NCBI RefSeq assembly: GCF_020564625.1
Contig: NZ_JAJBZT010000007.1
Span: 62,001 to 126,000, forward strand
Length of the DNA: 64,000 nucleotides
Direction: 5' to 3'
From: Leeia speluncae
GTDB lineage: Bacteria; Pseudomonadota; Gammaproteobacteria; Burkholderiales; Leeiaceae
Of the stretch, positions 1 to 64,000 are shown piece after piece. The notes beneath the pieces were generated by a model that did no database searches, was not told where the DNA came from, and saw only the letters and a list, made by a program, of their open reading frames with translations. The position numbers and the translations under genes are program-made. How positions within the stretch are numbered: position 1 is the first letter of the stretch; the number at the start of each line of letters is the position of its first letter.

Positions 1-166
1 CAACGGTTAATTCAACACAGCCTAAATTACTTGCAAAATGCCCGCCCGTTTGGCTAACCGATTCAACAATAAAATCTCTTAGCTCTTGCGCTAATTGTGG
101 CAATTGCTTTTTAGAAAGATTTCTTAAGTCTTCAGGACTGTGAATTTGATCTAGTAATTCATACAT
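1..166 (-). CDS. dxs: 1-deoxy-D-xylulose-5-phosphate synthase, N-terminal part (cut by window edge)
   Basis: Only the first 55 codons are inside the window. The translation starts [17 protein letters not shown] and continues to a [10 protein letters not shown] segment followed by a VELTV stretch. This is the characteristic start of DXS, the thiamine-diphosphate enzyme that condenses pyruvate and glyceraldehyde-3-phosphate in the first step of the MEP isoprenoid pathway. The ATG at 166 lies 8 bases after the ispA stop, so xseB, ispA and dxs look like one operon, a common arrangement in Proteobacteria. Catalytic regions lie outside the window, so intactness cannot be judged. Confidence 0.93.
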
Positions 167-174
167 GGCATTAC

Positions 175-1074
175 TCAATAGGAGCGCAGAACAATATAGT
201 CTGCCAATTCTTTCAACCGTTTTGCTTTTTCACCAAATGGTTCGATTGCCGCTAGCGCATCTAAATGCAAGCGTGCAGCTTTTTCTTTAGCTTCTGCTAA
301 GCCTAGTAAGCTAACGTAAGTGGGTTTGTCTGCTGCAGCATCTTTCCCTGCAGTTTTTCCAAGCGTTGCACTATCGGCTTCAACATCTAAGATGTCGTCA
401 ACGACTTGGAAGGCGAGTCCAATTTTTTCTGCATAACTGCTTAGTGCAGATAACGTATTGCTGTCAGGCAAAATGCCATCCTTTTGGCAATACGCACCTA
501 GCAATACCGCGGCACGAATAAGCGCACCAGTTTTCATTTGGTGCATTTGCTGTAGTGACTCAAGCGATAATGCGATGCCAACACTAGCAAGATCAATCGC
601 TTGTCCACCTGCCATGCCTTTCGCGCCAGAAGCAAATGCCAATAATTTTAGTGCTTCAATCGCTTGTGATGGTGCTAAGGGAGCATTTGCTAAAACAATA
701 AATGCTTGTGTTTGCAAGGCATCGCCAGCGAGTAGTGCCGTTGCTTCGTCAAATTGAATATGGCATGTTGGTTTGCCACGACGTAATACGTCATTATCCA
801 TTGCGGGCAGATCATCATGTACTAATGAATAGGCATGGATCATCTCAACCGCAGCAGCAACGCATTCTACTGCTTCAGCATTGCTATCAAATAAGGCCGC
901 TGTGGCATGGGCAAGCAGTGGGCGTACGCGTTTGCCACCATCTAAAGTGGCATAGCTCATCGCTTGATTAAGCTTGTATGGTTCTTCATTAACCAAAGGT
1001 AAGGTTTTTTCTAAAACCATTTCCATTTGATGTTGAGTTTGTTTTGCCCAGTCTGTAAAGGAAAGACTATTCAT
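175..1074 (-). CDS. ispA: Farnesyl diphosphate synthase (short-chain polyprenyl synthase)
   Basis: The product is 299 residues, normal for bacterial IspA, which builds geranyl and farnesyl diphosphate from IPP and DMAPP in the cytoplasm. The first aspartate-rich motif is DDLPAMDND (about residue 88) and the second is DDILD (about residue 230). The KRVRP segment near residue 48 contributes to diphosphate binding. I chose ATG 1074 (MNSLSFTDW) because longer starts run further into xseB; this start still overlaps the xseB stop by 8 bases, which suggests translational coupling. The FPP product feeds undecaprenyl phosphate and quinone side chains. dxs, the pathway's first enzyme, follows 8 bases downstream. 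Confidence 0.95.
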
Positions 1075-1300
1075 CTTCAGCAACACCATTTAATGGTTTG
1101 AGTTGGTTATCTGTTAGTACTTGTACTTTTTGCTGTGCTTCTGAAAGCAATTGTTGGCAGTACTTTAGTAATTCACTCCCTCTAGCATAAGTGGCTAGTG
1201 ATGCTTCAAGTGAAAGTTGTCCGCCTTCCATTTGTGAAACAATGCTTTCTAGTTCAGCCATCGCTTCTTCAAAACTTTGCGAATTTTTTGTTTTTGCCAT
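1067..1300 (-). CDS. xseB: Exodeoxyribonuclease VII small subunit
   Basis: The 77-residue acidic helical protein carries the XseB pattern SFEEAMAELESIVSQMEGGQLSLEASL followed by a second helix. XseB subunits assemble around XseA to form the exonuclease that degrades single-stranded DNA. The start is the ATG at 1300 (MAKTKNS); a TTG two codons upstream is less likely. The 3' end overlaps ispA. The xseB-ispA-dxs order is widespread in Proteobacteria. The large subunit gene is not in the window. Confidence 0.93.
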   Translation of the reverse strand: MAKTKNSQSFEEAMAELESIVSQMEGGQLSLEASLATYARGSELLKYCQQLLSEAQQKVQVLTDNQLKPLNGVAEDE

Positions 1301-1358
1301 GTTCAATGTTCTTTGGCTAATGTCGATCGTTAACAGAGCGTTGATGTAATCAAAAAAG

Positions 1359-4181
1359 TTACATTTTTAAAAGTGATTTCAGATATTTACCTGTATGACT
1401 TGCCGGATTGGCAGCGACGGTTTCTGGTGTTCCTTCTGCAATCACTTGACCACCACCCGCACCACCTTCTGGGCCCATATCAATGAGCCAATCTGCTGTT
1501 TTGATCACATCCAGATTATGTTCAATAATCACAATGGTATTGCCGTGGGCACGAAGACGATGCACCACTTGAAGTAGTAATTCAATGTCTTGGAAATGAA
1601 GGCCGGTTGTTGGCTCATCCAGAATATATAGCGTTCTACCCGTGTCTCGTTTAGATAGTTCTAGCGCAAGTTTAACGCGTTGTGCTTCACCGCCTGAGAG
1701 GGTTGTCGCACTTTGGCCAAGCTTAATGTAACCTAAGCCGACGTCAAGAAGGGTTTGCAATTTTCTAGCAACGGATGGCACTGCACTAAAAAACTCGGCT
1801 GCTACTTCAACCGTCATATCAAGCACTTCGTAGATATTCTTGGTTTTGTACTTAATGTCGAGTGTTTCACGGTTGTAACGTTGACCATGGCAAACGTCAC
1901 ACTCTACATAGACATCTGGCAAGAAGTGCATTTCTACTTTTAAAACCCCATCGCCTTGGCAAGCTTCACATCGGCCGCCTTTGACGTTGAAGGAGAATCG
2001 TCCCGGCCCATAACCGCGTGAGCGCGATTCTGGCACCCCAGCAAATAATTCCCGAATTGGTGTGAATAGACCGGTGTAAGTAGCCGGGTTTGAGCGCGGG
2101 GTTCTGCCAATAGGGCTTTGATCGACATTAATCACTTTATCAAAGTAACCTAAGCCTTCAATATCATCATGTGGCGCAGGTTCTTCATTGCTGCCATATA
2201 AATGTCTTGCGACAGCATGGTAAAGCGTATCGTTAATTAACGTCGATTTTCCAGAGCCAGAAACACCGGTAATACAGGTGAGCAAGCCTACGGGGATATC
2301 CACGCTGACATTTTTAAGGTTGTTTCCTGTTGCCCCTTTTAGGGAAAGCAGTTTTTCTGGGTTAGGAGGTGTTCTTTCTGTTGGCACAGAAATTTGTTTT
2401 TGGCCAGAAAGGTATTTGCCGGTAACAGAGTTGTCATCCGCACTAACTTCTTCTGGTGTCCCTGCGACAAGTACATTGCCACCATGAATGCCTGCTCCAG
2501 GCCCGATATCAATCACGTAATCTGCTGCGCGAATGGCATCTTCATCATGTTCAACCACAATGACCGAGTTTCCCAGATCACGCAGGCGTTTTAATGTGGC
2601 GAGTAGGCGGTCGTTATCTCGTTGATGAAGACCAATTGAGGGTTCATCTAGTACGTACATGACCCCCGTTAAACCAGAGCCAATCTGTGATGCAAGGCGA
2701 ATACGTTGTGCTTCACCACCAGACAATGTGTCTGCTGAGCGATTCAGACTTAAGTAATCTAAGCCAACGTTATTTAAGAAACCAAGACGCTCTGCGATTT
2801 CTTTGACGATTTTTTCAGCAATGGCTTGCTTTTGGCCTTCAAAACCTAAGTCATCAAATAAAGCATAAGCGTCTCTTAAAGGTAAGTTGCTGATTTGATG
2901 TAATGTTTTTCCAGCAACTCGAACATTCCTTGCTTCTAGTCTTAACCTTGTTCCTTCACAAGAAGGGCAGGGTTGATTGTTCTGGTGTTTGGCTAACTCT
3001 TCTCGAACCGCCATTGAGTCGGTTTCACGATAGCGTCGTTCCAGGTTAGGGATGATCCCCTCAAATGGATGTTCTCGCATAAACATCGTGCCTCTTTCGC
3101 TCATATAGCGAAAGGCAATGCTGGTTTTTCCTGAGCCATACAGAATAATGTTTTGAGTGGCTTCTTCTAACTCTTCAAATGGCGAATCCACATCAAATTG
3201 GTAATGGCCAGCTAAACTTTCTAACATCTGAAAATAAAACTGATTACGTTTATCCCATCCCTTAATTGCACCAGCCGCTAAGCTCAGGTGAGGGAATGCG
3301 ACTACTCGTTTAGGATCGAAGAAGGTGATTTGGCCTAAACCATCGCACTTTTGACAGGCACCAGCTGGATTGTTAAATGAGAATAAGCGCGGCTCTAATT
3401 CTGGTAGGCTATACGAGCAAACAGGGCAAGCAAACTTTGCTGAAAACCAGTGCTCTTTATCAGAGTCCATTTCAACTGCAATAGCGCGGCCATCTGCATG
3501 CCTTAATGCCGTTTCAAAAGACTCAGCTAAACGTTGCTTTTGTTCTGTACTGACTTTCAAGCGGTCTACAACGACTTCGATGGTGTGTTTTTTATTTTTG
3601 TCTAGTTTAGGAATGCTGTCTAGATCGTAAACTTCTTGGTCGACACGAACACGGACAAAGCCTTGTGCGCGAAGCTCATCAAATAAATCGACTTGTTCGC
3701 CTTTCCTACCGATGACCACCGGCGCTAAGATCATTAGCTTAGTATCTTCTGGTAGGGCTAAAACATGGTCGACCATTTGGGAAACGGTCTGAGAGGTTAG
3801 CGGCTGCTGATGATCTGGACAAAACGGATCGCCGACTCTTGCAAACAGTAAGCGCAAGTAATCATGAATTTCGGTGACGGTACCAACGGTAGAACGAGGG
3901 TTGTGGCTAGTTGCTTTTTGTTCAATGGAGATGGCAGGGGATAGACCCTCGATCAAATCAACATCGGGTTTTTCCATTAACTGCAAGAATTGTCTCGCGT
4001 AGGCGGACAAAGACTCTACGTAGCGCCTCTGTCCTTCTGCATATAGCGTATCAAATGCAAGTGAGGATTTGCCTGAACCAGATAACCCAGTGACCACGAC
4101 CAATTGGTGCCGTGGAATATCTAAGTTAATGTTTTTCAGATTATGGGTTCTTGCACCACGAATGCGGATGTATTCGGTCAT
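1359..4181 (-). CDS. uvrA: Excinuclease ABC subunit A
   Basis: The 940-residue protein is full length for UvrA, the damage-recognition ATPase of nucleotide excision repair that loads UvrB at lesions. It has two ABC ATPase modules: Walker [11 protein letters not shown] near residue 32 and [10 protein letters not shown] near 640, and signature motifs [12 protein letters not shown] near 488 and [12 protein letters not shown] near 830. Zinc-binding cysteine pairs are visible near residue 253 (CPVC, then CQKC) and near 740 (CEAC, then CDVC). It starts with ATG at 4181 ([16 protein letters not shown]). xseB begins about 60 bases downstream on the same strand. I see no convincing LexA box upstream. 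Confidence 0.98.
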
Positions 4182-4263
4182 GAATCGCCTGCATTTATCC
4201 GTTGAAAATCAACCTGCTAATATACCGGACTTTGCGTGCAAACCCAATGGAAAACTGAAAAAC

Positions 4264-5166
4264 TTAACGCAATGCAGCAATTTTCTTCTTAATTACGGGC
4301 ATCAATTTCACAGCGGCTTCTTCGCCTTCTAAAATTGCGCGATTTTTACTTTCAAAGTCATCTGGTGCAATATCACCTACTTTGGGTGTAATTAAGATAT
4401 CCGCTTCTTTTAATTCTTCTTCTCTCAGAGTTTTGCTCATAATTGAGAGAGATTTCAAAAGTACTTCTTTAGTCGATGTTGCTTCTGACGTACCTGGTTT
4501 TCCTGAGACATCAATCGCGATGGTGAAGGTAGCGCCCATTTTCTTTGCAAATCGAATAGGTACTTGGCTAATCACACCACCATCTACATAGTCACTTCCT
4601 TCGATTGTGACAGGTTGGAAAACTCCCGGGACGCTACTAGAGGCACGTACTGCTAAACCCGTATTGCCACGTTGAAATAATACAGCACGGCTCTGTGTCA
4701 GATTGGTGGCGACTGCTCCAAAAGGGAGTTTAAGCTTTTCCAATGGTTGGTTTTTCACTGCCTTATTCACAAAGTCTTGAAGGGCTTGGCCTTTTAAAAT
4801 GCCACGATTAGGGAGGCTCCAATCACTGATGGTTGCCTCATCTAGTTCGAACGCGAGTTTTTGTAACTCAAAACCGGTATAGCCGGAGGCATACAGCGCT
4901 CCAACTACACTGCCTGCACTCGTTCCCACAACTAGATCGGGCTTAATCCCATTAGCCTCTAGCATCTTAATTACGCCGACATGCGCAAACCCTCTGGCCG
5001 CTCCACCGCCCAAAACAAGGGCGATTTTTACAGGTGGTTTTTGTTTATCAACCGGTTTGACGACGGGTTTTACTGTGGCAACAGGTTTTGCTGGTGGGGT
5101 CTGAGAACTGCAGGCAATTAATCCGATAGGCAGGGAAAGTAACAGCGTTCTTCTAAGAATGTTCAT
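4264..5166 (-). CDS. Patatin-like phospholipase lipoprotein (RssA-like)
   Basis: The protein is about 300 residues. A lipoprotein signal ends in LIACSS, so the mature protein should be lipid-anchored in the envelope after a Pro/Lys/Val-rich linker. The patatin domain shows the oxyanion loop GGGAARG, the nucleophile elbow GTSAG and the second catalytic element DGG, so the Ser-Asp dyad is present. Relatives are membrane-associated esterases or phospholipases; the substrate cannot be read from sequence. ATG 5166 was chosen because a TTG at 5184 would only add six residues before the signal peptide. It is last in a minus-strand run with the L,D-transpeptidase-fold and M48 genes, which suggests a shared envelope role. 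Confidence 0.85.
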
Positions 5167-5215
5167 TCGTATTATTTTCGGCAAAAAATGGGGTTGGTTA
5201 AATCAAAATGTCGAT

Positions 5216-5719
5216 CTACTTCTGTTGCTTTTCAATCATTTCGACTTTGGTTCCGACTTTAACCATTTCAAAAAGTTTAATTAGATCTTCGTTTTTCATG
5301 CGAACACAGCCGTGAGAGCCAGGTATTTTCATATCTACTCGATCGGGCGTGCCATGGATGTAGATGTACCGACGTTGTGTATCAACATTTCCATGTCGGT
5401 TAACCCCTGGCTCCTCTCCGCACAACCAAAGTATGCGAGTTAATATCCAATCCCGATTAGGAAACTGAGTATCTAGCGCCTCATCAAAAATCTCACCCGT
5501 TGGGCGTCTTGCAACAAATACCGTATTTATAGGTTGCTCTGCGCCTATTTTGGCTCTAATTCGATGAAGTCCTCTTGGCGTTTGGAAGCTACCTTTTTGT
5601 TCTCCAACGCCTTTGGCTGCCGTGGAAACGTCAAATTGGCAAATAATGTTGCCATCTTTATCGATGCCAATCATTTGTTGGCTATCGATAAAGATGATGA
5701 TTTTTTGGATAGGATTCAC
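5216..5719 (-). CDS. YkuD-fold L,D-transpeptidase family protein without export signal
   Basis: The 167-residue protein is one YkuD domain. Its catalytic region has IHGTPD followed by PGSHGCVRM, so the family His and Cys are present. Family members cross-link peptidoglycan through L,D bonds or attach proteins to it. It begins MNPIQKIIIFIDSQQ with GTG at 5719, and neither a signal peptide nor a membrane anchor is visible, so the route to the periplasm is unclear. The gene starts 22 bases after the stop of the M48 protease and ends 50 bases before the patatin-like gene. It could alternatively act on cytoplasmic muropeptides. Confidence 0.85.
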   Translation of the reverse strand: MNPIQKIIIFIDSQQMIGIDKDGNIICQFDVSTAAKGVGEQKGSFQTPRGLHRIRAKIGAEQPINTVFVARRPTGEIFDEALDTQFPNRDWILTRILWLCGEEPGVNRHGNVDTQRRYIYIHGTPDRVDMKIPGSHGCVRMKNEDLIKLFEMVKVGTKVEMIEKQQK

Positions 5720-5741
5720 GATTCTAATGGCTAAGCAAAAA

Positions 5742-6872
5742 TTACTGAGGAAGGCTAGCTTTTACTACTGCCCACTTAATATTGAGTGGTGCCATTGGTT
5801 TAGTGGTTGAATGCGTATTGACCATACGTTCTTTTAGTTGAAGGACGCGTGTTTTTGTGTCCGGATGCGTGCTGAGTAAGGTAACGGCCGGTTTTCCACC
5901 ATCTTTTTCTAGCTTTTCATAGATACTGACCATCCCTTTAGGATTGATTTGTTTGTTAACCAGCAAATCAAAGCCACGCAGGTCTGCTTCTTCTTCTTGG
6001 CTTCTGGAAAAACTTAATTGGCTAAGGTCTTTTGCCATTTGAGCGGGTAGGGCTCCGCTATAATCGCCCCAAGCGAATTGCATCAGTGCTTGTAGACCTA
6101 AATCTTTTACCATACCTTTAAGGCTGTGCCTTAATTCGACGTGCTGTACTTCATGGGCAAGCACGCCGGCTAGTTCTTCCGCACTATCAGACGCTTTGAT
6201 TAAGCCTGTGTTAACGACAATGACACCACCAGGAATAGCAAATGCATTGATGGATGGGTCGTTATTGATATAAAACTGATATTGATACGAACTGCCATCC
6301 GTTAGTTTATGCCCTATTTCCTCTAATGCACTTTGTGCTGGCGCAGGATTGATTAGCTTTAAACCCGTTTTTTGGGCTTCGAAGATCGCATTTCCTAAAG
6401 ATGCTTCTTGCGCTGTACTTATCTTTTCAACACCCCATTCAGCGATCTTATCGGCTTTCCACCAAAACAGTCCAAGTAGGGCAATCGGAATCAGAATGAT
6501 TAATGTAATAATTGTCCAGCCAAGCCTTGAAAAAAGCTTACTTTTTCGTTGGCCGGATTTTAACGCTTCAATCTCTTTTTCAAGCCCAACTGGCGGGCTA
6601 GATAATAGCTTTTGCTGGATGTTGGTATCACTTAAGATGACCATCCAATTGGATCCATCTTGCTTCCATTGAAACTGCCATTGGGTCTGGTTAAAGCCGC
6701 CACGAGATAGCTTCACCGAAGTTAGCGGAACAGCTTGTCGAACGCCATCTGCCAGACAGATTACTAAAGACCCAGGAACGAGTTCTACTAAAACATCATC
6801 ACCCTTTGCTTTGTCTGGGCCAAAACATTGACCTGCAAAACTATGTGCGGCAAGACTAGCGGTGCGACGCAT
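5742..6872 (-). CDS. M48 family membrane metalloprotease
   Basis: The protein has 376 residues. Residues 1-110 form an N-terminal domain of unknown family that ends in a basic stretch. One membrane helix lies near 120-142 (WTIITLIILIPIALLGLFWW). The M48 zinc peptidase domain follows: HEVQH near residue 240 is the HExxH motif, and the EEEAD segment near 293 supplies the third zinc ligand. The architecture resembles periplasmic M48 quality-control proteases of the BepA/LoiP type, but lacks visible TPR repeats. The ATG at 6872 is preceded by a purine-rich GGAAGGAAG ribosome site. It is the first gene of the M48, YkuD, patatin run. Confidence 0.85.
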   Translation of the reverse strand: MRRTASLAAHSFAGQCFGPDKAKGDDVLVELVPGSLVICLADGVRQAVPLTSVKLSRGGFNQTQWQFQWKQDGSNWMVILSDTNIQQKLLSSPPVGLEKEIEALKSGQRKSKLFSRLGWTIITLIILIPIALLGLFWWKADKIAEWGVEKISTAQEASLGNAIFEAQKTGLKLINPAPAQSALEEIGHKLTDGSSYQYQFYINNDPSINAFAIPGGVIVVNTGLIKASDSAEELAGVLAHEVQHVELRHSLKGMVKDLGLQALMQFAWGDYSGALPAQMAKDLSQLSFSRSQEEEADLRGFDLLVNKQINPKGMVSIYEKLEKDGGKPAVTLLSTHPDTKTRVLQLKERMVNTHSTTKPMAPLNIKWAVVKASLPQ

Positions 6873-6982
6873 CGTAACAACTTCCTTCCTGATCTATTTT
6901 AATTTGTCTTTGTAGTATTCAATACTTCGTATCACTTGCAAATGAAAACTTTACAAGCGATACGAGTAGGGTTTGCTATATG

Positions 6983-7786
6983 TTAGCGGTTGTCACCATC
7001 TAATAAATCACCAATTCCGCCTAATAGTGAGCCTTCTTCTCTTCGGCTTCCACCACCTTGTGCATATTTTGATGCTGAGACAATACGATCTGCCATTCTT
7101 GAAAGCGGTAACGATTGTAACCAAACGCGACCAGGCCCTCTTAAAGTAGCGAAAAATAAGCCTTCGCCAGAAAATAATGCACTCTTGATTTTACCAACAT
7201 ACTCAATATCAAAGTCGACAGTCGACTCCATCGCGACTAAACAACCTGTATCTAATCTTAGCACTTCTCCTGGCGCCAAGATTTTTTGGCACACGGTACC
7301 ACCTGCGTGTACAAATGCTAAGCCATCACCATCTAGTTTTTGCATGATGAAACCTTCACCACCAAAAAAACCAGCACCTAATTTTCGCTGAAAAGCGATG
7401 CCGAGAGATACCCCTTTAGCGGCGCACAAGAAAGAATCTTTTTGACAAATTAATGTGCCACCTACATCTGGGAGGTGAATTGGGATGATATGGCCTGGAT
7501 ATGGAGCTGCAAATGATACGTGTTTTTTGCCTTGGCCTTGGTTGACGAAGATGGTGGTAAATAAAGATTCGCCGGTTAATAGTCGCTTTCCTGCGCCCAT
7601 CAATTTACCCAGAAAACCGCGCTGTTGTTCTGATCCATCACCAAAGACAGTATCCATTACAATACCGTCTTCCATATACATCATCGTGCCAGCCTCGCCG
7701 ACAGCAGCCTCACCCGGATCAAGTTCGACTTCTACATACTGCATGTCATTACCAACGATTTTATAATCGATGATGTCCATTGCCAT
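6983..7786 (-). CDS. AIM24 / TIGR00266 family protein
   Basis: The 267-residue protein belongs to the AIM24 (DUF124, TIGR00266) beta-barrel family: [18 protein letters not shown] near the start, then repeated glycine-rich strands including [21 protein letters not shown] and [21 protein letters not shown]. Residues after 240 are a glycine-rich tail. No signal peptide or membrane helix is visible. The molecular function of bacterial members is not established. ATG 7786 is preceded by a good AAGGGAG site seven bases upstream. It stands alone, about 110 bases upstream of the M48 gene, and could be co-transcribed with it. Confidence 0.85.
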
Positions 7787-7931
7787 AATGAAACTCCCTT
7801 ATGATGGTAGTGTTTGTGCTGTATTGAAAGCTATTCATTAACTTAGAATGGTACCAGTAATATACCGAATACATAAGTATTAACAGCGATCAGTGCATAC
7901 GCATTACATTTTACTTCGTAAGACAAAAAGG

Positions 7932-8636
7932 CTAGTTAAGAGTTTCAAGCCAAGCAATTGAAGCGACATAACCATTTTCTACCGCCATATGGTTAACGGA
8001 AATTGCTGGCTTTTTTTCAGCCTCTACGGTGGTTAAAAACACGCCTTTATCAGTGGGAATATTGCTGATCTTTTGCATCTGGTTTGAAAGTCCGCTACCT
8101 AAACACTTTACGTATGCTTCTTTTGCCGTCCATATCTGATAAAAAGATGATGGAGACTGGTTCTCATGATAAAAATTGTATTCTTTAGCAGAGAAAAAAT
8201 GCTTTGCGATCCCAAGTAGATTTCTTTTGTCTGAGATAACTTCTATATCTATTCCAACCGATGGATGGCTAGTACTAATCGCGATAAGTCCGATGTTTCC
8301 GGTATGTGAAAGATTAAATTGAATGGTTGGGCAATCCTTTATAAAAGGTTTTCCTGATGCGGTTAGCTGAATATCGATTTCGTTTGGATTTTTAGAGGGT
8401 AAATAATGCGTTGATAATAAGCATCTCAACGCTGCTCTCATTAAAACGAAATGTTGCTTAGATTGTACGTGCGAAATAGATGCTGCGCGGGCTTGCTCAT
8501 TTTCGCTAAGAAAATGGATAGTGCCGTCAGTTGGTTCGAGCGCATGACTTAAGTTAATTTGCCAAACCGAACCAACAAACGCTTCCGGACTAGAAAGTTG
8601 TTTGATTAGACGAGATAATATGAAATTGTTTTCCAT
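7932..8636 (-). CDS. 4'-phosphopantetheinyl transferase superfamily protein
   Basis: The 234-residue protein fits the Sfp/AcpT-type group that moves phosphopantetheine from CoA to a carrier-protein serine. The signature is split as usual: GIDIEV near residue 115 (metal-binding Asp and Glu) and WTAKEAYVKCLGSGL near 168-182. SGKPFI and FNLSHTG near 90-105 are the other conserved elements. No NRPS, PKS or carrier protein gene is nearby, so the substrate is not indicated by context. It is divergent from the helicase gene at 8735, with a shared 98-base upstream region. Confidence 0.88.
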   Translation of the reverse strand: MENNFILSRLIKQLSSPEAFVGSVWQINLSHALEPTDGTIHFLSENEQARAASISHVQSKQHFVLMRAALRCLLSTHYLPSKNPNEIDIQLTASGKPFIKDCPTIQFNLSHTGNIGLIAISTSHPSVGIDIEVISDKRNLLGIAKHFFSAKEYNFYHENQSPSSFYQIWTAKEAYVKCLGSGLSNQMQKISNIPTDKGVFLTTVEAEKKPAISVNHMAVENGYVASIAWLETLN

Positions 8637-8734
8637 GGGCTGTTATATATATTTTTAGCCTAAGTGTACAAGATAGTGCGTTAGTCTTGTGGTGGAACTA
8701 AACTAAGTTGAATGTATTTTAGCGAAAGATTCGT

Positions 8735-10675
8735 GTGACGCTGGAAAAAGTATTTGCAGAAGATGGACCGCTTGCGACAGCAATGCCTGGTTTTCGTGTA
8801 CGCCCTCAGCAATTAGAAATGGCTGTTTCGATTGAAAGTGCCATTAAAGAGAATAAATGTCTCGTTGCAGAAGCCGGTACCGGGACGGGTAAAACGATGG
8901 CCTACTTAGTGCCTGCGCTGCGCTCTGGTGGTAAGGTGCTGATTTCTACTGGTACTAAAAACCTGCAAGACCAGCTTTATTTTCGAGATCTGCCTGCTGT
9001 TAGAAACGCGTTAAAAGCGCCTGTTAAAATTGCCTTATTAAAAGGGCGTAGTAACTACGTTTGCCATCACCATTTGCAGCGCGTTGCTCAGGATGGTCGT
9101 TTTGCTTCAAAAGAAGATGCCGCTCAACTTCCAAAAATTATCCGTTTTGCAGAGAAATCTATTACTGGAGACAAAAGCGAACTGGGTTCAGTGCCCGAAA
9201 CAGCCAACGTTTGGTCTATGGTGACATCCACCCGAGATAATTGTCTTGGACAAGAGTGTGATGATTACGAAAATTGCTTTGTGATTCGAGCACGTCGGGA
9301 AGCGATGCAAGCGGATGTGGTGGTGGTGAATCACCATCTTTTCTTTGCCGATGTGGCGCTAAAAGATGAAGGCGTTGCAGAACTTCTTCCTGCCTGTAAT
9401 ACGATAATTTTTGATGAAGCGCACCAGTTACCCGATGTTGCCAGTTTATTTTTTGGTGACACCATCGCTATCAGCCAACTAATTGATTTAGCGAGAGATA
9501 CTCGGCTTGAAGCCATGCTGCATGTCCGAGATTTCTCTGCTTTGCCAGAGGCGGCGCAAAGCTTTGAAAAACAAGTGAGAGACTGGCGACTAACGTTTAA
9601 GCAGGATGTGGCAAGGTTTGCGTATGCGGAAGTAGAAAAGAATACGGCCTTTTTGGAGCTCACCAGTTTAGTTGCTGATTCATTAAAATCATTGCGTGAG
9701 ATATTAGAAACTCAGCAAGAACGTGCAGAAGAGATAAAGCGTTGTGCAGAACGAGCCGCTGAGTTACACGTTTTATTGGATGCTTGGGCGAATTCTGAAG
9801 AGTCTCAGTTAATCCGGTGGTTAGAATTAACCCCAACGGGAATGCAGCTGCACAGTACGCCACTTTCTATTGCACAGCAATTTAGCCGGCAGGTGAAGTC
9901 TGGGGTACGTAGCTGGATTTTTGCTTCTGCAACCATCTCTGTGGGGGGCGATTTTTCTCATTACTGCAATGAGATGGGGTTGTATGAAGCAGAGTGTAAG
10001 GCTTGGGATAGTCCTTTTGACTATCCTAATCAAGCGCTTTTATACGCACCACAAAATATGCCCGACCCGAATTCGCCTGCTTATACCCGCTCGGTAGTCG
10101 ATGCAGCATTTCCGTTGATCAAAGCAGGGCAAGGTGGCGCTTTCCTTCTATTTACTAGCCTACGCGCAATGCGTGAAGCTTACGAACTACTTACTATTCG
10201 ATTAGCCAGTGCCGGTTTGGAATTTCCTGTGTTATTGCAAGGAGAGGCGTCTCGTACCGAGTTATTGGATCGATTCAGACAAACCCCTAATGCAATCTTG
10301 GTGGCAAGCCAAAGTTTCTGGGAGGGCGTGGATGTGCCGGGTGATGCCTTACGGTTTGTGCTAATTGATCGATTGCCGTTTGCCTCGCCGGACGATCCTG
10401 TTTTAGCGGCAAGAATCGAGCATCTACAAAAGAAAGGGGTTAGCCCATTTGTTAGCTTGCAGTTACCCCACGCTGTGATTACCTTGAAACAAGGTGCTGG
10501 GAGGTTGATTCGTACGGAAACAGATAAGGGGGTACTGATGATCTGTGATCCAAGATTAGTAGATAAGCCTTACGGAAAAAGAATTTGGCGAAGTTTGCCG
10601 CCAATGAGAAGAACCCGGGAGGTATTAACTGCGAGTGAATTTTTAGCAGAAAATGTGCCGGGTAAAAAAAATTAA
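8735..10675 (+). CDS. ATP-dependent DNA helicase, DinG/YoaA (XPD-like) family
   Basis: The 646-residue superfamily 2 helicase has Walker A AGTGTGKT near residue 46, the DEAH box (DEAHQLPDV) near 226, and a C-terminal motif VI region GRLIRTETD. Four cysteines (NYVCHHH, then NCLGQEC and ENC) between about residues 108 and 177 match the iron-sulfur cluster site of XPD-like enzymes. The length and lack of an exonuclease domain fit YoaA/DinG proteins, which unwind 5'-3' and deal with stalled forks. The start is GTG at 8735; no in-frame ATG is better placed. No classical SOS box is evident upstream. Confidence 0.92.
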   Translation: MTLEKVFAEDGPLATAMPGFRVRPQQLEMAVSIESAIKENKCLVAEAGTGTGKTMAYLVPALRSGGKVLISTGTKNLQDQLYFRDLPAVRNALKAPVKIALLKGRSNYVCHHHLQRVAQDGRFASKEDAAQLPKIIRFAEKSITGDKSELGSVPETANVWSMVTSTRDNCLGQECDDYENCFVIRARREAMQADVVVVNHHLFFADVALKDEGVAELLPACNTIIFDEAHQLPDVASLFFGDTIAISQLIDLARDTRLEAMLHVRDFSALPEAAQSFEKQVRDWRLTFKQDVARFAYAEVEKNTAFLELTSLVADSLKSLREILETQQERAEEIKRCAERAAELHVLLDAWANSEESQLIRWLELTPTGMQLHSTPLSIAQQFSRQVKSGVRSWIFASATISVGGDFSHYCNEMGLYEAECKAWDSPFDYPNQALLYAPQNMPDPNSPAYTRSVVDAAFPLIKAGQGGAFLLFTSLRAMREAYELLTIRLASAGLEFPVLLQGEASRTELLDRFRQTPNAILVASQSFWEGVDVPGDALRFVLIDRLPFASPDDPVLAARIEHLQKKGVSPFVSLQLPHAVITLKQGAGRLIRTETDKGVLMICDPRLVDKPYGKRIWRSLPPMRRTREVLTASEFLAENVPGKKN

Positions 10676-10700
10676 AAAAATAATGAAATTTGTGTCAACC

Positions 10701-10790
10701 GATCATTTCTACTCACCGTTATTCACCTTGTCAGAGATTGAAACTCTGAGGCAAGTGAAATTAAATCTTACAATACAGAAAGAAATGATC
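10701..10790 (+). promoter_or_regulatory. Structured leader of the Lys/Ala-rich small protein gene
   Basis: A perfect 10-base inverted repeat flanks this leader: GATCATTTCT at 10701-10710 and AGAAATGATC at 10781-10790. The right arm carries the AGAAA ribosome-site region and abuts the ATG at 10791. Nested inside is a second hairpin: TTCAC plus TTG plus TCAGAG (10722-10736) can pair with CTCTGA plus CAA plus GTGAA (10744-10759), with a small bulge. In the folded RNA the ribosome site would be double stranded, so translational control by temperature, pH, an sRNA or a protein is possible. The pairing is seen in the sequence; the control is inferred. Confidence 0.6.
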
Positions 10791-10994
10791 ATGACTAAAT
10801 TAGTATCTGCTTTGTTGGCTGCTGCTTTCTTGACTACTGGCGTTGCTTACGCCGCTGACGCTAAAAAAGAAGCTCCAGCTTCTGCTGTTAAAAAAGAAGC
10901 TGCTGCTTCTAAAGCAAAAAAAGCTGAAAAGAAAGTAGTTAAAAAAGCTGCTGCTAAAAAAGAAAAGAAAGCTGAAAAAGCTGCTTCTAAGTAA
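10791..10994 (+). CDS. Small secreted Lys/Ala-rich protein (acid-shock-protein-like composition)
   Basis: The 67-residue precursor has a clear Sec signal peptide, MTKLVSALLAAAFLTTGVAYA, probably cut after residue 21. About 46 mature residues follow, almost entirely Lys, Ala, Glu, Ser and Val (AKKEAPASAVKKEAAASKAKK and similar KKA repeats). Composition and layout resemble enterobacterial Asr acid-shock proteins and other basic periplasmic proteins, but I see no specific motif that proves homology. The ATG at 10791 follows a purine-rich AGAAAGAAA stretch buried in the leader hairpin; ATG 10785 is an alternative. A strong terminator follows, so the gene is probably a monocistron with its own promoter. 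Confidence 0.75.
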   Translation: MTKLVSALLAAAFLTTGVAYAADAKKEAPASAVKKEAAASKAKKAEKKVVKKAAAKKEKKAEKAASK

Positions 10995-11010
10995 TTAGAA
11001 CACTTTTCTG

Positions 11011-11044
11011 AAAAAGCCGCTGAAGAAATTCAGCGGCTTTTTTA
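11011..11044. terminator. Rho-independent terminator, probably bidirectional
   Basis: AAAGCCGCTGAA, loop GAAA, then TTCAGCGGCTTT followed by a T-run on the plus strand and preceded by A-residues for the minus strand. It sits between the convergent small basic protein gene and the antiporter gene and could serve both. Confidence 0.9.
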
Positions 11045-11046
11045 TT

Positions 11047-12252
11047 TTATGGTGTGGAATGCGTTAATAGTGGATTGATAGTTAGTTTATTTTTCAGAAA
11101 ACTAAATATAAATGGATTGATGAAGATGGAAATAATCGCAGCAGCCATAATCAAACCATGTGAGCTTTGGCTAATCAGACCAAGTAGTAAGCCGAGGTTC
11201 GCTAGAATAAAAGAAAACTCGCCAATCTGACCTAGGCTCGCTGCGAGCAGCCATTTCTCTTGGTTAGATCTTTTGTATAACGCCATAATTGCCCATGCTG
11301 CAGCGCCTTTGCCAATCACAACGATGAAAACCACTGCAATCACCGAAAGTGTGTGTTCTTGCAGGATTTTTGGGTCAAACATCATGCCTGCCGCGACAAA
11401 AAATAAAACAGAAAAGGCATCTCTTAATGGCATTGCTTCAGAGGCTGCTCTTTGGCTGAATGGTGAACCGGCTAGTACACTGCCAGCTAAGAAAGCACCT
11501 AGCGCAAAGGAGACGTCAAATAATGCGCTGGCTGCGTAAGCAACACCTAGTGCAACGCTTAAAACACCTAAACGAAACATCTCTCTACTGCCTGTGTGAA
11601 CAATTCTTTCAAGCATCCACGGAATAATCCTTTTCCCTACAAGCGTCATCACTGCGATAAACATTGATACCTTCACCAGTGTCATCACTAATACTAACCA
11701 CAATGGTTGCGTATTGGCATGGGAGTCTGTTTGCGTCGCCAGCAGCGGCAATAAAACTAGCGCAAGAATGGTGGCGATGTCTTCTGTAACTAACCAGCCA
11801 ATCGCAATCTTTCCCCCTTCTGTTTCCATGTGTCCGACGTCTTCTAACGCTTTTAATAAAACAACCGTACTAGCGACAGATAGAGACATGCCGAGGATTA
11901 AGCCTTCCGTAAACGATAGGCCGATAAATTGCGTAAATAGTTGCGTGAGGCCGATTGCAAAAGCAATTTGAAGAATGGCCCCAGGTAATGCAATTTTCTT
12001 TACTTGTAAGAGATCTTGAATTGAGAAATGCAGCCCAACGCCAAACATTAAAAGAATAATGCCGATTTCCGCTAGCTCATTGGCGATCCCCGTATTGGCG
12101 ACAAAACCCGGGGTAAATGGGCCGATTAAAATGCCTGCTAATAAATAGCCGAGCAGAGGAGGGAGTTTGAATCTGAGTGCTACCCCCCCAAGCAGAAAGG
12201 CGGCGATAAAGGCACCCGTGAGGGTGGTTAGAAGGGGGGTGTCTGCATGCAT
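11047..12252 (-). CDS. CPA2 monovalent cation:proton antiporter, YbaL-like, without the RCK domain
   Basis: The 401-residue protein is a Na+/H+-exchanger domain with roughly 11-13 hydrophobic segments. The N-terminus (MHADTPLLTTLTGAF, then LGYLLAGILIGPFTPGFVA and ELAEIGIILLMFGVGLHFS) closely matches the KefB/YbaL branch. YbaL and Kef proteins carry a C-terminal TrkA-N/RCK nucleotide-binding domain; this one ends just after the last membrane segment (FINPFIFSFLKNKL). The stop is followed directly by a terminator, so I see no remnant of a lost domain. ATG 12252 was preferred over an upstream start because GAGAGG precedes it. Function is likely potassium or sodium efflux; ion and gating are unknown. 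Confidence 0.88.
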   Translation of the reverse strand: MHADTPLLTTLTGAFIAAFLLGGVALRFKLPPLLGYLLAGILIGPFTPGFVANTGIANELAEIGIILLMFGVGLHFSIQDLLQVKKIALPGAILQIAFAIGLTQLFTQFIGLSFTEGLILGMSLSVASTVVLLKALEDVGHMETEGGKIAIGWLVTEDIATILALVLLPLLATQTDSHANTQPLWLVLVMTLVKVSMFIAVMTLVGKRIIPWMLERIVHTGSREMFRLGVLSVALGVAYAASALFDVSFALGAFLAGSVLAGSPFSQRAASEAMPLRDAFSVLFFVAAGMMFDPKILQEHTLSVIAVVFIVVIGKGAAAWAIMALYKRSNQEKWLLAASLGQIGEFSFILANLGLLLGLISQSSHGLIMAAAIISIFINPFIFSFLKNKLTINPLLTHSTP

Positions 12253-12380
12253 GGCAACCTCTCTTAGACTGTGTTTTTTATTGGTATTCATAAACTAGAG
12301 AGGATGTTAGTCGATTGGTTCAAATATATTTGGTATTTCATGCGAAATGGCGTTAATTTCCGCTGCATATTTTAAATGTG

Positions 12381-12395
12381 GCTCATCTGATGAGC
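12381..12395. repeat. 15-bp palindrome upstream of recC
   Basis: GCTCATC, one central T, then GATGAGC form a perfect 7-base inverted repeat in the 190-base divergent region between the antiporter and recC, about 48 bases before the recC ATG. It could be an operator or a small RNA hairpin; nothing identifies the binding protein. Confidence 0.45.
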
Positions 12396-12442
12396 GAGTC
12401 ATTGCAGTATGATGTCAGTAGTTTTTCATTTTGATTGAGACC

Positions 12443-15400
12443 ATGTTTTATCTATACCAATCTAATCAGCTAGAAAAGTTATTTGAGTTGCTAAGCGCTG
12501 TCACTTCTATCCCATTATCTTCAGTTTTTGAGGAAGAAGTGGTTGTCGTGCAAAGCCAAGGGATGGGGCGCTGGATTACGCTACAACTAGCTGAAAGAGG
12601 GGGGATCTGTGCAAATATGCGTTTCCAATTGCCAGCAACTTTTATGTGGCAATTGTTTTGTAGTGTTAATCCCAGTTTACCTAAGCGATCTGCCTTTACG
12701 CCTGAAGTAATGGCATGGCGTATTGCGGCAATTCTTGAGGATGAACATTTTCTCTCTGCGCATCCTTCACTATCTAGTTATGTACTAGGGCAAGAGCCAA
12801 TTAGAAGATTTGAGTTGGCCGCAAAAATTGCCGATACGTTTGATCAGTATTTAATGTATCGCCCAGACTGGATTGATGCTTGGGCTGCCGGAAGGCAGCT
12901 GAATCTTGGTGTGGATGAAAAATGGCAACAACCGATTTGGCAAAAATTGTCTGAAACCGATGGGGCTTCTCATCGGGTAAAAATGCTAGAGGATCTGCTG
13001 GGTGCCTTAAAGCGTGGTGAAAAGCCGCAACATCTGCCAGAACGTACCATTTTCTTTGCGATTAGTAGCATGCCTCCTGTTTATGTAGAGGTACTGCATA
13101 AACTATCTGAATACATTGATATTGCATTGTTTGTCCTGAACCCTTGCGCCGAACCATGGGGACATATTTCTAAATCCAATAGTCAGCAAGCTTCCCTTTT
13201 TCTTGAGGTTTCTAAACCGGCTGGGCCAGATGAATGGTACGTCGATGTTGATCATCCGTTGCTTGCCTCTTTAGGTCGTCAAGGTCGAGACTTTATGGAT
13301 TTGCTCATCGAGCAGCATAGTGCTGTGCTTAAAGATGTTTTTTATCCAAACGAAGCAAATAGTCTGTTGAGTCAATTGCAGAATGATATTTTGCACTTAA
13401 CTACCCCAAATAAGACATTTGATCTCCAATCGGAGGACGACTCTGTCCAGCTGCATATCTGTCATAGCCCGATGCGAGAATTGGAAGTCTTACATGATCA
13501 ACTTCTCAGGTTGTTTGACAAAGATCCGACGTTAAAACCTGCTGATGTGGCGGTATTAATGCCAGATATTAATACCTACGCACCATTGATCGATGCTGTA
13601 TTTAGCAAGCGTGAGGGTGTGCCTTACATTCCGTATGGTATTGCGGATAGGGCTTTGCAATCTGAACAACCCTTAGTCAACGCATTTGCTGATTTGCTAA
13701 AAGTACTGACATCCCGCTTTGAAGTGAATACGGTTCTGGCGCTGTTAGAGTGCCAAGCGATTGCGACAAAGTTTAATTTACAAGCCAGTGATTTGCCCGA
13801 AATTAGAGAGTGGGTAGAGGCTGCAGGTATTCGTTGGGGCAGAGACGCTAAGCATAAAGAACAGCTAGGGCTGCCTCCAGACGAGCTATATACCTGGCGG
13901 TATGGCATTGATCGATTAATGCTGGGGGTAATTTTACCCGAGACAAGCCATCGACATTTACCACTTTGGCAACAAATTGCCCCAGTAGAACTAGCTGTGG
14001 GTAAACAAAACCATCAACTTGCTGGTTTATATGCATTTGTGCAATGCCTGTTCGATTGGTCTGAAAAGCTGCAAGCGCAAGATCGATCCGCAACGCAGTG
14101 GGTGGAAGTATTGCATGAGTTGTTGGAAGCATTCTTTATCACAGAACAGCTAGATGATGCGTCGCTACAGCCTATCCGAGAAAGAGTAACGCAATTATCA
14201 GCAGATGCGAGATTGGCACATTACGAAAAAGAGATTCCAGTCTCTTGGTTGATTGCTTGGTTAGAGCAAGGGTGGAAACAAGCCTATGGTTCTACAGGCT
14301 TTTTATCTGGCGGGATTACATTTTGCGCAATGGTGCCAATGCGTAGTTTGCCATTTAAAGCCATTTGTCTTTTGGGTTTAAATGATGGTGATTTTCCTCG
14401 TCATCTTCAGCCACATTCATTTGATTTAATGCAGAGGCATTACCGTAAAGGGGATAGATACAGACGCTTTGATGATCGTTATTTATTTCTTGAGGCACTT
14501 TTATCTGCCAGATCGTATCTGTACCTAAGCTATGTGGGGACGAGTATTCGAGATGGCAGCGAGCTTCCTCCTTCTCCTTTATTAGCCGAAGTGATGGATG
14601 TTATCGAAGCGACTTGTGCCTACGATGATCGTGATAAAGGCGTGCCCAATTCGATTGGAAAACCTGTTATTGATTGGAAACAATCACAACTGATTCGCCA
14701 TCCTCTTCAAGCATTTGATCCACTGTACTTTCAAGGTAATTCGCGTATCCAAAGCTTTTCTGCACCATTAGCGGAGGCTAGTGGCCTCGCTGGTAGTGGT
14801 AGTAGCATCCCCAAACAGTGGATGACACAACTACCTATTGAAAACTTGCCACCACATGAGTTAACGACTTGGCTAAGTTGTTTCAGAAATCCAATTCGAT
14901 TTTTAATGACGCAACGTTTGGGAATCAAATTACCTTACTTAGAGGAAAAATTGGCGACGGTAGAGCCGTTCCAATTGGATTGGATGGGCAAGCAGAAAGT
15001 AAGAGAGGATCTAACTTCTGTGATCGCCCTACAAGAACAAAACGAGGGCGTTGATTATTCATTATCAAATGCACATGCGGTTCTCCCCTTAGGGAAATTA
15101 GGGAAGTTTGCCTATCAGCATGAAAAAGAATCTGTATTGTCTGCGTTATCTGAACTGGTCAAACTGCCTGCATCCCTTCCGGAGCGTTTGCCATTTAAGC
15201 TTTCCCTATCGAGCGGAGTCTTAACGGGTGTTCTAGGGGGGGTGCATGGAATCCGCCTAACGAGTGAGGGGCTGGTTGGTGGTGAGCCAGATAAGCTTAG
15301 AAGCTATCATAAATTTACTTTATGGATTCAGCATCTCATCCTTTGCGCCTTAACACCAAACGACATTCCACTTACTAGTCGCTGGGTGGGCTTGGATGAA

Positions 15401-15775
15401 AAACTAACTGCTGAAGTCTTTCAGTTAACACCCGTGAAAGAGCCCTTAATCTATCTAGATCAAATTGCAGCATGCTTTCATGAGGCTTGGTGCAAGCCAC
15501 TTCCATTTTTTATTAAAAGTTCGGATACATGTATGTGTTCGTTTAATAAGTATGAAGATGAGGTAAAGGCCTTAAAAGCTGCAAGTAGCGAATGGGATGC
15601 TCCAAGTTATCGCTACAACGCGTTTCAGCGTGGGGAAAGTGAGAATCCGTATTATCAGCAAATGTTTAGAAACGAGAGCCCAATCAACGATGAATTCGTT
15701 ACGTTAACTAAGTTACTCCTCTCGCCAATGTATGAGCATGCTGAAACCATGAAATTATCTGGAGATGCAGAATGA
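12443..15775 (+). CDS. recC: Exodeoxyribonuclease V subunit gamma (RecC)
   Basis: The 1110-residue product aligns by character with RecC: start FYLYQSNQLEKLFELL, then VVQSQGMGRWITLQLAE, a region with FFAISSMPPVYVEVLHKLS, and the C-terminal recognition domain. RecC holds RecB and RecD and scans for Chi. It is an inactivated SF1 helicase fold, and accordingly no Walker A motif is visible. I chose ATG 12443 (MFYLYQSN) over TTG 12431, matching the short N-terminus typical of RecC. Its stop overlaps the recB ATG by four bases (ATGA), so recC, recB and recD form one transcription unit. Confidence 0.95.
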   Translation: MFYLYQSNQLEKLFELLSAVTSIPLSSVFEEEVVVVQSQGMGRWITLQLAERGGICANMRFQLPATFMWQLFCSVNPSLPKRSAFTPEVMAWRIAAILEDEHFLSAHPSLSSYVLGQEPIRRFELAAKIADTFDQYLMYRPDWIDAWAAGRQLNLGVDEKWQQPIWQKLSETDGASHRVKMLEDLLGALKRGEKPQHLPERTIFFAISSMPPVYVEVLHKLSEYIDIALFVLNPCAEPWGHISKSNSQQASLFLEVSKPAGPDEWYVDVDHPLLASLGRQGRDFMDLLIEQHSAVLKDVFYPNEANSLLSQLQNDILHLTTPNKTFDLQSEDDSVQLHICHSPMRELEVLHDQLLRLFDKDPTLKPADVAVLMPDINTYAPLIDAVFSKREGVPYIPYGIADRALQSEQPLVNAFADLLKVLTSRFEVNTVLALLECQAIATKFNLQASDLPEIREWVEAAGIRWGRDAKHKEQLGLPPDELYTWRYGIDRLMLGVILPETSHRHLPLWQQIAPVELAVGKQNHQLAGLYAFVQCLFDWSEKLQAQDRSATQWVEVLHELLEAFFITEQLDDASLQPIRERVTQLSADARLAHYEKEIPVSWLIAWLEQGWKQAYGSTGFLSGGITFCAMVPMRSLPFKAICLLGLNDGDFPRHLQPHSFDLMQRHYRKGDRYRRFDDRYLFLEALLSARSYLYLSYVGTSIRDGSELPPSPLLAEVMDVIEATCAYDDRDKGVPNSIGKPVIDWKQSQLIRHPLQAFDPLYFQGNSRIQSFSAPLAEASGLAGSGSSIPKQWMTQLPIENLPPHELTTWLSCFRNPIRFLMTQRLGIKLPYLEEKLATVEPFQLDWMGKQKVREDLTSVIALQEQNEGVDYSLSNAHAVLPLGKLGKFAYQHEKESVLSALSELVKLPASLPERLPFKLSLSSGVLTGVLGGVHGIRLTSEGLVGGEPDKLRSYHKFTLWIQHLILCALTPNDIPLTSRWVGLDEKLTAEVFQLTPVKEPLIYLDQIAACFHEAWCKPLPFFIKSSDTCMCSFNKYEDEVKALKAASSEWDAPSYRYNAFQRGESENPYYQQMFRNESPINDEFVTLTKLLLSPMYEHAETMKLSGDAE

Positions 15776-18700
15776 CAAAACCTGCATTATTTGATTTTCC
15801 TTTATCTAAATTGCAATTAATTGAGGCCAGTGCAGGAACAGGGAAAACATGGACCATTTCCGGCCTTTTTGTAAGATTGATTCTTGAAGCCAACTTATCT
15901 GTGGAGCAGATATTAGTTGTAACGTACACCAAAGCCGCAACGGCAGAACTAAGAGATCGATTGCGCAAGCGGCTAGCCGAAGTTAGGCTCTGGTTAGAAA
16001 CGGGTAAATTTGATGAGCAAGATCACTACGCGAAAGCTGTCGTTTCGGCCTATCAAACCATTGATGAAAAAGCCGATGCATTAAAGAAAATCACCAATGC
16101 GATCAGAGGGTTTGATCAAGCGGCAATTTATACCATTCACGGTTTCTGCCAGCGAGTACTAACAGATGCTGCGTTAGAGGCAGGGGTGCCTTTTGAACAA
16201 GAGCTCATAACAGATGATAGCGATATTGTTCGTGAACTGATTGAAGATGAATGGCGCGTATGGGCTTATCAAGGCCATTCTTCTGTTTTGTCATGGGTGG
16301 CTTCTAAAAAGATTACGCCAAGTGATGTGTTTGATGATTTACGCAAGTGGGTGGGCAAAAACTACCTGCAGTACGCAGATATTCCAGATGTCGATTTAGA
16401 TGGCGCATGGAAAAATTTTGCTGAACAATTTGTCACAACCCAATCAGAATGGCTACGTTCGCATGAAGACATTGCGAAACGTTTACTTAGTGGTGGCTTA
16501 AATGCGAGATCTTATTCGCCTGTGAAGATAGAAGGCTGGCTAAAAGAACTAGCCACGGTATTTGCTACAGATAACGTGAACTTAGCGAATGTGCCAGATT
16601 GGCTAGATAAGCTAGGCAGCCAAAAACTAATTGCAGCGACAAAGAAAAATTGCGATGCACCTACGCATCCTTTTTTCGATAAGGTTGAAAAGCTCGTCGA
16701 ATACTATGCAAAAGTAAATGAGTCGATTAGCTTAGCGTACCTCCATTGGCAAGTTGGCCTACTCAAAAAATGCAATCAGTTATTGCCAGAGAAAAAAACA
16801 AGACTAGGCGTACTGTCTTTTGATGACTTATTAAATCGACTTGCCGAAGCACTGCAAACGAATAGTGCAACTACGCTGATTCAAAAGGTGAATCAACAGT
16901 TCAAAGCAGCGTTAATTGATGAATTTCAGGATACAGATCCAGTCCAGTATCAGATTTTTCATACACTTTTTCATGAAAGTGATTCACCGGTATTTTTGGT
17001 TGGCGATCCCAAACAGGCAATCTATAGTTTTCGCGGGGCAGATATTTTTACCTATTTGTCTGCTAGATCAGATACCGCTAATCAGTTCTCTCTAGACGTG
17101 AATCAACGGTCTGCAGAACCGCTAGTCAAGGCGGTAAACCAACTTTTTCTTGCCGCTAAGCGGCCATTTGCCGTTCCAGGCATCACGTATGAGGATGTGG
17201 GCGCTAAGCAGATAGTGAATGCACTAAAATCAGCAGATGGATTATCCCCACTTTGCTTATCTTATTTTGATGTCGAGGAGGAAGACGACGAACTCAAAAA
17301 GGAATCAGCAAACCATTTGGCTGCAGAAGGGTGTGCAACTGAAATTGTTCGATTGTTAAATCAAACAACAGAAACATTGGCCATTGAAGATGCTAAAGCC
17401 AGCCAATCTAACTTAAGAAGGATTCACGGTGGGGATATTGCCGTACTGGTGAATACCCATAAGCAAGGTGCTTTGATGATGGAGGCACTTTCTAAACGGA
17501 AAGTGCCAGCCGTACAGCAAGCGACGATTAGTGTGTTTGAAACCAGAGAAGCAGAAGAGCTACTGCGTGTATTACAAGCTATTCAAGCTCCGCAAAACCA
17601 CAAGTTAATTAAAGCGGCATTGATTACCGATTACTTTGGTTATTCAGGAGAGCAACTTGAAGCGCTAGCAAATGAATCAGAAGATTGGGATATTCGTCTT
17701 GAACAATTTACTCGCTATTTAGATATCTGGAAGAGTAGAGGGTTTATGCCGATGGCGAGGACATGGTTAGAGGACGAGCGGTTGGCTTCTAAGCTGCTTA
17801 ATTTCCAAGACGGCGAAAGACGATTAACCAATTTACTACATTTGTTTGAATTAATTCAGACCGAAAGTGTTGCTAGCCATGGTTTGGAGTCGCTCATCGA
17901 TTGGTTTATTGATCAATGTAATCAATCTTCTTCTTCACAAGATGAAGTACAAACACGGTTAGAAAGTGATGCGAAGCGCGTCAAAATTGTCACCATTCAT
18001 GCAAGTAAAGGGCTTGAGTATCCAATTGTATTCTGCCCGTTTACTTGGAGTGGTAGCAAGTTTAAGCAAAATGGCATGTTAGTTGGCAGAAATGAAAATA
18101 ACGAGCCAGTCTTACATTTTCTGCCAGATGAACAGGTCGCTGAGCAAGTTCAATTAGAAGAATATGCAGAAAAACTTAGGCTGCTATACGTTGCCCTGAC
18201 CCGCGCAAAATATAGGTGTTATGTTGCATGGCATAAGGTGAGTGAATGCGCATACGCACCCTTAAGTTGGCTGTTGCATCCGCTATCTGAAGAGTCCGAG
18301 AACCCAAGATTAGATTTGCAGAATCACTTTGCAGCGGTATTGACGTTAACCTCTTCAGAACTCATTGCAAATATGCAAGCTTTGGCTAATGAAAAGCCGA
18401 CTTATTATTCCTTGGTTAAATGGACAAATAAAGACGACTTATATATTAAGCCAGCCAGTGAAACTTTAGCGTTAGAACCAGGTGTATTTTCTAGGCTATT
18501 AAAGTCCTCTTGGCAAATGAGTAGTTTCACCTCTTTAACACGCCAAGTAAGTGCTCAAGTCACGGAAATGCCAGACTATGATGGCGCGCCAATCCTGTTA
18601 GAAGAACCTGCGAATGATGAAAATACTGATCTCACCATGTTCGATTTTCCAAGGGGAGCTCGCGCAGGTACGTTCTTACACACGCTCTTCGAAAGTATTG

Positions 18701-19395
18701 ATTTCACTAAAATGGATGATCCTAATGAAGAAGAGATTATCCAGAACCTACTTCTAGATCATGGTTATGAACCGCACTGGCTGGGTATTTTGACAGGAAT
18801 GGTTCGATCTACCTTACGCCAACCAATGAATGAAAGTGGCCATTCACTATCTATGGTGAGCAATGGCCGACGTTTTGTCGAAATGGAGTTTACTTTTAAA
18901 TTACCTAGTATTCCCATGTTGAAGTTGTCCGAACTATTATCAAATCCAAGCTGGGAAGTACCTATGCCATTTCAGATGGCAGCAAAATCACTCGACTTTT
19001 CTACAATGAATGGCTACTTAAAAGGGTTTATTGATTTAATCTGTGAAATAGACGGGAGGTTCTATTTAATTGATTACAAATCAAATTGGCTTGGCAATCG
19101 ACCTGAAGATTACTCAGCTAGCAACCTCACGCACGCCATTGCTGTAGAGCATTATTACTTACAGTTTTTAATTTACACAGTCGCGCTTCATCGCTATTTA
19201 GCCAAACGGATGCCTGACCAGTACCGCTACGAAACCCACTTTGGCGGCGTTCGATATTTATTTTTAAGAGGCACGGCGACAGATATACCGCATTGTGGCG
19301 TGTTCTCGTATACCCCGCATCCACAGTTGGTTGTCGCACTCGATGCATTATTTGCAGAAAGTCTTTCAAATCAATCTTTCGCAGAGGTTGAGTAG
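15772..19395 (+). CDS. recB: Exodeoxyribonuclease V subunit beta (RecB helicase-nuclease)
   Basis: The 1207-residue protein has an N-terminal UvrD-like SF1 helicase with Walker A EASAGTGKTWT near residue 19, the LIDEFQDTDP Walker B near 382, and helicase motif VALTRAKYRC near 804. The C-terminal nuclease domain shows GYLKGFIDLI and LIDYKSNWLG near residues 1080-1105, the RecB nuclease Asp and Lys signature. The complex degrades double-strand ends until Chi and then loads RecA. The start overlaps recC by ATGA; recD starts one base after the recB stop. Confidence 0.97.
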   Translation: MTKPALFDFPLSKLQLIEASAGTGKTWTISGLFVRLILEANLSVEQILVVTYTKAATAELRDRLRKRLAEVRLWLETGKFDEQDHYAKAVVSAYQTIDEKADALKKITNAIRGFDQAAIYTIHGFCQRVLTDAALEAGVPFEQELITDDSDIVRELIEDEWRVWAYQGHSSVLSWVASKKITPSDVFDDLRKWVGKNYLQYADIPDVDLDGAWKNFAEQFVTTQSEWLRSHEDIAKRLLSGGLNARSYSPVKIEGWLKELATVFATDNVNLANVPDWLDKLGSQKLIAATKKNCDAPTHPFFDKVEKLVEYYAKVNESISLAYLHWQVGLLKKCNQLLPEKKTRLGVLSFDDLLNRLAEALQTNSATTLIQKVNQQFKAALIDEFQDTDPVQYQIFHTLFHESDSPVFLVGDPKQAIYSFRGADIFTYLSARSDTANQFSLDVNQRSAEPLVKAVNQLFLAAKRPFAVPGITYEDVGAKQIVNALKSADGLSPLCLSYFDVEEEDDELKKESANHLAAEGCATEIVRLLNQTTETLAIEDAKASQSNLRRIHGGDIAVLVNTHKQGALMMEALSKRKVPAVQQATISVFETREAEELLRVLQAIQAPQNHKLIKAALITDYFGYSGEQLEALANESEDWDIRLEQFTRYLDIWKSRGFMPMARTWLEDERLASKLLNFQDGERRLTNLLHLFELIQTESVASHGLESLIDWFIDQCNQSSSSQDEVQTRLESDAKRVKIVTIHASKGLEYPIVFCPFTWSGSKFKQNGMLVGRNENNEPVLHFLPDEQVAEQVQLEEYAEKLRLLYVALTRAKYRCYVAWHKVSECAYAPLSWLLHPLSEESENPRLDLQNHFAAVLTLTSSELIANMQALANEKPTYYSLVKWTNKDDLYIKPASETLALEPGVFSRLLKSSWQMSSFTSLTRQVSAQVTEMPDYDGAPILLEEPANDENTDLTMFDFPRGARAGTFLHTLFESIDFTKMDDPNEEEIIQNLLLDHGYEPHWLGILTGMVRSTLRQPMNESGHSLSMVSNGRRFVEMEFTFKLPSIPMLKLSELLSNPSWEVPMPFQMAAKSLDFSTMNGYLKGFIDLICEIDGRFYLIDYKSNWLGNRPEDYSASNLTHAIAVEHYYLQFLIYTVALHRYLAKRMPDQYRYETHFGGVRYLFLRGTATDIPHCGVFSYTPHPQLVVALDALFAESLSNQSFAEVE

Positions 19396-19396
19396 C

Positions 19397-21238
19397 ATGC
19401 AAGCCGAATTACAAACAGTCACTGAGTTTCCCGAGCAAATTACCAAGGTGCTTTCTCTGTTAGCACAGATCGATAATCCAGTTGTCGAAGCCTTAATACT
19501 AAGGCTTGCCAATAGCTTGCAAGAAGGACATGTTTGTTTGCATCTGTCGACAGATGAAATTAATGACCTGTCTCATCGTCATCAGTCCATTAATGGTCTT
19601 ATCGGTAGCCCAACTGAATTTACACCCCTCATACTTGATGGCCATAAGCTGTATTTTCACCGTTATTGGCTGTATGAAGACCGATTCGCCAATCAGTTAT
19701 GCAAAAGACTAAACCAGCAGTCAGCAAACGTAGATGAAGCGCAAATCAAATTGTTGCTAAATAAATTGTTTGCAAATAAATTGGATGATATTGATTGGCA
19801 AAAAGTGGCAGTTGCTGCGGCATCGTTGTCTAACTTCACGATTATTTCAGGAGGTCCTGGAACAGGAAAAACCAGTACGGTTCTTCGTCTGTTGCTCTTG
19901 CTGCAAGGCCTAGCTAAGCAGCCATTAACGATTCGCTTAGCTGCGCCAACGGGGAAAGCCGCTGCCAGGATGGGTGAGGGCATGCGAAATGCCATTCAGA
20001 AGTTACCTTCAGATGCACAAGCGGAGCTAAAGCCCATCTTAGAGACACTACCCACACAAGCAGAGACACTACATCGATTACTCGGTCCAAATGGGCATCG
20101 CTTTACTCACCACGCTTTGTATCCGTTGTCGCTAGATGTGTTGGTGGTAGACGAGGCCTCTATGATCGATCAAGCAATGATGTATCACTTGTTCGAAGCC
20201 TTGCCACCGTCAGCAACCGTGATTCTTTTGGGAGATAAAGATCAGTTAAGTTCGGTTGACGCTGGCAGCGTATTTTCGGATCTGTGTGAGAAGACGTTGA
20301 TCTCTCCAGCAAATGCGACACGACTTTCCGAGATCACAGATTACCAAATTCCTGCCAACCCAGTTGGTAATCAAAACATGCATCCTGTTCAAAATGATAT
20401 GTTTAGTGACATAGAGTTTACTGAAAGCAATACCTATGACGCTTTACTAGCTCAGCAAGTCCAGGTGTTAAAACATAGTTATCGATTCGCTAGCGTGCCG
20501 GGCATTGGCGCATTAGCCAATGCAATTTTGGCGCAAGACCTAAGCGCATTAAACCCTGTTTTTGAAGTGCATCCATCACTTGTCTGGCAAAAAAATGCAG
20601 AGTACGAGGACATGCTCGGTTCATTGGCTGAACGCTTTCAACCGTACTTTGAAGTGATTAATGATTCTTTAATTAACGATCCAACTATTTGGATGAATAC
20701 CGTCGATCAATTTAGAGTGCTAACGGCATTAAAAGATGGTCCATATGGTGCACTAGGCATAAATAGGGCTTTAGAAAGACGTTTCCAGCTAAAGCATTGG
20801 ATACGACCGACAACTCAAAATGGAAGGTCCATTTATCATGGCCTATTAATCATGGTCGTACAGAATGACTACCAATCAGGGTTATTTAACGGGGACGTAG
20901 GGATTGTCCAGCAGGATCAACAAACCGGGAAGTGGCATGCTCGCTTCCCGCAAATTGATGCAGATTGGAAATCTATCCCGTTGAACCGTCTGCCAGATTG
21001 GGTACCTGCTTGGGCAATGACCATTCATAAAAGCCAAGGTTCGGAGTTTGACCATGTTGCCATTGTGTTACCCAACCAGTTTTCACCAATTATCAACCGG
21101 TCGTTGCTATACACTGCCGTTACTAGAGCAAAACAAAATGTAACACTGTGGGGGAAACAAAATATTGTCTTTGAAGGGGTAAAAAACCATCCGAAAAGAA
21201 TGTCAGGCTTAGCAGACAGGCTAAATCGTGTTACTTAA
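19397..21238 (+). CDS. recD: Exodeoxyribonuclease V subunit alpha (RecD helicase)
   Basis: The 613-residue SF1B helicase has Walker A SGGPGTGKTST near residue 158, VVDEASMID (Walker B) near 255, LLGDKDQLSSVDAGSVFSDL near 277, and the C-terminal motif VTRAKQNVTLWG. RecD is the fast 5'-3' motor of RecBCD. The ATG at 19397 (MQAELQTVTEF) is right after the recB stop; the open frame extends 34 codons upstream inside recB, but that region is only recB in another frame. No other gene is linked downstream. Confidence 0.95.
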   Translation: MQAELQTVTEFPEQITKVLSLLAQIDNPVVEALILRLANSLQEGHVCLHLSTDEINDLSHRHQSINGLIGSPTEFTPLILDGHKLYFHRYWLYEDRFANQLCKRLNQQSANVDEAQIKLLLNKLFANKLDDIDWQKVAVAAASLSNFTIISGGPGTGKTSTVLRLLLLLQGLAKQPLTIRLAAPTGKAAARMGEGMRNAIQKLPSDAQAELKPILETLPTQAETLHRLLGPNGHRFTHHALYPLSLDVLVVDEASMIDQAMMYHLFEALPPSATVILLGDKDQLSSVDAGSVFSDLCEKTLISPANATRLSEITDYQIPANPVGNQNMHPVQNDMFSDIEFTESNTYDALLAQQVQVLKHSYRFASVPGIGALANAILAQDLSALNPVFEVHPSLVWQKNAEYEDMLGSLAERFQPYFEVINDSLINDPTIWMNTVDQFRVLTALKDGPYGALGINRALERRFQLKHWIRPTTQNGRSIYHGLLIMVVQNDYQSGLFNGDVGIVQQDQQTGKWHARFPQIDADWKSIPLNRLPDWVPAWAMTIHKSQGSEFDHVAIVLPNQFSPIINRSLLYTAVTRAKQNVTLWGKQNIVFEGVKNHPKRMSGLADRLNRVT

Positions 21239-21330
21239 TTGCTCATCAGTTGATTTACGTCTAATTTGCACGAATAAATTCAATTTACGATTGCCCTTGT
21301 GAGGAATCTTTGAAAGGGTAGTTGTCTGTA

Positions 21331-21528
21331 ATGAAGAAGCTACCAATCCAACCCAAACACCCAGAGCGAATTTGCTGGGGATGTGACAAATACTGCGCTA
21401 CATCACAAATGTATTGCGGAAACGGTTCAACTAGAACGATGCACCCAATAGAAATTTTTGGCGAAGATTGGGCTGACATGCTATCAGAAGAAGAAAAACA
21501 TCGTTTTGGATTAACGATCAAGCACTAA
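21331..21528 (+). CDS. DUF3079 domain protein
   Basis: The 65-residue protein MKKLPIQPKHPERICWGC continues with KYC, a CGNGS segment and HPIEIFGEDW, the pattern of DUF3079, a small family mostly found in Betaproteobacteria. Four cysteines spaced CxxCxxxCx6C could bind a metal, but this is inference. No function is known. ATG 21331 is preceded by GAAAGGG about 15 bases upstream, a rather distant ribosome site. It stands about 90 bases after recD and may be separately expressed. Confidence 0.85.
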   Translation: MKKLPIQPKHPERICWGCDKYCATSQMYCGNGSTRTMHPIEIFGEDWADMLSEEEKHRFGLTIKH

Positions 21529-21688
21529 TGTCATTTAAAAATAGTTTTTTCGAAATAGTTATTTCAAGAATGATTGGATTGAATACATTATTCTTTGTAT
21601 TTCTTTTTAATTTTCTTTTATTTTTTGTGGTGGAATCAGGAAAGATATTGCTAAAATCCGCCGCACAGTCTATCACTAGTAGTGGAAT

Positions 21689-21719
21689 CTGCTGCTACGC
21701 ATTAAATCATAGCAGCCAG
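21689..21719 (+). other. Hairpin in the leader of the molybdopterin-fold gene
   Basis: GCTGCTA at 21691-21697 pairs perfectly with TAGCAGC at 21710-21716 around a 12-base loop, about 35 bases upstream of the ATG at 21751. There is no T-run, so it is not a standard terminator; a role in mRNA stability or regulation is possible. The rest of the 222-base gap is AT-rich and holds no convincing gene. Confidence 0.4.
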
Positions 21720-21750
21720 TAAATTAAACAGACAAACAGGGAGTGATATT

Positions 21751-22269
21751 ATGCAAGGGCTTTTGAATCGTTGGCTAGGTGTGGGTGTTGTTGCGATTAG
21801 CTTGGCCGTTTCAACCGCTTACGCAGAGGATTTACCGGCTCCTAAAGGGCCTGTCGTACTGACCATTACTGGTAATCTGACCAAATCGAATAAAGATGCT
21901 CACACAGCTCAATTCGATATGGAAATGTTGAAAAAAATTGGCATGAAAAAGGTGCAAACCTCCACCACATGGACCAAAGGCAAACCAACATTTGAAGGTC
22001 CATTAGCCAGAGATATTCTGAAATTAGTTGGTGCAACTGGTGCAAAAGTAAATGCAATTGCAATTAACGACTATAAAGTAGAAATTCCAACTGCAGATTT
22101 TACAAAGTATGATGTGATTATTGCCGCAACCATGGATGGCAAAGCAATGTCACGTAGGGATAAAGGTCCTCTATGGGTGATTTACCCTCGAGATCAACAT
22201 CCTGAACTAGTGAGTCCAGAGGCAGACTCTAAGTTCTTGTGGCAATTAAAGGCGTTGGATGTTAAGTAA
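21751..22269 (+). CDS. Periplasmic molybdopterin-fold (SUOX-like) protein without cysteine
   Basis: The 172-residue precursor has a signal peptide ending AVSTAYA, so it is periplasmic. The mature part resembles the oxidoreductase molybdopterin-binding domain: VVLTITGNL at the start, [34 protein letters not shown], and [13 protein letters not shown] near the end. Enzymes of the sulfite-oxidase/MsrP fold hold molybdenum through a cysteine, but this protein contains no cysteine at all, so a catalytic Mo centre is unlikely. Its stop codon lies inside the start of the hybrid kinase (11-base overlap), which suggests that it serves as the kinase's periplasmic ligand-binding partner. A GGGAGTG site precedes the ATG. 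Confidence 0.8.
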
Positions 22270-24559
22270 ACTAAAGCAATTTTTTAGTTCTCCAAAATCG
22301 AGACCACTCATTGGGTGGTCTCTTTTTGCAGGCGTGATCACCGCATTGGCGGTGACACTCTGGAATGCTTTTGTCCATATTCCACTAGAAAAATCAGAAC
22401 AACTATCGTCTCGTTTTGATAGCCCATTTTGGGCTTCTGCACAGCTAGAAATTGAATATGAACGCTTTTTGATGGCGTTAACTAGATACGAGAGTAAAGC
22501 CCCCGAAGTTAGTTATGATGATATGACCACCAGACTAGACATCTTGTGGAGCCGCCTACAGCTTTTTCATGAAGAAAATGTCCATGGCGAAGAGTTGCGT
22601 AGTATTCGTGGTGCGAAGCCTACGATTGCAGGACTAAAAAAAGTCTTAGAAGATATAGATCCAGTTATCCAGGATTTTCAAGCCGGCGATGAAAAAACTT
22701 ACCAAGCCTTGATGGCCAAGTTATTGCCTTTACGCTCAGGGCTTCATGACCTTACTGTTCAAGCCAACCATGATGAAACCAATTTAAGAACAGAAACCGT
22801 TGTCAGACAAAAGCATGCATACGAATGGCTAGGTTGGGCATTTGCCGCTATGTTTGTTATCGGCTGGTTTGTGCTGCTTAGCCTTTATCTCAACCTTCAA
22901 AAGAATAAACGCATTCTTGAAGCCGTTAATCAAAAGAATGATGCCTTACATTTAGCTAAAGAAAATGCCGAAATTGCGAACAGGGCAAAATCACAATTCC
23001 TAGCTACCATGAGCCATGAAATTAGAACGCCAATGAATGGCGTGATTGGCATGGCTGAGTTGCTTAGTTATACCCCATTAAATGAAGAGCAAACACAGTT
23101 TGTCTCCACTATTCGTGAATCTGGCCAAGCATTAATTGAAGTGATTAATGACGTACTCGACTACTCTAAAATGGAGGCAGATAAGCTTGTGCTACACCCG
23201 CATGAGTTTAATTTGCTCGAGCTGTTAGAAAGTGTGGTTGAAGTAATCGCGCCTAAAACCTTTGATAAGCAAATTGATTTAATCTTAGATTATCCAAAAG
23301 ATTTACCTGCTGTATGGGTGGCGGATGGTGGTCGCGTTCGTCAAATTTTGCTCAATCTGGTTGGTAATGCGGTTAAGTTTACAGAATCAGGTTCGGTTAA
23401 ATTGCGTGTAGCACCTACTACTTCTAGTGACGGTTTATTATTTGAAGTCATTGATACAGGAATTGGCATTCCTGTATCAGAACAAAGCCATTTATTTTCC
23501 CCTTTTACCCAGGTAGATGCCTCGTTATCACGCAAATTTGAAGGGACTGGACTTGGGCTTGCTATTTCTAAGCGCCTAATCGACTTGATGAAAGGTCAAA
23601 TTGGATTATTTAGTCGCGCAGGGCAGGGAAGTACTTTCTGGTTCAAATTACCGATCGAAGCATTGGCTTCTCAACCGGTAACCGCCATTGATCCGGTAGA
23701 GCCTTTGTTATCTGATATCCATATTGAAATTATTGACAGTCAAGTTACTGTTGTTGAATGGTTACAAAGTCAGTTTGAAGATTATGCAGTGCCGCATCGC
23801 CTGCATCATGCGAAAGACGAGTTTTTTGCCTCATTTAAGAACGAGCAACACACTCGAAAGTCTGTCTTAGTGGTTTCTGTCGATGTAGACGATAGAAATA
23901 AAGTCACCGATTTATTGAATCAGTTATCTGAAATTAGAACATCTCATGCAATTCCGGTGATTTTGCTTGGCGCACTACCTAGTCAAGATTTACCAAGTTT
24001 CGCTAAGTTGCCGATCATTGCGCTAAGAAAACCATTTACTAGGAAAACCTTACAAAATGCACTGAAAAAAGTAGCAGATGCATTCAATAATTCCAGTAAA
24101 TCAATTTCAGTGGATGCAGAAACCATCAGTATTCAACCGAAGGCCTTACCAAACGCTGATGCACCCTTGGCAAAAGTGTTATTAGCCGAAGATAACTTGG
24201 TCAATCAAAAGGTAGCCGCTGCACTCTTAAATAAGTATGGTTACAGCGTCATTATCGCAAACAATGGTGCTGAAGCAGTAAGAATCCTGATGGAGTCACA
24301 GCCAGACTTTATCTTGATGGATATTCACATGCCTGAAATGGATGGCTTAGCCGCAACCGCGGCTATTCGGGCCATGGCTGAGCCTTTATGTAGAACGCCT
24401 ATTATTGCAATGACTGCAAATGCCATGCCGGAAGACCGTGAGCGTTTTCTGGGGGCCGGTATGGATGATTACCTAGCAAAACCAATTAATGCCCAAGAAT
24501 TTAGAACTACCTTGGAGCATTGGGCGAATATGGTTAAACGAAAAAGCCGCTTAAGCTAA
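22259..24559 (+). CDS. Membrane hybrid histidine kinase with C-terminal receiver
   Basis: The 766-residue protein begins with a membrane helix (about 16-40) and a periplasmic helical domain (40-185). A second helix (about 190-212) and a coiled coil follow. The HisKA box [15 protein letters not shown] has phospho-accepting His253. The ATPase domain shows [16 protein letters not shown] and GTGLGLAIS (about 370-440). Residues about 480-620 look like a receiver fold that has lost its acidic pocket but keeps a KPF motif. A complete receiver follows with AEDN and [11 protein letters not shown] (Asp688). No Hpt domain or cognate response regulator is visible nearby, so the phosphate must pass to proteins encoded elsewhere. 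It is translationally coupled to the molybdopterin-fold protein. Confidence 0.92.
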
Positions 24560-24737
24560 ATGTCCGTAATGTGAACTGAATTGCACAGTGATGACAGTTT
24601 TGTGATCTTTCAACGACATTTACGTGACTTAGACTATTGTTTTTTGCCTAATTTTCTTCTTATCTCCCTTTCTAACTGATTGTTTTGCAGTAGAATATCC
24701 CTCTTATTTTTTGTTTGTTAATTTATCGGAATAGGCA

Positions 24738-25979
24738 ATGGCGCTCATCGTTCAGAAATACGGCGGCACCTCCGTGGGGAGCCCCGAACGCATTAAGAAT
24801 GTCGCCAAGCGGGTGGCTCGTTTTAAAGAAGCAGGTCATCAGCTGGTGGTAGTAGTTTCCGCTATGAGTGGCGAAACGAACCGCCTGATTGCCCTTGCAA
24901 AAGAAATCCAGTCTTCACCTGATCCTAGAGAATTGGATGTTCTAGCGTCTACAGGAGAGCAGGTTACGATTGCCTTGCTATCTATGGCGCTGCAAGAACT
25001 CGGTTACAAAGCCAAAAGCTATACCGGTGGGCAAGTGCGCGTACACACAGATAACGCTTTTACGAAAGCGCGTATCGAACATATTGATACCGAACGCATG
25101 CGTGCGGACCTAGACAACGACACCATTTTGATCGTTGCTGGTTTCCAAGGGATGGACCCTGACGGTAACATCACTACGTTAGGTCGTGGTGGTTCTGATA
25201 CTTCTGGTGTTGCATTGGCTGCTGCACTACAGGCAGACGAATGTCAGATTTATACTGATGTGGACGGTGTTTATACAACGGATCCACGCATTGTGCCAGA
25301 CGCTAGACGTCTAGAGACAATTACCTTTGAAGAAATGCTAGAACTAGCAAGTCAAGGTTCTAAGATTTTGCAAATTCGTTCAGTAGAGTTTGCAGGTAAA
25401 TACAAAGTCAAATTGCGCGTGCTTTCCAGCTTCATGGATGATCCAGGCGCAGGCACCCTGATTACATTTGAGGAAGATAGCAATATGGAAAAGCCAGTCA
25501 TCTCCGGTATCGCATTTAACCGTGATGAAGCGAAAATTACTGTTCGTGGCGTACCTGACAAACCAGGTATTGCATACCAAATTCTTGGCCCAGTTGCGGA
25601 TGCAAATGTTGATGTAGACATGATCATTCAAAACATCAGCCACGATGGCACAACAGACTTCTCTTTCACTGTGCATCGTAACGATTTCAATCGTGCGAAG
25701 CTGATCTTGGAAGAAACGCTATCTCATATCGGTGGCGCAAGTGTGACCGGCTCTGCCGATGTAGCCAAAGTATCGATCGTTGGTATCGGCATGAAATCAC
25801 ACGCTGGCGTTGCTAGTACCATGTTCCGTGCGTTGGCTGAAGAAGGTATTAATATTCAGATCATCACTACTTCTGAAATTAAGATTTCAGTTGGTATTGA
25901 TGAAAAATACATGGAGCTAGCAGTACGTGTGCTTCATAAAGCATTTGAATTAGATAAAGAGCCAGCACCATTGGCTTAA
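24738..25979 (+). CDS. lysC: Aspartate kinase
   Basis: The 413-residue protein starts MALIVQKYGGTSVGSPERI, the aspartokinase signature. The catalytic domain includes STGEQVT, GGQVRVHTDNAF and TLGRGGSDTSGVALAA. Two C-terminal ACT domains follow (about 265-405), with VPDKPGIAYQILGP and VGIGMKSHAGVASTMF; these bind feedback inhibitors, typically Lys and Thr. The enzyme phosphorylates aspartate to open the Lys, Met, Thr and diaminopimelate branch that dapB (44373) continues. It is flanked by a 178-base leader and a terminator, so it is likely monocistronic. I see no lysine riboswitch in the leader. Confidence 0.97.
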   Translation: MALIVQKYGGTSVGSPERIKNVAKRVARFKEAGHQLVVVVSAMSGETNRLIALAKEIQSSPDPRELDVLASTGEQVTIALLSMALQELGYKAKSYTGGQVRVHTDNAFTKARIEHIDTERMRADLDNDTILIVAGFQGMDPDGNITTLGRGGSDTSGVALAAALQADECQIYTDVDGVYTTDPRIVPDARRLETITFEEMLELASQGSKILQIRSVEFAGKYKVKLRVLSSFMDDPGAGTLITFEEDSNMEKPVISGIAFNRDEAKITVRGVPDKPGIAYQILGPVADANVDVDMIIQNISHDGTTDFSFTVHRNDFNRAKLILEETLSHIGGASVTGSADVAKVSIVGIGMKSHAGVASTMFRALAEEGINIQIITTSEIKISVGIDEKYMELAVRVLHKAFELDKEPAPLA

Positions 25980-25995
25980 TCTAGTTTTACTGCTG

Positions 25996-26031
25996 AGAAA
26001 AAAGGGTAGCGTATTCGCTGCCCTTTTTTTA
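25996..26031 (+). terminator. Rho-independent terminator after lysC
   Basis: AAAGGGTAGCG pairs with CGCTGCCCTTT (one G-T pair) around a short TATT loop, then a run of T residues. It starts about 20 bases after the lysC stop. Confidence 0.9.
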
Positions 26032-26110
26032 TTGGTGAAGTCTTTTAATGCGAGACTTAACTAGATTTCGCTACTACAAAAAAACTCAGTAACCAGTGAG
26101 GCGCTTCGAA

Positions 26111-26710
26111 ATGACTCAGCAAAAAGTTCGCATGTTAGAAGATAGGTTGCTATATGAGGGCTGGAATACGCTAAGACAACTCTCATTAGAATATCAACAT
26201 GATTCCGGTGTGGTTCAGCATCTTCAGCGTGAGCTATATGTAAAAAGCCCTGGCGCAGGTGTTTTACTCTATAACGAAGTAAATGATACGGTTGTACTGG
26301 TTAAACAGTTTAGAACGCCATTATTTTATCTAAATGAAGAGCCGATGTTGGTTGAAGTGTGTGCTGGCCTTTTAGATGGGGAGGATCCTGAAACGGCGAT
26401 TAAGCGGGAAATCCTTGAGGAAACAGGGTATCAGGTCGATCATGTCGATTTTGTCATGAAGGTATTTACTAGCCCTGGCGTCGTGACTGAATACTTGATG
26501 CTATACACAGCCAATATTCGGGATACTCAGCGAATTGCTCGCGGTGGTGGCTTAGTGGAAGAAGGTGAAGAGATTGAGTTGATTGAATGGCCATTATCTT
26601 TGTGTGAAGAAAAACTAATGGCTGGTGAGATTCAAGATGCTAAAACGGTGATTTTGCTGCAAAATTTGCTTATAAAACAGGCAAAAACACGACATTTGCA
26701 GAAAAAGTGA
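26111..26710 (+). CDS. nudK: Nudix hydrolase, NudK-like (GDP-mannose pyrophosphatase type)
   Basis: The 199-residue protein has the Nudix box GLLDGEDPETAIKREILEE followed by TGY, with the usual catalytic glutamates. The N-terminus (MTQQKVRMLEDRLL) and the segments AGVLLYNEVNDTVVLVKQFR, VEVCAGLL and SPGVVTEYLMLY match NudK/ADP-sugar hydrolases more closely than MutT. Such enzymes hydrolyse GDP-mannose or related nucleotide sugars. I chose ATG 26111 (matching the NudK N-terminus); a GTG 15 bases upstream is possible. It is followed by a tRNA gene cluster with its own promoter. Confidence 0.85.
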   Translation: MTQQKVRMLEDRLLYEGWNTLRQLSLEYQHDSGVVQHLQRELYVKSPGAGVLLYNEVNDTVVLVKQFRTPLFYLNEEPMLVEVCAGLLDGEDPETAIKREILEETGYQVDHVDFVMKVFTSPGVVTEYLMLYTANIRDTQRIARGGGLVEEGEEIELIEWPLSLCEEKLMAGEIQDAKTVILLQNLLIKQAKTRHLQKK

Positions 26711-26740
26711 TGATATTGAAGATTTTTCTGCAATAAGGTG

Positions 26741-26769
26741 TTGACGAGAGTAGGGAATATCTATAATAT
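26741..26769 (+). promoter_or_regulatory. Sigma-70-type promoter of the tRNA cluster
   Basis: TTGACG at 26741-26746 is a good -35 element. The -10 region is CTATAATATT, giving TATAAT at 15 bp spacing or TAATAT at 17 bp. The tRNA-Ser gene starts at 26786, leaving a short 5' leader as expected for a tRNA operon. Confidence 0.75.
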
Positions 26770-26785
26770 TCGCATCTCTGTTGAC

Positions 26786-26878
26786 GGAGAGATGGCCGAG
26801 TGGTCGAAGGCACTCCCCTGCTAAGGGAGCATGCGGGCAAAACCTGCATCGAGGGTTCGAATCCCTCTTTCTCCGCCA
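26786..26878 (+). tRNA. tRNA-Ser (anticodon GCU)
   Basis: A 93-base class II tRNA. The acceptor GGAGAGA pairs with TTTCTCC (one G-T pair), the discriminator is G, and CCA is encoded. The anticodon stem CTCCC/GGGAG encloses the loop CTGCTAA with anticodon GCT. A long variable arm (GCGGG..CCTGC type) and the T-loop TTCGAAT are present. It reads AGC and AGT codons. Confidence 0.97.
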
Positions 26879-26903
26879 CAATAGAACTAAGTTGTAAAGC
26901 AGC

Positions 26904-26980
26904 GCACCCGTAGCTCAGTTGGATAGAGTATTTGGCTACGAACCAAAGGGTCGGGCGTTCGAATCGCTCCGGGTGCGCCA
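26904..26980 (+). tRNA. tRNA-Arg (anticodon ACG), copy 1
   Basis: A 77-base tRNA. The acceptor GCACCCG pairs with CGGGTGC, with discriminator G and encoded CCA. The anticodon stem TTTGG/CCAAA encloses CTACGAA, anticodon ACG, whose first base would be edited to inosine to read CGU, CGC and CGA. The T-arm is GGGCG, TTCGAAT, CGCTC. Confidence 0.97.
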
Positions 26981-27014
26981 CTAACAACTTAACTTCTGTA
27001 GAAATACAGGCAAC

Positions 27015-27091
27015 GCACCCGTAGCTCAGTTGGATAGAGTATTTGGCTACGAACCAAAGGGTCGGGCGTTCGAATCGCTCCGGGTGCGCCA
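27015..27091 (+). tRNA. tRNA-Arg (anticodon ACG), copy 2
   Basis: It is identical in all 77 bases to the copy at 26904, separated by a 34-base spacer. The same anticodon ACG and encoded CCA are present. The two copies and tRNA-Ser appear to be one transcript ending at the terminator that follows. Confidence 0.97.
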
Positions 27092-27098
27092 GATTCAA

Positions 27099-27127
27099 GA
27101 AAAAAGCCGCTTTTAGCGGCTTTTTTC
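27099..27127 (+). terminator. Rho-independent terminator of the tRNA operon
   Basis: AAAAAGCCGCT pairs with AGCGGCTTTTT around a TTT loop and ends in a T-run, eight bases after the second tRNA-Arg. Confidence 0.92.
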
Positions 27128-27223
27128 ATTTGTAATGTTTATTTCTTGGTAGTGCCTTTTTCTACCACTTAAACGTTTTATAATATTTAACCTGACAAGG
27201 TTAATTTATAAAATAATCTGTCG

Positions 27224-27312
27224 TTAACACCGGGGGTGTCTGCATAGATGTTATGCAGACTGAGATATACCCTGTACCTGATCTGGGTCATGCCAGCGGA
27301 GGGAGCGTGTTT
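27224..27312 (+). promoter_or_regulatory. TPP riboswitch (THI element)
   Basis: The conserved pieces are in order: ACACCGGGGGTGTC, a variable hairpin TGCATA..TATGCA, CTGAGA, ATACCCTG, ACCTGATCTGG, GTCATGCCAGCGGAGGGAG. This is the thiamine diphosphate aptamer. It lies about 55 bases upstream of the thiB ATG. No long T-run follows, so control of translation initiation is more likely than termination: CCCCT-type stretches between aptamer and gene could mask the GAGAGGG ribosome site (inference). Confidence 0.95.
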
Positions 27313-27367
27313 TCTCATGCATTCTACTTCCCCTGCATAGCCCCTTTTAACTAGTTTGAGAGGGAAT

Positions 27368-28366
27368 ATGTTTCGTCGTTTACTATCAGCTACCTTGCTT
27401 TTAACTACTTTTGGTGCGTCGGCCGCCGAATTAAGAGTGCTTACTCATAGTTCTTTTTCAGTTGATAAAAAACTGATTGCTGAATTCGAAGCGCAAAATG
27501 CAGCGAAAGTCTCTGTCATTAAAGCTGGCGATGCTGGTGAAATGCTAAATAAGCTAATCCTGACAAAGTCTGCGCCAATTGCGGATGTTGTTTATGGCAT
27601 TGATAACCTGCTTGTTGCTAAAGCGACAGATGCAGATGTTTTGGTTAAGCCAACGCCAGTTAAATCGCCTAAACAAGCGTTTAGCGAGTACCTGACTACC
27701 GTCGATTATGGCTTGGTGGCACTAAATTACGATAAAGCCTATGTCTCTGAGCATAAATTAGTATTGCCGAAATCATTGGATGATTTCACAAAACCTCAGT
27801 TCAAAGACCTGTTAGTGGTAGAGAACCCTGCAACCAGTAGTACGGGCTTAGCTTTTATGATGGCAACCGTTCATCATCTAGGTAAAGCAAAAGCATGGGC
27901 ATTCTGGGGTAAGTTGAAGGCCAATGGCGTAAAAGTAACGCAAGGCTGGAGCGATGCTTACGAAAAAGAGTTCTCTAAAAATGGTGGTACCAGACCATTT
28001 GTTGTCAGTTACAGCACGTCTCCTTCTGCCGAAGTCTTCTACAGCGAAGGTAAACTCAGCGTTCCGCCTACTGACAATCTGTTTGTTCCGGGTAGCTACT
28101 TTATGCAGGCTGAAGGTATTGGACTGGTAAAAGGTGGCAAAGAAGCGCAATTAGCGGGTAAGTTTATTCAATTTATGGTTTCTAAATCTGTGCAAGCAGA
28201 CTTGCCTACCAATATGTGGATGTATCCGGTCAGAGAAGATGTTGTGCTGGATAAAACTTTTAGCTTCGCGACCTTGCCAACCAAACTAACGAAACCTGTT
28301 GTGCCTAAATCAGGTAAAGAAGTGCAGCAACTAGTTGCTGAATGGCAAAAATTGATGCGCCCCTAA
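27368..28366 (+). CDS. thiB: Thiamine ABC transporter substrate-binding protein
   Basis: The 332-residue protein has a signal peptide ending GASAA and the ThiB-type body: LRVLTHSSFSVDKKLIAEFE, APIADVVYGIDNLL, VDYGLVALNYDKAYV, NPATSSTGLAFMMATVHH and PTNMWMYPVREDV. It captures thiamine (or TPP) in the periplasm. ATG 27368 follows a strong GAGAGGG ribosome site, which the riboswitch may control. It is the first gene of thiBPQ. Confidence 0.95.
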   Translation: MFRRLLSATLLLTTFGASAAELRVLTHSSFSVDKKLIAEFEAQNAAKVSVIKAGDAGEMLNKLILTKSAPIADVVYGIDNLLVAKATDADVLVKPTPVKSPKQAFSEYLTTVDYGLVALNYDKAYVSEHKLVLPKSLDDFTKPQFKDLLVVENPATSSTGLAFMMATVHHLGKAKAWAFWGKLKANGVKVTQGWSDAYEKEFSKNGGTRPFVVSYSTSPSAEVFYSEGKLSVPPTDNLFVPGSYFMQAEGIGLVKGGKEAQLAGKFIQFMVSKSVQADLPTNMWMYPVREDVVLDKTFSFATLPTKLTKPVVPKSGKEVQQLVAEWQKLMRP

Positions 28367-28392
28367 GCGTCGCTTGTAGGATGTATTTGAAA

Positions 28393-29952
28393 ATGCCACA
28401 AAATAAGTTTAGCGTTTCTACGTTACTTAGTTTTGTGGCATTTTTCTATTTGGCCTTAATGATTGCGTGGCCTTTAACGCGTTTGTTGTTTGATTATCCA
28501 ATTAGCTTGGATCTTCTCCAAGATAGTTATTATTGGAAAAGAGTCGGTATCACTGTTTTTCAGGCGAGCCTTGCTGCATGTTTGTGCGTGGTGATCGCCT
28601 TACCTGTTGCTTGGATATTGTCTGAGTATCGTCCGAAGTGGGCACGACTTTTTCTGCGTTTGGTGTTACTGCCTTATCTTATGCCAACGATTGTTGGCTC
28701 CCTCGCCATTTTGGCACTTGCTGGTCCGCGAGGTTGGTTTCCTATTTTACCGTCAGAGGGCTTTTTGCCGCTGATGTGGGGGTACGTTTTTTATAACCTT
28801 GGGATTAGTATTTGGACAATTTACCAAGCATTGCAACGTGTTTCGTCGAATCAAATTTCAGCGGCAAAGGTATTGGGCGCCTCAGGTTGGCAGATTAAGC
28901 GACGTATTATTTGGCCCGCTATAAAAAATGCAGTGTTGGCATCTTGGCTGTTAGCCTTTTTATTTTGTGGCACCAGTTTTGGGGTTGCCTTACTGCTAGG
29001 TGGGCGAGAGTGGGCAACCTTAGAAGTTGAAATATATGAGCTAACCGCATTACAGCTAGATTTACCCTCTGCAGCTTTTGTTGCGCTTATTCAACTCTTT
29101 ATGTGCGCATTGGTTGTCTATGCCTATGCCAAATTGTCTTTGCCGGTAAAAGCTGAGCGACAATTAGCATTTAAGCAGGTTGGCATCCAACGTACGATGC
29201 GGTGGTTTTATTACTTGCCCATTCTAGTTGCTGCGATCATCTCAATTGCCCCAATGGTTGGCTTGGTCGTTAAATCGTTACTCGGTGGTTATCAAGTTTA
29301 TCTCGCTATTTTTCAGGATGAAGCGTTTTATCCTGCACTTAAAAATAGTCTGTTCTTTACGGGATTAAGCCTGCCTTGTATTAGTGTGATTGGTTTAATT
29401 GTTGCGAGTCAGGTGCGAAAGGGCGGCACACTAAAACTGTTAGTGACATACTCTCCTTATCTAATCTCCTCCTCTTTGCTCGCATTAGCATTGTTGGTTG
29501 CTTATCCTTCCTTTATTGCTAGTCTGTGCTTGCTGATCGCGGGTTATGTTTTGTTGGCTTATCCTTTAATGGCGAGACAGGTTTCATTGGCTTGGGGGCA
29601 ACTACCTCCTAGGTTAGGTGAGGCAGCCCATTCTTTAGGCGCTAGTCGAGGCCAGTCTTTTTGGCGAATCGATGTTCCCATTCTATTACCAGCAATACAG
29701 TCTGGATTAGCGTTTGCTGCGGCGACTACGCTGGGTGAGTTTGCCGTTACCTTGTTTTTATCAAGACCAGAATGGACGACGATTACAACGCTGATTTATG
29801 AAAAACTAGGGAAGCCGGGTATTGCCAATTTTAATCAAGCATTAGCCTTATCTGTCCTTCTATTGGTAGTTTCAACTGCTGTGTTTTATCTAATTAACTT
29901 ACCGATTTTGAGATGGGTACGCAAAGGAGCCGCTTTTGTTAACCGTTCATGA
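28393..29952 (+). CDS. thiP: Thiamine ABC transporter permease
   Basis: The 519-residue membrane protein has about twelve hydrophobic helices and two binding-protein-dependent permease modules. The EAA-type loops are seen near residues 160-190 (AAKVLGASGWQIKRRIIWP) and near 415-440 (EAAHSLGASRGQSFWRIDVP). The fused two-module form is typical of ThiP. I chose ATG 28393 (MPQNKFSV), which has AGGA upstream; ATGs at 28342 and 28381 are in frame but lie in or very near thiB. It overlaps thiQ by 17 bases. Confidence 0.94.
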   Translation: MPQNKFSVSTLLSFVAFFYLALMIAWPLTRLLFDYPISLDLLQDSYYWKRVGITVFQASLAACLCVVIALPVAWILSEYRPKWARLFLRLVLLPYLMPTIVGSLAILALAGPRGWFPILPSEGFLPLMWGYVFYNLGISIWTIYQALQRVSSNQISAAKVLGASGWQIKRRIIWPAIKNAVLASWLLAFLFCGTSFGVALLLGGREWATLEVEIYELTALQLDLPSAAFVALIQLFMCALVVYAYAKLSLPVKAERQLAFKQVGIQRTMRWFYYLPILVAAIISIAPMVGLVVKSLLGGYQVYLAIFQDEAFYPALKNSLFFTGLSLPCISVIGLIVASQVRKGGTLKLLVTYSPYLISSSLLALALLVAYPSFIASLCLLIAGYVLLAYPLMARQVSLAWGQLPPRLGEAAHSLGASRGQSFWRIDVPILLPAIQSGLAFAAATTLGEFAVTLFLSRPEWTTITTLIYEKLGKPGIANFNQALALSVLLLVVSTAVFYLINLPILRWVRKGAAFVNRS

Positions 29953-30886
29953 GCTGAGTAAGACATATTTGGGTGCAACTAAACCTGCCGTTCATCAGAT
30001 TTCATTTTCGCTTGAAAAAGGGGATACGCTTGCATTATTAGGGCCGAGTGGTTGTGGGAAAACCACGGTACTTAGATTACTTGCTGGTTTAGAACTACCA
30101 GACGCTGGAGAGATTTCTTTTGCTGGCACTCGCTTAGATCTACTCTCGGTAGCAAATCGTAAAATTGGTTTCGTCTTTCAGGATTATGCCTTGTTCCCTC
30201 ATTTAACTGTTTGGGAAAACGTGGCATTTGGCTTAAGTATGCAAGGGGTTTCTTCGGCTAGTTTGAAGGAGAGGGTTGATAACTGGCTAGTGAGGTTGCG
30301 AATTGCAGATCTCGCTGAGCGTTACCCGAATGATATTTCAGGTGGTCAACAACAGCGCGTAGCCGTCGCAAGAGCCATGGCTCCTGAGCCGCAGCTTTTG
30401 TTGCTAGATGAGCCTTTTTCAAATTTGGACGCTCAGCTAAGAGAGGACTTACAGCAACAGTTACGCGCTTTACTGAAGGGCTCTGGGCAAACTTCTATTT
30501 TTGTAACGCATGACCAGCAAGAAGCTTTTTATCTGGCAGATCAAATGTTGATCATGAATGAAGGCCTTTGTGTGGTTGCTGGTGTTGCAGATGATTTATA
30601 TAGCCAACCAAAAAATGAGTGGGTAGCAGGCTTCCTTGGTCATAAGAATATAAAAAATGCTACCTTATGGCCTGATGAGGCATTTGGTTTTGATGGGGAA
30701 CCAACCGCTAAAATAGAAGCGCTTCATTTCCAAGGCAATAATCTTACTGTAGAGGTGATTGCCTTGGACGAACGTTGGGTGTTGTCTCTTTCACGAAGAG
30801 AGTGGATTGCACTAGGACGACCAACTGCCGGCTCGCTTATTCCGCTCTCTGTTGATGTAACGAAAGCAGTTGCTCTTACTGCTTAA
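29936..30886 (+). CDS. thiQ: Thiamine ABC transporter ATP-binding protein, extended C-terminus
   Basis: The 316-residue ABC ATPase has Walker A GPSGCGKTT near residue 37, Q-loop VFQDYALFPH, signature SGGQQQRVAVARA near 135, Walker B LLLLDEPFSNLD and switch His in FVTHDQQEA. ThiQ proteins are usually about 230 residues. Here about 80 extra residues after position 235 resemble the TOBE-like tail of Fbp/Pot-type transporters (IEALHFQGNNLTVEVIAL). Context with ThiB, ThiP and the TPP riboswitch fixes the substrate. Translation starts at TTG 29936, with AAAGGAG eight bases upstream, inside the end of thiP. Confidence 0.92.
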   Translation: MLTVHELSKTYLGATKPAVHQISFSLEKGDTLALLGPSGCGKTTVLRLLAGLELPDAGEISFAGTRLDLLSVANRKIGFVFQDYALFPHLTVWENVAFGLSMQGVSSASLKERVDNWLVRLRIADLAERYPNDISGGQQQRVAVARAMAPEPQLLLLDEPFSNLDAQLREDLQQQLRALLKGSGQTSIFVTHDQQEAFYLADQMLIMNEGLCVVAGVADDLYSQPKNEWVAGFLGHKNIKNATLWPDEAFGFDGEPTAKIEALHFQGNNLTVEVIALDERWVLSLSRREWIALGRPTAGSLIPLSVDVTKAVALTA

Positions 30887-30895
30887 TCACGGCAT

Positions 30896-31429
30896 TTACT
30901 TCATTAAATGCTTAAAATATTCTTCCAATTTATGTAACTTTGGATGAATAACCGCTTGGCAATAGGGTTGGTATGGGTTTTTATTAAAATACCCAAAGTG
31001 ATAAGACTCTGCTGGATAGAACGTGCTTGCTTTACTGACCTCTGTCACAATCGGGTTTGGAAAGTAACGTCCATTATCCAACTGCTGAATCACTTCGCTT
31101 GCCGTACTTTCCTGATCTTCATCATGGCAAAAAATAGCAGAGCGATATTGCGTGCCTGTATCGTGACCTTGTCTATTAAGGGTGGTTGGATCATGCGTCG
31201 CAAAAAACACCATCAATAAAGCTTTAAAGTCGATAATTTCTGGTTGGTAGTGGATTTGAATGACTTCTGCGTGCCCGGTCACCCCGGTACAGACTGCTTT
31301 ATAGTCTGGGCTATCGGTGTGCCCCCCCATATAACCAGGGGCAATTGTGACAACACCTTGTAATCTGGCAAATACGGCCTCTGTACACCAAAAGCAGCCG
31401 CCCGCTAGGGTTGCAATTTGTTGATTCAT
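30896..31429 (-). CDS. msrA: Peptide-methionine (S)-S-oxide reductase
   Basis: The 177-residue protein has the MsrA active-site motif GGCFWCTEAVF near residue 11, with the catalytic cysteine, then GYMGGHTDSPDY, VCTGVTGHAEV and FFATHDPTTLNRQGHDTGTQYRS. It reduces the S-epimer of methionine sulfoxide in free or protein-bound form with thioredoxin. It is convergent with thiQ, with only nine bases between the stops. A separate MsrB is not seen in the window. Confidence 0.96.
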   Translation of the reverse strand: MNQQIATLAGGCFWCTEAVFARLQGVVTIAPGYMGGHTDSPDYKAVCTGVTGHAEVIQIHYQPEIIDFKALLMVFFATHDPTTLNRQGHDTGTQYRSAIFCHDEDQESTASEVIQQLDNGRYFPNPIVTEVSKASTFYPAESYHFGYFNKNPYQPYCQAVIHPKLHKLEEYFKHLMK

Positions 31430-31566
31430 TTTTATTACCTTCCCAAACTATTTACATTCAAGTATATACCGCTAATAGCGACTTGCCATCTAGATTGCTA
31501 CATGGTTTTTCTGACCATGCTCACGTAAAATACGTTCAAATTTAATTTATGTTGATAGGTTGTTGA

Positions 31567-31770
31567 ATGAGTGATCGTCCAGATTCACCCTGTGTTGCTT
31601 TGTGCTCTACGGCACTTGGTGATGAAGTTTGCCAAGGATGCGGCCGAACGTTTGTCGAGGTTGCTAATTGGGTGTTAATGACAGACGATGAAAAAGAACT
31701 AGTGTGGCAGCGCTTAACGTTAGCGTGGCAATCAATTGGTCAAACACCGCCATGGGTATCGGATAAATGA
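31567..31770 (+). CDS. DUF1289 domain protein
   Basis: The 67-residue protein has the DUF1289 cysteine pattern: SPCVALC, then VCQGCGRTFVEVANW. The four cysteines suggest a small metal or iron-sulfur site, though this is unproven. Its stop overlaps the start of dusC (ATGA), so the two are translationally coupled; DUF1289 genes are often found beside RNA-modification or redox genes. No defined function. Confidence 0.85.
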   Translation: MSDRPDSPCVALCSTALGDEVCQGCGRTFVEVANWVLMTDDEKELVWQRLTLAWQSIGQTPPWVSDK

Positions 31771-32741
31771 AGATTGTTTTTGCCCCAATGGAAGGGGTGG
31801 CCGATGCATTGATGCGTGAGGTGGTTACGCAATTATCTCCAGTGGATTGGTGTGTAACCGAATTTATCCGTGTTACGGGTACTTTACTTCCTGCAAGGCA
31901 GTTTTATCGCGTGATGCCAGAATTAAAAAATGCTGGCAAAACGCAGGCGGGTGTACCTGTAAAAGCGCAACTATTAGGTAGTGATGCTATTTGTATGGCA
32001 GATAATGCGGCGAGAGTCGCAGAACTGGGTTCTTTTGCGGTAGATCTTAATTTTGGATGCCCCGCAAAATTAGTGAATAAACACGGTGGCGGAGCCATCT
32101 TATTAGATCATCCGGAAGTGCTGTATTCCATTGTGTCAGAGGTAAGGCGCGCAGTACCTAGTCATATTCCCGTCACCGCTAAAATGCGCTTGGGAGTGAA
32201 AGATACCTCATTAACACTAGACTGTGCCAAAGCATTGGAAAGCGCAGGCGCGGCGGAATTAGTGGTGCATGCTAGAACTAAGGTGGATGGATATCGCCCA
32301 CCAGCGCATTGGGAATGGATTGGACGAATTGCAGATCATGTTTCGATCCCAGTGATCGCGAATGGCGAAGTGTGGACCGTCGAAGATTATCTAAAGTGCA
32401 AATCTGTTTCGGGTATCGATGACATTATGATTGGACGAGGCCTGCTTTCAAGACCCGACCTGGCAAAACAAATACGCTATCACCTAAATGGGCAATCAGT
32501 AGAAGAAGCTTGGTTGGCATGGGAAAGCCTTTGGCCTATCTTTCAGACATATTTTGAGCTAATTTGTGGAAAAGTAGAGCCCAAATTCGCCGGTGGTCGG
32601 TTTAAACAATGGCTTGGCTACCTTCGAAAAGGATATTCACAGGCCGAGAGTTTTTTTATGTTGGTTCGCCCGATGAGCCATCCAACAGAAATTCGAGCTT
32701 TTCTAGCATCACTTAATCAACCAATGGAGCAAGTATCATGA
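31767..32741 (+). CDS. dusC: tRNA-dihydrouridine(16) synthase
   Basis: The 324-residue flavoprotein begins with the Dus motif MKIVFAPMEGVADALMR. It contains LNFGCPAKLVNKHGGGAIL near residues 93-111 with the catalytic cysteine, VTAKMRLG, VVHARTK, and VIANGEVW. The N-terminal VTEFIRVTGTLLP and the C-terminal region RFKQWLGYLRKGY fit the DusC group, which modifies U16. It is embedded in an ATGA-coupled trio with DUF1289 upstream and the cysteine-cluster gene downstream. Confidence 0.93.
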   Translation: MKIVFAPMEGVADALMREVVTQLSPVDWCVTEFIRVTGTLLPARQFYRVMPELKNAGKTQAGVPVKAQLLGSDAICMADNAARVAELGSFAVDLNFGCPAKLVNKHGGGAILLDHPEVLYSIVSEVRRAVPSHIPVTAKMRLGVKDTSLTLDCAKALESAGAAELVVHARTKVDGYRPPAHWEWIGRIADHVSIPVIANGEVWTVEDYLKCKSVSGIDDIMIGRGLLSRPDLAKQIRYHLNGQSVEEAWLAWESLWPIFQTYFELICGKVEPKFAGGRFKQWLGYLRKGYSQAESFFMLVRPMSHPTEIRAFLASLNQPMEQVS

Positions 32742-33070
32742 GTAATGAGTGTATGAGTTGTGGTGCTTGCTGCGCGGCATTTAAAGTCACCTTTCACCGC
32801 TCGGAAAGAGACGATGAGCCTTGGGGTAAAGTGCCATATGGTTTGGCGGATGATGAAACCGATTCTTTATGCCGCATGAGGGGGACGGATTATGCCCGCC
32901 CAAGATGCGTCGCACTGATTGGCAAAGTAGGGGAGTCTGTTCGATGCGGTATTTACGAAGAGCGCCCCTCTCCGTGTAGAGAGTTTGCGCCGATGTCTGC
33001 TGTTGGGGTCTTTATTCCTGCCTGTAATCGGGCCCGTAGCACACATGGATTACCTCCTCTACCATTATAA
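32738..33070 (+). CDS. YkgJ family cysteine cluster protein
   Basis: The 110-residue protein begins MSNECMSCGACCAAFKVTF, the CxxCxxCC pattern of the YkgJ/UPF0153 family, which is predicted to bind iron-sulfur or zinc. Further cysteines occur in SLCRMRG, RCVALIG, RCGIYEERPSPCREF and PACNRAR. The start overlaps the dusC stop by ATGA. Function is unknown; the coupled expression with dusC suggests a metal-related accessory role, which is inference. Confidence 0.85.
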   Translation: MSNECMSCGACCAAFKVTFHRSERDDEPWGKVPYGLADDETDSLCRMRGTDYARPRCVALIGKVGESVRCGIYEERPSPCREFAPMSAVGVFIPACNRARSTHGLPPLPL

Positions 33071-33107
33071 AACGCCAATCCAGCCTATCTAAACAGAGTA
33101 AATGATA

Positions 33108-34295
33108 ATGCGTGAACCAAATAACCCGCTTCACCTAGATACCTTGTTGCTACATGGGGATGTAGGGGATGATGTGTCGATTGTGCCGCCTATTTATTAT
33201 TCGGCAACGTTTCGTGCGGAGGATGCATCTGCCTTTGCCGAAATGGCAAATACCCCCCGTCACAGCCGCTATTACACCCGCTATGGTAACCCTGTTCATG
33301 ACCGTGTCGCTGCGATACTGGCGCAATTAGAAGGAACTGATACCGCATTGCTAACGGGGGCCGGAATGGGCGCAATCAGCACGGCGGTGTTAGCGCTTGT
33401 CTCCGCAGGGGATCATGTCGTGGCGCAAACGCGGCATTACATGAGTACAACGAAGCTTTTCGATGAAGTACTGCCTAGATTTGGCGTGACCGTTACCTTG
33501 GTTGAACAAACAAATGTTGAAGCTATTGCCGCAGCGATTCAAGACAACACTCGCTTGATTATGCTGGAAACACCGGCAAACCCAACGCTTCAACTAACTG
33601 ATTTATCTGCTATTGCCGATATTGCGAAACAAAATGGGATATTGACCATTGCGGATAACACCTTGGCCAGCCCTGTAAACCAGCAACCGCATCATCTCGG
33701 TATTGATATTGTGGTTCATAGTGCCACCAAGTATCTAGGTGGCCATCACGATATTACAGCGGGTGTTATTTGCTGCAACCATGAGTTGGGCGAAAAAATT
33801 TGGTCGATGCATACGACTTTAGGTTCTGTGTTATCTCCCATGGATGCTTGGCTGCTACTACGTGGGTTACGTACACTAAGCGTAAGGGTAGAGCGGATTA
33901 ATCAAAATGCATTGGCACTGGCCAATTGGCTAGCTGTCCATCCATTGATTGAGTCCGTCTACTACCCAGGGTTAACGTCTCATCCACAACATGAACTAGC
34001 AAAACGACAAATGTCTGGTTTTGGTGCTGTTATTGCATTTGCGGTAAAAGGGGGTTATCAGGAAACTAGTCAGTTTGTTTCTAACGTAAAACTAGCTACC
34101 CATGCTGTGAGCTTGGGGGGCGTGGATTCTTTACTGGTTCATACCGCCGCGATGTGGTCTGGCACAATGAATGAAGAGCAAATGAAGGCGGCTAATATTC
34201 CGCCTAATTTTGTACGGATGTCTGTTGGCTTGGAGCATATTCAAGATCTTCAAGCAGATTTGGATAGGGCATTACGGTTAAGCCAACCTCAATAA
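33108..34295 (+). CDS. Trans-sulfuration family PLP enzyme (cystathionine gamma-synthase/lyase-like)
   Basis: The 395-residue protein is a Cys/Met-metabolism PLP enzyme. It shows YTRYGNPVHDRV near residue 60, TGAGMGAISTAVLALVSAGDHVV, ETPANPTLQ, IADNTLASPVNQQP and the PLP lysine in HSATKYLGGHHD near 208. The family includes cystathionine gamma-synthase, cystathionine beta/gamma-lyase and methionine gamma-lyase; the exact reaction is not decidable by eye. ATG 33108 was chosen for better spacing to GAG upstream; ATG 33102 is equally in frame. A terminator follows. Confidence 0.88.
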   Translation: MREPNNPLHLDTLLLHGDVGDDVSIVPPIYYSATFRAEDASAFAEMANTPRHSRYYTRYGNPVHDRVAAILAQLEGTDTALLTGAGMGAISTAVLALVSAGDHVVAQTRHYMSTTKLFDEVLPRFGVTVTLVEQTNVEAIAAAIQDNTRLIMLETPANPTLQLTDLSAIADIAKQNGILTIADNTLASPVNQQPHHLGIDIVVHSATKYLGGHHDITAGVICCNHELGEKIWSMHTTLGSVLSPMDAWLLLRGLRTLSVRVERINQNALALANWLAVHPLIESVYYPGLTSHPQHELAKRQMSGFGAVIAFAVKGGYQETSQFVSNVKLATHAVSLGGVDSLLVHTAAMWSGTMNEEQMKAANIPPNFVRMSVGLEHIQDLQADLDRALRLSQPQ

Positions 34296-34319
34296 ACGGT
34301 AAGCTCAAGTAGTAAAGAA

Positions 34320-34352
34320 AAAGGCGATTTCAATTTGAAAATCGCCTTTCTT
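34320..34352. terminator. Bidirectional terminator
   Basis: AAAGGCGATTT pairs with AAATCGCCTTT around an 8-base loop, between the convergent PLP enzyme gene and the copper chaperone gene. Confidence 0.85.
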
Positions 34353-34380
34353 ACCGCTTCATTTTTGTACTGTATGCAGC

Positions 34381-34833
34381 TTAGTGCATGCTATCTGCTG
34401 CTTCTACATACACTTCTACTTTTACATCACCCGCTTCTTTAAAGTGAAGCGTTACAGGGAATTTATCCCCTTTTTTCATCTGCTTCTTCACGCCAAACAT
34501 CATCACATGGTAACTTTGTGGTTTAAAGTCTACTGTTGCTTTCGGTAAGATGCTTACCTCTCCAACTGGGCGCATTTTCATCACGCCACCTTCATTTAGG
34601 TGGGTATGTAGTTCCATTTTTTCTGCAACTTCGGGGTTACTTACGGATTGTAAACTGTCTGATTTGCTGCCTGAATTCTCTATTTTGAAATAGACCGCTC
34701 CCATATTCATTCCCGCCATGGTTTCTCTAGACCAAGGGTGATGAATCACTAATTCACCCGCTTTAAATTCATGTGCAAAGGTTGTTGTAGATGCTAAGAG
34801 TGCTGCTGCGATACATAGTTTTCTGAAAAACAT
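34381..34833 (-). CDS. Periplasmic copper chaperone, PCu(A)C family
   Basis: The 150-residue precursor has a signal peptide ending TTTFA. The mature domain carries the copper site of PCu(A)C proteins: MELHTH, then VMKMRPV ten residues on, and YHVMMFGV about 20 residues later (Met and His ligands). These proteins deliver Cu(I) to the CuA/CuB sites of cytochrome oxidase. No Sco or oxidase gene is adjacent. It is divergent from the HAD phosphatase gene. Confidence 0.92.
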   Translation of the reverse strand: MFFRKLCIAAALLASTTTFAHEFKAGELVIHHPWSRETMAGMNMGAVYFKIENSGSKSDSLQSVSNPEVAEKMELHTHLNEGGVMKMRPVGEVSILPKATVDFKPQSYHVMMFGVKKQMKKGDKFPVTLHFKEAGDVKVEVYVEAADSMH

Positions 34834-34968
34834 GGGTTGTGCCTATTTCTTATTTGTGTGTATGAGTCAATGCACGAAGCTTACTTGATTTTGCTGACGT
34901 TGAGGTGTGACATATTGACGCAAAATGTTAGCCGTTCTGGCTGAAAAGCATGAAGGTTGAGATAAGTT

Positions 34969-34982
34969 TGGTCGATTGACCA
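34969..34982. repeat. Inverted repeat in the PCu(A)C / HAD intergenic region
   Basis: TGGTC, spacer GATT, then GACCA form a 5-base inverted repeat, flanked outside by TT and the related CCAAA. It lies in the 232-base divergent region, about 85 bases before the HAD start. It may be an operator; a chance occurrence cannot be excluded. Confidence 0.3.
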
Positions 34983-35065
34983 ATCCAAATGTAGTCTGAA
35001 TCTAGTCCATCAATGCGAGAGGGTTCAGTTACAATTCTATTTTCGAACCTGCTAAAGCAAATGTT

Positions 35066-35860
35066 ATGTATCCACTTATTGCCTCTGATTTAGATGGCAC
35101 GCTACTAGATGAAAATCATCGTATTAATGATTTTACAGCGGACGTACTTAACCAATATTTAGCCTTAAAAACCGAGTTAGTATTAGCTACAGGCCGTCAT
35201 CATCTCGATGTAAGAGGGATAACCGGTAAGCTAAACAAACAACCTTGGTTAATTACCTCTAATGGCGCTACATTGCACAGCCCAAGTGGTGAACTAATGT
35301 TCAAAGCAACGGTTGAAAAATGGATTGTAGAAACCCTGATCAAAGAATTTCACGCGAATGACGCGGTTTGGTTAAATATCTACCATGAAGATGCTTGGCT
35401 AATTAACAAAGAAGCAAAAGGTCTGGAGGAATACCACGCAGAGTCTGGCTTCTTTTATGAAATTCAGGATTTAAGCAAACACACAGGCGATGATGTACTG
35501 AAAGTGTTGCTAGTGGGGGATCATGAGGGATTAAAAGAAATAGAACCTTACCTGCGCTCTAATTTCTCTGATCATGCCCACATTACTTTTTCAGCAGATA
35601 CATGCCTAGAAGTCATGCCCAAATCGACAAGCAAGGGCTCGACACTAAAGCATTTGTTAGCGCACCTAAACATCCACGCGAGTGATTGTATTGCATTTGG
35701 TGATCATCTAAATGATATAGAAATGCTACAAACCGTGGGAACCGCTTGTGTAATGAAAAATGCGACTAAAGGGCTAGTGGATGCTGTGCCCACCGCTAAA
35801 CGCATTGGTTTTCATTATGAGTCAGCCGTGGCTAATCGCTTATTAGATGCTTTGAAATAA
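35066..35860 (+). CDS. Cof-type HAD-superfamily phosphatase
   Basis: The 264-residue protein has HAD motif I as SDLDGTLLDENH at residue 7, motif II as ATGRHH near 43 and motif IV as FGDHLNDIEML near 213, with a C2-type cap between. The ending KSTSKGSTLKHLL and GTACVMKNATKGL is typical of Cof/YbiV/YidA sugar-phosphate or nucleotide phosphatases. The substrate is not predictable. The ATG at 35066 follows a short AAAGCAAA stretch. It converges on trmB across a terminator. Confidence 0.9.
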   Translation: MYPLIASDLDGTLLDENHRINDFTADVLNQYLALKTELVLATGRHHLDVRGITGKLNKQPWLITSNGATLHSPSGELMFKATVEKWIVETLIKEFHANDAVWLNIYHEDAWLINKEAKGLEEYHAESGFFYEIQDLSKHTGDDVLKVLLVGDHEGLKEIEPYLRSNFSDHAHITFSADTCLEVMPKSTSKGSTLKHLLAHLNIHASDCIAFGDHLNDIEMLQTVGTACVMKNATKGLVDAVPTAKRIGFHYESAVANRLLDALK

Positions 35861-35886
35861 AAAAGAGGGCCAGAAGGCCCTCTTTG
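35861..35886. terminator. Bidirectional terminator between HAD gene and trmB
   Basis: AAAGAGGGCC, loop AGAA, GGCCCTCTTT is a perfect 10-base stem, with A-residues on the left. It starts at the HAD stop codon. Confidence 0.92.
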
Positions 35887-35900
35887 ATGAAATGGTTGGA

Positions 35901-36620
35901 TTACTTCTTCGTAAACAACAAATCCCAAACGCCGTGACCAAGCCGGATACCTCTTTGCTCGAACTTGGTTAGTGGGCGCCACTCCGGTCTTGGTGCATAG
36001 CCATCAGCAGTATTTTGCAGTTGTTGTTCTGCAGATAACACTTCTAGCATTTGAATGGCGTAGTCTTCCCAATCTGTCGCGCAATGCAGATAACCACCTG
36101 GTTTTATATATTTCACCAGATTAGCGATAAATGGAGATTGGATTAGTCTACGTTTGTTGTGGCGCTTTTTGTGCCATGGATCAGGGAAGTAGATATGTAC
36201 ACCTGCTAGGCTCCCTTCTGGGATCATATCTCTTAATACTTCGACAGCATCATGCTGAATGATGCGAATATTATTTAGCGATTTTTCTTCAATAAGCTTT
36301 AATAAATTACCTACGCCTGGCGGGTGAATTTCAAGCGCAAGGTAATCTGTTTCTGGCGCTGCTGCAGCGATTTCTGCTGTCGCTCCGCCCATGCCAAATC
36401 CAATTTCCAGTACACATGGTGCTTGCCGACCAAATGCAGCGTCTAACACAAGTTGCTTTTGTTCGTATGCGATGCCGTATGTTGGCCAGAGGTTATTCAG
36501 TGCACGTTGCTGACCTTCGGTCACTCGTCCTGCTCTACGGACAAAACTTTTAATGTGCCCATGCTCATTTTTAGTTTCTTCTGGCTGGGTTTCGATTGGA
36601 TCATTTGAAGACATGTTCAT
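35901..36620 (-). CDS. trmB: tRNA (guanine(46)-N7)-methyltransferase
   Basis: The 239-residue SAM-dependent methyltransferase has motif [11 protein letters not shown] near residue 69, [25 protein letters not shown], and the TrmB hallmark [16 protein letters not shown] near 155. The last part [16 protein letters not shown]-like segment is also typical. It makes m7G46 in the tRNA variable loop. I used ATG 36620 (MNMSSND); ATG 36614 is an alternative. The open frame continues upstream but without family similarity. It is divergent from the TorT-like gene. Confidence 0.94.
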
Positions 36621-36736
36621 AACACTTGAAAAAAATATTTCGCTATTGTACCGCATACTGATCAAGCATTTACAGAATGTAAGCAGGTCAAAAACTTGTT
36701 ATCAATTGAATATAGGCTACACTTTAAAAAATGAAC

Positions 36737-36753
36737 CATTAGTCAATCTAATG
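36737..36753. repeat. 17-bp inverted repeat upstream of the TorT-like gene
   Basis: CATTAG, spacer TCAAT, CTAATG form a perfect 6-base inverted repeat centred about 53 bases before the ATG at 36798, in the trmB/torT-like divergent region. The size and position suit a dimeric repressor or activator site. No regulator is identified. Confidence 0.4.
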
Positions 36754-36797
36754 TGCATATCTGTATTAAATGGGCGTAGGTTGTATAAAAGATAAAA

Positions 36798-37838
36798 ATG
36801 ATTAAATCATATTTAAAGTTTTCAGCATGGTTGTTATGTTTTGGATTCTTCTGTATGAGTCCAAGCCATGCTGCAAATTGGTATCCGGTAAAAGTCTTAA
36901 AAGATGGCTTGGCAGAGTCCTACACGCCGATTACCAAAGTAAAAAAGCATTGGCGGGTCTGTGTATTGCTTCCCCATGGAAAAGATAAATATTGGTGGGG
37001 GGTAACGCAGGGTATTGATCAAGATGCAAAACGGTTGAATGTCAACGTTGCCATATTAGAAGCGGGTGGATATGACAAGTTAGATAATCAGCGTAAACAG
37101 TGGTTGCAGTGTGATCAGCAAAATGCAGATGCCTTTGTGATTGCCTCTATTTCACAGCAAGCCTTTGCTAGTGAAATTCAAAAAGCAGTAAAAGAGGGAA
37201 AGCCTGTTATTGATTTAGTGAATGGGATTAACTCGACGGATGTGACATCTCGTTCTGAACTCAGCTTTGCGGATATGGCTTCTGCTGCGGGTAGGTATAT
37301 TCTTAGCGATGCAAAAGGCAAGCCAATCAAGATTGCTTGGTTTCCTGGCCCCAAAGATGCGGGCTGGGTAAAAGATGCTGAAAATGGCATTAATACATTA
37401 TTTGCAAATGCAAACGTGACGGTGATTCATGGTGGTTATGGGCCAACAGATAGATCATCGCAAGCGGGATTGATTCGCCGCTATTTTTCTAGTCATCTTC
37501 CTCCTGATTTTATTTTAGGTAATGCAGTGGCTATTGATGCTGCAGCTAGTTTTATGCGGTTATCTCAAGGGCGGAGTAAGCTGGTTTCTATTTATGCGAC
37601 GAGTGATATTGTGAATTTGATTCGCTCGGGTGACGTAATGGCTGCACCATCGGATTCTCCTGTGATTCAAGGTCGTATTGCACTTGATTTAGCAGTGAGA
37701 GCATTGGAAGGTGAGGTTGTGCCTAAACAAGTTAGCCCAGAAATTATCATGCTAGATCATTTCAATATCAAAAAATTAGATCTATCTAGTCTGTTGCCTA
37801 TTGATGGCCAACGTATGATTTTAAGAGCGTTTAAGTAA
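36798..37838 (+). CDS. TorT-like periplasmic ligand-binding protein
   Basis: The 346-residue precursor has a signal peptide ending SPSHA. The mature protein is a sugar-binding type 1 periplasmic fold closely resembling TorT: NWYPVKV, WRVCVLLPHGKDKYWWGVTQGID, LEAGGYDKLDNQRKQWLQC, ADAFVIASIS, KIAWFPGPKDAGWVKDAENG, and PPDFILGNAVAIDAA. TorT binds TMAO and activates the TorS kinase. No torS, torR or torCAD is in this window, so the ligand and output are open. The next gene, YjdF-like, begins three bases after its stop. Confidence 0.85.
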   Translation: MIKSYLKFSAWLLCFGFFCMSPSHAANWYPVKVLKDGLAESYTPITKVKKHWRVCVLLPHGKDKYWWGVTQGIDQDAKRLNVNVAILEAGGYDKLDNQRKQWLQCDQQNADAFVIASISQQAFASEIQKAVKEGKPVIDLVNGINSTDVTSRSELSFADMASAAGRYILSDAKGKPIKIAWFPGPKDAGWVKDAENGINTLFANANVTVIHGGYGPTDRSSQAGLIRRYFSSHLPPDFILGNAVAIDAAASFMRLSQGRSKLVSIYATSDIVNLIRSGDVMAAPSDSPVIQGRIALDLAVRALEGEVVPKQVSPEIIMLDHFNIKKLDLSSLLPIDGQRMILRAFK

Positions 37839-37841
37839 CCG

Positions 37842-38468
37842 ATGACGCTTAAATCTCCATTAAATCCTAACCAATCCCTGATTATTCTCTCAATAGGATG
37901 GAGCCTAGGTTTAATCCTTAGCTATATGATTGCAGTCGATAAGTTAACTTGGATATTAGAAGTGTTTCCTTGTTTACTAGCACTACCCATTCTCTGGTTC
38001 TATCAGCACAAAATCCGTTTTACTAGTTTTCTATATGGTGTGATTCTTTTGCACGGTTGGATTTTGATGATGGGCGGTGCGTATACCTATGCCAAAGTCC
38101 CACTTGGCTTTGAGATTCAATCTTGGTTTAGTCTTTCTAGAAACCCATACGACAAAATTGGTCACTTTTATCAAGGTTTTGGGCCTGCATTGATCTGTAG
38201 AGAAGTGTTTATCTGCCAATCTATTGTTACAGGTAGAAAAATGGCGAATTTTCTTTGCATATCGGTTGTGATGCTCATTAGTTCATCTTATGAACTGATT
38301 GAATGGGTTGCTGCTCTCATATTAAACCAAGGGGCCGATCAATTTTTAGGCACGCAAGGTGACCCTTGGGATACTCAATCCGATATGGCTTTCGCCTTAT
38401 TTGGCGGGTTGGTCGCTTTATTCTTATTTAGCCGATTACAAGATAAAGCATTATTGAAACGTGCCTAA
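37842..38468 (+). CDS. DUF2238 (YjdF-like) inner-membrane protein
   Basis: The 208-residue protein has about five or six hydrophobic segments and the DUF2238 hallmarks: YDKIGHFYQGFGPALICREVF near residue 107, SSYELIEWVAALI near 150, and LGTQGDPWDTQSDMAFALFGG near 178. Histidines and aspartates inside or beside the helices are conserved in the family, but no function is known. It directly follows the TorT-like gene, so the two are very likely one operon; this could link ligand sensing to a membrane activity. Confidence 0.85.
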   Translation: MTLKSPLNPNQSLIILSIGWSLGLILSYMIAVDKLTWILEVFPCLLALPILWFYQHKIRFTSFLYGVILLHGWILMMGGAYTYAKVPLGFEIQSWFSLSRNPYDKIGHFYQGFGPALICREVFICQSIVTGRKMANFLCISVVMLISSSYELIEWVAALILNQGADQFLGTQGDPWDTQSDMAFALFGGLVALFLFSRLQDKALLKRA

Positions 38469-38560
38469 AACTACATAAAAACTACATTTTGTAATTTTTT
38501 AAGCGTTGCAAGTCTATTTTTATTGTGATTTAAAGTTAAAAACTACATTTTCACTACATT
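38467..38560 (+). promoter_or_regulatory. Two pairs of 11-bp direct repeats (possible OmpR-family operators)
   Basis: Four related 11-mers are present: AAAACTACATA (38467) immediately followed by AAAACTACATT (38478), then AAAACTACATT (38539) immediately followed by TTCACTACATT (38550). Within each pair the period is exactly 11 bp, and the pairs start 72 bp apart. Tandem 11-bp direct repeats are how OmpR/PhoB-type response regulators usually bind, one helical turn apart. The first pair begins at the stop codon of the YjdF-like gene; the second lies 57-79 bases before the pgi ATG. The repeats are seen directly; the regulator is inferred. Confidence 0.6.
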
Positions 38561-38616
38561 GCTTTGTCATTTCCAGCTATTATTTTGTCTGTATCGCTAT
38601 CTTATAAGCCCTATAC

Positions 38617-40275
38617 ATGCAACCAACTATTTTTCATTCCTCTGCTTGGCAAGCGCTAGAAAAACACCAACGCAGTACCGCACAATGGCAAATGCGCGAT
38701 CTATTTTCTACCGACCCAGAGCGTTTTAATCGTTTTTCGATAGAAGCGGCTTGCATCTTGTTGGATTTTTCTAAAAATCGTATTAACCGTGAAACAATTG
38801 CTTTGCTTAGCGACTTGGCATTGGCTGCTGGCTTGCCATTAGAAATGGAAAAAATGCGGCAAGGTGTGCCGATTAATGTGAGTGAAAACCGTGCTGTATT
38901 GCATGTGGCGCTAAGAGAGCAGGGCGATTACCCCTACCAAGTCAACGGTGAACCAATCCTTCCCGGTATTCGAAAAGTACTGCGCCAAATGCGCCGATTC
39001 GTTGATCATGTATTAACAGGAGCTTGGACTGGCTTTACCGATAAAAAAATTACCGATGTCGTAAATATTGGTATTGGTGGATCTGATCTTGGTCCTCGTA
39101 TGGCGGTTGAGGCGTTGCAACCCTATGCGAATACTGGTGTGAAATGTCATTTTCTTTCAAATATCGATCCTGAACATATTCATCAAGTCCTTGCCGGACT
39201 AAACCCGGAAACGACTTTATTTATTGTGGTTTCAAAATCTTTTTCCACGCTAGAAACGCAGTTAAATGCGGTGGCGGCAAGGAAGTGGTTAGTCGATGCC
39301 CTTGGTGATGAAAGTGCGGTGGCAAAACATTTTGTAGGTGTAACGACAAATAAGGCCGCAGCGACTGCATTTGGTATCCAAGTCGATAATTTATTTGAAA
39401 TGTGGGATTGGGTTGGCGGACGGTATTCTGTCTGGTCTGCGGTGGGGTTGATTCTGGCATTTGCGATTGGAATGGATGAGTTCGAAGCATTTTTAGCTGG
39501 CGGCGCTTCGATGGACCAGCATTTTTTCTCTGCGCCAATTGATCAAAACATGCCAATTATTATGGCGTTAATTGGTATTTGGTATAACACCTTTTATAAG
39601 GCTCATACTCACGCTGTGATGCCTTACGTGCAAGGTTTGCAGCGCTTGCCTGCACACTTGCAACAACTAGACATGGAATCAAACGGAAAACGGGCAGGTA
39701 AGCAGGGCGAACCCATCTTATTTGATACTGGTCCTGTGATTTGGGGAGATGTTGGTGTCAATGTGCAGCACGCCTTTTTCCAATTATTGCATCAAGGAAC
39801 TCGATTAGTACCTTGCGATTTTATTGCGACAGTTAACCCTCATTTTGAGGTGAATGCTCATCAAGCGAACTTATTAGCCAACTGCCTTGCGCAAAGTGAA
39901 GCATTAATGAAAGGGAAAACCACGTCAGAAGCCCAGCGTGAAATGTTAAAGGCGGGATTATCTGAACAGCAAATTGAGGCGTTACTGCCGCACAAGGTTT
40001 TCCCTGGTAACCAACCATCTAATACGCTTTTATTAAGAAAGTTAGACCCGAAAACGCTTGGTGCATTATTGGCGCTTTATGAACACAAAGTCTTTGTTCA
40101 AGGTGTGATTTGGGGAATTAACTCTTTTGATCAATGGGGGGTAGAATACGGTAAGCAATTGGCATTAGATATCTTGCCATTGCTCTCTTCTGAAAAAGAA
40201 AAGACAAATGCACATGACCCCTCTACAATGGGATTAATTCAGTATTTCCATCAGCATCGACACTCTATGGAGTAA
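38617..40275 (+). CDS. pgi: Glucose-6-phosphate isomerase
   Basis: The 552-residue protein has the standard PGI layout: INVSENRAVLHVALRE near residue 87, VVNIGIGGSDLGPRM near 147, VVSKSFSTLETQLNA, the family signature in GGRYSVWSAVGL near 268, QLDMESNGK near 350, and KVFVQGVIWGINSFDQWGVEYGK near 490-512. It interconverts glucose-6-phosphate and fructose-6-phosphate. The ATG at 38617 has no strong ribosome site. pncC begins five bases after the stop. Upstream direct repeats may control it. Confidence 0.97.
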   Translation: MQPTIFHSSAWQALEKHQRSTAQWQMRDLFSTDPERFNRFSIEAACILLDFSKNRINRETIALLSDLALAAGLPLEMEKMRQGVPINVSENRAVLHVALREQGDYPYQVNGEPILPGIRKVLRQMRRFVDHVLTGAWTGFTDKKITDVVNIGIGGSDLGPRMAVEALQPYANTGVKCHFLSNIDPEHIHQVLAGLNPETTLFIVVSKSFSTLETQLNAVAARKWLVDALGDESAVAKHFVGVTTNKAAATAFGIQVDNLFEMWDWVGGRYSVWSAVGLILAFAIGMDEFEAFLAGGASMDQHFFSAPIDQNMPIIMALIGIWYNTFYKAHTHAVMPYVQGLQRLPAHLQQLDMESNGKRAGKQGEPILFDTGPVIWGDVGVNVQHAFFQLLHQGTRLVPCDFIATVNPHFEVNAHQANLLANCLAQSEALMKGKTTSEAQREMLKAGLSEQQIEALLPHKVFPGNQPSNTLLLRKLDPKTLGALLALYEHKVFVQGVIWGINSFDQWGVEYGKQLALDILPLLSSEKEKTNAHDPSTMGLIQYFHQHRHSME

Positions 40276-40280
40276 TACGC

Positions 40281-40787
40281 ATGCATACCGACCCACATCC
40301 AGATTCCTCTCTATACCAACTTGCGTATTCAGTTGGTGATGCACTCAAGGCCAGAAATTGGTTTTGTTCAACAGCGGAATCTTGTACGGGTGGCGGGATT
40401 GCTAGTGCATTAACGGCGATCCCGGGCAGTTCAGAATGGTTTTTTGGTGGGTGGGTTTGCTACAGCAATATGGCTAAAGAGCATCAGTTAGGTGTACAGC
40501 CGCAAACACTACTTAACTTTGGTGCCGTTAGCGAGGAAACCGTCAAAGAAATGGCAGAAGGGGCTAGGCACGCTAGCCATGCAGATATTGCCGTAGCCGT
40601 CAGTGGCATTGCCGGTCCTAGTGGTGGTTCTGCAGAAAAACCAGTTGGATTGGTTTGTATTGCATGGGCAACCGCTACGCATACCGAAACCGCAAAATTT
40701 ATCTTTGATGGCGGGCGAAGCGATGTGCGATACCAAACCATTATCACGACATTAAATGGTATTTTGAAGTTGTGTTGCGTCTCTTAG
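40281..40787 (+). CDS. pncC: Nicotinamide-nucleotide amidohydrolase (CinA C-terminal family)
   Basis: The 168-residue protein is a stand-alone CinA C-terminal domain: STAESCTGGGIASALTAIPGSS near residue 29, CYSNMAKEHQLGV, GAVSEETVKEMAEGAR, and AVSGIAGPSGGSAEKPVGLV near 108. PncC deamidates nicotinamide mononucleotide to nicotinate mononucleotide in the pyridine nucleotide cycle. It starts five bases after pgi and is probably co-transcribed. A terminator follows at 40858. Confidence 0.92.
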   Translation: MHTDPHPDSSLYQLAYSVGDALKARNWFCSTAESCTGGGIASALTAIPGSSEWFFGGWVCYSNMAKEHQLGVQPQTLLNFGAVSEETVKEMAEGARHASHADIAVAVSGIAGPSGGSAEKPVGLVCIAWATATHTETAKFIFDGGRSDVRYQTIITTLNGILKLCCVS

Positions 40788-40855
40788 ACGGTATCCTACC
40801 TGCGCAATTTTCACGCAAGTTTAATTCGTCGGAGATTTGAGTTTCCCTACCTGTT

Positions 40856-40885
40856 CTAAGAAGGGTAAAATCCCTTCTTTTCTAT
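40856..40885 (+). terminator. Rho-independent terminator after pncC
   Basis: AAGAAGGG pairs perfectly with CCCTTCTT around TAAAAT, followed by TTCTATC, so the T-run is short. It lies between pncC and yheS. Confidence 0.7.
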
Positions 40886-40926
40886 CTCCCCTTACTAACA
40901 TTAAGGGTGTCTAGGTTAATTGATTC

Positions 40927-42840
40927 ATGATTGTCATCAAGCAACTCGTTTTACAGCGCGGGCAAAAAGTACTTCTCAACCAAGCAAATGCCACTATTTT
41001 CCCCGGCCAAAAAGTCGGTTTGATTGGTCGAAATGGGATGGGAAAATCTAGCCTATTTAGTATGTTCTTAGGCGAATTTCCTCCTGATCAGGGTGATTTA
41101 AGTATCCCCGCTAATTGGGTAGTTGCCCATGTTGCTCAGGAAACGCCTGCGCTAGAAACATCTGCATTAGATTACACACTAGATGGTGATCGTGAATTAC
41201 GCGAAGTAGAAGCCAAACTGGCAAAAGCAGAGGCGGATCATGACGGTACCGAAATTGCGCACTGTCATGATCATTTACACGCAATTAATGGTTATTCTGC
41301 CCGCGCAAGAGCCGGGGAGTTGTTGTCAGGCTTAGGTTTTAAGCATGAGCAATTGAATAATCCGGTGAAGAGCTTTTCTGGTGGTTGGCGTATGCGCTTA
41401 AACTTAGCGCAAGCATTGATGTGCCGTTCAGATTTTCTATTACTAGATGAACCGACCAACCACTTAGATTTAGATACCGTCATTTGGTTAGAAAACTGGT
41501 TGACCCGCTATCAGGGTACGCTTGTTTTAATCTCACACGATCGGGATTTTCTCGATAATACCGTGACAGGCATCTTACATTTAGAAAATCAGCTATTAAC
41601 GCTTTATACCGGTAACTATGCTGATTTTGAGCGTCAAAGGGCAGAAAAGCTCTCTCAACAGCAGCAATTATTTGATAAGCAGCAAAGAGAAGCGGCTCAT
41701 CTACAGTCATTTATTGATCGTTTCCGGGCTAAAGCAACTAAGGCTCGTCAGGCACAAAGCCGAATTAAAGCCTTAGAAAAAATGGAGCGCGTGGCGGCCG
41801 TTCGTGTCGAATCTCCATTTACTTTTTCATTTAGAGAGCCAGAAAGTTTACCGCACCAATTGCTTTCACTAGATCATGTAGACGGCGGGTACGCTGATAA
41901 AGTGATTTTAAAAGGGGTGAATCGCGCGATTGTTTCTGATATGCGCATTGGTTTGATTGGGGTAAACGGTGCGGGTAAATCGACACTGGTGAAAATGCTT
42001 GCTGGTGAGTTATCTCCACTGAGTGGGGAGCGAAAAGAAGGTAAAGGGCTAAAAATTGGATACTTTGCCCAACAGCAACTAGAGCAACTAGATCCTAAAG
42101 CATCTGCCTTGTTACACCTTCAGCGTTTAGACCCACAAGCGCGTGAACAAGAGCTAAGAGACTTCTTAGGTGGCTTCTTATTTGCTGGCGATATGGCGAC
42201 ATCGCCTATCGAGCCTTTCTCGGGCGGTGAAAAGACACGTCTAGCGTTGGCTATCTTAATCTGGCAAAAGCCAAACCTCTTATTGCTAGATGAACCGACC
42301 AACCACTTGGATTTATCTATGCGTGACGCGCTAACATTTGCGCTGCAAGATTACCAAGGCGCATTGATTGTGGTTTCGCATGACCGACATTTATTGAGTA
42401 CAACCACTGATCAATTCTGGTTGGTGGCAAACGGTAAAGTGGAGACTTACGAAGGCGACTTGGAGGATTACCGTGATTTTATTAAGGCCAATCAGGTTGT
42501 ATCGAATGTAGATAAAACCGAGGCAGCGGTTGACTCAAGTTCGTCTGTTGATCGTAAAGCACAAAAACGTGAAGAGGCCGAAGCGCGCCAGCGTACTGCT
42601 CAGGCAAGAAAACCAATTGAACAAAAGTTAAAAAAACTGGAGCCTCAATTAGGGAAATTGCAATCTAAACTAGCTGAGTTACAAGCTTGGTTGGGCGATG
42701 AGTCTGCTTATGCACCTGAAAATAAGCAACAGTTGCAAGACACTTTAAAAGAAGAGTCCGCATTAAAACTGGAAGTAGAGCAGGTGGAAGAAGAGTGGCT
42801 AACCCTGCAAATGGAGTTAGAGGAAATTTCGCAGAGCTAG
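40927..42840 (+). CDS. yheS: ABC-F family ATPase, YheS-like
   Basis: The 637-residue soluble protein has two ABC cassettes: Walker A GRNGMGKSS near residue 35 and GVNGAGKST near 346; signatures SGGWRMRLNLA and SGGEKTRLALA; and two LLLDEPTNHLDL motifs. A charged linker between them (about 240-285) and a C-terminal coiled coil (about 555-635) match YheS. ABC-F proteins bind the ribosomal E site and act on stalled translation; no membrane domain is present. It starts with ATG 40927. A transcription terminator follows. Confidence 0.93.
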   Translation: MIVIKQLVLQRGQKVLLNQANATIFPGQKVGLIGRNGMGKSSLFSMFLGEFPPDQGDLSIPANWVVAHVAQETPALETSALDYTLDGDRELREVEAKLAKAEADHDGTEIAHCHDHLHAINGYSARARAGELLSGLGFKHEQLNNPVKSFSGGWRMRLNLAQALMCRSDFLLLDEPTNHLDLDTVIWLENWLTRYQGTLVLISHDRDFLDNTVTGILHLENQLLTLYTGNYADFERQRAEKLSQQQQLFDKQQREAAHLQSFIDRFRAKATKARQAQSRIKALEKMERVAAVRVESPFTFSFREPESLPHQLLSLDHVDGGYADKVILKGVNRAIVSDMRIGLIGVNGAGKSTLVKMLAGELSPLSGERKEGKGLKIGYFAQQQLEQLDPKASALLHLQRLDPQAREQELRDFLGGFLFAGDMATSPIEPFSGGEKTRLALAILIWQKPNLLLLDEPTNHLDLSMRDALTFALQDYQGALIVVSHDRHLLSTTTDQFWLVANGKVETYEGDLEDYRDFIKANQVVSNVDKTEAAVDSSSSVDRKAQKREEAEARQRTAQARKPIEQKLKKLEPQLGKLQSKLAELQAWLGDESAYAPENKQQLQDTLKEESALKLEVEQVEEEWLTLQMELEEISQS

Positions 42841-42883
42841 TTGACCATATAATCAAAAGTGATTAGTATAGAAACTGATCTGA

Positions 42884-42976
42884 GCGCCGATTTGCAACTG
42901 CTTGCGGGCGCCTAATAAATACAGCTAAAGTGTGACGAAACCCGCCTGCTTTAGTTAGCTAGCGGGTTTTTGTTTT
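42884..42976 (+). ncRNA. Structured region ending in a terminator (possible small RNA or leader)
   Basis: GCGCC (42884) pairs with GGCGC (42907), enclosing GCAA/TTGC. The terminator AAACCCGC (42938) / GCGGGTTT (42962) with a T-run follows. AGCTAAAG (42923-42930) can alternatively pair with CTTTAG-TT-AGCT (42949-42960), which competes with the terminator. This may be simply the yheS terminator region, or a short regulatory RNA. No promoter was identified, so confidence is low for an independent RNA and high for the terminator. Confidence 0.4.
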
Positions 42977-42977
42977 T
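42938..42977 (+). terminator. Rho-independent terminator after yheS
   Basis: AAACCCGC pairs with GCGGGTTT around a 16-base loop, followed by TTGTTTTTT. It ends about 135 bases after the yheS stop. Confidence 0.85.
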
Positions 42978-43069
42978 TCAGCCTCAGATTCAAACGTATT
43001 GCGCCGATTTATACAGCTAATTGCAGGCGCAGAGCAATTTATGTGCTCTAAATTTTGCTAAATGCTGGC

Positions 43070-43120
43070 CGGTGATGCCTCTTAACCTGCCTAGCATGAT
43101 AAGAGGCCGGAGTCTTCACC
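43070..43120 (+). promoter_or_regulatory. Hairpin covering the ribosome site of the 111-residue protein gene
   Basis: GGTGA (43071) plus GCCTCTTA (43077-43084) can pair with TAAGAGGC (43100-43107) plus TCACC (43116-43120), leaving CGGAGTCT as an internal loop. The GGAG ribosome site is in that loop and the start ATG follows immediately at 43121. The pairing is visible; the regulatory effect is inference. Confidence 0.5.
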
Positions 43121-43456
43121 ATGCAGTTAACTCATCCAAACCAATCAAACGCATCAAACCAATCTGGTAAAGGTTTGTATGGCTGTATTAAACCAGTTCG
43201 CCGTCCAGTAAGTATCTTGTTGGTTGGTCATTCACAAACCGATTTAGTCCAAGAAGCTACTAAATTAGGCTGGTTGAAACAACCAACCTCTCTGCAAATT
43301 CGTTTCGCAACCATCGACAATATTGATAAGTTGGCAGGCTCATTGTTTGATCGTGTTCTATGGAATATAGACCTATCTAGTACGAAGTCTTTAGATGATC
43401 AGTACCAGCTAATTACAAAATTAGGTAAAGAGGGCGTCTTAAGAAAGCCTAGTTAA
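43121..43456 (+). CDS. Hypothetical protein, 111 residues
   Basis: I do not recognise this protein. It begins with an Asn/Gln/Ser-rich segment (residues 1-18), then GLYGCIKPVRRPVSILLVGHSQTDLVQEATKLGW, a sequence that suggests one beta-alpha unit, and ends in DQYQLITKLGKEGVLRKPS. There is no signal peptide or membrane helix. GGAG lies eight bases before the ATG, and codon use looks like that of its neighbours, which supports a real gene. Its stop codon shares TTAA with the stop of the convergent TraB/GumN gene, so the two mRNAs overlap by four bases. Confidence 0.6.
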   Translation: MQLTHPNQSNASNQSGKGLYGCIKPVRRPVSILLVGHSQTDLVQEATKLGWLKQPTSLQIRFATIDNIDKLAGSLFDRVLWNIDLSSTKSLDDQYQLITKLGKEGVLRKPS

Positions 43457-44367
43457 TCCGTTTGTTGTATGACGGTATAACCAGCTTTTTTTAGCTGCGC
43501 GATGATACTATCGTCACCAGCATAATGCATGGCCCCTACCGCAACAAAGATAGTCTGATTGCCTTTCAAAAAGCCAATCACTTTCTTTGTAATAGCGGGG
43601 TTTCGTTCACGCAGGAGTTTTTGCTCAAAATCTTGCATGGTTTTGTCTGTCATTCCCTGTTTGTAGGCTAGTTTTTCGAGACGAATGGCATCTGGATTCC
43701 CCTCTTTCCAGGCCTTAATGATGGTAGTTAATTCGTCTTTACTCTGATTCTGAATGTCAGGGTTTACCAGCGCCATCAACCATGTCGACATGGTTTCATC
43801 ACTTAATGATGAAAGTTGCTTAAACTGAAAAGCCATGGATTCTAGCGAGATGATTTTTTTCTGACTTCGCACGGCTTGATTTAATAAATGTAGGTCTACC
43901 CCATAGGCTTCTTCATAGCCCATCTTATGAATTTGAATCATCGAAAGGGTGGAGGCGAGCATCCAAGGGCGCATTCTTTGAATGCGATCAGGCTGAATTT
44001 GGTATTGTTTAGGTAATGCTTCCGCCAGCATTTTCCAGTTCTGAGTACCAAGGTGTTTCTCTAGGCTATCACCGCTCGGGAGAATAGATTTTTTCAAAAT
44101 CTCTTCAGGAGACATGTCTGGTTGTAAAATATTTACTTCTACGGCTAATGCATCACTTTGATTAAATGCATTCATCACCGTTTGCGGTAAAGGATAGAAG
44201 TCTTTTTTACCTACATGCACCGAGCCAAATAGCCAAACCGTTGCTTTAGGACCTTTTACTTGCCATAGGTATAAAGGCTTGGCAAACGCCGCATTTGCAA
44301 TAAAAAAAACCATCCCGAGTAGGATGGTTTTTGTCAGGTCTAACTTTAAATGCTTGAATAAGCGCAT
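43453..44367 (-). CDS. TraB/GumN family protein
   Basis: The 304-residue precursor has a signal peptide ending NAAFA. The TraB/GumN (ChaN-related) fold shows LWQVKGPKATVWLFGSVHVGKKDFYPLP near the start (GxxH motif), the acidic LAVEVNI, EAYGVDLHLLNQA, the LESMAFQFKQLSSL segment, and the end motif FVAVGAMHYAGDDSIIAQLKKAGY. Family members may be metal-dependent hydrolases or proteases of the envelope; activity is unproven for bacterial members. The gene starts five bases after dapB and is probably co-transcribed with it. Confidence 0.88.
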   Translation of the reverse strand: MRLFKHLKLDLTKTILLGMVFFIANAAFAKPLYLWQVKGPKATVWLFGSVHVGKKDFYPLPQTVMNAFNQSDALAVEVNILQPDMSPEEILKKSILPSGDSLEKHLGTQNWKMLAEALPKQYQIQPDRIQRMRPWMLASTLSMIQIHKMGYEEAYGVDLHLLNQAVRSQKKIISLESMAFQFKQLSSLSDETMSTWLMALVNPDIQNQSKDELTTIIKAWKEGNPDAIRLEKLAYKQGMTDKTMQDFEQKLLRERNPAITKKVIGFLKGNQTIFVAVGAMHYAGDDSIIAQLKKAGYTVIQQTD

Positions 44368-44372
44368 GGGAA

Positions 44373-45179
44373 TTATTTTTCCATACCTAGTACATCGTGC
44401 ATATCAAATAAGCCTGTTTTGTTATTGCCTAAAAAGTGTGACGCACGCAATGCGCCTTGGGCAAAGGTCGCACGGCTACTTGCTTTATGGCTAATTTCAA
44501 TACGTTCGCCAATACCAGCAAACACAACCGTGTGGTCTCCCACGACATCGCCGCCACGCATGGTTGCAAAGCCAATCGTTTTAGGATCGCGTTCACCAGT
44601 GACACCTTCACGGCCGTAAACTGCATCGGTTTTTAAATCGCGGCCTAGTGTATCGGCAATCACTTCGCCTAGGCGGAGTGCTGTGCCACTAGGTGCATCT
44701 ACTTTATAGCGATGGTGCATTTCTACGATTTCAATATCGTAGCCTTCATCTAGTGCTTTGGCTGCTTGTTGAAGCAATTTTAATAGCACGTTAACACCCA
44801 CACTCATATTCGGTGCCATCATGATTGCGGTTTCTTTTGACGCAGCTTCAATCTCTGCTTTTTGCTCATCAGAAAAACCGGTAGTACCGATGACCAATTT
44901 GACGCCTAGTTTGCGGCAAATAGCTAGATGCGCCAACGTTGCTTCTGGGCGTGTGAAGTCGATTAATACATCGGAATTTGCTAATGCAGATTCGATGTCA
45001 TCGGTAATTTTAATGCCGTTTGGCGCGCCGATCATCATGCCAGCATCTTGGCCAATAAAGTCGTTACCTGCACGGTCTAATGCGGCTGAAAGGACTGCAT
45101 TCTCATCATTGTGCACGGCTAATAATAATTCACGGCCCATGCGGCCACTGGCTCCTGCCACTGCAATTCTTAATGTCAT
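44373..45179 (-). CDS. dapB: 4-hydroxy-tetrahydrodipicolinate reductase
   Basis: The 268-residue protein has the dinucleotide-binding start [39 protein letters not shown], and the substrate-binding [18 protein letters not shown] near residues 153-170. It is the NAD(P)H reductase in the lysine/diaminopimelate pathway that begins with lysC at 24738. It starts at ATG 45179, about 80 bases after the bamE stop. TraB/GumN follows. Confidence 0.97.
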
Positions 45180-45261
45180 TTTTTAAATCCGAGTCATACA
45201 ACTGATTGGTAATTCACACCAACCTGTTTAAATAAGCAAAAACGGGTAAAGCGTCTTTTTA

Positions 45262-45750
45262 TTAACTAGCAGAAGCTGGTTTTTCAACCAAAGCAGCTGT
45301 TGACGCAGGCATTTCTGGTGCGGATGCCGGTTTTTCTGCTACACCTGAAGCCGTTGCTTCTTTTAATACAGGACGAACAGCTGGCATCACATCGCCAGAG
45401 AATTTGCTTAGCGCATCGTTTTCAAACCAAACAGTAAACTGTTTTTGTTCGACGAGCTGATCATCTTTATATAAGCGATAGACGTAATCCCAGCGGTTTG
45501 CATGGAATGCGTCTTGTAATAGGGGAGTGCCTAGCAAAAACTTGACTTGAGCCTTGGTCATGCCTGGTTTTAACTTGTCTACACTATCTTGTGTAACGTA
45601 ATTCCCTTGGATGATATCCATTTTATATGGGGTAATTGCGTTTGCTACGGTAGTAGCGGTTCCACAACCGCTTAAACCCAAAGCAATCAAAGAGGAAGAT
45701 ACAAGTACGAGTGCGGTACCGGTCATGCGCCCAAACAATGGTGTTGACAT
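45262..45750 (-). CDS. bamE: Outer membrane assembly lipoprotein BamE
   Basis: The 162-residue protein has a lipoprotein signal with lipobox LSGC. The BamE domain follows: PYKMDIIQGNYVTQDSVDKLKPGMTKAQVKFLLGTPLLQDAFHANRWDYVYRL (described here in fragments: GNYVTQ, GMTKAQV, LLGTPL, RWDYVYR). BamE helps BamD and BamA insert outer-membrane beta-barrels. An Ala/Pro/Ser-rich tail after residue 125 is an addition often seen in Betaproteobacteria. ATG 45750 and ATG 45726 are both possible starts. It is divergent from fur, a widely conserved pairing. Confidence 0.94.
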   Translation of the reverse strand: MSTPLFGRMTGTALVLVSSSLIALGLSGCGTATTVANAITPYKMDIIQGNYVTQDSVDKLKPGMTKAQVKFLLGTPLLQDAFHANRWDYVYRLYKDDQLVEQKQFTVWFENDALSKFSGDVMPAVRPVLKEATASGVAEKPASAPEMPASTAALVEKPASAS

Positions 45751-45910
45751 GTTTTTCCTTGTGACATTTTAGTTTTGGTCTGCGCCATTAGGCAGACAGG
45801 TCTATCAATTGACCAATATCAATCATATTAGCTGGTCATTATACTTTGCAGGTAGGCAAAGTCATCAAAAGACATTATGATAACCTAACCTGATCTGTTT
45901 GAGTGTTTGC

Positions 45911-46339
45911 ATGAATAAAGCGAGTGAATTAAAAGGGGCTGGTTTAAAAGCAACCGGTCCACGTATGCGTATCCTTGAGTTGTTTGAAGCAAGTGAAACG
46001 CGCCATATGTCTGCTGAAGACGTTTATCGCCAACTAATTAGTGAAGGTGATGATGTTGGATTAGCGACGGTTTACCGCGTATTAACGCAGTTTGAACAGG
46101 CGGGTATTCTAGAACGTCATTACTTTGAAGGCGGTAAAGCAGTCTTCGAACTAAGACCAGAAGGCCATCATGACCACCTTGTCTGTGTAGACTGTGGCAT
46201 GGTTGAAGAATTCTTTGATTCTGAGATTGAACGTCGCCAAGATAAAATTGCGAAAGAACGCAATTTTACGATTCATTCCCATTCTTTATATTTGTATGGG
46301 TTATGTAAAACTTGTGCTGAAAAGCCACGTCGTCGCTAA
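45911..46339 (+). CDS. fur: Ferric uptake regulator
   Basis: The 142-residue protein has an N-terminal winged helix ([48 protein letters not shown]) and the metal-binding C-terminal domain with [11 protein letters not shown] and CKTC. With iron it represses iron-uptake genes. ATG 45911 ([12 protein letters not shown]) is the family-typical start; a TTG four codons upstream is not. The 160-base bamE/fur intergenic region has AT-rich stretches, but I cannot point to a confident 19-bp Fur box. aat follows about 50 bases after the stop. Confidence 0.96.
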
Positions 46340-46390
46340 ATATCCCTAGATAAACAAGCATTTAGCAATGAATGCTTGTTTATTGTCTAT

Positions 46391-47128
46391 ATGATCCCTT
46401 GGTTAGATCGTTCCCTTCGTTTTCCCGATCCATCTACTGCGCTAACTGAACCAAATGGTTTACTTGCTGCAGGAGGTGATTTAAGTGCTCGTCGATTATT
46501 GGCGGCTTATCATCATGGGATTTTTCCTTGGTATAACCCAGGTGAACCTATCTTATGGTGGAGCCCAGATCCACGGATGATTATTTATCCGGATCAAATT
46601 CGGGTACACCGGTCCCTATCAAAGGTATTACGTAACAAACCCTTCCAATTAAAGTGTAACCAGGCATTTGATCAAGTGATGGACGCTTGTGCTGCGCCAC
46701 GTGGTGGACAAGCGGGTACTTGGATTGTGGATGATATTAAGCAAGCCTACCACCGCTTGTTTGTAACTGGGCATGCGCATTCGATTGAATGTTGGCTGGA
46801 TAATCGCTTGGTAGGTGGTTTGTATGGCGTGGCCATTGGCAAAATGTTCTTCGGTGAATCGATGTTTAGCAAGGTTCCAGATGCCTCTAAAATAGCCTTA
46901 ACCGGCTTATGCCGTATTCTAGATTTTCATCAGTTCGATATGATAGATTGCCAAATGTATACTGACCATTTGGCGTTTATGGGTGGGGAAACCATGCGGC
47001 GTGGTGAATTTCTGCTACGCTTAGATAAAGCGGTTAAAAAGCCTGCGATAGTAGACCTGTGGGGTGGGTTTGCTAGTGAGTCGGGTATTAGTACCTCTAT
47101 CTTAAGTGATAAGTTGATCGCAATTTAA
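46391..47128 (+). CDS. aat: Leucyl/phenylalanyl-tRNA--protein transferase
   Basis: The 245-residue protein shows the Aat motifs FPDPSTALTEPNGLLAAGGDLSARRLLAAY, GIFPWYNPGEPILWWSPDPRM, and later GGLYGVAIGKMFFGESMFS, LTGLCRIL, and DCQMYTDHLAFMGGE. It adds Leu or Phe to proteins with N-terminal Arg or Lys, targeting them to ClpAP through ClpS (N-degron pathway). The start is ATG 46391. It is adjacent to bpt, which performs the matching step on acidic N-termini. Confidence 0.96.
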   Translation: MIPWLDRSLRFPDPSTALTEPNGLLAAGGDLSARRLLAAYHHGIFPWYNPGEPILWWSPDPRMIIYPDQIRVHRSLSKVLRNKPFQLKCNQAFDQVMDACAAPRGGQAGTWIVDDIKQAYHRLFVTGHAHSIECWLDNRLVGGLYGVAIGKMFFGESMFSKVPDASKIALTGLCRILDFHQFDMIDCQMYTDHLAFMGGETMRRGEFLLRLDKAVKKPAIVDLWGGFASESGISTSILSDKLIAI

Positions 47129-47172
47129 TGTTGTTATATTGCTAGTCGGAACATTCACTGAGGGCGAAAATC

Positions 47173-47925
47173 ATGAGTGGACAAGAATCAGGACGCCAAC
47201 AGTTCGTACAATTTTATAGTACGTCTTCCTACCAATGTAGTTATCTAGACAATCAACGTGCTAGGTCGCAAGTGGCGATTACGAATGAAGCCGTTGATAG
47301 AGAAACCTACAGTCAATTAATTCGTCACGGCTTTCGCCGCAGCGGTATGTTTGTATACCGCCCACACTGTGACTTGTGCCGTGCGTGCGTGCCTGTGCGC
47401 TTAGTTGCCAATGGATTTAGTCCAAATCGAACGCAACGAAAAATTTGGAACCGCCAATCTGATATGCAGGTGAATATTATTCGGCCTGTTGAAAAAGCAG
47501 AGCATTATCATCTTTATCAGCGCTACCAAAAAAGTAGGCATGCGGGTGGTGGCATGGATGAAGATGGCTATGACCAATACCGAAGTTTTCTGCTCAAAAG
47601 TCCTGTTGATACATGGTTGGTTGAATTTCGCAAAAATGGCGTATTAAAAATCGTCAGCGTAATTGATATGTTAGATGATGGTTTGTCTGCGGTTTACACC
47701 TTTTTTGAACCAGATGAACCAGAAGCTAGCTATGGTGTTTATACCATTATGTGGCAAGTGCAGTATTTACAACAAATTGGCAAACCATACGTCTATTTAG
47801 GGTATTGGATTGAGAATTGTCGCAAAATGAATTACAAATCTGCCTATCAGCCACTAGAAAAATTGCAAGATGGCGTGTGGCACGCTTGGCCGAAAGCAGA
47901 AGGTACGGCGCCTCAACCAGAGTGA
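47173..47925 (+). CDS. bpt: Aspartate/glutamate leucyltransferase
   Basis: The 250-residue protein is an ATE1-like transferase. Its N-terminal cysteine cluster is RPHCDLCRACVPVRL near residue 58. RKMNYKSAYQPLEKL near residue 218 and YLGYWIENC are also family features. Bpt transfers Leu from Leu-tRNA to proteins with N-terminal Asp or Glu, so with Aat it makes primary destabilising residues for ClpS/ClpAP. It begins 44 bases after aat on the same strand. The MltF-like gene starts about 50 bases later. Confidence 0.95.
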   Translation: MSGQESGRQQFVQFYSTSSYQCSYLDNQRARSQVAITNEAVDRETYSQLIRHGFRRSGMFVYRPHCDLCRACVPVRLVANGFSPNRTQRKIWNRQSDMQVNIIRPVEKAEHYHLYQRYQKSRHAGGGMDEDGYDQYRSFLLKSPVDTWLVEFRKNGVLKIVSVIDMLDDGLSAVYTFFEPDEPEASYGVYTIMWQVQYLQQIGKPYVYLGYWIENCRKMNYKSAYQPLEKLQDGVWHAWPKAEGTAPQPE

Positions 47926-47977
47926 GAAGGGGTCTAGATGATTCAACTTTGTTTACTTGTCAATGTAAGAGGTTTCT

Positions 47978-49462
47978 TTGCATAGGCGGTATACACATTC
48001 GCGACGAAAGTGGCGTTATGTGTTGAGCTTATTTGGCATGATGGCCATGTTAAGTGGCTGCCAAAAGGCAGAAGAGGAAGCCTCTCATTCCCAATACACT
48101 GAAGATGCTAAACATCTTGTCGTTATTACTCGAAACGATAGCTCTACCTACTTCATTGATGAAAATGGAGCACCTGGTGGGTTTGAATTTGAACTGGTCA
48201 CAAAGTATGCAAAGTCGATTGGCAAAACGGTTAAATGGAAGCTAGTTAACCAAGTGTCTGAAGTGGTGCCATTGTTAAAAGCTGGCAAGGCAGACATGGC
48301 TGCACTTGGGATTTCTAACCGATTTGCGACCAATGCCAATATCCCGCTTGGTCCTATCTATAAAAGGGTGACACCTGTGGTGGTGTATCACCGTTCTAAT
48401 TTAAAACCAATTAAGAAAATTAAAGACTTAGTTGGGCATGATGTCAAAATTGAATATGGCAGTGGTGCGGCGAGTGATCTGGAAGCGCTGTCTAAAAATA
48501 TCCCTAACCTTAAGTGGACGTTGAGTGATCAGGACTCCCCGGAAGAGTTAATTGAAGCGGTGGCTAATCAAGCGCTAGATGTAACGATTGCCAATGAAGT
48601 GTTGGCCAAGCACATGAAGCGTTTCTACCCGGATTTGGAAATTGGCCCTTCATTAGGGGCAAATGAGCCGGTTACTTGGCTATTTGCAGAGCATAGAGAG
48701 GTTCTGGTTCAGTCTGCCAATTCTTTCATTGTCGGTGCGCAAAAAGATGGTAGCGTCAAACGGTTGATGGATAGATATTACGGTCATTTAGACCGTTTGC
48801 AACCAGCCGATGTGACTAAGTTTCTGCAGCAACGCGTAGAAGTACTCCCTAAATTACGCCCATTCTTTCATGAAGCGCAAAAGCTAACCGGCATTGATTG
48901 GCGATTGCTAGCCGCTGTGGGGTATCAAGAGTCTCACTGGAACCCATTAGCAGTGTCTCCTGCTGGCGTGCGTGGATTAATGATGCTGACCGAGCAAACT
49001 GCCGCGATAATGGGGGTGAAAAACCGCACAGATGCTAGGCAAAATATTTTAGGTGGGGCGAAATATATTCGTCGGCTCGTGGAGTCATTGCCGTTACAGA
49101 TTGTTGAGCCAGACCGGAATTGGATTGCGCTTGCGGCCTACAATACTGGCTTAGGGCATTTAGAAGATGCAAGGGTTTTGGCAGATAGACAAAAGATGAA
49201 TCCAGATGCTTGGATTGATTTAAAAGGCACGCTTGTTCAACTTAGAAACCCAAAATGGTTTACCAAAGTAAAACATGGTTATGCAAGAGGTGGGGAGACA
49301 GTTATTTTTGTAGAAAATATCCGTACGTACTACGATATTTTGTCTAAATTTGAACAACCTTTAGTAGAGGTTTTTCCACCAAAAATGGGAATAGAGTTAC
49401 CTGCTAGCCAAGGTGGTCACAAGTCAACGATTACCCCAAATAGACTGACCGCACCGACATAA
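47978..49462 (+). CDS. MltF-like lytic transglycosylase lipoprotein
   Basis: The 494-residue protein has an N-terminal lipoprotein signal (LSLFGMMAMLSGC). A solute-binding type 3 domain follows (about 45-290), with HLVVITRNDSSTYF, GAPGGFEFELVTKYA and a PVVVYHRS segment. A C-terminal SLT domain (about 300-440) has GYQESHWNPLAVSPAG with the catalytic Glu, GLMMLTEQTA, and ALAAYNTGLGHL. The architecture is that of MltF, which cleaves peptidoglycan to anhydro-muropeptides. Translation probably starts at TTG 47978, with AAGAGG five bases before it; the next ATG lies inside the signal. Length and domain order are normal. Confidence 0.9.
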   Translation: MHRRYTHSRRKWRYVLSLFGMMAMLSGCQKAEEEASHSQYTEDAKHLVVITRNDSSTYFIDENGAPGGFEFELVTKYAKSIGKTVKWKLVNQVSEVVPLLKAGKADMAALGISNRFATNANIPLGPIYKRVTPVVVYHRSNLKPIKKIKDLVGHDVKIEYGSGAASDLEALSKNIPNLKWTLSDQDSPEELIEAVANQALDVTIANEVLAKHMKRFYPDLEIGPSLGANEPVTWLFAEHREVLVQSANSFIVGAQKDGSVKRLMDRYYGHLDRLQPADVTKFLQQRVEVLPKLRPFFHEAQKLTGIDWRLLAAVGYQESHWNPLAVSPAGVRGLMMLTEQTAAIMGVKNRTDARQNILGGAKYIRRLVESLPLQIVEPDRNWIALAAYNTGLGHLEDARVLADRQKMNPDAWIDLKGTLVQLRNPKWFTKVKHGYARGGETVIFVENIRTYYDILSKFEQPLVEVFPPKMGIELPASQGGHKSTITPNRLTAPT

Positions 49463-49495
49463 AAAAGCGAGCAACCAAAGTTGCTCGCTTTTTTA
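49461..49495. terminator. Bidirectional terminator between mltF-like gene and dnaE
   Basis: AAAAAAGCGAGCAA, loop CCAAAG, TTGCTCGCTTTTTT is a perfect 14-base stem with A- and T-runs on either side, so it can end both convergent transcripts. Confidence 0.94.
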
Positions 49496-49509
49496 TGGAT
49501 CAATACCAC

Positions 49510-52500
49510 TTAGAAACAGATTTTGGGCACCTGATTAAACTGCTTTTTAATCTGCACCAGCAAACTATCATCTAAACGGATTCGCCATTGGCGGGAAAGC
49601 TCAATATTTGCTGTTGCTTTCTCGTTTTTCACACCCAAGCGAACAATCATCCCATTTTCGTCTTTAAACGGTGCTAACAGGTCTAAAAACTGTTGAGGCG
49701 GTAGATTGTTTGGGTAGTCCATCTCCAGCGCTTGGGCAAATCGGGTACGGGCTTCGTTAAAGGTCATTACATTATCTGCAATGATGCGCACGCCACCACT
49801 AAAGTCATCATTGCTGACTTTGCCTTCAATCACTAACAGGCTATCAACGGTGAGTTTAGATTGGAATTGCTCTAATGTTTCTGCGTAGAAGGTGACATCT
49901 TGCGTAGCTGATGCATCATCAATCGTTACAAACGCCATTTTTCCGCGATTACCCACTTTAGTACGCACGGCGACGACGATGCCCGCCAACCGTTGTGGCG
50001 CTTTATCTGGGTTGAGGCTAGAGAGTCTAGTGCGAATAAATGGGGTTACTTCTTTACGATAAGCATTAAATGGGTGTCCTGATAGGTAGAAACCAATGGC
50101 TAGTTTTTCTTCTTGCAGGCGAACCTTTTCATCCCAAGCTTCTACGTCGTCCATTGTTACTTGGTGTTCTGGCGTATCGTCGAACATATCAAACAAGCTA
50201 ACTTGCGCAGCATTTGCCGCTGCAACTTCAGCGTGTTCCATCGCCTTACTCACGTTAGCGAGTAATTTAGCGCGGTTTAATTCGATTTTATCGAAGGCGC
50301 CAGCACGGATGAGCGCTTCAATTGTTCTACGGTTGACGACGCGTTTATCGGTACGATCGCAGAAATCAAACAGGTCTTTAAATGGCCCATTTTTTTCACG
50401 TTCAGCCGCGATGTGCTCAACCGCCTGTTCACCCGTACCTTTAATCGCACCAAGCGCATAGCGAATCCGTTTGGTATCAACTGGTACAAAGCGGTAGAAA
50501 CTTTCGTTTACGTCTGGTGGTAAAAACTCTAATTTATTATCAATAGAGTCTTCAAAGAACACGCGTAACTGATCGGTATTATCCAATTCCGATGACAACG
50601 TTGCGGCCATAAAGGCAGCAGGGTGGTGCGCTTTTAACCATGCGGTGTGGTAAGACACCACGGCGTAGGCAGCGGTGTGCGACTTGTTAAAGCCGTACTC
50701 CGCAAACTTGGTCATCAAGTCAAATAGCTGTTCCGCAAGGGCAGGGTTGTAGCCTTTCTCTTTGGCACCTTCTGCGATGATGGTCCGGTGTTTGGCCATC
50801 TCTTCGGGTTTCTTTTTACCCATCGCACGGCGAAGCATATCTGCGCCACCAAGGGTATAACCCCCGATGATCTGGGAAATCTGCATCACCTGTTCTTGAT
50901 ACACGATCACACCATAGGTTGGTGATAGGCAATCTTTTAAGTCTGGGTGGAAATAATCAATTTCCTGCTTTCCGGCTTTACGTAAGATAAAGTCGTCCAC
51001 CATCCCTGAACCCAGTGGGCCCGGACGATAAAGCGCCAATACCGCAATAATATCTTCAAAACGGTCGGGCTTTAACTTGGTGAGTAGTTTTTTCATCCCA
51101 TCCGATTCCAGCTGGAAGATAGCGGTCGTATTCGCTTCTTGCAGCACCTTATAGGCGGCAGGATCGGTAAAAGGAAGTTCTTCTAAACGAAGATCAAAGC
51201 TAGGATCTAACTTTTTAACGTACTTCAGCGCGAGGTCGATAATGGTTAAGTTTCGTAGGCCTAAGAAGTCAAACTTCACTAGACCAATTTGCTCAACGTC
51301 ATCTTTATCAAACTGACTCACCACGCTCTCTGAGCCTGGCTGCGCATACATTGGGCAGAAATCGGTAATCTTGCCTGGTGCAATCAATACACCACCGGCG
51401 TGCATACCAATGTTTCTGGTCATGCCTTCTAGGCGTGTGGCCAGATCCCATAACTCTTTAAGTTCTTCTTCGTTTTCAAGACGATCACGAAGAATGGGTT
51501 CCATCTCTACAGCGTCAGATAGACTGTATTGCTTACCCGGTGCGGCAGGAATTAGCTTAGAGATACCATCACAGAAGTTGTAAGGTAAGTCGAGTACACG
51601 ACCCACGTCACGTACTACGGCTTTGGCCGCCATCGTACCGAAGGTGGCAATCTGAGACACCGCATCGACACCGTATTTGTGGCGAACGTATTCAATCACA
51701 CGCCAACGGTTGTCCTGACAGAAGTCAATATCAAAGTCGGGCATGGATACCCGCTCTGGGTTTAGGAAACGCTCAAAAAGCAGGGCATAGGCGGTTGGGT
51801 CTAGATCGGTAATCCCCAAGCTATACGCAACTAATGAACCCGCGCCCGAACCCCGACCTGGACCAACTGGGCAACCATTGTTTTTTGCCCAGTTAATAAA
51901 GTCCGCAACGATCAGGAAGTAACCCGGGAAGCCCATTTGTAAAATGGTATCTGTTTCAAACTTTAGGCGATCAAGATAACGTGGACGTTCTTCATCACGC
52001 TTGGCTTCGTCAGGGTAAAGTTCGATTAAACGTTTTTCTAGGCCTTCTTTCGCGCTATACACTAGAAAATCATCTAGTGTCATGCCATCTGGCGTTGGAA
52101 AGAGTGGTAGATAATTTTTACCCAACGTAACGGTTAGGTTACATAGCTTGGCAATTTGTAGTGTGTTGGCTAAAGCCTCAGGATAATCGGCGAATAGATC
52201 GCACATTTGATCTTGAGTTTTGAAGTATTGTTGCGGAGTAAAATGTTTTGGTCGACGTTTGTCTGAAAGTGTAAAGCCTTCTGAAATACAAACGCGAGCT
52301 TCATGTGCTTTGAAGTCATCTTCCGTCATGAATTGCACAGGGTGAGTTGCCACCAGCGGCAAGCCAAGTTCAACCGCTAGCTGAGCCATTGGTGCGACAA
52401 GTCCATCTACCGCTGAGTCGCCTGTACGTTGAATTTCCAAGAAGAAATTATTCGGAAAGCACTGTTCCCAGTGTTTTGCCGCTGCGACAGCTGCAGCATG

Positions 52501-52974
52501 ATTGCCGTTGGCTAAATTGATGCCTACTTCGCCCCAATTGGTGGCAGATAAGGCCAGCAAACCACTATTATCTCCGCCGTGTTCGGTGCTTTCTGCGCCT
52601 GCTTGGTGTATTAGCCATTCTGGCATTACTTCACCACGGCCGCGGTACTGATTTTTACGAAACGCCATAGTGAGTAAATCACAAAGGCGACCGTAACCTT
52701 GGCGGTTTTTTACTAGAATTAATAGACGATGCGGTTTGTCTCTATCTGCATGATTACTCACCCAGATATCACAGCCGATAATGGCTTTTAAGCCTTTTCC
52801 TCTAGCTGCTTTGTAAAATTTGACCATGCCAAATACGTTGGCCAAGTCGGTCAACGCCATTGCAGGCATTTGGTCTTTGAGTGCGGCTTTGACTGCATCA
52901 TCCACTCGGACAATGCCATCAACCACAGAATATTCGGAATGTAAGCGTAAGTGTACGAAGCGAGGTGTATTCAT
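49510..52974 (-). CDS. dnaE: DNA polymerase III alpha subunit
   Basis: The 1154-residue replicative polymerase has an N-terminal PHP domain (FVHLRLHSEYSVVDGIVRVDD). The polymerase palm includes CPVGPGRGSGAGSLVAY near residue 362 and the catalytic Asp segment PDFDIDFCQDNR near 407. GGADMLRRAMGKKKPEEM and EYGFNKSHTAAYAV follow near 720-770. A C-terminal OB-fold and beta-clamp-binding region completes it. It belongs to the DnaE1 class and synthesises chromosomal DNA with the clamp and epsilon subunit. It starts ATG 52974 (MNTPRFVHLR). Confidence 0.98.
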   Translation of the reverse strand: MNTPRFVHLRLHSEYSVVDGIVRVDDAVKAALKDQMPAMALTDLANVFGMVKFYKAARGKGLKAIIGCDIWVSNHADRDKPHRLLILVKNRQGYGRLCDLLTMAFRKNQYRGRGEVMPEWLIHQAGAESTEHGGDNSGLLALSATNWGEVGINLANGNHAAAVAAAKHWEQCFPNNFFLEIQRTGDSAVDGLVAPMAQLAVELGLPLVATHPVQFMTEDDFKAHEARVCISEGFTLSDKRRPKHFTPQQYFKTQDQMCDLFADYPEALANTLQIAKLCNLTVTLGKNYLPLFPTPDGMTLDDFLVYSAKEGLEKRLIELYPDEAKRDEERPRYLDRLKFETDTILQMGFPGYFLIVADFINWAKNNGCPVGPGRGSGAGSLVAYSLGITDLDPTAYALLFERFLNPERVSMPDFDIDFCQDNRWRVIEYVRHKYGVDAVSQIATFGTMAAKAVVRDVGRVLDLPYNFCDGISKLIPAAPGKQYSLSDAVEMEPILRDRLENEEELKELWDLATRLEGMTRNIGMHAGGVLIAPGKITDFCPMYAQPGSESVVSQFDKDDVEQIGLVKFDFLGLRNLTIIDLALKYVKKLDPSFDLRLEELPFTDPAAYKVLQEANTTAIFQLESDGMKKLLTKLKPDRFEDIIAVLALYRPGPLGSGMVDDFILRKAGKQEIDYFHPDLKDCLSPTYGVIVYQEQVMQISQIIGGYTLGGADMLRRAMGKKKPEEMAKHRTIIAEGAKEKGYNPALAEQLFDLMTKFAEYGFNKSHTAAYAVVSYHTAWLKAHHPAAFMAATLSSELDNTDQLRVFFEDSIDNKLEFLPPDVNESFYRFVPVDTKRIRYALGAIKGTGEQAVEHIAAEREKNGPFKDLFDFCDRTDKRVVNRRTIEALIRAGAFDKIELNRAKLLANVSKAMEHAEVAAANAAQVSLFDMFDDTPEHQVTMDDVEAWDEKVRLQEEKLAIGFYLSGHPFNAYRKEVTPFIRTRLSSLNPDKAPQRLAGIVVAVRTKVGNRGKMAFVTIDDASATQDVTFYAETLEQFQSKLTVDSLLVIEGKVSNDDFSGGVRIIADNVMTFNEARTRFAQALEMDYPNNLPPQQFLDLLAPFKDENGMIVRLGVKNEKATANIELSRQWRIRLDDSLLVQIKKQFNQVPKICF

Positions 52975-53010
52975 CTCGCTATTTTACCGTATTCACCGTG
53001 TTGGCTGAAA

Positions 53011-53039
53011 AAAAATGGCGGTGAAAACCGCCATTTTTT
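53011..53039. terminator. Rho-independent terminator upstream of dnaE
   Basis: AAAAATGGCGGT, loop GAAA, ACCGCCATTTTT is a perfect 12-base stem. It stops transcripts from the 53049-53699 gene before dnaE, so dnaE should have its own promoter in the adjoining ~35 bases or within the terminator region. Confidence 0.88.
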
Positions 53040-53048
53040 AAAGGATTT

Positions 53049-53699
53049 TTAAGCCGGAGAGACTTCGGTTTCGTTGAGTAACATTTTTTGCCAGAAAGGG
53101 TAGAACTCTCGAATAAGCCCTAAGAAGGCTTGTCTGACATTTTCTTGTGGAAGCAGCATGAGAATAGCATTTACCCCAGAGCGATAGACAGCAGACTGTA
53201 GTGGCTGTGTTCGCATTAAGAACATTAGGCAACGTAAGAAATAGTCTCTGATGGTGTAATCTTGCGAGGAAATTTTGCCCTCGACCCGACTAAGATAGTC
53301 TGAAAGGCAAGGTATTTCTTTTTTATCCCAACCTGCGGCGCACAGTTCAAACCAAATCTCTTCTAGACTTGCGCTAACTTTTAGATTGATGGGCTGCAAG
53401 GCAAAGCCATCACCGGAAGCCATTGCTGCTACCGTTTTTAAGTCTTCATTCCAAAATGGATAAAACTCTCTGGCAATAGAGACAAAAAAGTTGAGCGTTT
53501 CATCGGTCGCCATCTTATGCAACGTAGAATCCACTGCATGACGATAGGCAACACTATCATCCCGATCGCAGCCTTCTAGGGCGCTTACAAGGTAACGAAG
53601 AAAGTGTTTTCTCTGATTAAGACTCGCAGTGCTTGCCCCTTTTTGCTTGAGCAAATTAAGGTAAGCATCGAGTGAAGTTGGTTCTTGCTGTGCTGGCAT
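53049..53699 (-). CDS. Hypothetical protein made of two tandem copies of one unit
   Basis: I do not recognise this 216-residue protein, which has no signal peptide, membrane helix or known motif. Its two halves match each other at a constant offset of 120-121 residues. HFLRYLVSAL (32) aligns with YFLRCLMFLM (153). SVAYRHAVDSTL (49) aligns with SAVYRSGVNAIL (169). VSIAREFYPFW (73) aligns with LGLIREFYPFW (193). Each unit is about 75 residues and mostly helical, ending in the REFYPFW motif, with a 45-residue linker between. It starts with ATG 53699, upstream of dnaE and after recN, with no clear operon partner. Confidence 0.75.
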   Translation of the reverse strand: MPAQQEPTSLDAYLNLLKQKGASTASLNQRKHFLRYLVSALEGCDRDDSVAYRHAVDSTLHKMATDETLNFFVSIAREFYPFWNEDLKTVAAMASGDGFALQPINLKVSASLEEIWFELCAAGWDKKEIPCLSDYLSRVEGKISSQDYTIRDYFLRCLMFLMRTQPLQSAVYRSGVNAILMLLPQENVRQAFLGLIREFYPFWQKMLLNETEVSPA

Positions 53700-53828
53700 G
53701 ATACTGCATCTTATTAGTAGTTAATTGCAGCCTAGATGGAAACTACACTTTATGCAAGCTACACACCGATGTCATAGTGAAAACAATGCAGTTTTTTGAG
53801 ATTTGTCAGGTAATTTGCTTGCGAAGGA

Positions 53829-55484
53829 TTAGTAAGCAAGCATTTCTTTGGCGTGTTGACGAGTAGTTTCGGTGATTTCTGCACCACCTAACATTCTGGA
53901 AATCTCTTCAATTCTCTCCGATTCACCCAGCACATGGATGCGACTAGTGACCCGATCATCGACTAGTCCTTTGCTGACTTGCCAGTGATGATGTCCTTTA
54001 GCGGCAACTTGCGGGAGGTGTGTGATGGATAATACTTGGTACTCTTTACCAAGTGCTTGCAGTAGCCCGCCAACCGTGTCGGCCACTTTGCCACCAATAC
54101 CGACATCCACCTCATCAAAAATAAGCGTTGGTACAGAGGCAACCGCAGACATGGCAACTTGAATGGCAAGGCTAATACGTGATAATTCACCACCAGATGC
54201 CACTTTGGCTAAGGATTGACCGGGTGCGCCGTGGTGGCTAATTCGGTATTCAATTTGCTCCAAACCAAAAGCATTGGGTTCATTTAGTGGATTTAATGAC
54301 ACCTCGAACCGAGTTCTCTCCATCGAGAGTAATGCAAGAGAGCGGGTGACGGTGTCTGAAAGTGTCTTTGCTGCTGCTTTCCGTGCTTCAGAAAGTTGTT
54401 TGGCCTTACTATCCAATAATTGGCGATTTTGTTTCACTTCTGCCGTTAAACCGGCAATGTCTGCAAGTGCCGCCGCTTTTTTGCGTGCAAGCAAGGCTTC
54501 TTCTAAGACACTATAGAGTGCTTCTGGCGTCGATTTGAGCTTTCTCGCCATGGTATGAATGTCTGAAAGCTGTTCATCTAATTGCTTAAAGACTTGCGGG
54601 TCTAGTTCTTGACGACCAGCGTAGTGACGAAGCGAATAGGCGGCTTCTTGCAATTGAATCAGTGCACCCTCGATTAAATCACTCGGTTCTTTGAGCTGCG
54701 GATCGATTTCGACCTGATCTTTCAGCTGATTCAAATAATGTGTTAATTGTGGAATGATGGCTTGAGACGACTCTTGTAATAGGTCGGAGCCTTGGGTTGC
54801 CACTTCTTCTAGTGCACTAGCATGGCTCATTCTGGTGTGGTTTAGCACCAGTTCTTGGTATGCCTCGGTTGGAATGGCTATGGGCTTTAACTCATTAATT
54901 CGCCATTCAATCTGCGCTAAGACTTCTTCTTGCTTGCTTTGATTGGCTAGCGCTTCGTTTAGTGCGGACTCAGACTGCTTCCACACTTTGTAGTATTGAT
55001 TGACCGCTTCTGTTAGCTGAGTGCATTCACCAAACGCATCTAGCATCTGCCTCTGGTAATCTCCCCGCATTAAGGATTGGTGGGCATGCTGTCCGTGAAT
55101 ATCAATTAACCATTCACCAATTTCCTTTAGCTGCTGAACCGTGGCGACAGTGCCATTAATAAACGAGCGACTTCTGCCTTGTTTATCTAGCGTTCTACGC
55201 AGCACCAGCAACTGTGTGTCTTCCCCTTCGAGTTGATTTTCAGTGAGCCATGTAGCGACGTGCGGCATCTGCTGGATATCAAATTCTGCAGTAAGATCGG
55301 CTCGCTCTTGGCCTAGGCGAACCATGCCACTATCGAACCTACCACCTAATAGCAAGGATAGGGCATCGATTAATAGCGATTTCCCCGCGCCTGTTTCACC
55401 GGTGAGGACGGTAAATCCTTTAGAGAATTGCAGTTCTAAACGATCAACAATGACAAAATCACGAATATTCAGCGTTAGCAGCAT
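53829..55484 (-). CDS. recN: DNA repair protein RecN
   Basis: The 551-residue SMC-like ATPase starts MLLTLNIRDFVIVDRLELQF. Walker A GETGAGKSLLIDAL is near residue 31, with a central coiled coil (about 155-370). The C-terminal half carries ASGGELSRISLAIQ near 425 (signature) and TLIFDEVDVGIGGKVA near 453 (Walker B). RecN acts early in double-strand break repair and works with RecA and RecBCD, whose genes are at 12443-21238. It starts 32 bases after the nadK stop, an order conserved in many Proteobacteria. Confidence 0.96.
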   Translation of the reverse strand: MLLTLNIRDFVIVDRLELQFSKGFTVLTGETGAGKSLLIDALSLLLGGRFDSGMVRLGQERADLTAEFDIQQMPHVATWLTENQLEGEDTQLLVLRRTLDKQGRSRSFINGTVATVQQLKEIGEWLIDIHGQHAHQSLMRGDYQRQMLDAFGECTQLTEAVNQYYKVWKQSESALNEALANQSKQEEVLAQIEWRINELKPIAIPTEAYQELVLNHTRMSHASALEEVATQGSDLLQESSQAIIPQLTHYLNQLKDQVEIDPQLKEPSDLIEGALIQLQEAAYSLRHYAGRQELDPQVFKQLDEQLSDIHTMARKLKSTPEALYSVLEEALLARKKAAALADIAGLTAEVKQNRQLLDSKAKQLSEARKAAAKTLSDTVTRSLALLSMERTRFEVSLNPLNEPNAFGLEQIEYRISHHGAPGQSLAKVASGGELSRISLAIQVAMSAVASVPTLIFDEVDVGIGGKVADTVGGLLQALGKEYQVLSITHLPQVAAKGHHHWQVSKGLVDDRVTSRIHVLGESERIEEISRMLGGAEITETTRQHAKEMLAY

Positions 55485-55516
55485 AGTCTATTTAGATGAT
55501 TGTGAGCGTGAATGGA

Positions 55517-56392
55517 TTAGAGCAGTTGCTCGCCCCAATGTAGTTTTTCTCTAAGGATATCGTAGTAATTGTAATTGGTTGGATGAAGCAGGGTGAGTTT
55601 ACGTTCTGAGCGCTTAATAAAGATGCGGTCAGTTTCTTTTAAATCGATGTGGGATTGACCATCAAAATGCACGCGGCTTTCAAAGCCTTTTAGCATGACG
55701 ACTTCAACCTGGCATTTATCACTCACTGCAATCGGGCGGTTTGTCATGGATTGCGGGCAGATTGGTACCAGTGCAATCGCAGGAACGGATGGATGCAGAA
55801 TCGGTCCACCAGCGGCTAGCGCATAGGCGGTAGAACCAGTTGGTGTGGTCACAATAAGCCCATCTGAGCGTTGGCTATAGACAAACTGACCATCAATAAA
55901 GATTTCGAACTCGATCATTGCGCCGAGTGCGCCACGGCTAAATACGACATCGTTAAAGGCGGTACCTGTTGCGATGGTTTGGCCGTCTCTTTGAACCGAT
56001 GTTTCCAGTAAGATGCGTTCTTCCGAAACATATTGGCCTTCTAGCATATCGCGGAAGATATTCATCATGCGGTGCAGAGGGACATCGGTCATAAAGCCTA
56101 GGCGGCCATGGTTGACCCCAATAAGCGGGACATTGTGACCTGCTAGTAGTCTCGCAATTCCTAATAGGGTGCCATCGCCACCAATGACAATCGCTAGGTC
56201 TACCTTGCTTCCCATCTCTTCACGAGGGATGCGTGGGTAGTTGCCCGCCTGATTATTGGTCACGGCTTCAGCGTCCAAATAGATCTCTAGCCCCTGATCT
56301 GAGAGAAACTCAGCCAGTTGCATAACCGATACTTGAACTTCAGGCGTACGGCGACGCCCGACAATGGCGATACGAGGAAAGATTTTGTCCAT
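55517..56392 (-). CDS. nadK: NAD kinase
   Basis: The 291-residue protein has the NAD kinase motif IGGDGTLLGIARLL near residue 72, NHGRLGFMTDV near 96, and the TTPTGSTAYALAAGGPI segment near 183. It phosphorylates NAD to NADP with ATP or polyphosphate. I used ATG 56392 (MDKIFPRIAIVGR), which matches the family start; upstream in-frame ATGs add residues without similarity. It is divergent from hrcA and precedes recN. Confidence 0.95.
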   Translation of the reverse strand: MDKIFPRIAIVGRRRTPEVQVSVMQLAEFLSDQGLEIYLDAEAVTNNQAGNYPRIPREEMGSKVDLAIVIGGDGTLLGIARLLAGHNVPLIGVNHGRLGFMTDVPLHRMMNIFRDMLEGQYVSEERILLETSVQRDGQTIATGTAFNDVVFSRGALGAMIEFEIFIDGQFVYSQRSDGLIVTTPTGSTAYALAAGGPILHPSVPAIALVPICPQSMTNRPIAVSDKCQVEVVMLKGFESRVHFDGQSHIDLKETDRIFIKRSERKLTLLHPTNYNYYDILREKLHWGEQLL

Positions 56393-56548
56393 GGGCAGCA
56401 TTATAAGCATAAGCGAATCAAATGTTCCAGAGCGTTCCCGCAAGGCTAGCTGATTATGGATACGAGTGATTTTCCTGCCGTTTTTTGGTAAATTGTCAGA
56501 AGCCAGTCAAATTAATATTTGTTTTCCCAAAAAGGTACGTACACCATC

Positions 56549-57568
56549 ATGATCAACCCCAGAGCGCAACAACTCTTACGAGTGCTGGTTGAGCGTTATA
56601 TTGAGGACGGTCAACCCGTGGGTTCCCGTACACTTTCACAAGCTTCAGGCATGGATTTAAGCCCTGCTTCTATCCGAAATGTGATGTCTGAATTAGAGAA
56701 TTTAGGGTTTGTGGCTAGCCCACATACTTCTGCTGGGCGTATCCCTACGCCGCGCGGGTATCGCTATTTTGTGGATACGCTCTTAACCAAAAGACCGGAT
56801 ATTAATGAAGAGTTGCGCCAGCAGGTGGAGTCTCAGTTTAACCACGATACGCCACAGCGTTTAGCATCTACTGCTTCTCATCTGTTATCTGAATTAACGC
56901 AGTTTGCCGGGGTGGTCGTGACACCTAAGCGAACTAACTTAGCGATACGCCACATTGAATTTTTGCAAATGGGGCCATCTAAAGTGTTACTCATTTTGGT
57001 GGCGACGGATGGCACTGTTCAAAACCGTTTCTTGCAAATGGAGCGAGACTATTCTGCAGAAGAATTACTCGAAGCAGCTAACTTCTTAAATAAGCATTAT
57101 GTGGGTTGTTCGTTTTTGGTAATGCGAGAGCGTTTGCATGCTGAACTAAAGCAACTGCAAAGTGATGTGACGGCATTAATGAACGCAGCCTTAGAAGTGG
57201 GCGAGTCGGTGATTAGTGAGCAGCAGGAAAATCTGGTGTTAAGCGGTGAGCATAATCTCATTTCTAGCGTGGATTTATCTCGTAACGTTGATCGATTGAA
57301 ACAGTTGTTCCTTGTGTTTGAACAAAAGACGGCATTGATGCAGTTATTAGATAACAGCCAACGTGCCGAAGGGGTGCAACTCTTTATTGGTAGTGAGTCT
57401 GGGATGATTCCGCTTGAAGAGTGTTCTGTGGTGACCAGTAGTTACCGGGTAGACGGTGATATTGTCGGCACTTTGGGGGTGATTGGCCCAACGCGTATGG
57501 CGTATGACCGCGTGATCCCGATTGTAGATGTCACTGCGAAACTATTATCAAATGCTTTGTCTCAGTAA
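56549..57568 (+). CDS. hrcA: Heat-inducible transcription repressor HrcA
   Basis: The 339-residue repressor begins MINPRAQQLLRVLVERYIEDGQPVGSRTL. The winged helix LSPASIRNVMSELENLGFVASPHTSAGRIPTPRGYRYFVD is visible in pieces (SPASIRNVMSELE, HTSAGRIPT). A long middle domain and the C-terminal region LGVIGPTRMAYDRVIPIVD follow. HrcA binds CIRCE elements before groESL and dnaK. I see no 9-base CIRCE inverted repeat (TTAGCACTC type) in the 156-base upstream region, so autoregulation is not supported here. ATG 56549 is the family start. Confidence 0.96.
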   Translation: MINPRAQQLLRVLVERYIEDGQPVGSRTLSQASGMDLSPASIRNVMSELENLGFVASPHTSAGRIPTPRGYRYFVDTLLTKRPDINEELRQQVESQFNHDTPQRLASTASHLLSELTQFAGVVVTPKRTNLAIRHIEFLQMGPSKVLLILVATDGTVQNRFLQMERDYSAEELLEAANFLNKHYVGCSFLVMRERLHAELKQLQSDVTALMNAALEVGESVISEQQENLVLSGEHNLISSVDLSRNVDRLKQLFLVFEQKTALMQLLDNSQRAEGVQLFIGSESGMIPLEECSVVTSSYRVDGDIVGTLGVIGPTRMAYDRVIPIVDVTAKLLSNALSQ

Positions 57569-57644
57569 TGAATGATTGTCTATCATTCAAACGATTCAAC
57601 CATCATGTTTCTCGGTGCAAACCGAACCTCTTACCTGAGTGCCT

Positions 57645-58739
57645 ATGTCTAAGTATGTAACCGAACCACCTTTTGAGCATGGTTCCGAGAAAAAAATTGG
57701 CGTTTTATTAGTTAATCTAGGAACGCCAGAAGCGCCTACTGCCAAAGCGGTAAGGCCGTACTTGCGAGAGTTCTTGTCTGATACACGGGTTGTGGAAATT
57801 CCAAAACCTGTTTGGTGGTTGATTTTAAATGCGTTTATTTTGCCGTTTAGACCAAAACAATCTGCATTAAAGTACGCCAGTATTTGGACCAATGATGGTT
57901 CGCCGTTAATGGTCCATACCACTAAACAAATGAAACTATTAAAAGGGCTGATTGGTGAACGCCAAGGTCCGGGTTATGTAGTGGACTTTGCGATGCGCTA
58001 TGGTAAACCTTCAGTTGCTGACAAAATGCAGCAACTGAAGAGAGAAGGCTGCGAGCACATTGTGGTGCTGCCACTCTATCCGCAATATGCGGCAAGTAGT
58101 GCGGGTTCTGTCATGGATGCGGTTGGCCGTACGATTCAGATGATGCGTAACCCGCCTGTTGTGCGCTCCGTTAAACATTTTCATGATCATCCTACTTATA
58201 TAGAAGCATTGGCGAAGCAGGTGAAAAAACATTGGGCATTAAATGGTCGTGGCGACCATTTGCTCATGAGTTTCCACGGCGTGCCTAAAGCGACATTAAC
58301 CAAGGGCGATCCTTACTTTTGCGAGTGTCACAAAACGGGTCGCTTATTAGCCGAAGCACTTGGTTTGGCCAAGGGGGCATACACGATTGCTTTCCAGTCT
58401 CGATTTGGGAAAGCCGAATGGGTAAAACCTTATACGTTTGAAGTATTGCATCAGTTAGGGAAAGCCAAAACACCGAAGCTGGATATTATTTGCCCGGGAT
58501 TTGTTTCTGATTGCCTAGAAACGCTGGAAGAAATTGCGATGGAAGGCAAGGCAGAGTTTGTTGCAGCTGGCGGTGGTGAATATCGTTATGTGCCTTGTCT
58601 GAATGAAGAAGAGGGATTGATTGAAACCCTTTATCAGTTAGTCCAACAAGAAGTGCTGGGCTGGGAAAAAGTGTTGCCGTCACCCGCTGAAAGAATGAAG
58701 TCACGGGAAGTGGCAAAGGAAAAAGGTGCTAAGCAATAA
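57645..58739 (+). CDS. hemH: Ferrochelatase
   Basis: The 364-residue protein inserts iron into protoporphyrin IX to make haem. Visible motifs: IGVLLVNLGTPEAPTAKAVRPYLREFLSD, VVLPLYPQYAASSAGSV near residue 140, LLMSFHGVPKATLTKGDPYFCECHKTGRLLAEAL near 207 (with the metal-binding His), and FQSRFGKAEWVKPYT near 252. It has no membrane helix. I used ATG 57645 (MSKYVTEPP). It follows hrcA by about 75 bases in an arrangement common in Betaproteobacteria. Confidence 0.96.
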   Translation: MSKYVTEPPFEHGSEKKIGVLLVNLGTPEAPTAKAVRPYLREFLSDTRVVEIPKPVWWLILNAFILPFRPKQSALKYASIWTNDGSPLMVHTTKQMKLLKGLIGERQGPGYVVDFAMRYGKPSVADKMQQLKREGCEHIVVLPLYPQYAASSAGSVMDAVGRTIQMMRNPPVVRSVKHFHDHPTYIEALAKQVKKHWALNGRGDHLLMSFHGVPKATLTKGDPYFCECHKTGRLLAEALGLAKGAYTIAFQSRFGKAEWVKPYTFEVLHQLGKAKTPKLDIICPGFVSDCLETLEEIAMEGKAEFVAAGGGEYRYVPCLNEEEGLIETLYQLVQQEVLGWEKVLPSPAERMKSREVAKEKGAKQ

Positions 58740-58793
58740 AGAGAGGATTCTCTAGCTTGGCGATATCTTCGTCAGGTTTATGTTTAAAAACGA

Positions 58794-58828
58794 CAAAGCA
58801 CTTGGGGCGAAACCTCAAGTGCTTTATT
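58794..58828 (+). terminator. Rho-independent terminator after hemH
   Basis: AAAGCACTTG pairs with CAAGTGCTTT; inner bases GGG and CC can extend the stem around CGAA. A short T-rich tail follows. It separates hemH from the hemerythrin gene. Confidence 0.8.
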
Positions 58829-58909
58829 TATTTGACGATGGTCAAATGAAATTTTTCTTGTCAAGCGTATTGTTGGCGTCAATCAGATCATTTAATCAAG
58901 GGGAACGCC

Positions 58910-59314
58910 ATGAGTACGCTAGCCAAAATGCACACAGAAGATCACTTTGCTTGTGAACGCCATTTACAAGCATTGATTATTGCCGCAGATACCAAACAAA
59001 CAACTGACTGTTTGCGCTCTTTGGACTCTTTCCGTGATGAGTTTTTGGCACACCTTGCGATGGAAGAAAACTCGATTTTTAATCGTATTGTAGAGGCGAT
59101 GCCAAATACTGAATCGACGATTAAAAAACTACGTAAAGCACATGATGAAATGCGCGTTACCTTAGACAATATTGCAAAAAAGATGGTACTACAGGATTTT
59201 GCAAACCTAGCTGAACTGTCTCGTGATTTACAGCGTAGCCTTCAAGACCATGCTAACGATGAAGAGAAGCTATTTATTGCAGTGGGTGAAGTGATTGCAA
59301 GCCATTCACACTAA
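58910..59314 (+). CDS. Hemerythrin-like domain protein
   Basis: The 134-residue helical protein has the ligand pattern of the HHE hemerythrin family: HTEDHFACERHLQ at the start, FLAHLAMEENSIF near residue 45, AHDEM near 75 and DHANDEEKLF near 115. Such proteins bind a di-iron centre that senses or carries oxygen, NO or peroxide. No partner domain is fused to it. The ATG at 58910 follows a good AAGGGGAACGCC ribosome site. A terminator follows. Confidence 0.88.
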   Translation: MSTLAKMHTEDHFACERHLQALIIAADTKQTTDCLRSLDSFRDEFLAHLAMEENSIFNRIVEAMPNTESTIKKLRKAHDEMRVTLDNIAKKMVLQDFANLAELSRDLQRSLQDHANDEEKLFIAVGEVIASHSH

Positions 59315-59339
59315 TCATTTTAAGTCATTCACAGTAATG

Positions 59340-59376
59340 CAAAACGGCCTTTCTAATGTGGAACAGGCCGTTTTTA
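59340..59376. terminator. Terminator between the hemerythrin and GNAT genes
   Basis: AAAACGGCCT pairs with AGGCCGTTTT around a 14-base loop, followed by TTTATTTG. It lies between convergent genes and may serve both. Confidence 0.85.
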
Positions 59377-59404
59377 TTTGAAGCGAACCAACCATTCACT
59401 CTTT

Positions 59405-60130
59405 TTATGTGTGACTTGCAATCGATTGGCGGATTGCTTCTAAACGCTGTTTTTGCTGCCCGTTTTCATCAAAGTTAGCATGAGCTAACCATGCGGCTAA
59501 TGCGGCTTTCACGGTTGGCCATTCGGAATCGATGATAGAAAACCAAGCGGTATCACGGCTTCTTCCTTTATAGACAATCGCTTGTCTAAATATCCCTTCA
59601 AACTGAAACCCGAGGCGTAAGGCCGCCTTTCTAGAAGGTGCATTGAGGCTATCGCACTTCCATTCGTATCGGCGGTAGCCTAGATGATCAAACGCATACT
59701 GCATTAATAGAAACTGCGCCTCAGTGGATAGCGGGGTTTGCTTTAGTTTGGGTGAGAAGGTGACACCACCAACTTCAATTACCCCGTGGGTTGGATCTAT
59801 CCGCATCAACGATAAAGTACCCACCGCTTTTTGGCTGGCTAGATCGATAACCGTATAGGCTAATGGATCTTGGCTAGTCTCTACATTTTTCAGGTATTGG
59901 CTAAATGTGGTTTTGTCTGAGGGTGGAGCCTGGAATAGGTAAGTCCAATCTCGGCCATCTGGTGCGCTGGTGTAGGCTTCATATAGATCATCTAGGTGTT
60001 GATCATGAGAGACCGGTACGAGTTGGCAGTATTGGCCTGTTAGCACAATGCGTTGCGGTTTTTCGCGAGCTTGCCACTGCGGTACTTCTTCACCAATCGG
60101 TTGGTTAAATTCATTTGTCCGTGTTGTCAT
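59405..60130 (-). CDS. GNAT family N-acetyltransferase, RimJ/RimL type
   Basis: The 241-residue protein belongs to the Acetyltransf_3 type. Fragments include QPIGEEVPQWQAREKPQRIVLTG at the start, YTVIDLASQKAVGTLSLMRIDPTHGVIEVGGVTFSP in the middle, RYEWKCDSLNAPSRKAALRLGFQFEGIFRQAIVYKGRSRDTAWFSI toward the end (the acetyl-CoA region with NAPSRKAALRLGF). Relatives acetylate ribosomal protein N-termini or small amines; the substrate is unknown. It begins 25 bases after the stop of a second GNAT gene, so the two probably share a transcript. Confidence 0.85.
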   Translation of the reverse strand: MTTRTNEFNQPIGEEVPQWQAREKPQRIVLTGQYCQLVPVSHDQHLDDLYEAYTSAPDGRDWTYLFQAPPSDKTTFSQYLKNVETSQDPLAYTVIDLASQKAVGTLSLMRIDPTHGVIEVGGVTFSPKLKQTPLSTEAQFLLMQYAFDHLGYRRYEWKCDSLNAPSRKAALRLGFQFEGIFRQAIVYKGRSRDTAWFSIIDSEWPTVKAALAAWLAHANFDENGQQKQRLEAIRQSIASHT

Positions 60131-60155
60131 GTTAAGTATCCAAGTAAATTGCTGA

Positions 60156-60608
60156 TTAACCGATTAAGTGTCTGTACTGTACAAAGCCCGGGCGATTGGC
60201 AATTTTATCGTAAAGCTTCATCGCATCTTGATTGGTTTCATGGGTTAACCACCACACACGAGAGGCGGAGATATGGGTAGCATGTTGATAAACATGTTCG
60301 ATTAATTTTCTGCCAACCCCACCCCCTCTACAAGATGGGCTGACAAATAAATCTTGTAAATACACATAGTCACCTTTTGTCCAACAAGAACGGTGCTCGA
60401 TGTAATTCACCATACCAATTGCCTGATTATCTTGCCAAGCAAGTGCCGAATGCATGGGTTCTGATTCGGTTAAGAACCGATCCCAAGTTTGTTGGGTGAC
60501 CGATTCTGGGATATCTGTTTGATAAAAAGCCTGATAACCCTGCCATAGCAACAGCCATGCATTGAAGTCTGTCGGGCGTACTAATTGAATGTGGATAGGG
60601 GAGGACAT
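60156..60608 (-). CDS. GNAT family N-acetyltransferase
   Basis: The 150-residue protein is a compact GNAT domain: HIQLVRPTDFNAWLLLWQGYQAFY at the start, AIGMVNYI, YLQDLFVSPSCRGGGVGRKLIEHV near residue 88 (motif A, acetyl-CoA binding), and NQDAMKLYDKIAN near 128. The substrate is not predictable. I chose ATG 60608 (MSSPIHIQL), dropping four residues of the longer frame. It is the first gene of a two-acetyltransferase run. Confidence 0.88.
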   Translation of the reverse strand: MSSPIHIQLVRPTDFNAWLLLWQGYQAFYQTDIPESVTQQTWDRFLTESEPMHSALAWQDNQAIGMVNYIEHRSCWTKGDYVYLQDLFVSPSCRGGGVGRKLIEHVYQHATHISASRVWWLTHETNQDAMKLYDKIANRPGFVQYRHLIG

Positions 60609-60703
60609 GATTGGCACCAAAGATTAGATGCAATCAGTTTAAAAGCATATTGATTCTATCTAAAGAGCCAATTTGATTGATTTTAGTAGAACCAATATTG
60701 TGC

Positions 60704-62266
60704 TTAAGCGGTGACAGGAGGGCTAACGGGCTGATTTTTGATTGCCGATTGCAGAGAGAGGAAAGCATCAGACTTAACAAATGCTGCCATGGCTTTGAGG
60801 TCTAGCGTGCCAATCATCCGTTGATTCATTTCATTACCAATCATCAAATGGCCAAAACCAGGACGGCCAAACTGATCAGGGGCGATGGATTGGTGCTGTT
60901 TATCGTAAACGCCGGATTCAATCGTAATTAACCCTGGTACCGCAAAGCCTACCACTGTGTCACCTTCTTCGATCACTAAAATACTGGCAGTTGCCGATGG
61001 CGGTTTGGTTTCGAAACCCAATAAGTGGACTAAACAGTAAATAGGGATAGATCTACCTCTATTAATGACTAAGCCTGCACGCTCACAATTTAAACCAAGG
61101 AGCGAGGTGTCTGGATTCCATGGAATCATTTCTGCGATTTGATCAACCGGGCTTGCGACTTCAAAGCCAACATCGTAGCTAAGCATTTGAATTAAGTTTT
61201 GTTGCTGCCGAATACGTAGATCTGTATCACTACTATTTTCTTTCGCAGATCCGGATAGTGGGGTATTCATGCGGGCAAGAATTTCTAATTCTTTACCGGA
61301 TGACAGCATGGATGGGTTCACTTGTAGATAGTATCCACACGCAGATGCGTTTGCGGCATGTGATTCTGCAGGTAAAGCGGAAACCGGGATGGCATTTAAA
61401 AAACACTCTGGTTTAGGAAAAGATAAACCGGGAAGGGCTACCGCTTCGGTATGCTGTAGTAACACCACATCGATGATTTCATCGACCATGAACGCAACAT
61501 AGCCATCTTCTACATGGACAAGGAAGGCTTGTCTTAATCGGGTGCCAACATTGTTTGCTAATTGACACACACCTAGTAAATCTAGGACAGGAATTTGGTG
61601 CCCATTAAAATCTAATGTACCCAAACAGTAACCGGTTTTTATAGGTGAATTATGAATTGTTGGGTTAAGAATAATGGTGTAGATCACATGGGAAACTAGT
61701 GCAAGGGGGATACCATTGCTTTGCATCAGCATGACATGGTTTGCACTAGCTTCCTCTCCAACGCTGAAAGTTTGATCATCTGCATGGGCATAATGATTTT
61801 TTGTCATCGCTTGTGAGGCATCTGTCGCCGGGATGCCGGACATGTCGAATAACCTTGCGGCGGAAATGACACTCACTACTTGCCCGTCTTGCATTGAAAA
61901 CGCTGCAGTAAAGAGGTTAGCTCCTTCTTTATCGGAAATAGGGATAGGCTGGATTTTCATGACTTCGCCTACGCCATCAGCAACAATACCTAATAGTTTT
62001 TTTCCATCTCCGACAATGACAATCGATTCATAAGCATGCGGTGTGTAGGGTTGCCCCAAAAACGCTTGTAAATTGATAACAGGGACAGGTACGCCACGAA
62101 GATCAACCGCACCAAGCAAGCCTGCTTGGGCCGTTGGCAAGGCAGCAATATGGGAGCATGGCACTACTTCGCGTAGGTTTTCCATGGCTAATGCCAAATG
62201 AAGACCTTCCACATAGAAGTGACCAATTAACACTTCCTTTTGTCCCACTGCTGCCATCTCACTCAT
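60704..62266 (-). CDS. Protein with three tandem CheW domains
   Basis: The 520-residue protein repeats the CheW-like fold three times. Domain 1 (about 10-150) contains [24 protein letters not shown] and [18 protein letters not shown]. Domain 2 (about 170-330) contains [20 protein letters not shown] and [10 protein letters not shown]. Domain 3 (about 355-515) contains [31 protein letters not shown] and [16 protein letters not shown]. CheW links chemoreceptors to CheA, but CheW is usually one domain; three in one chain suggest a multivalent scaffold. The start overlaps the stop of the PAS receptor by four bases (ATGA), so the two are coupled. Confidence 0.88.
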
Positions 62267-64000
62267 TTGATTGAACCCCCTAGGTTATCGATGAGCGAAC
62301 TGACTTGATCCACCACACTATTTTGATCTACGGTTGCCTCAGCGATCGAACTCACCCTAGAGGCGGTATTTCTCACACTATGCAAGATGCCTTCGAAACT
62401 GCTTGCAACGGTACGATTAATCTCCGCACCTTCTCTGACGTGTCGGTTAGCCTCTTCAATTTGCTGATGGATTTCTTTGGCCGCTTGGGCGCAGCGCTCT
62501 GCTAGTTTACGAACTTCGGCTGCCACCACAGAGAAGCCCACACCATGATGACCAGCTCTGGCAGCTTCGATCGCAGCATTGAAGGCGAGTAGGTTGGTTT
62601 GGTTGGCAATTTCGCTAATGATTTTGACGATTTCAGTCACTTTTATTGAGCTTTGCTCAATCTCGGTAATTGCTTTAATCGACTGCTTGAGGTTTTCATA
62701 GCCCTTAGTTGCTACTTCTGTGGTTTCATGCGCCATGTCTGCAGCGACACTAGAATGAGAGGCAATCGAATTGATGCTGCTCACCAGTGTTTTTACACTA
62801 TCGGCCATGAGTTGAGATTTTTCTTTGATCTGTTCTTCTAGTTGTACTTCTTGGGTGACATCGTAGGCATATTTGATGATCTTAATCACTTTGCCATTTA
62901 GGTCTAAGATAGGGTTGTACGTCGCCTGAATCCAGACATCGCGGCTAAATTTACCAACCCGGTGGAAGCGTCCACTGTAATACTTACCTTCACTAAGCGT
63001 TAGCCAGAACACGCGATATTCTTCGCTTAAGGTGTACTCCGTCGTACAGAAGATACTATGGTGCTGACCTTGGATTTCTCGGTAGGTGTAACCCATCGCG
63101 GCAAGGAAGTTTCGGTTGGCGTATAGCACGTGGCCTGTCAGATCAAACTCGACAACTGCAAGCCCTTTGTCTACCGCAGCTACTTTCGCTTCGTCTAGCG
63201 CCGTACGCATTTTTTGTTCGGTGACGTCTGTCGCAAACTTCACGACTTTAAACGGTTGGCCGTGCTGATCAAACACCGGGTTGTAGTTGGCTTGAATCCA
63301 AACCTCTTCGCCACCGCAGCCAATCCGTTTGTATTCGCCGTGGAAGTATTCGCCTCGGCACAATTTATCCCAGAAGGCCTGATACTCTGACGTAGAGGAT
63401 TCTTTGGGATCGACAAAAATGCGGTGATGCATACCAATAATTTGCTCTAGTCGATATCCAAATAGGTTTAGGAAGTTCTCATTGGCATTCAGTACTTTGC
63501 CGGTCATATCAAATTCGATGACGGCTTGAGCGCGGTTAATAGCTTTTAATTTGCCATCAATTTCTAGTTGTTGCAGTTTTGCTTTAGTGATATCTCTAGC
63601 AATCATAATCACTTTTGATAGTGATCCATCTAACCCCATGACCGGGCTAAAGGTTGCTCCAAACCAAATCTCATTTCCATTATGGCTTTTACGGCGAATT
63701 TCCTCTCGTACAGAGGTTCCCTCATGTAGGCGATGCCAAATGCTAAGATAGTGGTTTGACGTAAGATCTTCTTCATAAATAAAGTTTGATTCACCCATGC
63801 CAATTAATTCTGCCATCCTATAATCCAATGCATTTGCAATGTTTTCATTAGCAAATAGCACAATACCTTGTCTGTCTAATTCAAGCATACAACTACTGGC
63901 AGATATTGCATTTAGACGGGACTCATTTTCAAAAGAACAGATTTTTTGTCTTGAAATGTCTTGGCAATATTTGACTACTTTGACGGGCTGACCTTCAATA
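62263..64000 (-). CDS. Soluble multi-PAS methyl-accepting chemotaxis protein (5' part outside window)
   Basis: The reading frame is open across the right edge: upstream of the ATG at 63888 it continues with [11 protein letters not shown], the end of a further PAS domain, so that ATG is not the true start. Visible are three full PAS domains, each ending in a [20 protein letters not shown] or [10 protein letters not shown] motif that marks the PAC region. A short C-terminal MCP signalling domain (about the last 180 residues) follows, with [18 protein letters not shown] and [14 protein letters not shown]. No membrane helix is seen, so it is cytoplasmic unless the missing start has one. The PAS domains suggest sensing of redox, oxygen or an intracellular ligand. 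It is coupled to the triple-CheW protein. Confidence 0.92.

Follow-up and report, generated by a model that had tools for sequence, protein, structure and literature searches.

Two pairs of directly repeated ACTACA cores were found in front of pgi, a glucose-6-phosphate isomerase gene of Leeia speluncae, in a window, i.e., the whole stretch of DNA analysed, of 64,000 nucleotides. That these paired repeats are real operators is nearly certain. Judged from sequence comparison, they probably represent a direct-repeat class of operators for a regulator of the HexR/RccR type. Because this regulator would govern the gluconeogenic side of metabolism, the stand-alone pgi would come under its control. 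A regulator of this type is proposed because the half-site is identical to that of RccR, the KDPG-contact residues are conserved, and several targets are shared.

The first 11-mer, AAAACTACATA, is located at 38467-38477 of the window. The second, AAAACTACATT, follows at 38478-38488 and occurs again as the third at 38539-38549, and the fourth, TTCACTACATT, is located at 38550-38560. The invariant core of the four is ACTACA, at 38470-38475, 38481-38486, 38542-38547, and 38553-38558. The cores make up two ACTACA-N5-ACTACA pairs, i.e., TGTAGT-N5-TGTAGT on the opposite strand, with starts 72 bp apart between yjdF and pgi. The layout given in the preliminary description, four 11-mers as two head-to-tail pairs in this gap, was confirmed. 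Operator 1 (38470..38486, + strand) begins one base past the yjdF stop codon (TAA, 38466-38468), which is overlapped by the first 11-mer. Operator 2 (38542..38558, + strand) lies 58 bp 5' of the pgi start codon at 38617. Both were exact matches in the whole-genome search. An additional TGTAAT half-site, in everted orientation, is located 3 bp 3' of operator 1 (38490..38495, + strand) and may be a piece of the operator.

The proposed controlled gene, pgi (38617..40275, + strand), is a stand-alone paralogue, and its product scored 792.9 bits on NF001211 against a cut-off of 492. The gene before it, which lies outside the element (37842..38468, + strand), had its best match to NF007369 with 232 bits, below the cut-off of 353, and is called YjdF-like after the preliminary description. 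A torT gene, which scored above the TorT family cut-off, is found 5' of yjdF at 36798-37838. Sigma-70-type promoters were searched in 38200-38800 and none was found.

The repeats were searched in three Leeia genomes, i.e., L. speluncae itself (G000, 3.78 Mb in 48 contigs), L. oryzae (G002), and a third species of the genus (G001), and the reversed pattern was used as the control in pair searches. The single 11-mer, with up to two mismatches, occurred 62 times in the window against an expectation of 55.5, which is no enrichment. Pairs with one mismatch showed no excess in L. speluncae (14 vs. 28 for the control), and seven of nine one-mismatch pair matches of this genome were in long open frames. 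These counts, and the pgi of G001, which lacks the repeats, speak for functionless products of chance in AT-rich intergenic DNA. This explanation is very unlikely, since the paired pairs are kept at pgi of a second species amid diverged sequence, and since the repeats are biased in both their spacing and their intergenic position.

The exact pair was found 5, 1, and 6 times in the whole genomes of L. speluncae, G001, and L. oryzae, respectively, vs. 1, 0, and 2 times for the control. In the search for ACTACA...ACTACA at any gap from 0 to 25, which gave 27 pairs in the three genomes, such pairs were rarer than the reversed control, i.e., 16 vs. 27 in L. speluncae, 3 vs. 25 in G001, and 8 vs. 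40 in L. oryzae. A gap of exactly 5 was present in 12 of the 27 (binomial P about 1e-10). The bias was kept when the four pgi sites were left out (8 of 23, P 1.4e-6), and L. oryzae by itself shows it too (6 of 8, P 8e-8). All 12 gap-5 pairs were judged to be intergenic, whereas of the 15 with another gap no more than 3 were (L139, L140, and L152; Fisher P 4e-5). In this count, the short or antisense open frames that overlap three gap-5 pairs (L002, L045, and L048) were taken as spurious, and the pairs were counted as intergenic.

Among 300 genomes of the order, 34 had any exact pair, and the highest numbers were those of L. oryzae (6) and L. speluncae (5), with three or fewer in all others. 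The reversed control had as many as 5 matches in G294 and 4 in G033. The exact pairs are therefore above the control in their own genome, with five vs. one, and rare elsewhere. As a separate observation, contig C12 of L. speluncae has three copies of TGTAGTAAGTTACTACA, in one orientation or the other, next to genes that by eye resemble parA/parB (L271-L273). These copies look like a parS centromere site that is unrelated to the ACTACA motif.

In L. oryzae, the protein of pgi is 79% identical, and two exact pairs are placed upstream of the gene, 114 bp apart. The rest of the upstream region has diverged from that of L. speluncae: BLAST of the two upstream regions gave no E value below 0.048, and its two top matches are the repeats themselves. 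The upstream neighbours in L. oryzae are a divergent Lrp/AsnC-type gene and a two-component system. The pair of pairs thus stays with pgi while the neighbours differ, which agrees with the regulatory element of pgi that had been suggested at first. The other role suggested for it, at the end of the torT-yjdF unit, is disfavoured by the same result.

No such pair was found upstream of pgi in G001, also when half-sites were relaxed. The survey of pgi upstream regions covered 80 GTDB loci and 400 bp of each, with less than 400 bp available at L076, L088, and L129, and the pair, exact or relaxed, was found only in L. oryzae. Kept in L. oryzae and absent from this position in G001, the pairs therefore go with pgi in part of the genus. 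With one close relative sharing the repeats at pgi, and the repeats being rare in other genomes, neither of the two results that the preliminary description named as refuting, i.e., lack of conservation in close relatives or many copies at random positions, was obtained.

Of exact pairs at other loci, those of L. speluncae precede genes of a dCache-HAMP protein (L001, first 478 residues only), a PAS-MCP chemoreceptor (L005), and a DctP-type TRAP protein (L002). Those of L. oryzae precede sdhC, a PotA-like ABC ATPase gene, a gene of a YdcS-like binding protein, i.e., with a score under its cut-off, and an aldo-keto reductase gene of the L-glyceraldehyde-3-phosphate reductase type. The sole exact pair of G001 precedes aceA, the isocitrate lyase gene. 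The aceA promoters of L. speluncae and L. oryzae had no pair, relaxed half-sites included.

When the half-site was widened to AYTACA, six more sites were obtained in the three Leeia genomes, for a total of 18 exact and AYTACA-type sites. Two AYTACA-type pairs lie upstream of pckG in G001, 114 bp apart. The pckG promoters of L. speluncae and L. oryzae have TGTAAC-N5-TGTAGT, with an ACTACA in inverted orientation 19 bp beyond it. Direct repeats therefore precede pckG in all three species. At the three promoters with double direct repeats, i.e., pgi of L. speluncae, pgi of L. oryzae, and pckG of G001, the spacings are 72, 114, and 114 bp, which differ by 42 bp, or four helical turns of 10.5 bp. 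Where pckG has the inverted half-sites (L263 and L268), the linker between them, located near the start codon, is partly conserved in the two species, i.e., AAAATA...GTTCCCCC, and may be a promoter or leader element.

Another AYTACA-type pair, TGTAGT-N5-TGTAAT, was found upstream of an L. oryzae gene (TIGR00099, 168.3 bits) whose counterpart is encoded in the window. This counterpart is a Cof-type HAD phosphatase gene, YigL-like (35066..35860, + strand; TIGR00099, 169.4 bits, cut-off 137), and its best match was below the YigL equivalog cut-off. A degenerate direct repeat with one mismatch, TGTAGT-N5-TCTAGT (34990..35006, + strand), lies some 60 bp before it, and the gene is a possible second target within the window. 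Of the other three AYTACA sites, one falls within a gene of L. speluncae (L246), one close to a porin-like gene in G001 (L248), and one close to a phosphatase-like gene in L. oryzae (L250), with names given by eye.

The genes pgi, pckG, aceA, and sdhC fit the KDPG carbon network, but several other pair-bearing genes fall outside it. To our knowledge, chemoreceptors, polyamine-type ABC genes, and aldo-keto reductase are not among the targets of HexR or RccR. The transport and chemotaxis genes, being outside the published RccR regulon, would suit a different reader of the direct repeats, e.g., an AraC, Lrp, or another RpiR-type regulator, and the likeness to the RccR half-site would then be chance or convergence. 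The Lrp/AsnC-type gene divergent from pgi in L. oryzae points the same way. So do two RpiR proteins that L. speluncae and L. oryzae have in common, one of them (L257/L258) encoded next to a gene that by eye is of inositol type and the other being L256/L259. Neither has a match in G001, a genome that largely lacks exact pairs. This explanation is rather unlikely. The pckG and aceA genes of G001 carry the repeats, yet the RpiR proteins of G001 are HexR and L252 only, and L252, the orthologue of L251 in L. oryzae, has no orthologue among the L. speluncae matches.

The HexR/RccR-type regulator that is preferred here would be HexR itself. RpiR-type proteins (PF01418) had 3, 2, and 7 matches in L. 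speluncae, G001, and L. oryzae, respectively, and HexR is the only one found in all three, with 81-91% identity. The gene is placed in a cluster of zwf-pgl-glk-hexR-pgi. In L. speluncae this cluster, on contig C15 (L213, L054), holds the second pgi, with edd in divergent orientation and two HexR-like sites between edd and zwf. HexR scored 288 bits on NF008451 (NCBIfam), slightly under the cut-off of 296. The HexR of L. speluncae is 45% identical across 273 residues to RccR of Pseudomonas aeruginosa (chain 8JU9; PMC12713135). All nine residues listed as KDPG contacts of RccR (PMC10810197) are retained in HexR, 9/9 in each of the three species.

A second RccR, i.e., L251 of L. oryzae and L252 of G001, was also considered as the reader and was rejected. 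The two are orthologues with 75% identity, beside D-amino-acid-type genes (named by eye). No counterpart was present among the L. speluncae matches, and in L251 a leucine replaces the KDPG-contact histidine 148.

Inverted sites of related sequence were found at sugar genes of the same genomes. All three species have TGTAR-N5-YTACA palindromes or near variants between edd and zwf. HexR-like palindromes precede gapA in G001 and L. oryzae, a carbohydrate ABC operon in L. speluncae and, twice, in L. oryzae, and aceE, twice, in L. speluncae. By family search, edd, zwf, pgl, glk, and aceE of L. speluncae, gapA of G001, and the ABC binding protein of L. oryzae were confirmed, and the other palindrome genes were named by eye. 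The palindrome pattern was barely above the control genome-wide, i.e., 15 vs. 11 in L. speluncae and below the control in G001 and L. oryzae, so only the positions of the palindromes count in their favour.

The exact palindrome TGTAGT-N3-ACTACA was absent from all three Leeia genomes, and exact inverted pairs were far below the control, i.e., 10, 0, and 1 vs. 19, 16, and 20 in L. speluncae, G001, and L. oryzae. The palindromes therefore depend on the variants TGTAGC, TGTAAC, and TGTAGG. These variants are not displayed by the direct repeats, which came from an exact search. Besides the two pckG sites, most of the 11 places of exact inverted pairs in the three genomes are inside open frames, and the long inverted site (N19) is confined to the pckG promoters of two species. 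Across the whole window, the exact HexR palindrome had no match, and its 11 one-mismatch matches include none at pgi. The spacings of paired palindromes, 130 and 221 bp, are out of phase with the 72 and 114 bp of the direct repeats.

The exact 11-bp period had led the preliminary description to the geometry of OmpR/PhoB-family operators, and this period does fit. PhoB (Pho box), WalR (TGTWAH-N5-TGTWAH), and PmrA boxes have the 6-N5-6 layout with an 11-bp period that is typical of the family. A response regulator of the family would then sit on each TGTAGT-N5-TGTAGT pair as a tandem winged-helix dimer. Candidates are available, as PF00486 had 15, 14, and 15 matches in the three Leeia genomes, and in L. 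oryzae a response-regulator/kinase pair is encoded some 2.2 kb before the pgi pairs. Binding by this family is nevertheless unlikely. All 44 PF00486 matches are more than 2 kb away from the 18 sites, the nearest being that at 2.2 kb from L. oryzae pgi, and autoregulation is thus not indicated. The same half-site is inverted at pckG of two species and, in degenerate form, at sugar genes, and the half-site and several targets agree with RccR. The geometry thus stood, whereas the family of the bound protein was not favoured.

For HexR as the regulator, the following mechanism is proposed. The two pairs would be a double operator of pgi, each with two direct TGTAGT half-sites one helical turn, i.e., 11 bp, apart. 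The ligand of this operator would be HexR from the zwf-pgl-glk-hexR-pgi cluster, an RpiR-family KDPG sensor with helix-turn-helix and SIS domains that is related to RccR. A HexR tetramer or a pair of dimers may bridge the two operators of pgi. RpiR crystal structures are tetrameric, and MurR was proposed to bridge two adjacent sites (PMC12713135), which, as far as these structures go, fits paired operators.

HexR would read inverted 15-bp sites at the sugar-catabolic genes, i.e., edd/zwf, gapA, aceE, and the carbohydrate ABC transporter, and direct-repeat 17-bp sites at genes of gluconeogenesis, the glyoxylate pathway, and the TCA cycle, i.e., pgi, pckG, aceA, and sdhC. When sugars are available, KDPG would rise and HexR would leave the palindromes of the catabolic genes. 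With KDPG, it would stay on, or move to, the direct-repeat operators of pgi, pckG, and aceA, as RccR does at its long site. The stand-alone pgi would then be repressed along with gluconeogenesis, and the pgi of the hexR cluster would serve glucose use. This sign of the KDPG effect at direct repeats is taken by analogy with RccR and could be the reverse.

A more tentative extension is that one HexR does the work of both HexR and RccR, with 15-bp inverted sites, 17-bp direct sites, and the 31-bp inverted site of pckG, and with opposite effects of KDPG. If KDPG acted oppositely according to geometry, the direct repeat would be a new operator class for RpiR regulators. If the reading is right, an RpiR-family metabolic repressor would be able to use one half-site in both direct and inverted repeats. 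The reading would also give a reason for the two pgi genes in the genus, one going with glucose catabolism in the hexR cluster and the other switched with gluconeogenesis. Natural operators with one half-site and differing geometry are a ready set for asking how the layout decides in which direction a metabolite acts.

RccR of Pseudomonas fluorescens is a KDPG-sensing RpiR-family repressor that binds TGTAGT/ACTACA as 15-bp and 28-bp pseudo-palindromes (PMC5489143). It controls pckA, gap, aceE, aceA, glcB, and pntAA, among eight published targets, and two 15-bp sites lie 68 bp apart in the aceE promoter (PMC5489143). KDPG raises the affinity of RccR for the long aceA site and lowers that for the short aceE site (PMC5489143). 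The four exact half-sites of the window are identical to the RccR half-site, and the two systems also share a variable linker, two sites in one promoter (aceE in Pseudomonas), intergenic positions, and overlapping targets, i.e., pckA/pckG, aceA, aceE, and gap. Unlike the RccR sites, the half-sites at Leeia pgi are direct with N5 and not inverted, pgi is absent from the eight published targets, and the Leeia candidate is the HexR of the zwf cluster.

It had been stated at first that the motif matched no operator consensus that could be named. For the half-site this does not hold, as it is the TGTAGT/ACTACA of RccR (PMC5489143). For the direct-repeat geometry it holds within the literature searched. 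The term "direct repeat" is absent from the main text of PMC5489143, PMC10810197, and PMC12713135, two papers on RccR and one on NanR, where operators are palindromic or pseudo-palindromic. In the literature searched, judged by titles and abstract openings, no direct-repeat site of HexR, RccR, or RpiR was found. HexR motifs that differ in sequence and structure in some gammaproteobacteria were reported by Leyn et al. 2011, according to PMC5343134, so an earlier description of a direct-repeat HexR motif is possible. As far as these papers show, the half-site and the regulator family are known, and the direct-repeat order is apparently undescribed in the literature searched.

The pgi pairs resemble OmpR/PhoB operators in the two direct 6-mers with an 11-bp period, and they differ in that no response-regulator gene stands beside the pairs, the logic of the targets is another, and the Leeia half-site is also used inverted. 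With the HexR operators, i.e., TGTAR-N5-YTACA as at Leeia edd-zwf, the pairs differ in order, since those operators are inverted and have more variable half-sites, while the TGTAR half-site, the central carbon targets, and the genomes themselves are common to both.
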